Positions 1-64,000 of a DNA stretch of 64,000 bases are shown in pieces. The DNA comes from Petrosia ficiformis (Eukaryota; Porifera; Demospongiae; Haplosclerida; Petrosiidae). How positions within the stretch are numbered: position 1 is the first letter of the stretch; each line of letters opens with the position of its first letter. A program made the translations under genes and the position numbers. The notes under the pieces were generated by a model. The model saw only the letters and a program-made list of their open reading frames with translations. It was not told the DNA's origin and did not search any database. Where the stretch lies: positions 35,221,212-35,285,211 of the forward strand of contig OX345636.1 of NCBI GenBank assembly GCA_947044365.1, given 5' to 3'.

Positions 1-202
1 TAGCGGATATACTATTTTTAGAAAGTGCTTGGCGCATGGCCAGCAGAATGACCGCACCTCCAAGATACAATATCGATAAAACGCCTAAAATAGGAGTACT
101 TCTTGTCGCTTCTCGTAAACGATCTCTAATTGGAGTGGTTGTGTTTGCTACTGTGATAGAATTAGAACGAATAGCCCTTCGTGGAGTTGAAACAAAAGCC
201 AT
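1..202 (-). CDS. possible first exon of a small membrane protein (partial, runs off left edge)
   Basis: From an ATG at 202 the minus strand stays open to the window edge (67 codons). The start is rich in Ser, Thr and Arg. It is followed by one hydrophobic stretch (about residues 38-58) that could be a membrane anchor, then a basic residue and small polar residues. The plus-strand frame over the same bases was judged less protein-like. No family is recognised. The last 25 bases of the open frame are repeated in inverted orientation upstream of the ATG (248-272), so the exon may be partly made by a repeat. Confidence 0.35.
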   Translation of the reverse strand, partial: MAFVSTPRRAIRSNSITVANTTTPIRDRLREATRSTPILGVLSILYLGGAVILLAMRQALSKNSISA

Positions 203-272
203 GTTTTCGTGGAGGTGTGGTCATTTCTGGCCCACGTGGCCAATCATCTTTCTAAAAATAGTATATCCGCTA
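1..272. repeat. 25-bp perfect inverted repeat (1-25 and 248-272)
   Basis: The first 25 bases recur as the exact reverse complement at 248-272, giving a 272-bp fold-back unit. It could be a short TIR element cut by the window edge or a local inverted duplication of coding sequence. Confidence 0.7.
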
Positions 273-299
273 GCGAGACATCGCTGATACAAAATCTCG

Positions 300-600
300 T
301 TACAACGTGGGCGATTCACACTCCTTCCCTTTAAGTTTTTTTTTTTAATTATGGACTCCTGGTAATATTGATAACGATGTAGATGTAATTAATATTTAAT
401 AATCACCTATACCTTTCTCAAACATGATAAATGTGCTTTGAAGAATTCACCTTTTTGGATGAAAGACAGTTCAGAAATGATTGTACATGGGGTAAATTAT
501 ATAATTATTTCAAGGCTAGCTCCACATCTACATCATACAAGAGTATAAGTACGCACCAATTGTACAAGCAAAGAAATGAATAAAAAATAAAGAAAAGAAA
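300..600. other. intergenic, nothing recognised
   Basis: AT-rich sequence with no coding or repeat structure I can support. A potential minus-strand splice donor lies near 612-618 and may belong to the gene to the right. Confidence 0.4.
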
Positions 601-732
601 CAGAGATCAACTTACCGAAAAGTGTCATTAACATAACCATCAGAGCAAAAAAATCTTAGGTACTTTAAACAGACAAACTTCTAGCAATGTCTCCGCTTGG
701 TGCCCGCTGATTTCTAAAGATGTTTTGAGCTC

Positions 733-2468
733 TCATGAAGCCATTAAAATATTCATAACTAATTCACTGAAGCAATAAACAACATTTGTACCGTTTTGTA
801 CTGTAGCATGAAGTGGGTCCAAATTCATTAATGCAATCAGCCAAATGTGATAAAATATGGACCTTATGGAGTACTCTGGAATGTGTTGCTGGATCTTCTG
901 GACAAACTGAAAACAAACGTCTCTGTACTCTGTAATTTTACTATCAGTAAAAGGTTTACAGTAACACATCCTAAAAATCTGCAAAACAATAGGTAGAATA
1001 GATGTATTTAAATGTTGCTGATACCTTTGACAAAAGAAACCAACAATCCTTTTCACAGTGAGAGAAATAGGCAGGAAAAATAAATATATCTATCTGTATC
1101 CAAGCCTTGAAATCGCGACCAACAAAAGATTTGTAATGATAACAGATGTTTGTTACCAGTAATTCTGCATGACAGACCAAATGAGTTAATTCTGGCAAGA
1201 ACTTCGTTTTTCTCAGCAGATGATCGATGATTCATAAAAGACCATAGCATACACTTGGAAATTCCTAATAGAATTGTGTGAAAAACCTTTAACAGGCATG
1301 ACTGTATAATACGCAGACAAATAATTACATATGATTAGCCCACTCATCTTTGGCTCACTTGAAAATGTCATTTGATAAAGAAAATAATGGATTGAAAGCC
1401 TCTTGCAGACCATACATACTTCTTTTGGGTTGCAACAATATGTGTTTTTCTATGTTGCTCTTTATTTCATCAATCTGTTGTATAGCTAGCCTTTTTTCTC
1501 TCACTTGACCAATCTGACAAGGATTAGAACACTGAGCCTAACAAGAAAAGTATGTGAAATAATATGTAACACAGCAATTAGAATGCATATATACCATACA
1601 CATACGACAAAATTTAATAGCTATACTGCCAAGATGATTTAATAGCTCTGAAGGACTAATATTATCACATAGAAAGCACAATACAGAAGTAATAACGATA
1701 ATATTTCTTTTAATAAGGAATCATAGATTGTAATTCCTTCTTTCACCACTGTTTCAAGTCATCTAAAATTGGCACTGCCATGCATGTCCAAGACAGAAAC
1801 GCGATTAGAACAGGATAAAAAATGTATGTTTTCAATTTTGCTAGCTTCACATACTGGTAGCCCTGCAACATTCGTACACCAACAGTCCAAGTTATTCCAT
1901 TTCTTGGAACGATTACAACTAGTGTCATCTGAATATAGTATAATTGGAGCCATAACAATCGGAATTCCGTCATGCTTTATTTTTGAGAGGGTGTTCCTCA
2001 TCAAAATCAACATATTCCTAAAGAAATGCATCAAGCAAAACAATCAAATTATACGATTTAACTTTACCTGTTCTTGAATAGGTATCATTTGGTTCTCCTT
2101 GTATGTAATTGGTGCTGTTGTTAGTTTAGAAACTGAAATAGATTTTGTTACAATTTTATCATAAACAATATAACTGTCATCTGGACATAGAAATGATACA
2201 GCAGGATGCTTTTTCCAGAACTGTACATGCTCCAGTGATAATATACATAACATTTCCACATAAACAGAAGTATCACCTTCCTAAACAAAGAACAATGAAT
2301 GATGATCTATATTGTATTTAATTTAGACAAAGCTGACCATTTCTATACAGAGATTCAAATTCATCACATGAAAATAGTACAAAGTTACTATTAAAAACAG
2401 GTACTCCATTGACTATTGCAGTCAGTGCAGGAAACTCTCTATGCCACCTCTTTGTATGATATAGTTGC
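733..2468 (-). pseudogene. transposon-derived gene remnant with DDTSxNxSKKWN motif
   Basis: Minus-strand exons with GT-AG borders: about 2325-2468, 2068-2280, 1747-2017, about 1025-1235, and 978 down to a stop at 733. The third holds a conserved SDDTSxNRSKKWN block and then a SCSNRVSVLDM block. A later exon holds KSFVGRDFKAWIQ. I recall this combination from transposon-associated proteins of fungi and invertebrates, possibly related to KDZ-type transposases; that assignment is from memory. Two breaks are visible: a single extra base near 1972 shifts frame just before the DDTS block, and a CATG duplication near 1790 shifts it again after VLDM. The copy looks inactive but recently so, because splice sites survive. 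Confidence 0.55.
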
Positions 2469-2493
2469 CTAACAATAACAGCATTACAGGATA

Positions 2494-3099
2494 TTAACCC
2501 TTAGAGCACTGAGCCTATTTTTCAAAATTCTTCCCATTTCCAACACTGGCGACTCTATTGCATATAATTTGGCCACCGTTCGCTTTCTCTACCCCAAACT
2601 TGGCTCCTTTTCCGACGTGGAGTACTACTTCCACCAACTTGCTTACCAGGACTCGAAAGTCCCCAAGCGCATCGTAGGATCAAATCAAATGCAGTGCTCT
2701 CCCTCTTTTGACTGGAACTGGGGCTAACAAAATGACCCCACTGCATGTTGGCACCAGCTACACCCACGATTTCAGGTTTCACAGCAAGGAAAATGCCTCA
2801 GCTACCCACCAGAGGGCGTGGGCGGGGTCAAACAATGCTAAATTCGTCGGCAGCGAGGGGGCTGCGCCCCCTTCGAACCCCAGCATTAACGGGGGGACAC
2901 CCCCTTTAAAATTCCCCCCGTAGTCGTTATTTAGGCCAAAGGGCGGCTGAAAAAACATCAACTTTTTTAGCCACATTCATCAGCTTGTGCTTCACGCCAA
3001 TTACAAGCATTTGGACAGCTTCGTGTAGCCAGGAACAGACGCTGAACCACGTAGGGGTGAAATGTCACATATATGTGACATCAGTGCTCTAAGGGTTAA
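2494..3099. mobile_element. piggyBac-like non-autonomous element with TTAA target sites
   Basis: The ends are perfect 19-bp inverted repeats, TTAACCCTTAGAGCACTGA at 2494-2512 and its reverse complement at 3081-3099. TTAA target duplication and CCC at the tip are the hallmark of piggyBac elements. A subterminal palindrome (ATGTCACATATATGTGACAT, 3062-3081) adjoins the right end. The 606-bp interior has GC-rich hairpins near 2857-2910 and no transposase, so it would need enzyme supplied elsewhere. Confidence 0.8.
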
Positions 3100-3569
3100 A
3101 AAAAACATCTTGAACATACTTGATTTTTTTTTTTTGCAATAATGGGAAAAAGAACCAAGGTTTCTGCTAATTTTGGTGTTGTGAAACACCTTTTAATTAC
3201 ATTTGAAGGACAATTGAAATGAAATGGTATCCCACTTTCAGTGTAATGTTATTTATAAAGTGAACTAATTTCCATTTCTCACACACACGTATCAGTCAAA
3301 CTTTGGAAGGTGGTATGAATCCAGGTAGCTTTGTTTTTTTAATAGTATCAATACTTGGGACTGATGGATCCAACTCCTTCAGGATTAAAGCTATGAGCTT
3401 CAAATTACACTCACCCTTTGAAAAGTGAAACAGTTAATTCATTTTTATTGAGTTTTGAATTCAAAAGTATCAGATAGATCAGCGTAAATGTACAAAAACA
3501 ACACTAAATCTAATTTACAATTGGCCTTGGAGAATTAATCAACATAAACAAAGGGCATGGAATTTTATC

Positions 3570-3790
3570 TAATAATCACTTCCATATAACCCTACATAGG
3601 TACAGCACTTTGTATTTGTTTTATAGCAGTGTAAGTACTTATGTAGGGTTATATGGAAGTGATTTTGGGTCCTATGTTAGCTTCCCAACCTTGTTTGCAT
3701 GCTTTTTGGGTTTTGACATCCCTACATCTTCTTTCATTTTTATTGAAAATGTTTTTTATTATTCTTGTTAAATAATTAGGGATACATTTC
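3570..3790. repeat. short TIR element and dispersed-repeat copy
   Basis: AATCACTTCCATATAACCCT at about 3570 returns inverted at about 3646-3665. The sequence right of it (to about 3790) resembles stretches at about 51690-51800, 58080-58190 and 58230-58340, sharing a 'slips of TTTTGATATCCCTACAT' type core. It is a dispersed non-coding repeat family. Confidence 0.55.
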
Positions 3791-4894
3791 TTTCCTCTTA
3801 GATTGTTTGGTGTTATTTCGGTTACCAAATATGTTTCCTTTCATATAATTATCACTTAGTATCATTATTGTGTTAATGTATAACATTACAATATTTATAT
3901 AAGCATATTGAAAATTAATAAACCAAGTTCTAACAAACAAGAAAAACTGTTACCGAAGTTGATTTATATTAATAATTATATAATACATGTTTCACAATAA
4001 TAAAAATAGTAGGTTTACCTTTTTTTTAATTTTAATAAGTGTCTTTACCATTGCATAAAATATAACCCAGATCACTTGGTTTTATGTCTACAGTTGGTCT
4101 TTCATGATTTGAAGGATTTTCCTATACTCCATCATGGTGATACCACTAGAATTAGACATAGACGTACAAACAGTGATTATAGTCATACCTGATAATTTTC
4201 ATAGCAACATAAAAAAAAAAGAAAACTATACAGAATACAGATTGGGAATTCTCAAGAATAATCATTTATGATAAACACAAGATGATTCAACATCAACGTA
4301 TCGTGCTCGATGATTCTTGGTTGTATATAGATAGAATATTTAGTTTGTGTCCTTGAATGTCTTAAACTCAATCCATATCATATCCTTGAACACATGTACA
4401 AACGGCAGGTCTATAGTTAGTAATGTACTATACAATAGTATAACCCATGGAATATTAAAAATAATTATACTACCTTCTATGAGATTAATGTCGTCACCAA
4501 TGGACACTATCTACACTAGTTATATAATTATGATGGTGAGATATATGTCACTGATATACCATCTAAATTTTCTATTAAGTTCAGTGGTATTACACGTAGA
4601 TTGAGAGATATGTAATACATACATAATAATAATTATATATAATATGTATTTATGTTGAAAGTAAAACTACAACTAAGACAAACTATTGAATACTTGACAA
4701 AAACAGTTGTTGCTTTCTGATTTAATTATTGTTCAAAATAATGTATTGCAAAAGAAACTTTCAGTGATAAATATTTTGGAAAGTGGTCATATGAAAATTA
4801 CCATATATGGTTTTAAACATATATTGATGTTTTAATAGATACCAGTTCTGATTAAAATCATCTACAAACAACAGATTCCAAGACATTTCTAGAA
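3790..4894. other. intergenic, upstream of the receptor gene
   Basis: AT-rich sequence with scattered short palindromes. No coding or known repeat signal is supported. It presumably includes the promoter of the gene starting at 4895. Confidence 0.4.
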
Positions 4895-7800
4895 ATGGAT
4901 CATATACGTGGAAATATATTGGTATATACTTACCTTCTTTTCATAATCATTGTTTATGGATCTACTTTATCAATCAATATTGATGACATAAATGGAGAAG
5001 ACTCTTCAATTTGCTTTAAAGATGAAAGGCAGTCTTGTCGATCGCTGGAGTACGTTGCTGCAAGTCGAAACTGCAAAAATTCACAAAACCTGACTGTAAC
5101 GATTATTAGTTCAACACTTACGTTGAGTAAAGTTGTTATGTTTTCAAATGTGACTAATTTCACACTCCAGGAGATCATTAATAAGAATACCACTATTTTA
5201 TGTGATAACAGTTTTCAAATCATTTGGGTATGGGTTAGCTATTTACAATTCAAATGGAAGAGTATCTGTTCAACACTGTAAATTCAAGCATAATGGTCAC
5301 TTACCTCCTCCTTATGTTTCTAAATATGATGGTGGGTCAGGTGGAGTATATATAGGCATCCATTCTAAAGAACAGATTATTCACAATGATTCATATACTA
5401 TAGATAATTGTACATTTTACGAAAACTCTACTAACACAAACCTAACGCAATGGTTCCAGTCTGGTAATCGTTGGGGAGGAATGCATATAATTCTTGCAAA
5501 CAGTTCATTTCATAATATCATTACTATATTAGACTGTCATTTTAATAATAATACTGCTGGATTTGGTGGGGGTTTATATATTGAATGTCAGTCTCTATGT
5601 AAAGAAAACAGTATTATAGTGAATCATACCTACTTTCACAACAATTCCGCTTCAAATGTAGGAGGTGGTGTTGATGTTATATTTACAAAAAACAAGTCAT
5701 TTTACCCAATGTACAATAACATAGTTTTCTATTCATGTCATTTTGATGAGAATTATGGTATATTTGGTGGTGGAGTAGCTGTGTTTACTGCTACTAGCTA
5801 CTATGCAAAACAATGTGAAAATATCATAAGATTTGCATACTGTAAGTTTAATAAAAACAAAGCAAATGGTGGAACAGCAGTTGATATAAATAATGGTCAA
5901 AGAAATGAAAATGGATCATTTTTCATTGTAAAAACACACTTCTATAACTGTTTTTTTACCAAAAATATTATAGTAGGTAGCATCACATCATCAAGAAGTA
6001 AAATAACACAAAGTGATGCATTCTTCACTTATCGTGTATATGCTTGGTTCATTGGTAACAACACCTTTGAGAATAATGAAGGCACAGCTTTGTATGTATC
6101 ATCAACTACTGTTGAGTTTCAGAATTCTATAACTATCTTTCAGGGAAACAAAGGAGAAAAGGGAGGAGCCATACTATTAGTAGGTGAATCATATCTTCGG
6201 TTGATAGGACAAGTACATTTTTTGTTTGAGAATAACACAGCTTCTTATGGTGGTGCAATTTGTTACTTTCAATACACAGAAATTTGCTTCATCAGCACAC
6301 GAAAGAAAGATCCAAAACATACCTTTGAATTCATCAACAACACTGCTACAACACAAATAGGTAATGATATGTTTGTGCCAAATTTGATTCCATGCTTAAA
6401 ATATTGCGATTCAGATGATCAAAAAACTGATAATATAACTTTGCTGTTTAAACACAGTTGCCTTGGAAACTTCAGCAAACACTTATCAGTTGCTACTGCT
6501 ACTTCCAACATAATAGTTGAATCTTCTATTGAAGTAATTCCTGGTTATCCTCATAAATTGAACGTATTACAGAAAGATCAGTTTGGTAATGAGGTAGGAA
6601 AGATTTTCTCACTATCAGCAAGCATAATAGGAAAGGCAGGAAAAGTTTCAGTAGATTCAAATTCTGTGTTAATCAATAATAATGAAATCAAATTACTTGG
6701 CAACCCAGGAGACACTGCAACTTTGATACTTCAAGCAAATACTATTGCAGTCATTAAAGCATCAATTCACGTTACTTTATCTCAATGTCCACCTGGATAT
6801 CTTTTCAATTCTAATAGAAGCTGTATCTGTTCTACAAATCAAAATAGTACTTACAAATATTATGGCATTTCCTATTGCAAGAATGATGGGGCATATCTCA
6901 GGTTAGGAAATTGGGCTGGTTATTTAAACCCAAAAAAGAAAACAGCAGAAAATTTTGCTACTGGTTTTTGTGTTTATAGGTTCTGCTCCTTCAAGGGAAA
7001 GAAACCTAACAACGGGCACTATTGCCTTCATACTAACACTAATTTGTTGGAAAATTTGGTTTGTAGTGATTTTCGTCACGGAATCCTTTGTGGTAGATGT
7101 ATTGAAAACTATACTGTGTATTATCACTCTCCATATTACTCATGTAAAGAAGAGACCTCACTTTGTACATATGGTATAGTTTTCTACATTCTCTCAGAAC
7201 TACTACCAGTAACAGTTTTATTCCTGATCATACTCATCTTCAACATTCATCTCACATCAGGTGCCTTGTATTCATTTATCTTCTATGCACAAGCATTGGA
7301 TACTCTTTATGTAGATGCATTTAGAGCACTGCATTTCAACAGTTCATTTAGCAAACTACTAAATGCATATAAAGTAATATATGGCATTTTTGATTTCAAC
7401 ATGCTAATTTCCGAGAAACTCTCCTTCTGTATCTACCAAAACATCACTATGCTGGATTTGTTCTTATTTCAGTACTTGACTATTATCTATGCCCTTCTTC
7501 TCATTTTCATTACAATTTTTATCCTAAAAGTGAATTCTCTTTATACTTGTATCAAGCTATGTCACAGATGTGGAAGAAGAAACATTCGTGGTTCAGTCAT
7601 CAATGGGCTCACTGCATTTCTGGTTCTTTGTTACTTACAATGCATCCGTGTGACATTTATGATTCTGATTCCTGTACATATCTACAGCAAAAATAAGAGA
7701 CGAGTTCCTCTATTTAATGGAGAGCTAGATTACATGAAAGGAGAACATTTGAAATATGCTATACCAGCTTTCATATGTCTATTTATGATAATCCTTCCTC

Positions 7801-8459
7801 CTCCTCTCATATTATTGTCAGACTCAATACTAATGAAACTAAACAGTTTATTCCACTTCAAGAGAAATACGTTTACATATTGTCTTCTCAGAATCAGAAT
7901 GAAAATTATGCCTTTTCTTGACTCATTCCAAGGGTGTTTCAAAGACAACTGTCGCTGTTTTGCAGGAATGTTTTTCGCTTATCGTGTGGTCATAATACTA
8001 CCTTACGTTTATTCAGGAGATGTTGTATCAGAATACATTTGGTCATTAATATTTCTTAGTGTTATGATTATCATTCATATTATTGTTCGTCCATTTCAAA
8101 AGACATGGCATAATCATCTTGATCTCTTCCTCCTTGCTAACCTCCTGCTAGTGAACATGTTAACAATAGTTCACTATGACACCTATCTTCAGAATACAGA
8201 CCAAAAAATACAAAACGTTTTCAATTTTATACAGGTCATGTTTATCACAATACCACTGGTATACATTAGTGTATACTTTGGTTACAACATATGCATTCGA
8301 TTCAAATGCTTCACTACTTACAAGAAAAGGTTCTTTAATCAATTTTCTCATCCGAATGATATTGAAAACTTACCTGATCGCTTGATTAATGAGAATACAA
8401 AATTTGTTTCCAACACAACAGCATACCTAACATTCACAAACTCTAGTATTAATAACTGA
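4895..8459 (+). CDS. beta-helix extracellular / multi-pass membrane receptor-like protein, one frame break
   Basis: The frame opens at 4895 with a signal peptide (about residues 1-26). It then shifts by one base between about 5211 and 5238 into the frame ending in TGA at 8457-8459. The ectodomain has repeated short motifs (FGGGLYI, NNTA, GGAI, VQHCKF) typical of right-handed parallel beta-helix repeats like those of polymorphic outer membrane proteins, and many N-x-S/T sites. A Cys-rich stretch (about 6785-7160, including GILCGRC) leads into eight or nine hydrophobic segments (about 7170-8300), then a short cytoplasmic tail. This architecture is common in sponge genomes and the ligand is unknown. 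At the break, the segment usually found between the N-terminal cap and the first helix repeat seems shortened, so this copy may be damaged. Confidence 0.8.
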
Positions 8460-8919
8460 ATCAATTGATCCATAAGTGTGTACTATAATTTTTATAGTTC
8501 GTTTTGTTTATTTTGTTTTATTCTGGCTTTTTAAAAATATGTAACTATAATTTTTTCCTTTTTTGCATTTTCATTAGAATCTGACTTAAATCATACCTCA
8601 GTTCATAAATTTTTGAGTAACTTCATTGCTTTGCTGGTTTTTAATATAATTATCATTATTATACTTATACAACTCATGATATAGGAAGTTTTCTAATCAC
8701 CATAATAATACATATTTCTTTCCTTCTACTATGACATTTGCAAAGAATTGTCTATGACACCAACCTTCTACACTTAAATAATTACGTTGATATTCTATAT
8801 AATTATCAATATGCTAACACATATATTACCTTTCCTCGATGCGATACAGATGCTCTTAATAATGTTCATAGTTTTTATGCTTTTCACATAATTATAATTT
8901 ATATAATTATACTTCAGTT
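8460..8919. other. 3' flank of receptor gene
   Basis: AT-rich, no gene supported. It probably contains the 3' UTR. Confidence 0.4.
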
Positions 8920-9122
8920 AAAATAAACGCTAAATTCTATAAATACAGAAGATTGTGAAGTGCTGGTTGTTGTCTGGTTGTCGTAGTTCAGTGGTGAGCT
9001 CGAGAGCACTGGTGGCTGAAATCAGTGGCCCTGAGTTCGATTTCCAGTGACTACCAGCATTTTATTACTTTAATTTCCCCTTTCAGTCTTATTTCTTATT
9101 CATAGAATTTAGCGTTTATTTT
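8920..9122. mobile_element. 203-bp TIR element containing a tRNA-like sequence
   Basis: Bases 8920-8940 and 9102-9122 are 21-bp inverted repeats (AAATAAACGCTAAATTCTAT and its complement). Between them, about 8974-9059, lies a tRNA-like stretch on the plus strand. It has an A-box-like TAGTTCAGTGG, a B-box-like GAGTTCGATTTCC, and a possible 7-bp acceptor stem (TGGTTGT with ACTACCA, one mismatch) followed by GCA. The T stem pairs poorly, so it is more likely a tRNA-derived repeat head than a working tRNA. Confidence 0.65.
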
Positions 9123-9261
9123 CATGTGAGGGAAGTACTGCAAAACTTCAATTACAATGTGTTCATTTTATATTATGTTGTTTAAACAGTTACTTGGGGC
9201 GAGTGAAATTGTTGTTTCACACAAAGATTTGCGTTATTTCACATGCGTTTCATGGTAGAAG

Positions 9262-9353
9262 ATGGTTATACACTTTGGTACTGATTTATCAAACCTCGTG
9301 CCTCTCGATTTGATAAATCCAGTGGAAACCTTTACACTCAGTGTATAACCTAT
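9262..9353. repeat. imperfect palindrome
   Basis: GGTTATACAC at the left and GTGTATAACC at the right enclose ATTTATCAAA / TTTGATAAAT, forming a fold-back with a GC-richer centre. Confidence 0.6.
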
Positions 9354-9504
9354 ACTTAAATACATATACCTACATGTACATGGTTACATACTTACTGACA
9401 CTTTGTTGTTATTGAGAAGACTTGATCATATTTACCAAGCCTTTTTTTACAAGATTGAAAGATGACTATACATACACATGTACCCTGTGTTCATACATAC
9501 ACGT

Positions 9505-9535
9505 GCATACATACATACATACATACATACATACA
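9505..9535. repeat. (CATA)n microsatellite
   Basis: Seven to eight uninterrupted CATA units. Confidence 0.85.
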
Positions 9536-9679
9536 ATCATTGACTATCTTTTTAAACTTATGTTTCTTAACGATGTTAGAATGTACTTCTTGTAATGTTT
9601 AATAGTATAAAAAAGCTGAAATTATTAATAGTGCAGCAACAATCATAAATGTAAAGGAAGAAAAGGATTATCACACGTA

Positions 9680-10020
9680 TTCACATTCCTCAGACACATT
9701 CCCATTCTTTGATTCCAATCTCCTTCCTCAGACACATTCCCATTATTCACTAGTCCCATTCCCATTCTTCAGTCACATTCCCATTCCACAGACATTGTCA
9801 TTCCTCAAATACATTTCCATTGCCATTCCACAGACACATTTCCATTCCCCATTCCCATTCTTCTTTCTTATCTCTCAGGCACATTCCCATTCCCAGACAC
9901 ATTTCCATTCCTCATTCACATTCCCCAGACGCATTCCCATTGTCCGGCTATATTCCCATTCCTTAGACACATTCCCATTCTTGAGTTCCATTCCCATTTC
10001 CCAGACATTCTCATTTTCCA
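9680..10020. repeat. degenerate minisatellite (CAGACACATTCCCATTC-like units)
   Basis: CACATTCCCATTC with CAGA or TCAGA linkers recurs about fifteen times with unit lengths of about 15-30 bp. An open frame across it is a by-product of the repeat. Confidence 0.85.
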
Positions 10021-11180
10021 CTACAATTTCTTCATAAAGAATAATCTTTTGAGTCTTTACTATTTCTTCATTAGAAAGTCAATCATATCAAAGTAAAATT
10101 GTCTTTCCATCATAGTTACAAGTTGACAGTAATGAATAAATGAATAATTAATAAATATGAGTCAATTTCGCTTACAGAAAAAAAGCTGTAATGTTGATCA
10201 TATATATCAAACTAGAAACAAATTTTGTTTCACTAGTCATAATGAATTTGGGAGCTTGGAATGTCATTCACCAACAAGAAGTGCAAAAACATCAGTAGTA
10301 ACTATTGAATGAAGACTGTGCATAGTCTTTAAGTGCTGTCCAACAAATAGTTAAACTTCTGCAATATTTTGAACTTCAATGGGCATATGATTCATTTGAA
10401 TATAACTTAAAATGCCTGCAAACAATCACAAGTTTACACTTTGAAATGTAATTGTTAGTAAATGTGTAGTATATGATTATGGCAAGAACTGTGAACCATG
10501 CACCATAATATACAAATTATTTTTGCCTATGCCTATGTTTACTTGCCCCATAGGCTGGTGGTGGAAAGACTTTAAGGTATGGAGTTTAGGTCTCTGCCAA
10601 ATATTTGGTTGGACATTCTTGAGATATTGTTCGAGTTTTACATATCTGACATGTATAATTATTACTCTATTGATATTGTCAGTAATCATAAGTGTCTTCT
10701 ACCCCAACCAACACGAGTGACTTAGAAACCTGAAAACATAATTAATATGAATCCATTAATTCACATTTATGTTTCAAGCAATGCATGTAGAAGCAAATAA
10801 ATACATCAATTGTTATAAGAAATGTCATTATAAATAAATGGTGTGTCTAGCTTTTTACTAATACCAGAGAAATATCAGTAACTTAGAAACCATTGTATGC
10901 AAGAGTAACAAAAATTTAATAAGAAAACAAATACCTGTTTTTTGTATAATAATAATTATAACTAAATCATTCATGCAATAACGATGTACATAAAATAATT
11001 ACACAACTATACAATTATACAAGATGTATTAATATTTGAGCTTGTGTCTTCCAGAGCCTGCAAAGAATGTTAGATTTAGAAAAAATGTGGTTCAAAAATA
11101 AATAAACATTATTTATATAATTATATAATTAGAATTATACATAATTACTATATATAGTATGCTAACAGGTCATTATATAC
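10020..11180. other. intergenic, nothing firm
   Basis: AT-rich. A 65-codon plus-strand open frame at 10523-10720 includes a hydrophobic stretch but has no recognisable family or splice context, so it is not called a gene. Confidence 0.35.
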
Positions 11181-12500
11181 AAATTATAGCACTTTGACGC
11201 CTAACATCAAAGGTACCGACTGTTCTATATTTTCCTTATAGCACACTTTTTTTTTTACCACATCCTGTTCTATATTTTCCGGATGTTGTTTATAACACTA
11301 GAAAACAACGCACTTACCTCGGATTTAGTGCAAGAACACTAAGTACTTCATCAATCCAAAGTACTATAAACCAGTTAAAGCACCGGGTTTGCTCATGTTG
11401 TCTTGGAAAATATAGCACTGGGGGTGGGGTCTCCAAGCCTCATAAAGCACTCGGCTACGCCTCGTGCTTTATGACATTCTCGACCCCACCCCTCGTGCTA
11501 TATTTCCCATACAACACTCGCACCGGTGCTTTAACTAATACATATAGGACCTGAGTTTTGTGTCCGAGGATGTGATATAGCCCGAGCCTGCGAGGGCTAT
11601 ATCATATCCTTGGACACCAAACAAGGGTCCAATATTTTGTATATAAGACCTATTAGCATACCATATACAATATGTTGTTTGATTGTAAGATCTCCTGCAT
11701 AGTGTGCACATGAAGTTCTAGAACTCACCACATCAAAGGGATGATGTCACCATCATACTTTATATATATATATATATATATATTAATTATTTGTAATATA
11801 TATAACATGGCTTCGAGGTGTGTATCAGCAATATCAGACCTGAACCCCGAGATAGCAGCCCGAGGCAAAGCCGAGGGCTGCTATCGAGGAGTGAAGGGCT
11901 GATATTGCTGATACACACCGAGAAACCATGCTATATATAATATATTCTATACCTAACATGAACATCAATGTTACCTGATATCTATGGCTCTACGCTCCTT
12001 TTTCCATTTGTCTCCATCTTTTTTCAATTTACAACTTGACTGCGCATGCTGAGACTGATGCAATCTATTATGAATATCATTATAGGTCTTATATCAGCCC
12101 TGTGGTTTCATATCCACGTGTGGTTGGGTGTATATATATATATAACACCTGTCGGTAACTTTGATGCGGGTGTTAGCTATGGTATATATATATATATATA
12201 GCATGATGGTGCCTTTGATGTGGTGAGGTCTATATATTGTATATAGACCTAAGAGGAGGTCTATATTTAATATAGACCTGTCTGACCACTCTGTGTACAC
12301 TATGCAAGAGATGTCATCATCATACAATATATTTTATATAGTATGCTAAAAGGTCCTACATACTGAATATAGGACCCTTGTTTTATGTCCTCGGATGTGA
12401 TATAGCCCTCGCAAGTTTGGGGCTATATCACATCCTCGGACACAAAACAATTGCTATTAGGTCCTATATTCAGTATATAGGACCTAATAGCAATATATAA
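11180..12500. repeat. nest of palindromic non-autonomous elements
   Basis: At least five fold-back units lie together. About 11385-11535: AAGCACCGG arms around an ATATAGCAC inner arm. About 11540-11650: TGTCCGAGGATGTGATATAG arms. About 11690-11760: the ACATCAAAGGGATGATGTC unit. About 11811-11935: GGTGTGTATCAGCAATATCA arms. About 12340-12490: the TATAGGACC / GTCCTCGGATGTGATATAG unit. Several recur at 18.7-20.6 kb. No coding capacity is seen; they look like MITE or fold-back elements inserted into one another. Confidence 0.75.
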
Positions 12501-13123
12501 TATTATATATATATATATAATATATGTAAATAATTTATGTATAGGATACATCCCTCCTGCCATGAGATAAAAGACCTAATAAAGAGCAGTACTTCAATGA
12601 AGTCCAGATGATGTGGCTCAAGACTTTCAAGGCTTCATGAAAGCACTGCTCTTTGCAGAGGAATATATAATACTCTCTTTCTAACAAACACTGCATTATC
12701 AGCAAACATGATAACACTGTTGCTTAGTAACATTGCTACAAAATGACAGCTACGTGAATGGATCTGATTTGCTGGTTTTATTACCTTTCACAGCAGGGAA
12801 ATCTGACCCCAGATTCTGCGATTTGATTATATAGTATAAATAAATTAATATAATAATTATAATTATACATAATAATAAATTTCTCTTTCTTGTCATATTA
12901 ACAGTTAAAGAAACAGTAGATTAAAAGTAATGTATATACATGTTTGTACCACCACATGTAAAATTAGCAACTCTTAACATAAAATCCCATACACATTATT
13001 CACAAATGTTATAGAAAGAGGACAACTGCTTGTAAATCATCATTATAGGCAATGTCAGTCCAATTTTGGAAGCAAATAGTCATTTATTTGGTATACGCTA
13101 GAAAAGAAAAGAATACCTTTGTT
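12500..13123. other. intergenic, 3' of kinase gene
   Basis: No gene supported. It includes the downstream flank of the minus-strand kinase gene. Confidence 0.35.
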
Positions 13124-16100
13124 TCAGATTGTTCCTTCCATATCGGCAGAGTTACAGATTTCTGTGTTGTCATGAATATCAAGTAAAATTCCTTTTGTTT
13201 CTTCAATCAGTTCCTAAATAAGTAAGATATTGCTACCTTAATACTGTACTGAACGTAATGAAGTAATTGTACTGAAACAATTTAACATAGGATGCTCACA
13301 TCAGGATCATGAAATTCATGATGCATCCTTGTAAAACACTAATTTTTCACAACTGTATACTAAACAATTAACTAGTTACCATTTGACCAAAATCAGAATG
13401 GAGTTCACCTATTGCTGTGTCAATTTTTTTCAACGGTATTCTTAAATTCATTTTAGTATCAAAGAGTTGCTGTTGTAACTTTGCAGTTCTACTTATTGAA
13501 GCACTCCTTGTCTATATGAAATAGGAGCAATGAAAATTGATATATAAATTTAACATTGCAAACCTCCTTTTCATGTTGCAGCTCTTTCCTCAGACAATGT
13601 AATTCAGATGTTAAATTCTGTAAAACATTTTTATATTTTTATATAATGTGAGGGAATATGTGAACACACATATATATTAGAGTACATATAATTATTATAA
13701 TTATATAAAATGTTGCATTGATTTCTTATATATTAACAGATCTAGATTATTATTAGGTTTTGATATTAACTTTTAACATTACTATTACTTACAATGTTAT
13801 TAATCCTTAGCCTTTTCATCTCTCCAACCATAGCCATGTATATTTCTTTCTCAGTTTTTAAATCATCTTCTAAAATATCATTTTGGCTGTTCAAATCTTG
13901 TATCTAAACAATAATAATTTCATTAGATAGAGAACACTGCAGTTATATACTAATGTGGAATAAGATTCTTTAAGTTAATTAATTAACTCTTTAAATCCTT
14001 CTCAATTAGTTTACACTTCTTGCTGCAGCTCAAATTACATAAAGAGTAAATTGTAGTTATAGTTATGTCTGTTTTCATACGCTGTATACTCAAGAAGTTT
14101 ATTAATATTCAAAATAGAATAGTATTCATGAATTTTGTAAATACCTTTGAAAAGTATAATGAACCAACCTTGTCTTCTTCAGTTAACCGCAGGTTGTCGT
14201 CTCTCAATACTTCATTCTCTTTCAACAAATCAATTAGTTTTGAAGGAGGCTTGTTAGACATTTGAAGAGTATTCATCTCTTTTCTGACTTTGTCCATTTC
14301 CCATCTTTCGTGAGGGTTATCTTGTAAACACATAGCTATTATTGGATACAATGGATGATCATATCCTAGTCTCTCAAACCATTCTTTCCTTTTAACTATT
14401 TGAACACCATGTGTAATCTCTTTGACTTTTTGATCTACTAGTTTGACTGTGTCTGCAGACAATTCACAAGGACTTGGATATTCCTGACGTAAAGATACAT
14501 AATGAATGGCAAAGTTATACCATTGAAATTAGAAGCACTGATATTTATTACATTGTAGATATTTATTCAGGTGTATCTGTAATTGAGCATGAATAAATGC
14601 TGTGAATACTATTTTAGTAGATTTCCTACACAGCATTCCAGTAACAAGGGTGGGTTGGGGTGTTTGATCAAACCCCCCTTTTGTGGCTTTGCACACCATT
14701 ATTAGGACCACCCTATTCGAAATGCTGCCTTGTACAGCTCTTACCAAACAGGTAACTACAAATGTAGCAGGATATTTATTATCAGTGTTTTCTGACTTCA
14801 GTCACCTAACATACTTTTTAATAAGAAATGTATGTGGTATTCCAATAATTAAGAAGTGCCATTTGATTGTTGTATGGGCAATTCAAGCTGAATGAAAAAT
14901 ATTATCCAAAATCACATTGTGGGAATAGCTGCAAATAGGTCACATATTTGGAGAGTATAGTGGTACTCTTTATGTGAGGATGGCCCATAAAAATGGCTGG
15001 CCAATTAGATTTCAATTGCAAGTATTACATTAAAATAGGTTCTGCTAATATATACAGATATCCCTTTTTAAGATATCAATGGCTACCAAGACCTTCTAGG
15101 TGGTCAGGGATCATTACTAAAGTAAAGAACCATTGCGTGGCAAAACTGTTAGCTACATCACATTTATAATTTATTTCCATAGAAATTTGTTCCTATATTT
15201 GTGAAGCTATCAAAGTAGTTTAGCACTAGCATGAATTTATTTAAGTTGAATTCTGTGGAACACTTGTACTATTGCAGTACTGATTATTCCAAAGTTTTAA
15301 TTTTAAAGGTATGCATCAGAGAGTTAGCAAAGTACAGACTAGTAACCAATGCATTCATAGATCTATGAAAGTACTGGTCATAATTTCTACTTCACTATTT
15401 ATCAACTAAGTATAAAGCATGATATGCAGGGATGAGAGATATAGAAAAGTGAAAAACTTCAGGAATCCATCTGGGATTGTACTAATCTCAATACCAAAGC
15501 TAGTTTCAAATCCAGCTGTTTCTAATTCTAAAAGACCTAACTGGGTTAATTGTATGCTTAAGCTGACATATATATAATGTCCCAATGTTGTTTTTTTTTT
15601 GGTTTTGATATTCTTTTGATTCATTTTTAGCAAGGTTCCCAATGATTGCTTCCCCACAGGATTGATGTATGTTTATATATATACTTGTGTCATGATCACA
15701 TGTGCGGTAATCGTATACATAGTTAAGGAAGTTTCCTCATTCCAAGCCAGGTGGCTTTGTCAATTAATGGGAGTGGTGCATAATTTAAAAGACTGACCCA
15801 CAATCATCAACAAGCCTTGTAATTGTGCCTATGTATTATAATAATTATGCTGTAAACATTGAGGAGCTAATACAATCATGTTAATGTATGTATTATGTTT
15901 GTGTTACTTACGTGAGTATGGATTGTATACATAGTTAAGGAAGTTGCGTCATTACAGGGGGCTTGGTCAATTAATGGGCATGGCGCATATCAACATGAAC
16001 TTGAGCTAAAGACCAGCAGGAAGATCAGGAAGAATGTAAAACTGCAACTAATACTAATAACTGTTGTATATAGCAAAGAAACAGTATAAAGATGATGAAA

Positions 16101-18320
16101 GAATCTTTAACAAGTAAGCATAAGTTGTTGAGTTTCAGACATAAAGAAGTCATCATTTAGAATTTAGGAGTACTTTAGTTTCTGTGTACTTAGATTGCAG
16201 TTACACTTACTTGTTTAGGCACAGTTTTTGACCACACAGCAGTGGAGTAGGAACAGGGGGGTCAAGGGGGGCCTAGGCCCCCCTAAAATTGAATGAGGGG
16301 GGCCAGGCCCCCCCAATATCCATAATCCTATCCTTCTCAGCCTTGCAACGAATAAAAACCTACCTAAGGAATTCAATGACCCAGGCCCGCTTAAACCACT
16401 GTATGCTCCTTCATGTTTCAAGAAATAAAACAGATGAACCAAATAATGTTGAAATTGCAAAAGAATTTACAGGAAGAAATGAAAGACGTAGAAAATACTT
16501 CGGTCATATTTGAGTAATAATTTATGCATAATCCTGATGATTAATTCACATGTCCATGAATTGGACAGTACTGCTATAATTGAGTATAATGTGGTCATAA
16601 TTATGAAGTATAATTCACATGTTCATGAATTGGACAGTACTGCTATAATTGAGTATAATGCGGTCATAATTATGAAGTATAATTCACATGTTCATGAATT
16701 GGACAGTACTGCTATAATTGAGTATAATGTGGTCATAATTATGAAGTACATGCACATTTAGGTGACTCTGTAGTTTAGTCTCCCTATTACACCCTGTATT
16801 GCTCAAAACCCATCTAACAGCACCTATTAATTTTCTAAACTTTTTTCCGGGGGAGGACCCACGGAACCCATTTTTGGTGTTTCCTCAATCATTAATAATC
16901 ACTGTGACCCTCTATTTTGCACACACCCACACCCCCCCAATCATTTTCATCTTCCTACTCCACTGCACAGTTAGGTAGAGAGACTAGTGTAATTGATACA
17001 TAATGATTGCAATGCAATCTATAGGGATTCATTTTCTCTTGTTTATTATCTTTGTTATAATTATAATCAATACTTTGTTATATATAGAACATTTGCAAGC
17101 AAACTGATCATAAGGATGGTCTTTACTCAGAAATAATTTTACTTATTTGGAAGTTCAATTCTAGCTATTCACATATGAATACTACAATTTTGTTTACATT
17201 CCTAAATATAATTACAAAGTTATCAATACTTGCTTCTACTATGGAATCCATAGCTGTCAAAGTGAGTATTTACTGACAATAGCTATATCTCCCTTTCACT
17301 AGAGAGATAATAGAAAATTAGTTTTTGTAGAGCTATTAAGCATGTATGTAGTATTTACCAACAGTCGTTATTTGCCTCTCTCTCCCACCAGGAATATAAG
17401 ACCAGTTATATTCCTTGGGAAAGGGCAGTGCCTTTATGATGCCTCGGAAATGGCTTGAACTTCACCCTTAGCACTTAATTGGATCCTATATACATATAGT
17501 GCATCACATTCTGATACAATTACACTTGCATGGCTAAGTATAATACAGTTTGTTTGTAAACAAGATCTATTGTAGAATTTCCTGGTTACAGTTTATGTTA
17601 AAAACTATAATATATATAATAGCTAACCTGTAAACAAAGATATAAAGCAAGATGTCCAAATGAGAAACAGTCTAATGTATGATCATAAATAGGATGGCTT
17701 CCAATTGTTTCTGGTGGCATGTAATCCTGAGCTCCTGGAACGTTTGTTAACTGGCCCAATCGCCTCCTGTCAACAACTCGTGAGACACCAAGATCAGTAA
17801 CTTTAGCACGCAAGTCAGCAGCTAACAGTACATTCCCAGCATTCAGATCACGATGAATGATCCCTTTTGAATGTAAGTGACTAACTCCACAAGCAATATC
17901 TGTAAGTATCTTGTATTTAATCTCCATTGGAACTACATGCTTTGCTGCAATAAAATGGTCAAGATCAATATCTAACTCCTCCATCACTAGGCATATATCT
18001 CGTGGATCTTTTCCCAACTTGTAAACACCAAGAAACTGGACAATATTGGGGTGCCTCTGTTGACTAAGTAACTTAATTTCTTCTTTAAATCTTGTAACTA
18101 ACATCCTCCATTGATCTTCTGGAACAGGTTGGTTTCCTCTAACACCAGTCAGAATATCATGTAACTTCTTTACCACACATGGAGCACCATTTATTGTTGA
18201 CCGATATACTACACCATAACATCCAATTCCAGTCTCATTCTTCATGATAGCTGGGTCGTCTAGTTGTACAAGAAACTGTTCAAGGCCGTCGTCCATTTCG
18301 TCCTTCGTTGCTCCACCCAA
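13124..18320 (-). CDS. TKL-type protein kinase with C-terminal coiled coil (six exons, 464 aa)
   Basis: Exons on the minus strand: 17628-18320, 14169-14483, 13793-13903, 13564-13617, 13380-13511, 13124-13213. Every intron is GT-AG and phase 0, and the frame runs from ATG at 18320 to TGA at 13124. Residues about 25-290 form a kinase domain. It has a GIGCYGVV glycine loop, a VVKKL lysine, an HRDLNAGN catalytic loop, TDLG in place of DFG (the metal-binding Asp kept), and a PPE motif in place of APE. The C-terminal third is heptad-rich (LKENEVLRDDNLRL, then Gln/Lys/Glu-rich exons), so a coiled-coil dimer is likely. The sequence resembles the expanded sponge TKL kinases; the substrate is unknown. 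The intron at 14484-17627 holds several repeats. A paralogue lies at 58.5-59.8 kb. Confidence 0.85.
15712..15990. repeat. direct repeat, two ~70-bp copies inside the kinase intron
   Basis: About 15712-15782 and 15923-15990 share GTATACATAGTTAAGGAAGT, then GTCAATTAATGGG and a GCATA end. They are diverged copies in the same orientation. Confidence 0.65.
16239..16970. mobile_element. non-autonomous TIR element with G-rich ends
   Basis: CAGTGGAGTAGGA (left) is inverted as TCCTACTCCACTG (right), each flanked by CACAG as a possible 5-bp target duplication. Runs of G and C follow each end. The tip resembles hAT-type ends (CAGTGGxG..GGGGG), but the flank match is 5 bp rather than the expected 8, so the superfamily is uncertain. 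It lies in the large intron of the kinase gene. Confidence 0.55.
16543..16749. repeat. three tandem copies of a 69-bp unit
   Basis: Copies start at 16543, 16612 and 16681, each AATTCACATGTxCATGAATT onward, with only a few base changes. The unit is 23 codons long, so an open frame runs through all three; it lies inside a non-coding element and is probably not translated. Confidence 0.9.
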
Positions 18321-18715
18321 ACATTATTCTCAAAATTAATTATGAAATTAAACTCGTATATAAAAACACTATTATAAAAATTATTATAAAAATTATTATA
18401 ACATGCATGCTTGGAAACAGAAATGACAATGTTTAGCTAATGTATACATAATAATTATTAATTACACATACAATCATTACAAATGAATGGTGCTATTTCT
18501 GAAATCATAAAATGACATTGATATGTTCAGGTCCAAGATTTCTTAGCCTTCACTGATCATTAAGAGATAAACCCTTTAAAGAAAATAAATTGTGAATTAA
18601 ATAATGTGTTAGAATAATTATGTAAGGTTTAGAATATGCCAAGTAAGTATGTATATGAGATATGAAAATGTTTACCTAATACCATACATAAGGACATGAT
18701 TATGTGTATATATAC
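18321..18715. other. 5' flank of kinase gene
   Basis: AT-rich. It includes a short tandem ATTATAAAA motif at about 18371-18400. A promoter is expected here but no clear element is seen. Confidence 0.35.
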
Positions 18716-20600
18716 TCATAGGCTCGGGCTATATCACATCTTTGGACACAAAACTGAGGTGTTTATAGGACCTGTTAGCATACTACATTTATTACATATA
18801 TATCCATATGTATTAGGTTCTACAAACAAAATATAGGACCTGAGTTTGTGTCCGAGGATGTGATACAGCCCAAGCCTGTAAGAGCTATATTACATCCGAG
18901 GACACAAAACAAGGGTCCTATATTCAGTATATAGGACCTATTAGCATACTATATACAATATATTGTATGACGGTGACATCTCCTGCATAGTGTACCCATG
19001 CAAAGTCTATATACAATATATAGGATCACCACATCAAAGGGATGATGTCACCATCATACTATATATACATAATATATATAGCTAGTTATATATAATTTAT
19101 ATAATTATTTATAACGTTTTGATGCCTAACATTAAAGGTACTGACAGTTGTATGTATTCCGTATACAGGCTAACGTAGCAGACGTTTTTGCACATCCAGT
19201 TCTATGTTCTCCGGATGTTGTTTACAACACTAGAACATAACGCGCTTACCTCGGGTTTAGTGAAAGAACACAAAGTACTTCATTCTTCTTCTCTATCACT
19301 GGCAATATCCATCAATTCAAACTATAAACCACATAAAGCACCGGTTATGCTCGTGCTGTACTGGAAAATATAGCACTAGGGGTGGGGACTTGAAGCCTCA
19401 TCAGCACTCAGCTATGCCTTGTGCTGTATGAGTATGCTATATTTCCCATACACCACTCGCACCGGTGCTTTATCTAATACACAATATATCTAGCTATACT
19501 ATACATATTATATAACACGCCTACGAGTGGTATATCAGATTTATAAACCAGGTTTTATATCTGACCACAGGGTGCTATATGTGATGTATATACCTGTGGT
19601 TTACTTTGATGTTTCGCAGTATTAGAATATACTGTACTTATAATTATACTATATAAAATACATGACCTGGAGATTATAAATATTATATGGTGTATTATAA
19701 TTATTAATATACATATATCCCAATATGGTGAGGAAACATCAAAATAAATCCACAAGTTATAAATCACATATAGCACCTTGTAGTGAGATATAAAACCTGC
19801 TGTCTACACAGACTACAAGAAAACAACATTTACCGTCTACAAAGTGAAGACAGAAAGGTAGGAGAAGCAACAGACATCAACAAAGCTTTTATCTTTTGAG
19901 AAATATATGAATTATAACAAGCCTACTCATGCTGTATCAGATTTATAATCACCTCGCCCTCGGGCCAATGGCCCTCATGCTTTGGTGATTATAAATCTGA
20001 ATATAGCACTCATAGGTGTGTTTTAACCTGTACATAATTATAGATATATATAATTATAATTATATATATACTAGTATATATTATAATGTTAGGACATGAA
20101 ACATATCCCGGGAAGACATAAGCTGTTCAAACGATGTTGGAATCCTATTTATGAAATGTTTCTATAATAAATGAATCATGGTTATGAGGTGTATACACCA
20201 GAATTACTGGAGAAGGGTATATCCACATAAACCTCTGAACATCAGCAGATAATATATTCAGCATATACACCAAATAGAGATACATATATAATTATATATA
20301 TATATATATATATAATATATATATATATATAGATAACATCATCCCTTTGATGTGGTGAGTTCTATATATTGTATATAGACCTTCCATGTGCACATTATGC
20401 AGGAGATGACACTATCATACAGAATATTGTATATAGTATGTTAATAGGTCCTATATACTGCATATAGGACCCTTATTTTGTGTCCTCAGATGTGATATAG
20501 CCCTCGCAGGCTCAAGCTATATCACATCCTGGGACACATGTATATATATAGTATGCTAACAGGTCCTATATACAAAATATAGGGCCTGCGTTTTATGTCG
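18715..20600. repeat. second nest of palindromic elements
   Basis: Copies of the families at 11.2-12.5 kb. The TATAGGACC / CCGAGGATGTGATA unit is at about 18720-18960 and about 20440-20600. The ACATCAAAGGGATGATGTC unit is at about 18980-19065 and, inverted, at about 20336-20430. The AAGCACCGG unit is at about 19340-19475. A further palindrome with GATTTATAATCACC arms is at about 19930-20035. Confidence 0.75.
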
Positions 20601-20630
20601 TAACACTATTATTACTGTATGTTATAACAC

Positions 20631-21075
20631 ATAGGCGGTGGAACAAGGGGTGCAGTCGGGGGCACTTGACCCCGAAAATTCTGTTAGTGGGGGCAGAATT
20701 AGTTTATTGCCCCACAAATTTGGAAATCTTAATTAAACATTATGAATTTTCTTACCTAATTCTTTGTGTGAATTTCCCCCCCAAAAAAATAATAATAAAA
20801 CAAAGGCTGCTAGAGTTTGTAACAAGCAGCGAGAGACTCACTCAGATCATTATGAATACGTGTATTCATTGACCACCCCCATAAGGAATATTTAATTAAT
20901 CATAAAAAGTTTCGCCGACCTCACTACGCTTGGCACATTTCTCGTATTCAGCCCCCCGATTTTCAGATGTATTCCACCTCCTCTGTAACACACCTATGAG
21001 TGCTATATTAGATTTATGATAACCAAGCCAAAAGGCAGCAGGCTTGAGGGCAAGGTGATTATAAATTCATTTTAT
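20631..21075. repeat. G-rich-ended element remnant and partial palindrome
   Basis: GGCGGTGGAACAAGGGG near 20634 is weakly mirrored by CCACCTCCTCTG near 20975. From about 20995 to 21075 there is a diverged copy of the GATTTATAATCACC palindrome. Neither codes for protein. Confidence 0.4.
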
Positions 21076-21250
21076 CACAAGTAGGCTTCCTGGAAAGACA
21101 AACCAACAGTAGATGTGTGGCTTCTCCTAACATTTTATCTTGAGTATGAAGCATACGAGTGTTATAGCCTTTTAGTTATTGTCGCTGTGGTTGATGGCAG
21201 GTTTATATCTTATTTATAAAATCTGTGGTTACTTTGAAGTTTTGCCATAT

Positions 21251-38094
<16,844 letters not shown>

Positions 38095-38159
38095 TAAGTT
38101 AGCCAACTTATGCGCATGCGCATAACGCACAAACCCACGTGTAACCACGTGGTACCAAA
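38095..38159. promoter_or_regulatory. compact bidirectional promoter
   Basis: Only 65 bp separate the ATG at 38094 (minus) from the ATG at 38160 (plus). It contains TGCGCATGCGCA at 38111-38122, a perfect match to the palindromic NRF1 site. Two CACGTG E-boxes (38136-38141 and 38146-38151) are spaced exactly 10 bp apart, one helical turn. Both motif types are symmetrical, which suits divergent transcription. No TATA box is seen. Confidence 0.65.
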
Positions 38160-41100
38160 ATGCAGTCTTTCAATGTTGAAGTACTAATGCCACCTGGTAT
38201 AAGTAATACATCTAATAACTGCTTTGCCAGCAGTGTTATTCACTGCCTCTTTAACCATCCTGTTTTCTTGTCACTGTCATCAAAGATAACAGAAGATCAT
38301 CAGTTATGTACAAAGTGTGGAAGAAATGGTAACAAACATTACTCTGTTTATAATCAAAACAAAAACTGTACATGAAATTTATTAAAATTAGAACCATGTT
38401 TCTCAAACACTATTCAAAACTTGTTTGAGCAGTATAAATATAATAATACACCCACTGTACTTCAGTCCAAGTTATTCACTGAAACCCTGCAAAGTGAGAA
38501 AATACATGAATTATGAAATAAAGCAAATACTTTAAAAACAATTTTAGCAACACACCAATCTTTTATACCTGGGGTTTATCAAGATGCTCATGAATATTTC
38601 ATCCAGCTAATTGATAAACTACAAGGATTATCACCAAGGTCAGTAACATCACTCTTTACAGCACTGCTGAATTTAAAAAGTATTTGCTAATCTATAGATC
38701 AAAAGACTTCATACACAAGAAATTATTTGCTGAAGTAACTCAAACACGTTAGTGTATTGTAATAATAATGCATACTTTTTCATCACCGCATCTTAATTAA
38801 CCTTCAGTTACATGCAATAATTGTACACAAAGTAGTGTTACACAACAGATATCTAATGTGATCCAACTTAAAGCCAATGTGAGTCCCCCCAAAACCATAA
38901 TCTCTTGTGTTTTAAGGATATTTCTCATTAAGACAAGTAAAGAGATATCTTTACAAAACCTAATAACAGATGAACTATCTGATGAAGAAAAACTTTGTGA
39001 TTATACTTGTGGAGGGTATGATTTGACTCCTTTTAATACATCATATGTATACATGCACATGTACATGTAGGTGTGGAATGTCTGGAGAATGCTATAAATC
39101 ATCTAAGTTAAGTACACACCCAGACTTTCTACGTGTGCATATAACAAAACCAGGGTAAATATATGGAAAACAAAGTTTAAACATTTAATACATGTATGAT
39201 CTTTTTGCAGACCAAAGTCATCTTCTGTCCAATTACAGGTTAAAGTTTATTATTGATATTAAAACAGATTTACATGTTTTTATTCATAGAACACAACCCT
39301 CATTGTCAGTGGCAAGCTATATAAACTTGTAGGATTGGTTATATACATACAAAACGCAAGACATTATACCTGCTTTGTTCGCTCAAAATTGGATGCTACT
39401 CAGTGGTTTGACATAAATGATACTTCAGTTAGTTACAGAAAATAAATCAATATACATACATTAATGCATTATATACTATAGGTTACTCAAGTTAGTGTTG
39501 TTACCATTACAAAACAGGACCCTTTCATGTTGTTCTATGAGCTACATGAAGGTATAATTATAACCTAAACACCATGCATACCATCTTAATGTGAAAATAC
39601 ACATGGCTTTCTCATAACAGGCAATGGTTTAAAGACAACACTATCTCTGCCATCCACACACTGTCTTAATGCAGGTTGTTTTCTTTCTGATGAGGTACAT
39701 GTATAACTAGTATATAGTAAATAAATTAATTATAAATGACATTCTTTCAGATTATAAACTCGTATATGGACATTCTCTGCTACCATAGCTCAATGGTATA
39801 AACAATTACGATGTACATACACCACATATACTAAACAAATTCTTGTAACGCAGGCTGGGAAAAAAGTATTCACTTTGAGTTCTCTATTTTTTTCTAAACT
39901 ATGTTGTGATGGATATCAGGCAGTAGTTAAGTGGTATAGTAAAGTAAGGAGAAGCACACAATATAATATTATGTGAAGAAAACTCTTTAATACGTAGGTC
40001 AATCTGATGACATATGATTTAATCTTGTGCGTTATTAATCACCGTCAGAATCATTGGACGCTAATGGTAATACTCATACAATGCATTTCAGTAATTAAAA
40101 GTACTTCATGTCATGCATGTGTTCCCAAATAGGTTGTAGATATCAATAAGCAACAGGCAGAATATTTTGACTCGTACAAAAGCTCAGACGAATCGTATTG
40201 GACATGGCTAAAGTAATTTTATTAAAATTAATTCGATATACACAGTGAATCACTATATTCCACAGGTCATTTCTTGAGTTACGGTGTATAAACAATGGAA
40301 TTCCAGTACCAAACTGGAAGTGTTGGAGATACCTTCACAGAACAGTAAGAACGCATTATCTTGCACACACATAATAATTATGTAATATCAATCAAAGGAC
40401 CAGCCTATTCAAACTAATGGAACTGATTGTGGGGTATTTACAACTCAATTTGCACTGTGTCGTGTGTATGAGAGGAGTTGGGATTTTACACAGGTAGTAA
40501 ATTCGGTTATAAATGTATGAAAATTTATAAGCAATTATGTTACAGAATGATATGAATGTAATTAGAAAGATATTATTGGAGGAAATTCTTTGTGGACACT
40601 TGTTGTAAGTATACAAAAAACTGTATAATGTAAAATGACATAAGCCATTCTACGTTTAGAAATTTTGATGTAAGAACAAAAACAATTGGCGAATCTAATC
40701 TACACTCCCAACATCTTCTCTTCAGTTACAGTCAAAAGACAATAGAAAACCATTTGTTGTTAATGTAACTACAAAAGGTATACCAAAATAACAAATGATC
40801 AGGCTGCTTTTCAACACATCAAATTATGTCATGTTATATTTTTTTAGCCAAACCTGCTGACATTACGTCAATTTCACATAAAATGAAATATGCCAAAAAG
40901 ACTATTTCACAACACCCAAAACATCTATCACTTCATAAACACAAAAAATCAAATATTGAAGGACTTACATGTTCTTCTTGTGGGAAGGTCTATGCTCATA
41001 AAAGCAGTCTATCCAAGCACATTCGTAAAGAACACAGTCAGAACCAGAGTGGACATATCATCTGTAGTAAATGTGAAAAGAGGTAATAATAATTATAATT

Positions 41101-43452
41101 ATATATACATAGAATGACAACAGTTAATCTATTATTGTATTTAACTCTCTCTGTATTTGCATCAGAGTGACAACCTTACAAAAGTTAACAAATCATTTGG
41201 AGAGTGATCATCAATTGGAAATAGAAATTACAGACACCACTTTCGCAGACTATGCAGAATTTACTGTGTGGAAAGAAGACTTGGAGAGAGAAACACACTC
41301 ATCGTATGTGTTAAAATGTGCTCCGGTAGTGACACAGGAATACAGAGTATCATACTATTATTGCAATAGGTCAGGTAAATATAAACCCGAAGGTCATGGT
41401 AAGAGACAATTGAAGTCTCAAGGCTCAACAAAAATAGGGTTCCAGTGCTCTGCTTATATAAAAGTGTCTGAACACTTGGTAAACAAAAATGTATTTGTTA
41501 AGTTCTGTTCTACTCATTATAATCATGACTTGCAGTTGGCATATCTCAAAATGCCTGAAAAAACTAGACTAGAAATTGCAAACAAACTACATATGGGAGT
41601 AGATATACAACGTATACTAGATGATATTAGAGACACAAGTGAAGGTGGAATCAATCGAGAACATCTTGTAAATAGGCAAGATGTGAGAAATGTACGATTA
41701 CAGTACAACATTGAGGGCATAAGTAGACACAGCAATGATCTAAATAGTGTTAAAGCATGGGTAAATGAAATGCAGTCATTAGAGTACAACCCTGTACTCT
41801 TATTCAAGGAACAAGGACTTCTGCAACCAGAAGGTTTGGACAATTATGCGCAAGATGATTTTGTTCTGTGTCTACAAACGGCATTTCAAAGAGATATGTT
41901 AAATAAATTTGGTAGTGATACCATATGTATCGATGCTACACACGGTACAAATATGTACAATTTTTATTTAATTACTGTACTTGTTGTAGATGAATATGGA
42001 GAAGGTTTGCCCGTGGGATGGATGATAAGTAATAGAGAGGATTCTATAGCGTTAATTGAATTTTTTAAAGCCATTAAAATAGTTTGTGGTAATATTGCAC
42101 CAAAGTGGTTCATGAGCGACGATGCTGAACAATATTTCAATGCCTGGAGAGGGGTTTTCAGTGAAAATAAAACAAGTAAGCTGCTTTGTGTATGGCACAT
42201 TCATCAAGCATGGTGTAAGGCATTACATGATCACATTCCTGACAAGCAAGATCAAAGTAATGTGTATCATATGCTATGCGTACTCTTACAAGAGCATGAT
42301 GAATCAAAATTTAGAACCATGTTGCAAGCATTTCTAACTGAACTACACACTAAGCATAACAGATTTTATATTTATTTTAACACAACATACTGCTCCCGTT
42401 TGGCACAATGGGCAACATGTTACAGAAAAGGATGTACAGCTAATACAAACATGTTTGTGGAGTCATTTCACAGTGTACTCAAAGTAGTTTACTTGCATCA
42501 CAAGCAAAACAGACGTGTTGACTCCCTTCTTGTAACCTTGATAAAAATCGCTCGAAACAAGACCTTTGAAAGATTTCGCAAACTAGAAATGGGTAAACAA
42601 ACACACCGAATATGTGAAATTTCAAAACGACATCAAGCAGCATTATCACTTTCACCTACCTCTGCAACACTAGTAGCTGAAAATAAATGGAAAGTGAGAT
42701 CACAAAAAAAACCTCAGATGGAATACACAGTTGAAAAGTGTCATGAATCATGTCCCTGCAAGATTATTTGTCGTGAATGCAATATCTGTCCACACATTTA
42801 TAACTGTACATGTTTGGATGCCACATTACATGCCACAGTTTGTAAACATATACATTTCATACATATGCAAACTAACAGTAGTGGTACCAAAACACAACAC
42901 ATAACTCCAGTAGATTACTCATATTTTACTAACATACTATTTCAGAAGTCCAACAAGGGAGACTTAAATATGGCTAAAAGTAAACTATTAGCAGATCTGA
43001 AAGAACTGGAAACGTATGTCCAATCCTGCAATAAAATAGATATTTTAAATGCTACAAATAAACATATAAAAGCAGCTATTGCTATATCAAAGGCATTGCA
43101 AACTCAATCTGAAGAAAAGATTCTAGCTGTGAAGAGAAAGGTTTCTCCAAATGAAAACCACAAAACGCAACAGAAGTTCTTTTCTACAAAAAAGCCAAGA
43201 AATGCATCTACATCGGCACTTTCTAAACCATCTTTTATGGAAGTTGAAAACTGCCTCATAGAATTGAAGCAAAAAGAAGCTATGGTGTGTGGAAATTGCT
43301 TAAAAGAAAATGACATTAACCATAGTAACCAAGTGATACAGTGGATTCAATGCGATACATGTTCCATGTGACTACATCTTTCGTGTACCATACCAAAATT
43401 GACATTTTTACCACAATATTACACTTGTCATTTTTGCTGTACCACTGAATAG
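38160..43452 (+). CDS. USP-Ulp1-C2H2-MULE transposase-SWIM-PHD fusion (19 exons, three in-frame TGA)
   Basis: Exons: 38160-38638, 38698-38747, 38808-39015, 39071-39154, 39211-39238, 39290-39427, 39482-39551, 39621-39694, 39751-39795, 39854-39943, 39998-40066, 40133-40212, 40266-40344, 40398-40493, 40546-40604, 40660-40669, 40726-40777, 40848-41082, 41166-43452. Total 4233 nt (1411 codons), all joins in frame. The first seven exons are a USP protease: Cys box NTSNNCFASS, QDAHEYF, two CxxC-type zinc pairs, His box ARHYTCF, FDINDTSV. The next eight are Ulp1-like: FLSDEIINSYM, His in QNHW, Asp in YFDS, Cys in NGTDCGVF. Then come two C2H2 fingers, a FAR1-like zinc domain, a MULE DDE core (CIDATHGTN, FMSDDAEQ, MFVESFH), a SWIM finger (CTCxnCKHIH) and a PHD finger. 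Codons 72, 119 and 1384 are TGA; at 1384 the PHD family normally has Trp. The 10-nt exon is the weakest join. Confidence 0.75.
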
Positions 43453-43569
43453 TTAGCTTAAAGATTAATTTTACTACTTGTGTTATAGTTGTGTATAATT
43501 ATATAAATACATATACATAATTATATATATATATTGTATATATATATATATATATATATATAATTATAT

Positions 43570-43607
<38 letters not shown>

Positions 43608-43626
43608 TATATATATATATATATAA
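43453..43626. repeat. AT-rich flank with (TA)n microsatellite
   Basis: From about 43495 to 43626 the sequence is almost only TA repeats with ATTG interruptions, ending next to the fragment at 43627. Confidence 0.85.
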
Positions 43627-43920
43627 TGGCCTCAATCAGGCTAGAGAACGAAAATTAAATAAACCAGAGTACAATTACCTGATATCTGATTTAAAAGTTA
43701 TTGGATGGAGTCCATCTTACGACACTATTGAAATTGGATCATTAGGTCATTTGCCATCATCTTCTTTGGAAGCCATTTCACACATTGTCTCCCAAGACAG
43801 TTCTAGTTTGGTCACTTCCATCCTTCTTGAGGCTGCCAAGGTCGTTATTGCTTGTTCTCACCAAATATTCCTGGCACACAAACAAATTACCTGGTCCAGC
43901 TCCAGGCCCATGATAAATTG
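43627..43920 (+). pseudogene. retroelement tail fragment
   Basis: An open stretch carries LISDLKVIGW, then YDTIEIGSLGHLP. This resembles the segment after the reverse transcriptase in some invertebrate retroelements, where a basic stretch is followed by an 'xIEIGxLGH' motif. The match is from memory and the rest of the element is absent. It ends in a TGA at 43921 and has no start context. Confidence 0.35.
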
Positions 43921-44893
43921 AACCTATCGCAATTTGCAAATCTATTTATTATTTTCAACTTAAATAAGTATGTATATATATATATATTATCTTTCCCTTG
44001 CCATGCTCACTTTTTATCTTCTTTAGTTCTTCTAAGTTGTTAATGTGTACGCATGTGTCCGAGGACTCTTTATCCTATCTTTTGTTTTGGTTTTATATTT
44101 TATATTTTATATTTTATCTTTCAAAGGTATTTCTTTCCCCATATATAATTTATATATATATATATATATAATATACTATATTAAATATATATCATTATGT
44201 TATGTACAATATTATATACACAATATATATATATCTTATTTTCATTCGAGTTATACTTATTATTTACCTTTTCGTATATAAGAGACTCCAACACCACCAC
44301 GTCTGATCACATCTAAATAACCACGCCTAACAGGGCCCGCTCAGATCATATCATGGCCAATACAACCGGCCCACGTAATTAATTGGCTAACTTTCTCCGG
44401 CTAATGGCTAGTTTACTTACGTTGGTATCCATAAACACACTTCCTAGTCTAAGATGTGTGATCTTATCAGACGATTTTTCTACCTCCAGTCACAGCACAA
44501 ATAGTTATTCACGACCCAGTAATCCTAGATCTTCAGTAGCAGAAGATAATACTACATCGAGCAATTCTTAACAGCATACCATAGGTGTAAAGTTAGAAGG
44601 CTTGTACTCCTAATTTTGATTGCAAACCAAACCACGCCTATTAAAAATTGCTCTTCTACTCGCGAGACAAAATGAAGTTACGAAAAATAATTAACTAATA
44701 ATTATTAATTTACACACAATTATCGACTATATATGCAAATATGTGTGGGTGTTTCCGTTCTGTGCTTCCGTATGGCAAAAACTCGTGGTACGCATGCAGT
44801 ATTTCAGTTTTCTACACTGTTATTCTCTATATACCAGTCTCTACCGGTCTTTAGTAGTTTCTAGTAGTCTCTACCAGTCCTTACTAGTATAAG
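43921..44893. other. AT-rich spacer with fragment of exon-1 flank
   Basis: On the minus strand, 44421-44432 reads ATG plus three codons (MDTN) directly followed by GTAAGT. The flanking 44430-44550 resembles 47263-47330. So it is a piece of the same duplicated first-exon region as at 47.2 kb. Otherwise (TA)n tracts and no gene. Confidence 0.45.
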
Positions 44894-46183
44894 ATGGTTA
44901 GATCCTGCTGTGCCTTTGGATGCACAACAAGAGACTCTAGAGAAAACAGGCAAAAAGGCATTTCAGGATTCGTGCTGAGAGAAAAAAGCGCCTACGGTGG
45001 TTAAATGTAATCAAAAGGAAGAATTTCAATCCATCAACTAATGCTGCCATATGCAGCAAACACTTTGTTGGAGGTAAATGTATAAAAACATACCAAAATT
45101 ACATTGCCCCATAAGAAAGGAAAAGTGAAGACCCTGAGTCTCCGGCATATGTTCCTTCAATATTTCAATTTACTCCTTCTCCTGTGAAAAGGCAAGCAGA
45201 TGTAAGCCTAATGAGATATGAAACTGTGAAAAGAAGACAACTATCTAAAAGTGTAAATGAAAGAAACTGAGGATAATGATGATGTGAATAGTTGTGCTGA
45301 AACAACCAAATCAGTCGAAGTTCAAGCAACAAATTCAATGTCGTCAGATGAAGTTCAAACTGATTTGAATTTAATTAGTTCGCTACTCTTGAGCAAGACT
45401 GTCAGCAGGCATTAAAGAGAAAACCATATCCAACGCAGGAATGCCTCAAGGAAGACGAGAAACTGTTGACTTTTTATACAGGTTTGACAAGCGTAACAGT
45501 TTTCACAGCAGTAGTCAATTTTGTGTCATCGTAACTCCACAATCCTATAACAACAAGCTTACCAAATTTGAATGCTTTATACTTACTGTAATGAAATTGT
45601 TTCTTGGCTTGAGTAATTACAATCTTGTATTTCGATTTTCAATCTTCGGAGTCAACTGTTAGAAGGGTATTTGCAAAGTGGATCAGTGCTATGGACATTC
45701 GCTTGTCTCTTCTAATTAAGTTGCCAGATCGTGAAAGCTTACACACAACCATGCCCTTTTGTTTTCGTTGTCACTATGGTTTAAAAGTGGCATCTATAAT
45801 TGATTGTTTTGAATTATTCATATAGAAAAACTATCCAATCTTCTTGCTAAGGCTTGTACCAGGTCATCTTACTAGCATTACAACACAGCAAAGTATTTGA
45901 TTGGTATCACTCACAAGGGTAGAGTAAGCTACGTATCAAAAGGATGGGGTGGAAGAGTGTCAGATAAATACATCACTGAACATTGTGGTTATCTTAATAA
46001 CTTATTACCATGTGATGTAGTGCTTGCTGATAGAGGATTGGGGATGGGGAATTCTGTGGGTTTAATGGGTGCAACATTAGATATTCCTGCATTTACTAGA
46101 GGACGTGATCAGCTGACTGCAGGGGAAATTGAAAAGACTAGAAAAATTGCTAATGAGAGGATTCATGTAGAACGAATAATATG
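44894..46183 (+). pseudogene. decayed THAP/DDE transposase (ISL2EU-like), copy 1
   Basis: An ATG at 44894 opens a THAP zinc-finger start (SCCAFGC, later RLRWL and ICSKHF), with a frame break near 44960-44990. It is followed by DPESPAYVPSIF. A helix-turn-helix region (about 45560-45720) and an Asp-containing IIDCFELF strand come next. The best-preserved part is at 45897-46183: [27 protein letters not shown] and IHVERII, the DDE_Tnp_4 type core of THAP-bearing ISL2EU elements. Several frame shifts and a TGA end make it inactive. Confidence 0.75.
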
Positions 46184-46229
46184 AGTTATTCACCAAAGGT
46201 ATACTATTTTGTTAGTAACAGGGGTTCTT

Positions 46230-46502
46230 TCAAAAGACTTTGTAACTACAAAGGTTCATGAATGTGTCCTTTTGGATGCTGTTGTAAGAGTATGCTGCGC
46301 CTTGGTACCACTTGGTATTACAACTCTTGTTTTCACACCAGATCATTTGACCACCTTTGGCTCGTTTACAATAACACCATGTGCCAATGTCATCTTCAGG
46401 GTCATTATCTAGAACACCACGAGGCACTTCAATAGAATGCTTTCTTGTAAACCACTTCCTGTAAAGTTCAAGAAGCACACACAAGTTTAAAAATTTTTCC
46501 AC
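46230..46502 (-). pseudogene. PHD-finger fragment convergent with transposase copy 1
   Basis: The minus strand encodes CYCKRAKGGQMIWC, then CNTKWYQGA, a PHD-type finger in which the later His and Cys ligands are lost. In ISL2EU elements a second gene (YqaJ-like nuclease) lies opposite the transposase and can end in such a finger. That it is the tail of that gene is inference from placement. No YqaJ domain is readable to the right. Confidence 0.5.
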
Positions 46503-47174
46503 AATTGTAATTTTATCCTAGAGTAAATCTTCATTGCTGGTGAGTCGTTCCATATGTAGGTCTACCTCTGTCCAGATAACAAAGTCAAAGTAGAGCCTTT
46601 TAGTGACATAGATTTGCAACTGGCATTGATAATAATAGGTATGCTCATGCTATTGATGTATATAAAGTTCCATCATCCGATTTTGATAGGCAAAATGTAC
46701 TTGACTCAGATGCTGACTCTATACTACTAAATGTTGTGCAAAATGGCTGTAACAGAACGATATCTATACTTGTGCTAGTACTTTTACTGATATCAAATAC
46801 TATTCAAAAGCAAAAAATGCCCTTATTTCAATATACAGAACAAAAATCTTCTAGAACATTCTAGACATGACCTATCTAAATTAAAGAAAAAAACAAGAAA
46901 CTAATCAAAGAGGTGACAAGGTATGATATAATGATACAGAAAAAACAAGAACCTTCCAGAAACTAATCAAAAAGGTGACAAAGTATGATATTACAACTGT
47001 AATGATATAGAACCAATAAATGATGTTTAAAACATATACATTCAACATAAACTAATATACATCCTTATCCAATGAACAGTATTACACAACTACATGTATC
47101 AACACTTTGCAATGCTGCCATAACTCACGGTGGGATGCGAATACAAAATTCACGATACTATTTAAAGTACTTAC

Positions 47175-47265
47175 AACTCTTATTTCCAAGTGCTTGTTGA
47201 AGCAACATCTGTCGATTACGAAACTCATTTCCCCAAGTTCTACTATTACTTGCGTTGGTATCCAT
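47175..47265 (-). pseudogene. orphan copy of the cassette gene's first exon
   Basis: From an ATG at 47265, 30 codons plus one base lead to a GTAAGT donor, the same phase as the first exon at 37998-38094. Both contain W-N-FR-RQML-QA. The intron side (about 47082-47174) also matches 37908-37997. No matching second exon was found downstream, so it is a duplicated fragment rather than a whole gene, although the open frame and donor are intact. Confidence 0.65.
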
Positions 47266-47374
47266 ACACACACTTTCAGTCACAGCCACTAATAGTTATC
47301 GCAATATCTTCAGTAGCAGAAGGTCTGCAATAGGCGTGGCAGTTACGTGGGCAGGTTTCCTGTCTGCCATATTG

Positions 47375-48555
47375 TCAGTTTTGTCACAGGCTGTGGAAAT
47401 CCCAAGATCTAAGAAAAACGTTTCTTCTGATTACCCAGCATCAAGGAACGCAAACTGAATCTCTCAGCAGGAGAGGACAGGACACTTGGCAAGCTAAGCT
47501 GAAAAGATAAGATGTTCTGCCTGAACAATATTACAACACACGAGTCTGTTCAGATCATTTTGTAAGTGGCGTTCCCTCGAAGCTTTATGATGTTAATAAT
47601 CCTGGCTGGGGCCCCTTCATTAAGGCTAGTATATGAACGTGTCAGTAAAAGAAGTCTGAGTTCAAGGTACGAGAGAGCTATAAATAGGAGAAGATTGTGT
47701 TTGCAAGAGTTGATAGAAAAGACGATTAAGAGGAGTTAGGAAATGAAGATATAGAGTCAAATTTAGAGATTGAAGTAACAAATGAAGCTGCTGTTATAAT
47801 AGACAATTGTATTGCTGTTCAAACAGACCTTTCCTTTGACATGATTGAACAAGATGTAGTAAAGCTTCAGTGTGAGATAGAGGAACCAAAGAGAGAGAAT
47901 CAAACTCTGAAACAAACTGTTAAACAGTTGGAATCAGAACTAGTAGGTACACTACCGGTAAATCATTGTCTCCATTCCAACAGATTTTAATTACATTTAT
48001 GAGGTTGCGTCTACCTACCCAAGACCTAGGATACCAATTTAAGCTACACAATTCGACAATCAGCCGTATTTTCACTCGTGTAATCGATGTGTTGTTTGTG
48101 AAACTAAAATCATAGATCAGATGACCTGACAGGGACACCTTAATAAAGACAATGGCAATAGTGTTGCATAAGCACTTTCCCAAATGTGTTGTGATAATAT
48201 TTCTGGATCATCCAACCAATTTGCTTGACAGAGCACAGACCTATTCTTCATATATGCATCATAATACTTTGAAGTATTTAATTGGAATGACACCTCAAGG
48301 AACAGTAAGTTACATCAGAGGCAGAACCAGTGACAAGTTTCTAACAGAACATTCCACATTTCTTAATAATCTTATTCCCGGAGAAACCGTATTAGTAGAC
48401 AGAGGTTTTGACATAAAAGATTCTGTTGGACTTTTGTGCTCCTGATTACAAATCCCAAATGCCATTAGTATCGAACAGACCAGGAATATTGCAAATGTTC
48501 TAATACATGTGGAACAAGTTATCCGAAATGTGAGAAAAAATTATTTTTTACTTAA
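47375..48555 (+). pseudogene. decayed THAP/DDE transposase (ISL2EU-like), copy 2
   Basis: The THAP end reads VCSDHFVSG, then [12 protein letters not shown] coiled stretch (about 47750-47940) precedes a helix-turn-helix region (LRLPTQDLGYQFKLHNSTIS, about 47975-48080). The DDE core [23 protein letters not shown] and [15 protein letters not shown] follows at 48152-48445, and IHVEQVIRNVRKNY ends it. Frame shifts and stops break it in at least four places. It is a different, less decayed-at-the-core copy than the one at 44.9 kb. Confidence 0.75.
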
Positions 48556-48759
48556 TGCTACTCAACCAATTGATTTCATGATGTCTGTTAACAATGAAGA
48601 AAGCGCACTAGACAAAATTGTTTATGTTTCTGGTGCCCTTATTAATATTTGTGACTCTGTTGTACTGTTTGATTAACTGATGTACATGTTTAATAATAAT
48701 TCTGTTGATTAACTGATTACTGTTGTACAATTTTGATTAAAACTTAATTCATTATTGAG

Positions 48760-48925
48760 TTGTTTTTCTTGAAACTTGGGTAGTTTCCTGCATTCAGGGC
48801 AATACCACTGTTTTGATTTGGGCTCTGATTTCAAGATGGAACCATTGGTATGCACAAGTGGGATTGTCGCATCCTACCATAGGTCCATTGCAATAACAGT
48901 AGGTTTGGGCAGTTTCTGCTGGGGA
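48760..48925 (-). pseudogene. PHD-finger fragment convergent with transposase copy 2
   Basis: Minus-strand reading gives YCYCNGPMVGCDNPTC, then WFHLE, and after a frame shift KQWYCPEC. This is a nearly full PHD finger. Placement mirrors the finger at 46.2-46.5 kb beside copy 1. Confidence 0.6.
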
Positions 48926-49184
48926 TAATGAATCTGTTCCTGAGTTCATCAATCAGGATTACACTTGCTTCTCAGACCCCAGCTTTCAAGTACACACAAA
49001 GGTAGAGACACTAGTGCCATCAGCAATGCTTGATACATAGTCATCACAAAGCAAATATGGGGATACTTTTTTCTCAATATATCTTGTTCATAGGTAATAC
49101 CAATTTCTTTTTGACCCTAAAAGATACTATATAGCCAGCAGACCGTTTGCATAATTATGTAAGTATAAACTAATAATACATGCG

Positions 49185-49700
49185 TATTAGCATTGACATC
49201 CACAGAAAAACAGACACTCTTTTTTCAGTAAACAACATGACCACAGCTGGACTTGAACCACTGACCTTTTGATCAGGAGGCTCAAGCTCCAACCACTAAG
49301 CCACACTGCTTCCTTAAAAAAAAAAAGAGTGTCCATCAAACTTAAAGGGTCCACTTTGGAAATTGTGGTCTTTCCAGTCGATTCGTGGGACTTACCACTC
49401 TGTGGATTCTGACGGCACTTTAGGTTAGGGGGTTATAATAGAACTTCGGTTCCCCACAACTGTTAGGACTTCGGTCTTATATACACACTTGTGTGTATAT
49501 ATATGTTGTTGTTAGTCATTCCCATCAAATAGTCCCAGTTTGTTGGGCACTCTTTTTTTAAGGAGGCAGCGTGGCTTAGTGGTTGGAGCTTGAGCCTCCT
49601 GATCAAAAGGTTGGTCAGTGGTTCAAGTCCAGCTGAGGTCATGTTGTTTCCTGAAAAGCGAGTGTCTGTTTTTTTGTGGACTTCAATGCTAATATAACAC
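49185..49700. mobile_element. head-to-head pair of tRNA-derived SINEs forming a fold-back
   Basis: The minus-strand copy (about 49190-49316) has box A at 49293-49304 (GTGGCTTAGTGG) and box B at 49249-49260 (GGTTCAAGTCC). The plus-strand copy (about 49557-49700) has box A at 49571-49582 and box B ending at 49630. Both continue into the same 3' tail (GAGTGTCTGTTTTT, then ATGCTAATA). The heads face each other across about 240 bp of other sequence. Confidence 0.8.
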
Positions 49701-50213
49701 GGTTAGGATGGTTGCTTCTTAATAAATTTGTTATTTGTGCTCTAGATATAATTGCAGTATAAAATAGCTTCTCAGATATTACAAAATGGTTTATGCAGTC
49801 ATACATGTAAATTATGAATAGATAGGGAAATTAGTTTTTGTGGCATATTTGCAACAACTGCACCTATGAAACACCACTTCATCAGTTATCATAAAGAATG
49901 CATTATGGTTACATATTGAGGTATAAAACTGATCTAGAAGCAAAACTCTTGGAGAATCATGGAAAAGATCATGAAATGTAACTGAGAAAATTTATTTCAC
50001 TTATACTCCCAATGATATATTTTAAATTACAAATTATTAAATAGCTAATTATTATACACCACAAAACCTTTCATAAACCTTATTTCAGTAAATATATATG
50101 TACTTACTAGGAGTGTCAGGGGCATGCATGCTCTCCTAGTAAATGTTTTGTAGCTCTACTGAGGTGGCTTCTGAGCCTGTTTCAGCAAATTTGTCAGCAT
50201 TCAACATGCAATA
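49701..50213. other. intergenic, 3' flank of the kinase-like exon
   Basis: No gene or known repeat supported. Confidence 0.35.
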
Positions 50214-51104
50214 TTACATTTTATTAATATATTTTAGTACTTCTTTCATTGTGGGACGAGTGTTTTTATCGTCAGCTGTACATTGATCGACCAATTCTCT
50301 GACAGATGGCCATTGAACTGCTTCAATTTGTTTCTTCCTCTCAAATGGAGATGGTGATGGTTGACAATGGATAACCATTTCTACCAAAAGGATACCAAAG
50401 CTGTAGACATCCATTGCAGGAGATTGAAGATCAGGATAGCGAGTTTCAGGAGCAGCATATGCGGGATTACCAGGAGCTACAGTATTAATCTGATGAAGAA
50501 AAATTGCACTTATAAAACCAGATAGTTTTGCCTTCCATTGTGCATTGCCTGATGATTCTAGAAGACAGTTTGTACTGCTAACATCTCGATGAAGGATTGG
50601 ATGTGGTTTCCAGAGATGAAGATAGTTGAGTGCTGATGCTAAATCTCTAGCAATGGTGAGAATCTGAGGATGTGTCACTGCTCTCTTCTCCAGTTCTTTA
50701 CAAAGACTAGTGGGCATAATCTCAGACAATATCATTGGTTTACCACTTCTAACGGCTCCTATGAATTGAAGAAGATTAGGATGACGTAAAAGAGAGCCAA
50801 TATGCATCTGTCTGGAAAAGACATGAAGGTTGTAATCTGAGAGTGTTATGTCAAAGAGATATTTTACTGCTACCCTTGTACCTCTGAATACACCAACCTT
50901 CACTTCCGACCATGCTCCTTTTCCAAGAAGTTCTTGCGTCGTTTCAATTTCTTCTCTGTCAACAACCCAGTCAGGTTTATCTTGAATGATACGAAGTTGA
51001 CTTATCTCTTCACGATATGACTGAATGGTATCCTGCTTTCTTTGAATCATTGACTGAAGTTGTTTGTTGACTTCACGAACTTCTAGCAATGTTTGTTTGA
51101 GATC
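50214..51104 (-). CDS. coiled coil plus kinase-like (probable pseudokinase) terminal exon
   Basis: One long terminal exon of 297 codons, phase 0, after a TATATAG acceptor at 51105, ending in TAA at 50214. Residues 1-50 are coiled coil. A TKL-type kinase fold follows: GKGAWSEV loop, VAVKYL lysine, HRDVSSTN catalytic loop, AAPE, DVYSFGILLVEM. The DFG motif reads SGF, so the metal-binding Asp is lost, and catalysis is doubtful. Sponge TKL proteins often have this 'PDWVV-REEIETTQELLGKG' entry. All upstream introns seen in the neighbouring kinases are also phase 0. So this could be the C-terminal half of the gene that starts at 59821, separated by a 7.4 kb transposon-filled intron, or the end of a separate gene whose first exons I could not find. 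Confidence 0.7.
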   Translation of the reverse strand, partial: DLKQTLLEVREVNKQLQSMIQRKQDTIQSYREEISQLRIIQDKPDWVVDREEIETTQELLGKGAWSEVKVGVFRGTRVAVKYLFDITLSDYNLHVFSRQMHIGSLLRHPNLLQFIGAVRSGKPMILSEIMPTSLCKELEKRAVTHPQILTIARDLASALNYLHLWKPHPILHRDVSSTNCLLESSGNAQWKAKLSGFISAIFLHQINTVAPGNPAYAAPETRYPDLQSPAMDVYSFGILLVEMVIHCQPSPSPFERKKQIEAVQWPSVRELVDQCTADDKNTRPTMKEVLKYINKM

Positions 51105-51202
51105 CTATATAATTTATGAAGAGTTAAAATGAAACTAGATTATGATAGAAGATGAAATTACTCATTATATTTAACATGCTTTCATTTAACTACTACTACT
51201 AG

Positions 51203-51915
51203 TTTCTTGAGTTACTGAGTAAACATGAAAAGGTACAGAGTAGGAAAACAAAATAGTATAATTAAAAAGGTGAAATTTGTTGTTGGGTTCTGTTTATTAG
51301 CAAACTAACTTCCAAGGACAGCAAAATTCTGGCGAGGGAAGGTGAATGGCCCACTCACTCCCCCTTAAATGAATGAAGCCCTGGAGTTGTACTTCTTGAT
51401 GACATCATGCAATATTAGCACTAGCATAGTACTATTATTTATAATTATCATAATTATAAACTGTCAAACTTGTCCTACTATAAGAACAGCACACAATTTC
51501 TCGTGAATTAAAAAAAATTGCTCTATATATATATATATTAGGAATGGTTCAGTGTGCATGCTGATTAGAAATATTTACAACTACAATAAGTCCACAGGGA
51601 GGGTAGCTAGCTACCTATCAAATAATTAAACTAACTGCTTACACATAATCCTTTATCATATTTTAGCTATACACTATGTATCTTGCTATATGTACTTATG
51701 TAGGGTTATATAAGACAGTTGTTATATAGTATAATTTTGCTGTTAAGGTGTCATCCCAACTTGTGTGCCTTTTCAGTTTAGGCATCTTGGCATTTTCTCT
51801 TATTATAATTAAACGTTTTCTTGAGTTAATGAGTAACTATGAAAAGGCATAAAGAGTGGGCAAACAAAATAGTAAAATCTAAAGAACAAACCTCATTTGT
51901 TTTTGGGTTCAGGTA
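51203..51915. repeat. direct repeat of ~95 bp
   Basis: About 51203-51300 and about 51815-51915 share TTTCTTGAGTTAxTGAGTAA, AAAACAAAATAGTA and TTTGTTxTTGGGTTC. Between them at about 51690-51800 lies a copy of the dispersed repeat also seen at 3.6 and 58.1-58.3 kb. Confidence 0.6.
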
Positions 51916-53224
51916 TCAAAGTAAAAACAGTAAAATATTACTAAATCAATGATGCACTTGCAGTACAGAACCCTCGCCCCAAGTGTAATTGGGAAACAAA
52001 CAAGAAAGCTCTGGGAGATCTGTGTTGAAGCAGTCGTTCAGTGCTTTCACCAGATATCTGGTGATTTCACTTAGAGTGGGAGAGGTTGACTGCCTGAGCA
52101 CAGACCCTTCTTTCTATGTTACAGTGGGAGGGATTGGCTACACAAGATTATCCAGTTCTACTAAGAGTACCTGGTAGTCTTGCCCCCAGCTGCACCCACT
52201 ACTTGAGAAGCGTCTGGTGAATTTCTAGCAATGTCTTGGTTATGCAACTTAATTTGTCATGTGATTAGTTAGTGCAGAACACATGATCATTTATAATTGT
52301 GTGCTGCTCCCAGTCACCGGGTATCAAACAACAATGATCATCAGCAGCCTGTACCCTCTATCAGAGTACAGAGCTTTGCTTTCAATTTTCGTAATACTAA
52401 GGATAGGCCTATTTTAGGATGGTGCAGGTGGCTAACTGTTGATGCTAAAAAGGATTCATTGACAATTCTCAAGCTTTTGAGTCAGCTGAAATGAAGTAAT
52501 GCAAAAGATTTGCAGCACCAATCACAAACCCTTATCCATGTAGTATGAAGTAACTCTGGGACCACTTCCTTGGGTACAATCAAATACCAATATGAAGGAA
52601 AGTACTAGCATTCACTATATCGATTCAAAAGCACAGTCTGTTCATACTGTAAAAAAAACCAGACACATAATAAAAAAAGTGGCAGACAACACAAACTCCT
52701 CATAGCAAGAGCCATTTGGTGTACCCATGAGACAAACTCACTTACACACTAAAACCCAAAACACTGAATCAGGAAGTTGTGATCTGTTTCACCAATTTCT
52801 GTAACACTGTCCATCAAGTAAAGAGATTGAATTTGACACTGGAGCATCAGCATCATAAGTACCACCATACACTGTGGTCAAGTAGTCAAGCACCTCCATT
52901 ACAACTGTCCACAGCAAATTTGAAAACTTACAGTGGAGAAACTAATGATAAAAAGGGATGATAAAAGTGGAAGTCAAGTACAAAGACCAAGTAACACAGT
53001 TACCATTGATGGTGGTACCATGCAGACTCAAGAACAAGTCTGCTTGGCTGAGACTGGCTCCTCAAGATTAACCTTGATAGGAAAAGTCTCAATTTACATC
53101 ATATTGAGGATGCTAAGATGCCTCCAAAACGTAATAATCTCCTTGGCAAGTATAATTATTATGCAGATATTTTAAAATGAACTTGGATTAATCAAGAGCA
53201 ATAAAGCAAATTTGGACGTCACAT
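51916..53224. other. possible 5' (gag side) part of the retroelement
   Basis: Contains short broken frames in the plus direction but no motif I can defend. A CSYCKK stretch near 52640 may be a decayed zinc knuckle. Confidence 0.25.
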
Positions 53225-55150
53225 GTCAACCTTGTTTCTATACACCAAGAAGTATTCTGTATGCCCTACATAACAACAAAATTCAGTGAAGCAATACAAT
53301 TTTCTGATTGGCCTGCACCTGTTGTCCCAGTAGTAAAGCATGATGAGTCAGTGCGGATCTGTGGGGACTATAAGATAACCACTCATCAAGCTGCCAAACA
53401 GGATCCTTACCCTCTGCTGAAACTAGAAGATTAGTTCACTCAGCTAGCTTGAGTGTAGACATTCACTAAATGAAACATAGCCTTGCATACAAACAAATTG
53501 AGATAGATGAAGATTCCAATGATTGCATAACTATCAACACACACAAGGGTCTTTACATGTACAATAGCCTGCCATTAGGATTACACTCCACCACAGCTCT
53601 TTTCCAAAAGACAATGGAAGGATTGCTGAGAGGTATCCCACAAGTTGCTGTTTATATGTGATGATATTCTTGTTTGTGGTAAAACAGAAGAAGACCATGC
53701 AAAGACTCTGGATCAAAACTGAAGAATGAAGGACTATGATTGAAATGGGAAAAGTGTGTTTTTATGCTTCCTAAGTTCCAGTAGCAGAAAGTCTCCACCC
53801 TGCTGTGAATAAAATCCTAGCCATCACTCGAGCTCCAGCTACGCAACATTTAGCACAATATGCTCATTTCTGGGTATGTTTAACTACTATTGGAATGTTC
53901 TTCACCAACTTTCAAGCCAATTAGCACCACTCTATAGTTTACTGCAAACAGGAACCAAATGACACTGGAGAGTGAGACAAGAGAAACCAGTCTAAAAGGT
54001 AAAGAAGTTTTTGATATCTCCAAAAGGTCTAGCACACTATAGCCCAAATGAAGAGTTACAATTATCCTGTGATGCTTCTCCATATGGAGTAAGGGCAGTG
54101 CTATCAGATTTTTGAAGGATGGATCTGAAAAGCCAATTGCTTTGCTTCACAATCACTGAGCCCAGATAAAAAAAAGGAAGGTTAGCAGTTGTACTTGGTG
54201 TGATGAGTTTCCATCATTCTTTGTTGGACAAACGATTACCATCTTTTGTGATCATAAACCTTTTTAGCACATATTTAGGCTCTTGCCTTATAGGTTCCTA
54301 CAACTACAACATTGCATATAAGCCTGGAGCTGATCATTCGAATACCGACCTTCTGAACAGACTCTCATTATTAGGATCAGTGTCAAATGTTCCCTTACCT
54401 GGAGAGACTGTACTCCCTATGAAAACTCTCCGAGGCTCTTCATGACAGAAGAGCCTTGGAGAGTTTCCGTAAGCAGCATAAAGAAACTCATGGACAAACA
54501 AAGACCCAATTTTTTGAGCAGAGTGAGAAATCTTGTAACGAAAGAATGGCAGGAGGTGAATTAAGATTCTCTTCGTCCCTATATACAAAGAAAACATGAA
54601 CTGAGTACTGAATATGGATGTGCACTTTTAGATTATCGAGTAGTAATACCTCTGGTAAGAAGAAAAAGGTGCTGGAAAAACCTCATGCGGGGATATCAAG
54701 GATGAAAGGCATAGTAAGAGGCCAGGAGTGGAGGAAGATAAATCAAAAACCCTCAGTTACAGCTCCAATACACCCTTGGGAATGGTTAAATCATCCCTAG
54801 TCCCGACTCCACACAGACCATGCAGGAACGTTTGTAGGCATGCCAATTTGGTGGTGCCTGATGCTACTTCAAAGTGGCTAGAAGCAGTATGTGCATGTGG
54901 TCGTTCCATCCACATGCAACAATTAAGCCACCGAGAGGAATGTTTTAAAGTTGCCTAAAATGCTTGTATCAGATAATGGAACTGCATTTCAAAGTGGAGT
55001 AATTTCAAAAATTCATCACATGCAATGGCACACAACATGTCACTACAGCACCTTATCACCATTTACAAATGAGCTGGCTGAGTGTGCTGTGTAGACACTA
55101 AAGGAAGGACTCAAGAAAATTAATGATGATGAAATCAAAACTAGACCAGG
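53225..55150 (+). mobile_element. decayed Ty3/gypsy-like LTR retroelement (RT, RNase H, integrase)
   Basis: In shifting plus-strand frames: reverse transcriptase at about 53290-53690 (VRICGDYK, QDPYPL, ITINTHKGLYMYN, then DDIL after a frame break). RNase H follows at about 54030-54380 (LSCDASPYGV, YNYNIAYKPGADHSN), and integrase at about 54790-55110 (HTDHAGTF, VSDNGTAFQS, AECAV-TLKEGL). Motif order and wording match Ty3/gypsy elements. Many stops and shifts show it is dead. No paired LTRs were found by eye. Confidence 0.75.
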
Positions 55151-56273
55151 ATACCTGCAGAACTTTTGATGGGGTTAAAAGTACGAACATGTTTGGATTT
55201 ATTACAGCCACACATGAGACGAAGAATAGTTCACAAACAAGCAGCTCAGAAAGCTCGACATGACCATGAGACTAAGGAACATCATTTAAAGCACTCAGAA
55301 GAACAACTAGATGATTTCCCTATTGAAGCATCATCCCCTATTAGACATACCTTCAGTTCCAGAGGCATGTTCAGCTCATGCTTGTCACAAACCTGATTGG
55401 TATATCCTTGTTTCCAATTAAGTGTACGTGGAGAAAATGTAATAGTAAGACTGATTCAGAACTTCTTAGTGTTAATTGTGTAAATAGGCTTTTGGTTAAT
55501 TAATTGTTTTGTAGGCCTCTTCTTAATTAAGGTATTCATTGATAGCCCTTTTGGCTGATCTTTTTGTTAGGTTTTGTTTGTATCTTTGTGTTGTTTCTAG
55601 ATATTATTCTTATTAGTTGGAGGCCTGCTCTTTATTTGGATTCTGATATATGTAAGCTTCCTCGTGTGTCATGCAGTCAGTTCAGATCAATAGATATTTC
55701 AGTTAGACCTTCAAAAACACCTCTTAGTTACTACAGGATTGTAGTAGATTAGCAATGAATGGCTTATCTTTATAATCACCAGAACAAAGATACCTTTGAC
55801 ACTACTGTCAAGGCAGAAAGCTTAGAGCCAACTCAAAGTTGTAGCAGCCATTACTTCACCCAGTTCAGTGTTGTACCAGTCACTACTTCAACTGTACTTG
55901 ATTTCAAGTTGTGATTCGACAGTGATAGCCTTCAAACAAGATAAATTGTGCTTTTATGTACTCGTTTGCTACAAGAAGTCTTCTGCATGAAAGTGTGAAA
56001 CGGCAATCGTGATACTATGACTTTATAACCAAAAGGTTTTAGAAAAAGCCTGTCTTTTATTTTGATCCTTGTATAATTTCACGTCTGTTGGTAGCTTGAT
56101 CAAAATGTCAATGGTAACAGACAGAGACTAACAAAGAATTATTGGTTGTCTCAGATGGAGTTCTCTAAGTAATCTTGAATCTTCAATAGTTGTAGGAAGA
56201 AAGCAAAGCCAGCATTCGAAGGTTCGATAGTTAGATTTTACTGTTGTAATTTACATGATATTACTGAGATGAG

Positions 56274-56275
<2 letters not shown>
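55151..56275. other. spacer with dispersed repeat copy
   Basis: About 55990-56110 is a copy (opposite strand) of the repeat at 28.8 and 30.9 kb. No gene is supported. Confidence 0.4.
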
Positions 56276-56304
<29 letters not shown>

Positions 56305-56480
56305 CAGACACCTGAGGCAAATGAAAAATGAAAAAACGAGTTGCCTCAGGTGGGATTCGAACCCACGACACTCTGCACTCCAGACAGATGCTCCATGTAC
56401 ATCACAATGTCCAATAAATTTGATTGGCTGTGCGTTTTTTTGTTGTTTTTTCCTGCTGAGCCAATTATTACATAACATTT
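56276..56480 (-). mobile_element. tRNA-derived SINE with (TTTC)n tail
   Basis: On the minus strand a perfect box B (GGGTTCGAATCCCA) lies at about 56350-56366, with a tRNA-like 5' part to its right. To the left is a hairpin (ACCTGAGGCAA / TTGCCTCAGGT) and then a (TTTC)n tail, seen as GAAA units at 56276-56304. Confidence 0.65.
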
Positions 56481-57990
56481 AACATAACAGTTTCCTAGAC
56501 ATTTCCTTCTCTTGTGTATGCTAACCACACAGACTAACACACAATACAATTACTACATCATTCCTCCTACACTTAGCAGCATGAATAATCATAAACTCAC
56601 TGAATATGAACTCGGGCCCATGAATAAAATTTGCAAAAAACCAAATGAAAATGAAAATCATAAACTCAGCAATTATAACTACATTCACTAGTCATGTCAA
56701 TTACAATTATGATCATGTACATATTACTGTTGCAATTCCGGTACATACATGTACAGCCATGCATGTCAATTGAAAAGAGATTGAACAATTATCTGTTAGA
56801 GATGATTCAGTGCACATACTCATTATAAAATATAAATTTAAAACTATAATTAAGCTCACAAACAAAGTCAACCACTTTGTAAAGCTATCAGAGAGGACAA
56901 TAGTACTCTCGAGCTCTATAATATATAGGGGCGAACTGGAAAACACCAGCCACCCACAAGTTTCAATTTCGATTAATGAGCTGAAATATTTGCTAATATT
57001 ATACAGATATGTTTAAATACACACCATGTTTTTATGACTAAGAGAACGTCGTTGAAGAAAGAGCCAGCAAGTGGCTAAATGTTGATCATATAATTCAGAT
57101 TACTATTCTTTTTTCATAAAAAAAAGATTTATATGTTTCTGGAGCTATCTGCAAAGTAGTTCTAGCTGAAATAGAAGTTAAATTCTGTTCTACCAAAGTA
57201 TTGTAGTATATAGTGTTCTCTTTCATGACCTAAACAATGAATGCTTTCAGCTACTACAGCAACCTGCTTATGATGGGATGCCATTTATAATATACCACAC
57301 TCATTAAAAGATGGATAACAGATGCTGTTCTACGAAACAGATAGCTAGGTTTTACATTGCATTATACACATTTACATAGGTAGAAAATACACTAAGAAGC
57401 ACCACAAAAGATTGTAGCCAGTTATGTATATTTGGCAACAAAGGCAAACTTAAATAAATTAATCACTTATAGTTGACAAAGTATTTGTATGGCAACAGTA
57501 TGCATGTAGCCACAAGCTATAATGTGATATTTACATTAAGACTATTCCTTGCAACAGTAATTACCAATGATTGAGGTTTTTTTAACAAATTTAGTTTTTG
57601 CAGTTTACTGGTTTATGATATTATATCATTAGTATACTAGCTATGATAATTATATATATATATATTATATATAATTATATACATATTATATAATTACTAT
57701 TATGGAATATTATAGTATTATAGTAAACTTTGAGTACAGTCTCCTTCTGGACAAATATTCTTACAGAAATCATTAATGTTGTATGTAGGTCATCACATAT
57801 TTTATACTGAAACACACAGAACACTGTTCCAACTATTGAATCATTGGATAGCATCCAACTATTATTATTATAACAAGTCAGTTAAAATAGAATTGAAAAA
57901 AAATAATAAAAAAACATTTGAAAAAAATATTAATGGAGAGGATGTAGAAATATCAAATTAAAACCAAAAAAGCACAGGAACAAGATTACC
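56481..57990. other. intergenic or intronic, no gene seen
   Basis: AT-rich with short (TA)n tracts at about 57646-57690. If the kinase exons at 58-60 kb and 50-51 kb belong to one gene, this is intron; I found no coiled-coil exon here. Confidence 0.3.
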
Positions 57991-57994
57991 TTAG

Positions 57995-58340
57995 CAACAC
58001 AATTAAACCCACTTCCACATAACAACATATAAGTAAATACATGTATAGCTAAAGTAAAAGCAAATACAAAGAAGCTATACCTATTTAGGGTTGTTATGTG
58101 GAAGTGGTGCTTAATTTTTTCACTAAGGTACCATACCAATCTTGTTCTTGTACTTTTTTCGGTTTTGATATCCATACATGCTCTTCTATTATTCTTGTGC
58201 ACTACGTGCATAAATTGCTATATGTGCTGTATCTACTTATATGAAATTCAGTACAGTCTAATTTTGTTGTTAAGATGCCATTCAAATCTTGTGTACCCAT
58301 TCTGTTTTGATATCCCTGCATGTTCATCTATTAATTTATA
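57995..58340. repeat. TIR element and two dispersed-repeat copies
   Basis: ACCCACTTCCACATAACAAC at about 58006 returns inverted as GTTGTTATGTGGAAGTGG at about 58091. The sequences at about 58110-58190 and 58230-58340 are copies of the repeat also at 3.66 and 51.7 kb. Confidence 0.6.
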
Positions 58341-58514
58341 AAAATTAAGTATTATGGCCCAAATTAACTACAGGCCGTTATAGGCTTCAGACATGTGATT
58401 AAATAATGACATCACAAAACAATCATTTATATGGATACTTGTTTTTCCCCTTTATCTTGTTTTCTATTATACTTAACATCGTTAACCATTAGCAACATCT
58501 TCCCTTTTATATAC

Positions 58515-59821
58515 CTCATTCTCTTTCAACAAATTGATGAGTTTTGGAGGAGGCTTGTTTGAAATCTCACTCATTTCCTTTCTGATTTTGTCCATTTCCC
58601 ATCTGTTTTCCAGTTTATCTCGTAAACACATGGCTATTACTTGGTATAATGGATGATCATAACCTAGTCTATCAAACCATTCTTTTCTTTTAACTATTTG
58701 AACATCATGTGTAATCCCTTTGACTCGATGTCCAACTAGTTTGATTGTTTCCTCAGATAATTCACGAGGGCTTGGATATACCTGGTGTATAGATAACACA
58801 AAATAATAACCAGTGAAAGGCCAGAAATTGAATAACCAATGATCACAATAATAATCATTAGATCCACCACCCACCTCTCACCTCAAGTATATTAAAATAA
58901 AAACTAATAATCAACTTCATTTGGCCTTATCAACAGTAAGTCCATTGTGATGTAAACATTACATGAACATTACATATAAGTGTGCAGCTATTTGAAATAT
59001 ATGTACAACTCGTGAATAGTAGTACACAATGTATCAAGGCAGAGACTAGAAATTATTCAAGTTAGTATAAAAATACCTGATGTGGGTTTACAATTATATT
59101 TGCTGTTATTATTGAAAGTTAAACATAATTATACACTAACCTGTAAACACAGATATAAGGCAAGATGTCCAAATGAAAAACAATCTAACTTATGATTGTA
59201 AACCGGCTGACTTCCAGATGTTTCTGGTGGCATGTAATCTTGAGCTCCTGGGGCATTCGTTAAATGGGTCAGTCGTGTGGTATTAACAACTCGCGACACA
59301 CCAAGATCAGCAACTTTAGCACGTAAGTCAGAAGCTAATAGAACATTTGAAGCATTGAGATCACGATGAATAATTCCATTTGAATGTAAATGACTAACTC
59401 CACAAGCAGTATCTATTAGTATCTTCAATTTAACTTCCATTGGGACTATTTGCTCTGCATTTGCTACAATAAAATGGGCCAGATCAATATCTAACTCTTC
59501 CATCACTAAGCATATATCACATGGATCACCACCCAACTTATAGATGCCTAGAAATTAGACAATGTTTGGGTGCCTCTGTTGACTAAGTAGCTCTATTTCT
59601 TTACGAAACCTTTGAACTAATGCCCTCCATTGATCTTCTGGAACAGGTTGATTTCCTCTAACACCAGTCAGAATATCATGTAACTTCTTTACCACACATG
59701 GAGCACCATTTATTGTTGAACGATATACTACACCATAACATCCAATTCCAGTCTCATATCCACTCACAACAAGGCTATCTAGATGAACAAGAAACTTGTC
59801 GAAGTTGTCTTCCATAGCCAC
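58515..59821 (-). pseudogene. TKL-type kinase, paralogue of the 13-18 kb gene, with premature stop
   Basis: Exon 1 is 59141-59821 and exon 2 is 58515-58781, both phase 0 with GT-AG sites matching the paralogue's first two exons. It has the GIGCYGVV loop, VVKKL lysine, HRDLNASN loop, ADLG and PPE. Codon 89 is TAA (59555-59557) where the paralogue has CAG in PNIVQFLG; the frame stays open on both sides, so a single codon breaks it. Exon 2 ends KLINLLKENE before a GTATAT donor; no further coiled-coil exon was found nearby. It may be a recent pseudogene, a polymorphic null allele or a sequencing error. Confidence 0.75.
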
Positions 59822-60330
59822 TGTTAGTCGGTAATCGGAATTAGTCTAATCTGGCATACCAGCCCCTCCCATTGTAACGAGCGGCTGCCCCCGGAGCTAG
59901 CACCAGATTCTTATGGGAAAAGTCTCTATCATATTTGCTGGTGAATGGTGAAGGAGAATAGCTGCAGTCACCAAATGACGGTCAGAATAACTATAAGTAT
60001 ATATACAACACAATTAAGATGCAGTACTACTCAGAAAACTGGGCACCAGTGTCTGAGTGAGCAATTATTCCATATACATGTTTGATATTCACTAATTTAA
60101 AACCACATTGCTCGGTACTCAAAAGAGCTACACCAATGAAATGGTAAACACAAGTATACTGACAACACAATAATGATACAGTACTACATGGAAAACCAGA
60201 CACAACTGAGCAATTATTGGTAATCACAACAATTCATTACATTGAAAAGTCCTGAATGATTGGGTAGTGTAATATCCATTGTTTTTTGTTTACTTTCAGC
60301 AATCAATAATTGTTTTTATAATAACCAAAC

Positions 60331-60360
60331 GTTTTAGTAGTTATATAACTACCTTCAGCG
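60331..60360 (-). ncRNA. degraded hammerhead ribozyme (left arm)
   Basis: On the minus strand stem II (GGTAGTTATATAACTAC) is perfect, but the flanking core is CGCTGAA and TAAAAC instead of CTGATGA and CGAAAC. Inactive by inspection. Confidence 0.45.
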
Positions 60361-61243
60361 GTACAATAATTATTCTACTATTTATACTACATTAGTCTGT
60401 ACAAGATACTAAGGAGTATGCATGATGTTGTAGAGGTCACATGCACTGGTCTGTGTCACACACATTTGGTTGTGTCAAACGTGTGACTGGATTGCAGTGT
60501 CAGGTACACATCAGGCAGTAGTCCTTTTTCTCTATTCAGAGCATCTTCCTCTTTGTGTATGTGCCAAGACTCCATTGTACATTGAGGATATGTTGATTGA
60601 TTACTGTGGTGTTGACTCAATCAATTCTGTGGTTGGTAGAGATTACATGCTCAGCTAAAGCACTATTGTTTACATCAAATGTGCAGACAGCTCTTTAATG
60701 TTCTTTCACACGATGTGTAAGAGCTCTTCCTGTCTGTCCAATGTATGACTTGGAACAATCAGAACAAGGAATCTTGTAAACAACTCTGCTTGTTGGTGAG
60801 CTGGGACAGGGTCTTTAGGGAGACACAAGATTTGTCTGAGAATCCTGGTCCTGACAATTTCAATGGTCTGGATGTTTAAGGGTTCTAGTACCCTTCAGAT
60901 AGCTTCTGATGGTCCTTTCAGGGTATGGGAGAGTGAGGGTAGTAAGCCCTTTTGTTTCCGATGGTGAAGTGGGACGGGGACTTGGGAAATGACTAGAGTG
61001 AATGAATCTCTTGGGATAACCATTATCCTGAATGCTTTAGATATGTGGAGCTCTTCGATAGATTTAAACGACCAAATGCGTGTGACACAGAACACCTCTA
61101 CAACATATTTATATTTATATATTTATATACTATTTATACTACATTAGATTGTACAAGATATTAAGGAGCATGCCTCTTTAGTATCTTGTACAGTCAAATG
61201 TAGTATAAACAGTAGAATATGTTTTGTAATTATTGTTATACCA

Positions 61244-61274
61244 CTCATGAAGGTAGTAATATAACTAGCGAAAC
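61244..61274 (+). ncRNA. near-intact hammerhead ribozyme core (right arm)
   Basis: CTCATGA (61244-61250), a stem II of GGTAG/CTAGC type, then CGAAAC (61269-61274). The first box differs from CTGATGA by one base, at a position needed for catalysis, so cleavage is doubtful. Confidence 0.5.
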
Positions 61275-61495
61275 GTTAAAAAATGATTATTGATTGGTGA
61301 AAGCAAACATAAAAACCATGGATAATTCATTACATTATAATTATAGTAATTGCTGGGTATATAATGAAGGGAGTTGTAACGAAACCTAGTCAGGATAAGT
61401 ACAGCTACATACACAACACATTGAACATATAGCACCACTTGGAAAACCACACCCCACTGAGCAGTTATTGGTAATCACAACAATTCCTTACATTT

Positions 61496-62623
61496 TTGCT
61501 GAATGTACTTCATATACCACAGAAAAGAATGTTTTCTGGCAAAATACAAATATTGTTCAGGTGAAGTATTATGTGACTACTACATTGCCATTTCACATTT
61601 CATTGATTTCAAGATGAACTGTTGCACAAGCAATGTAATATTGATACTAATGTTGTTGACACATCAAGTTGAATTTCATTCCAACAGTGTGTACTTCATA
61701 AGCAGCAATGACTAAGTCAGCGAGAGGTCAAGGTGTGTAATGCAAGCTATTAATACATAGCAGCTGTAATACTTTATTTTATAGCCATCAATGAAAATAT
61801 ATTTACAACATATGTTAGCAAAAGGTTTGGAATAGAAATGCTTATTGCATTCAAATTTCAAACAAGATGTGGTCTGATGGAGATTTAACAATAATGCCCA
61901 CACTTGTCACAACGTGACATCTAGATCTGCTCCTGTAGCTCCACCCATTATACCTCCTCCTCCACCAACACCAGCTCCACATAGATGAGGCAGAAGAACC
62001 CGGAAAAAAAAGCACCAAGCTCCTGCTACTGCTAAAACATTAACTGTTATTAACTGTTAGTTAAGTAATTTTATATAATATTATTGCTGATCATGTGACC
62101 TGTGGCCAATCAGAGTGCAGATAATGCGTCACATGATTGAACATTAAATCACTTATTTTTGGGTGCAATAAGTTAGTTATTGCACACTTTGCTCACCTCT
62201 ACTAACGAAGCAGCTCCAACAACAGTGGTAGTTTACCAGATCGTCAATAAATCACTTAGAACACACTTGACAGTGCATTGTGTGTTTCAATGCAGCACTT
62301 GGGCAGTCAATAAAGGTCTCGTTTACATAACGCACTCGCCTTCGGCTCGTGCATTATGTAAACTCAACCTTTATTTACCTGCCCTCGTGCTACATTAAAA
62401 CACGTAATCACGGTAAAGTGTGTTCTAACTATTACATAATTATTATATTCTTTGTTTTATTTGCATACACATTCAAGTAAATAAAGATGGAGAAATAGTT
62501 ATTAAAAAAAAAATTACACAAAAAGCATATAAATATACATATATAATTTTATATAGGCAATTTTCGACCAATTAGCAAAAGGTGGCGCTCTAGCTCGGTA
62601 ATGATATTCATGACTTTTTTTAG
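61496..62623. other. intergenic with one palindrome
   Basis: No gene supported. A palindrome lies at about 62290-62400 (AATAAAGGT, GTTTACATAA arms around CACTCGCCTTCGGCTCGTGC). A Pro-rich stretch near 61925-61975 (plus strand) is short and ends in a stop. Confidence 0.4.
62290..62375. repeat. palindrome with CTCG-bracketed apex
   Basis: Arms AATAAAGGT and GTTTACATAA with their complements surround CTCGCCTTCGGCTCG. Confidence 0.8.
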
Positions 62624-62899
62624 TTACAAGAAAGTATTACAGCTACATACAAGTTAACTATTCCTTTAAACAGATCTTGGGAAGAGATTCTTTCAGCTAA
62701 AATTTCGCAGCTATCCAATACTTATAAACCAAATTACAAAGAGCTGGAAATCGAACTTTTAGGTACATTTTTCTCGAGCATGATGGATCATATACATCTG
62801 AAACTAGATATAAATGCTTACCTTGGGTCAACTCGGATATACGGCACCTCATTAAAATTCATAGACACACCCCTCGATCCTAGGGTCTCTTATCGGTAG
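62624..62899 (+). CDS. candidate terminal exon (91 codons), unknown protein
   Basis: After a TTTTTTTAG acceptor at 62615-62623 the frame stays open for 91 codons to TAG at 62897-62899. The predicted segment is mixed alpha-like with SWEEILSAKISQLSN and ELEIELLGTFF. No family is recognised and no upstream exon was found. In AT-rich DNA an open frame this long can arise by chance. Confidence 0.3.
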   Translation, partial: LQESITATYKLTIPLNRSWEEILSAKISQLSNTYKPNYKELEIELLGTFFSSMMDHIHLKLDINAYLGSTRIYGTSLKFIDTPLDPRVSYR

Positions 62900-62972
62900 G
62901 GTTTTAATCTGTGTCAAATTAAACTGTTGCCACGCCTACGTCCGGTTCCGTGTATCCGAGATGATCCCTTAC

Positions 62973-63110
62973 CTTCAATAGGGCTACAAAGTTTTCAGGC
63001 CACTTTTCTATTAAATTTTGTGGATCAATGGTAAAGAACGTAGCAGCACTGCTACAGCTACAAGAAGCCATAGAAACGGAACGGAAGAGCTCGGTGGGAT
63101 CATATGACAT
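62973..63110 (-). CDS. candidate first exon (46 codons), unknown protein
   Basis: ATG at 63110, then MSYDPTELFRSV and a Ser/Cys-rich stretch, ending LIEKWPENFVALLK before a GTAAGG donor at 62972. An internal ATG at 63071 is an alternative start. The flank is GC-richer than the window average, as promoters often are. No downstream exon can be assigned with confidence. Confidence 0.4.
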
Positions 63111-63232
63111 CCTGTGCTTTTTTAATGACCCCACCCACTGAATAAAACATTCGATAAACATGTTCTGATGATAACCTAACAATGATAGGCCTACTGCCTC
63201 GCTGTGCTCGGTAACTAATAGCTTTAGCCACC

Positions 63233-63650
63233 TTTGCGTAAATGCGTAATTGCGTAATTTGCGTAAATGCGTAATTTGCGTAAATTGCGTAAAGGCGTAA
63301 ATGCGTAATTTGCGTAAATGTGTAATTTTCGTAAATGCGTAATTAGCGTAATTGCGTAAATGCGTAATTTGCGTAATTGTGTGAATACGTAATTTGCGTA
63401 AATGCGTAATTGCTTAATTTGCGTAAATGCGTAATTGCGTAAACACGTAATTGCTTAATTTGCGTAATTTGCATAAAAGCGTAAATACGTATTTGCTTAA
63501 TTTGTAATTTGTGTAAATGCGTAATTTGCATAATTGCGTAAATGCGTGAATACGTAATTTGCGTAAATGCGTAATTTGCGTAATTGCGTAAAATGTAATT
63601 GCGTAAATGCGTAATTTGCGTAATTGCGTAAATGTAATTGTAAATGTATG
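63233..63650. repeat. degenerate (GCGTAAATGCGTAATT)n minisatellite
   Basis: GCGTAA units with A, T or TT spacers repeat about 40 times. A minus-strand open frame across it is a consequence of the repeat, not a gene. Confidence 0.9.
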
Positions 63651-64000
63651 CTGTAAAATTCACCCGCAACGTTGACGTGCGCGCGTTGACGTGACGTAAT
63701 AAAAGGAGGCGTTAAAAGAAATGGACTATACAGATTTAGGCAAGAAGGGAGAAGATTGAAATATCGAGGCCATACGTTGTATTAGAACAGAGCTGACAGT
63801 CCAACCCCCTTGGTTAAGCATGGCAAACAGAACAAACATTCCAATAATCAAATATTTGTGGTGGAAAACGTGTAAAGTAATGAAATCATGAATAACAGGA
63901 AATACTGTTGATTATTGAAACCCGTATCTGCTAGAATGCCACCTTAATTGCGCTTTAAACGGCAATTATTGGCGTAACAGGAAATAGTAATTTATGATCA
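63651..64000. other. right edge, nothing recognised
   Basis: Contains a CpG-rich patch (ACGTGCGCGCGTTGACGTGACGT, about 63676-63697) but no gene is supported. Confidence 0.35.

Follow-up and report, generated by a model that had tools for sequence, protein, structure and literature searches.

The 64,000-nt stretch of Petrosia ficiformis DNA analysed here (the window) carries at positions 38086–44412 a Mutator-like transposon (MULE), a mobile element and not a host gene, with the following features and, for comparison, an empty site in the same 64-kb window:

38078–38085 (no strand), left target-site duplication TTACTTAC, 8 bp
38086–38106 (+), 5′ terminal inverted repeat (TIR)
38160–43452 (+), transposase gene, 1353 codons spread over 22 exons, with a single internal nonsense codon
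38187–39622 (+), USP (peptidase C19) domain, Pfam UCH 1.2e-17
39647–40660 (+), Ulp1/SENP (peptidase C48) domain, Pfam Peptidase_C48 6.9e-17
40961–41214 (+), pair of C2H2 zinc fingers; an intron interrupts the second
41326–41535 (+), FAR1/WRKY-like DNA-binding region, FAR1 E 0.0036
41854–42486 (+), MULE RNase H-like DDE core, PF10551 (MULE) 1.8e-12, in the last exon
42751–42867 (+), SWIM-type zinc motif CxC...CxH, columns invariant in 36 sequences
43285–43449 (+), PHD-type finger, interrupted by the nonsense codon in the window copy
43369–43371 (+), in-frame TGA within the PHD finger, TGG in four other aligned family-A copies
43453–44382 (no strand), non-coding 3′ part with AT-rich simple repeats
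44383–44412 (−), 3′ TIR
44413–44420 (no strand), right target-site duplication TTACTTAC
47038–47281 (+), empty site, a related sequence without the insertion

The transposase core, the TIRs and the target duplications within the 8–11-bp range place the element among the MULEs, a group in which duplications have this length and many members, not all, have TIRs. The original prediction had proposed a search for both end features around other copies, and they were found there. A search with a TIR 22-mer returned 49 matches and its reversed control none; exact target duplications of 8–9 bp flanked 16 of the 23 paired elements (exactly 9 bp in 13), and none of 506 mismatched flank pairs used as a control reached 7. 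The exact duplication was absent from the other seven paired elements, L012, L013 and L019 included, a point against the favoured reading given below. The 5′ TIR of the window copy lacked a 9-base stretch present in the copies compared with it (L009, L027, L012 and L019).

The predicted span of the gene, 38160–43452, was confirmed. The continuous frame of 19 exons proposed for it was reproduced as a chain of GT-AG junctions in consistent phase with 18 introns of 51–83 bp; the exon count rose to 22, and the 19-exon reading contained three in-frame TGA codons. Two of these fell inside missed introns (38329–38391 and 38494–38547). The third missed intron, 38879–38932, is 54 bp long and stop-free; family B has an intron at that place, and the residues it would encode are absent from the Halichondria protein described below. 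The remaining TGA, in the PHD finger, was TGG in copies L009, L027, L028 and L010. Reading TGA as tryptophan was dropped, since two of the codons were intronic and the third was TGG in these four copies. The weakest link of the exon chain was a 10-bp exon (40660–40669) between Ulp1 and the zinc fingers. A single polypeptide from USP to PHD is likely. Loss of part of the 5′ TIR, together with the PHD-finger stop, indicated that the window copy is probably no longer a fully autonomous element.

The gene encodes, in order, USP, SENP-like Ulp1, two C2H2 fingers, the MULE DDE core, SWIM and PHD. The Pfam matches to UCH, Peptidase_C48 and MULE listed above bore out the predicted succession of USP, Ulp1, C2H2 and MULE modules, and the key residues of both proteases and of the transposase, which had been described as readable, were located in catalytic motifs. 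The USP domain contained Asn16, Cys21, His251 and Asp270 as well as two CxxC pairs, and the Ulp1 domain His384, Asp401, Gln446 and Cys452; we take these residues, the CxxC pairs aside, to be the catalytic ones, and with them in place both proteases are predicted to be active. Against PDB, the USP domain matched USP36 weakly (4.8e-9), and the closest match of the Ulp1 domain was SENP1 (1.2e-26). The Pfam analysis of the spliced 5′ part (USP, Ulp1 and C2H2) was run with X at stops and with the missed introns retained. A C48 scan of the genome returned 11 places; the window locus, with its short Ulp1 exons, was not among them.

Downstream of the proteases, zf-C2H2 scored 1.3e-5 on 40841–41083, and the second finger was recognised by eye. 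The FAR1 match, which like that of MULE fell in the last exon, was sub-threshold (18.4 bits, cut-off 28.1). Residues D848, D910 and E1024 of the DDE core were invariant across 36 sequences, window included, and the closest fold match of the core was the ISCth4 transposase (E 1.0e-5, TM 0.25/0.40). Pfam SWIM gave no match in the window protein itself; SWIM and FAR1-like zinc modules are common in MULEs without being universal. The PHD model scored 0.01 in family B and 4.4e-6 in relative P0041.

The same architecture recurred elsewhere in the genome. Family B, 52% identical to family A of the window, has its own TIRs and the same domain order, and its copy L012 retains within its TIRs an intact frame of 21 exons and 1417 aa; a frameshift and a stop in the aligner output for this family were explained by an intron with a GTGAGT donor and by a 42-nt intron. 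USP followed by Ulp1 was also found upstream in family C and in two distant MULE lineages, represented by L014 (Pfam UCH 2.9e-32, C48 1e-17) and L018 (2.1e-25 and 2.7e-14), both broken copies, translated with the window and B proteins as guides. At E 1e-3, tblastn had detected USP or Ulp1 matches at none of 11 sibling loci, suggesting distant MULEs devoid of proteases. Pfam and a spliced alignment that included controls disproved this view for L014 and L018 and, in part, for L023 (USP start) and L025 (Ulp1). The spliced alignment covered these four of the 11 loci, with L015, L016, L020, L021, L022, L024 and L026 outside it. TIRs were sought in lineage D and none was found. Locus L063 had a USP part with no Ulp1 or MULE match within its 7 kb, a point against the linkage. 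No stand-alone USP-Ulp1 host gene was recognised at L061–L065, which are match places outside paired elements, or at L027 and L028; further such places, at C13:2.69 and C1:26.30, 30.37, 46.49, 53.90 and 54.67 Mb, lay outside this survey. The same order at independent loci, including the intact family B, indicated that the proteases are not chance neighbours of the transposase.

Comparison of families A and B gave pN values of 0.243 for Ulp1, 0.227 for DDE, 0.354 for USP and 0.537 for the linker, at pS of 0.58–0.91. Both protease regions are conserved in sequence over near-saturated synonymous sites, Ulp1 as well as the transposase core; USP is less conserved, a point against the favoured reading. 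The locus is a TIR-bounded mobile element with a readable domain order and catalytic residues in place, and it recurs in divergent families.

Outside this genome, Halichondria panicea LOC135340729 isoform X3 (P0121) has USP followed by Ulp1, 39–40% identical; unlike the window gene, it comprises 458 aa, ends at the end of Ulp1 and has no transposase part in this isoform, and its USP Cys box is missing, a point against. A 5.8-billion protein set contained no full-length fusion (five matches, each with PF02902 as its only precomputed domain), no relatives were confirmed in the viral contigs scanned, and the literature search found no combination of USP, Ulp1 and MULE. The annotated relative P0095 combines Ulp1, C2H2 and MULE with no USP match, and its Ulp1 region has scarcely any BLAST similarity to that of the window. 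Ulp1-bearing MULEs are known in plants as the Kaonashi (KI) elements, for which Hoen 2006 is cited. The prediction had placed such elements in plants, which stands, but not in plants alone: excerpts of PMC2836005, citing Repbase reports, describe Mutator transposons that encode Ulp1 in hydra and lancelet; like the window element these join a MULE transposase to Ulp1 in an animal and, unlike it, are mentioned there with no USP. Kaonashi elements share peptidase C48 domains with the window element, and in the part of PMC6117577 available these are described as far removed from genuine SUMO proteases, again with no USP mentioned; a sponge genome and a SENP1-like Ulp1 place our element outside this group. 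Ginger1 elements, also DNA transposons of animals, carry OTU or Ulp1 and at times PHD, but have a Gypsy-integrase-type core, a GPY/F motif and a C-terminal protease (PMC2836005, in part); the MULE core and N-terminal proteases of the window element set it apart. The same excerpts report a Trichomonas protein joining Transposase_11 to a USP-type Peptidase C19 domain, which differs in transposase family and protist host, with no Ulp1 mentioned. For Rehavkus, the part of PMC6446971 available gives a PHD finger, a 9-bp duplication and a minisatellite before the 3′ TIR. The elements studied here have a PHD-like end and 9-bp duplications, and the window copy has AT-rich simple repeats before the 3′ TIR; a relation to Rehavkus is at most a candidate one.

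We consider it reasonably probable that these elements form a family of cut-and-paste MULEs with a single-gene transposase bearing N-terminal USP-type and SENP-type proteases, and that the following mechanism best explains them. The FAR1-like and C2H2 parts would carry the protein to the element ends. Proteins of silencing, chromatin or repair, and the transposase too, would there be stripped of SUMO by the SENP domain and of ubiquitin by the USP domain. Such stripping at DNA-binding sites, acting on host chromatin, would let the element escape SUMO-dependent silencing or have its breaks repaired favourably; the protease domains may in this way help it act on, or escape, host protein-tagging controls. 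In C. elegans, SUMOylation has been linked to Argonaute/piRNA silencing (PMC8131101 and PMC8131105, in part). The broader idea that dual-protease MULEs are an ancient animal lineage, delivering SUMO and ubiquitin erasers by transposase against SUMO-dependent (piRNA-guided) silencing, is put forward as a speculation that we would sooner doubt than accept.

Alternatively, the proteases could mainly spare the transposase from degradation, host silencing and repair factors not being their main targets. Their shared frame with the transposase and the simplicity of a cis role requiring no targeting favour this possibility, the least unlikely of the rivals; it leaves two different modifiers and the intervening DNA-binding modules unexplained. 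Somewhat less probable is that alternative splicing, or the presence of two genes, yields two proteins per element, one with USP and Ulp1 and the other a C2H2-MULE transposase. Conservation is lowest in the linker, which in family A depends on the 10-bp exon, and P0121 ends exactly where Ulp1 does; in L012 of family B, however, the linker is a single open exon of 299 nt in frame on both sides, a PxPxGFxY...LHxPLISK motif (by eye) is common to its B and C versions, and in the window the last Ulp1 exon lies ~220 bp from an in-frame ATG before the fingers.

MULEs are also said to pick up host gene fragments (PMC6446971, in part), and the lower conservation of USP would suit proteases passively captured by transduplication. 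Such an origin appears very unlikely, given that families A and B retain the order and catalytic residues of both domains across near-saturated synonymous divergence, that Ulp1 conservation equals that of the DDE core, and that the order is common to families A, B and C and to the distant L014 and L018. The original prediction left the choice between a transposon and a domesticated host gene; the TIRs, target duplications, empty site, further copies and intact family B uphold the former. The long open frame of the window copy would fit domestication, which is nevertheless scarcely credible beside these features, 23 paired elements, decayed copies and a nonsense codon in the window copy itself.

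Returning to the single-gene dual-protease transposase, deconjugating proteases recur in DNA transposons (PMC2836005, in part). With USP and SENP-type domains kept in one order across several lineages of one genome and over near-saturated synonymous sites, the role of transposon proteases becomes testable: each of the two activities is open to assay and mutation on its own. To our knowledge, no such role has been proven in DNA transposons. If the proteases counter SUMO-dependent silencing, an early-branching animal would harbour an anti-silencing enzyme encoded by a transposon.

Among the individual copies, L009, L012, L028 and L031 adjoin one repeat, yet this repeat has 1472 copies, and a strong target preference was dropped as an explanation. 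The deletion derivatives L030 and L031 (2.1–2.3 kb) retain the USP start and the PHD end.

The genome that holds the window comprises 191.2 Mb in 29 contigs, with the window at C1:35221212-35285211; the published odPetFici3.1 chromosome assembly of Petrosia ficiformis is described, in the text available, as 191.25 Mb in 35 scaffolds (PMC12648040). The 19-exon chain at 38160-43452, originally predicted as one continuous USP-Ulp1-C2H2-MULE-SWIM-PHD frame, retained its exact coordinates and its introns, all GT-AG and in phase, but contained three in-frame TGA codons. Two of these are intronic, since introns at 38329-38391 and 38494-38547 restore the frame, and both TGA codons are also present in the copies L009 and L027. 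A further missed intron, 38879-38932 (54 bp, without a stop), has a counterpart at the same place in the related family B, and the Halichondria protein lacks the residues that it would encode. The revised model has 22 exons, 1353 codons and a single nonsense codon, TGA 43369-43371, inside the PHD finger, where L009, L027, L028 and L010 carry TGG. The family B copy L013 (C1:60.68 Mb) also has TGA in place of this PHD tryptophan codon, apparently by an independent change.

Pfam analysis of the spliced 5′ part, submitted as the 19-exon model with X at stops and the three missed introns retained, identified UCH (1.2e-17), Peptidase_C48 (6.9e-17) and zf-C2H2. The last exon matched MULE (1.8e-12) and the ZSWIM1-3 RNase H-like domain (6.3e-10), with FAR1 (0.0036) falling under the cut-off. 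By sequence search against solved structures, the Ulp1 domain was clearly nearest to SENP1 (1.2e-26), and the USP was weakly nearest to USP36 (4.8e-9) and also weakly near chains titled Ubiquitin carboxyl-terminal hydrolase 8. What we take to be the catalytic residues of both proteases are in place. His, Asp, Gln and Cys of the Ulp1 domain do not vary among the window, family B and Halichondria proteins, and no variation occurs at the DDE residues or at the SWIM cysteines and histidine across 36 sequences including the window. The structure predicted for the transposase (pLDDT 78.9) is nearest to the ISCth4 transposase (E 1.0e-5), with low TM values of 0.25/0.40.

The fusion recurred in the genome. 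Four further copies of the window family, family A (L009, L027, L028 and L029), carry MULE parts together with USP and/or Ulp1 parts and have internal deletions or insertions; L010 holds only zinc finger and MULE, and L065 is an old copy. Family B, whose protein is 52% identical to that of the window, includes L012 with one intact frame from USP to PHD (21 exons, 1417 aa), whereas L013 and L019 carry one and five stops, respectively. L030 and L031 are short elements, each matching family B at either terminus and retaining the USP start as well as the PHD end; L061 and L064 are degenerate fragments resembling B. The family C locus, L062, contains both USP and Ulp1 as well as zinc fingers and the beginning of the MULE part, its guided reading passing 8 frameshifts and 2 stops, and L063 holds a USP part alone.

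Alignment of the copies set the ends of the window element at 38086 and 44412. The family A TIR, as read in L009, is A(G/C)TAGCCATTAGCCGGAGAAAGTTAGCC, and that of family B is GACAGCCATTAGCCGGAGAAAGTTATCC; the 5′ TIR of the window copy lacks nine bases of this sequence. The insertion is flanked by TTACTTAC, and the window also contains, at 47038-47281, a related sequence that continues across the junction without the element, representing an empty site. As the original prediction proposed, TIRs and target duplications were looked for around other copies. A genome search with a TIR 22-mer returned 49 matches (26 on the plus and 23 on the minus strand) compared to none for the reversed control. 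Pairing by eye yielded 22 elements and left four matches without a partner, of which L027 and L028 account for two; the window copy, added separately because its 5′ TIR escapes the pattern, brought the set to 23. Exact 8−9-bp duplications lay right at the ends of 16 of the 23 elements (exactly 9 bp in 13), and none of 506 mismatched flank pairs reached 7 bp. No exact duplication was found at the other seven (L012, L013, L019, L031, L032, C1:49.39 and C12). Coordinates compared by eye placed USP/Ulp1 matches inside 21 of the 23 elements and MULE matches inside 10.

The 22-base TIR stretch agrees between families A and B despite just 52% protein identity, making cross-mobilisation between them possible. 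The insertions L009, L012, L028 and L031 abut one common abundant repeat, a 25-mer of which gave 1472 matches at ≤3 mismatches. L012 (C1:56.71 Mb) and L013, 4 Mb apart, share 9601 bases at 99.9% identity including flanks, with 8 differences, reflecting either segmental duplication in the recent past or a sequence duplicated in the assembly.

The linker bears on whether the proteases and the transposase form one polypeptide or two. In L012 it lies within a 299-nt exon whose open frame continues on either side; a linker motif seen by eye is common to families B and C. The family A frame crosses a 10-bp exon and its linker is poorly conserved; the Halichondria panicea protein (LOC135340729 isoform X3) stops at the Ulp1 end and is missing the USP Cys box. 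USP, Ulp1 and transposase are likely one polypeptide. At 40660-40725, family A seems to have converted into intron what remains exonic in family B (QFNVR/NFDVR), leaving the 10-bp exon.

Comparison of the window with family B, at synonymous sites near saturation (pS 0.58−0.91 by region), gave pN of 0.243 for Ulp1 (bootstrap 0.195−0.299), 0.227 for the DDE core (0.185−0.266), 0.354 for USP (0.314−0.392) and 0.537 for the linker (0.454−0.625). Thus, constraint on Ulp1 is as strong as that on the transposase core and weaker on USP, a picture unchanged with a cruder model.

Both proteases were also present in distant MULEs with transposases 38−44% identical. Spliced alignment covered four of 11 sibling loci, each run with one reverse-complement and four shuffled controls, which matter because window and family B proteins served as guides for the translations, those of L014, L018 and L025 containing stops or a frameshift. 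L014 (205−250) and L018 (194−200) scored above their controls (53−84), and their translations matched UCH (2.9e-32 and 2.1e-25) and C48 (1e-17 and 2.7e-14). Weaker, partial alignments were obtained for L025 (105−118 versus 53−89; C48 2.8e-13) and L023 (112−114 versus 56−84; UCH 2.1e-17). L014 and L023, on different chromosomes, are 94−99% identical from the USP start to past the MULE part, with the middle missing from L023. In an unrooted tree of 32 transposases, most of whose rows are uninformative upstream of the transposase, a fully supported branch separates families A and B from three lineages (L014 with L023; L018; L025). Two other members of the tree fall on the A/B side: P0095 has Ulp1 without a USP match, and P0106 has no Pfam protease match and an Ulp1-like stretch by eye. 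The shared order favours one origin of the protease pair, with which the tree is compatible.

A SENP-like domain, a USP and DNA-binding modules in one gene suggest that SUMO and ubiquitin may be removed locally, at element ends or in the transpososome. In the portions of the literature available, SUMOylation is linked to Argonaute/piRNA silencing in C. elegans (PMC8131101, PMC8131105); Ulp1 is encoded by Mutator transposons in plants as well as in hydra and lancelet, a Trichomonas protein is named that combines Transposase_11 with Peptidase C19, and Ulp1 and OTU domains are proposed to aid transposition via DNA repair (PMC2836005); Kaonashi is treated in PMC6117577. The words protease, peptidase, Ulp1, Porifera and sponge are absent from the main text of one MULE survey (PMC6446971), and no report of USP, Ulp1 and MULE together was among the matches listed from a literature collection with few subscription papers and without Repbase.

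Just downstream of the element, 44894-46412 contains broken frames. These are presumably the remains of a THAP-domain gene and of another DDE transposase. Farther on, 49185-49694 holds large near-perfect inverted repeats (82 nt at 91% and 59 nt at 97%), including a stretch that we take to resemble a tRNA-derived repeat, and is possibly two inverted SINE copies.
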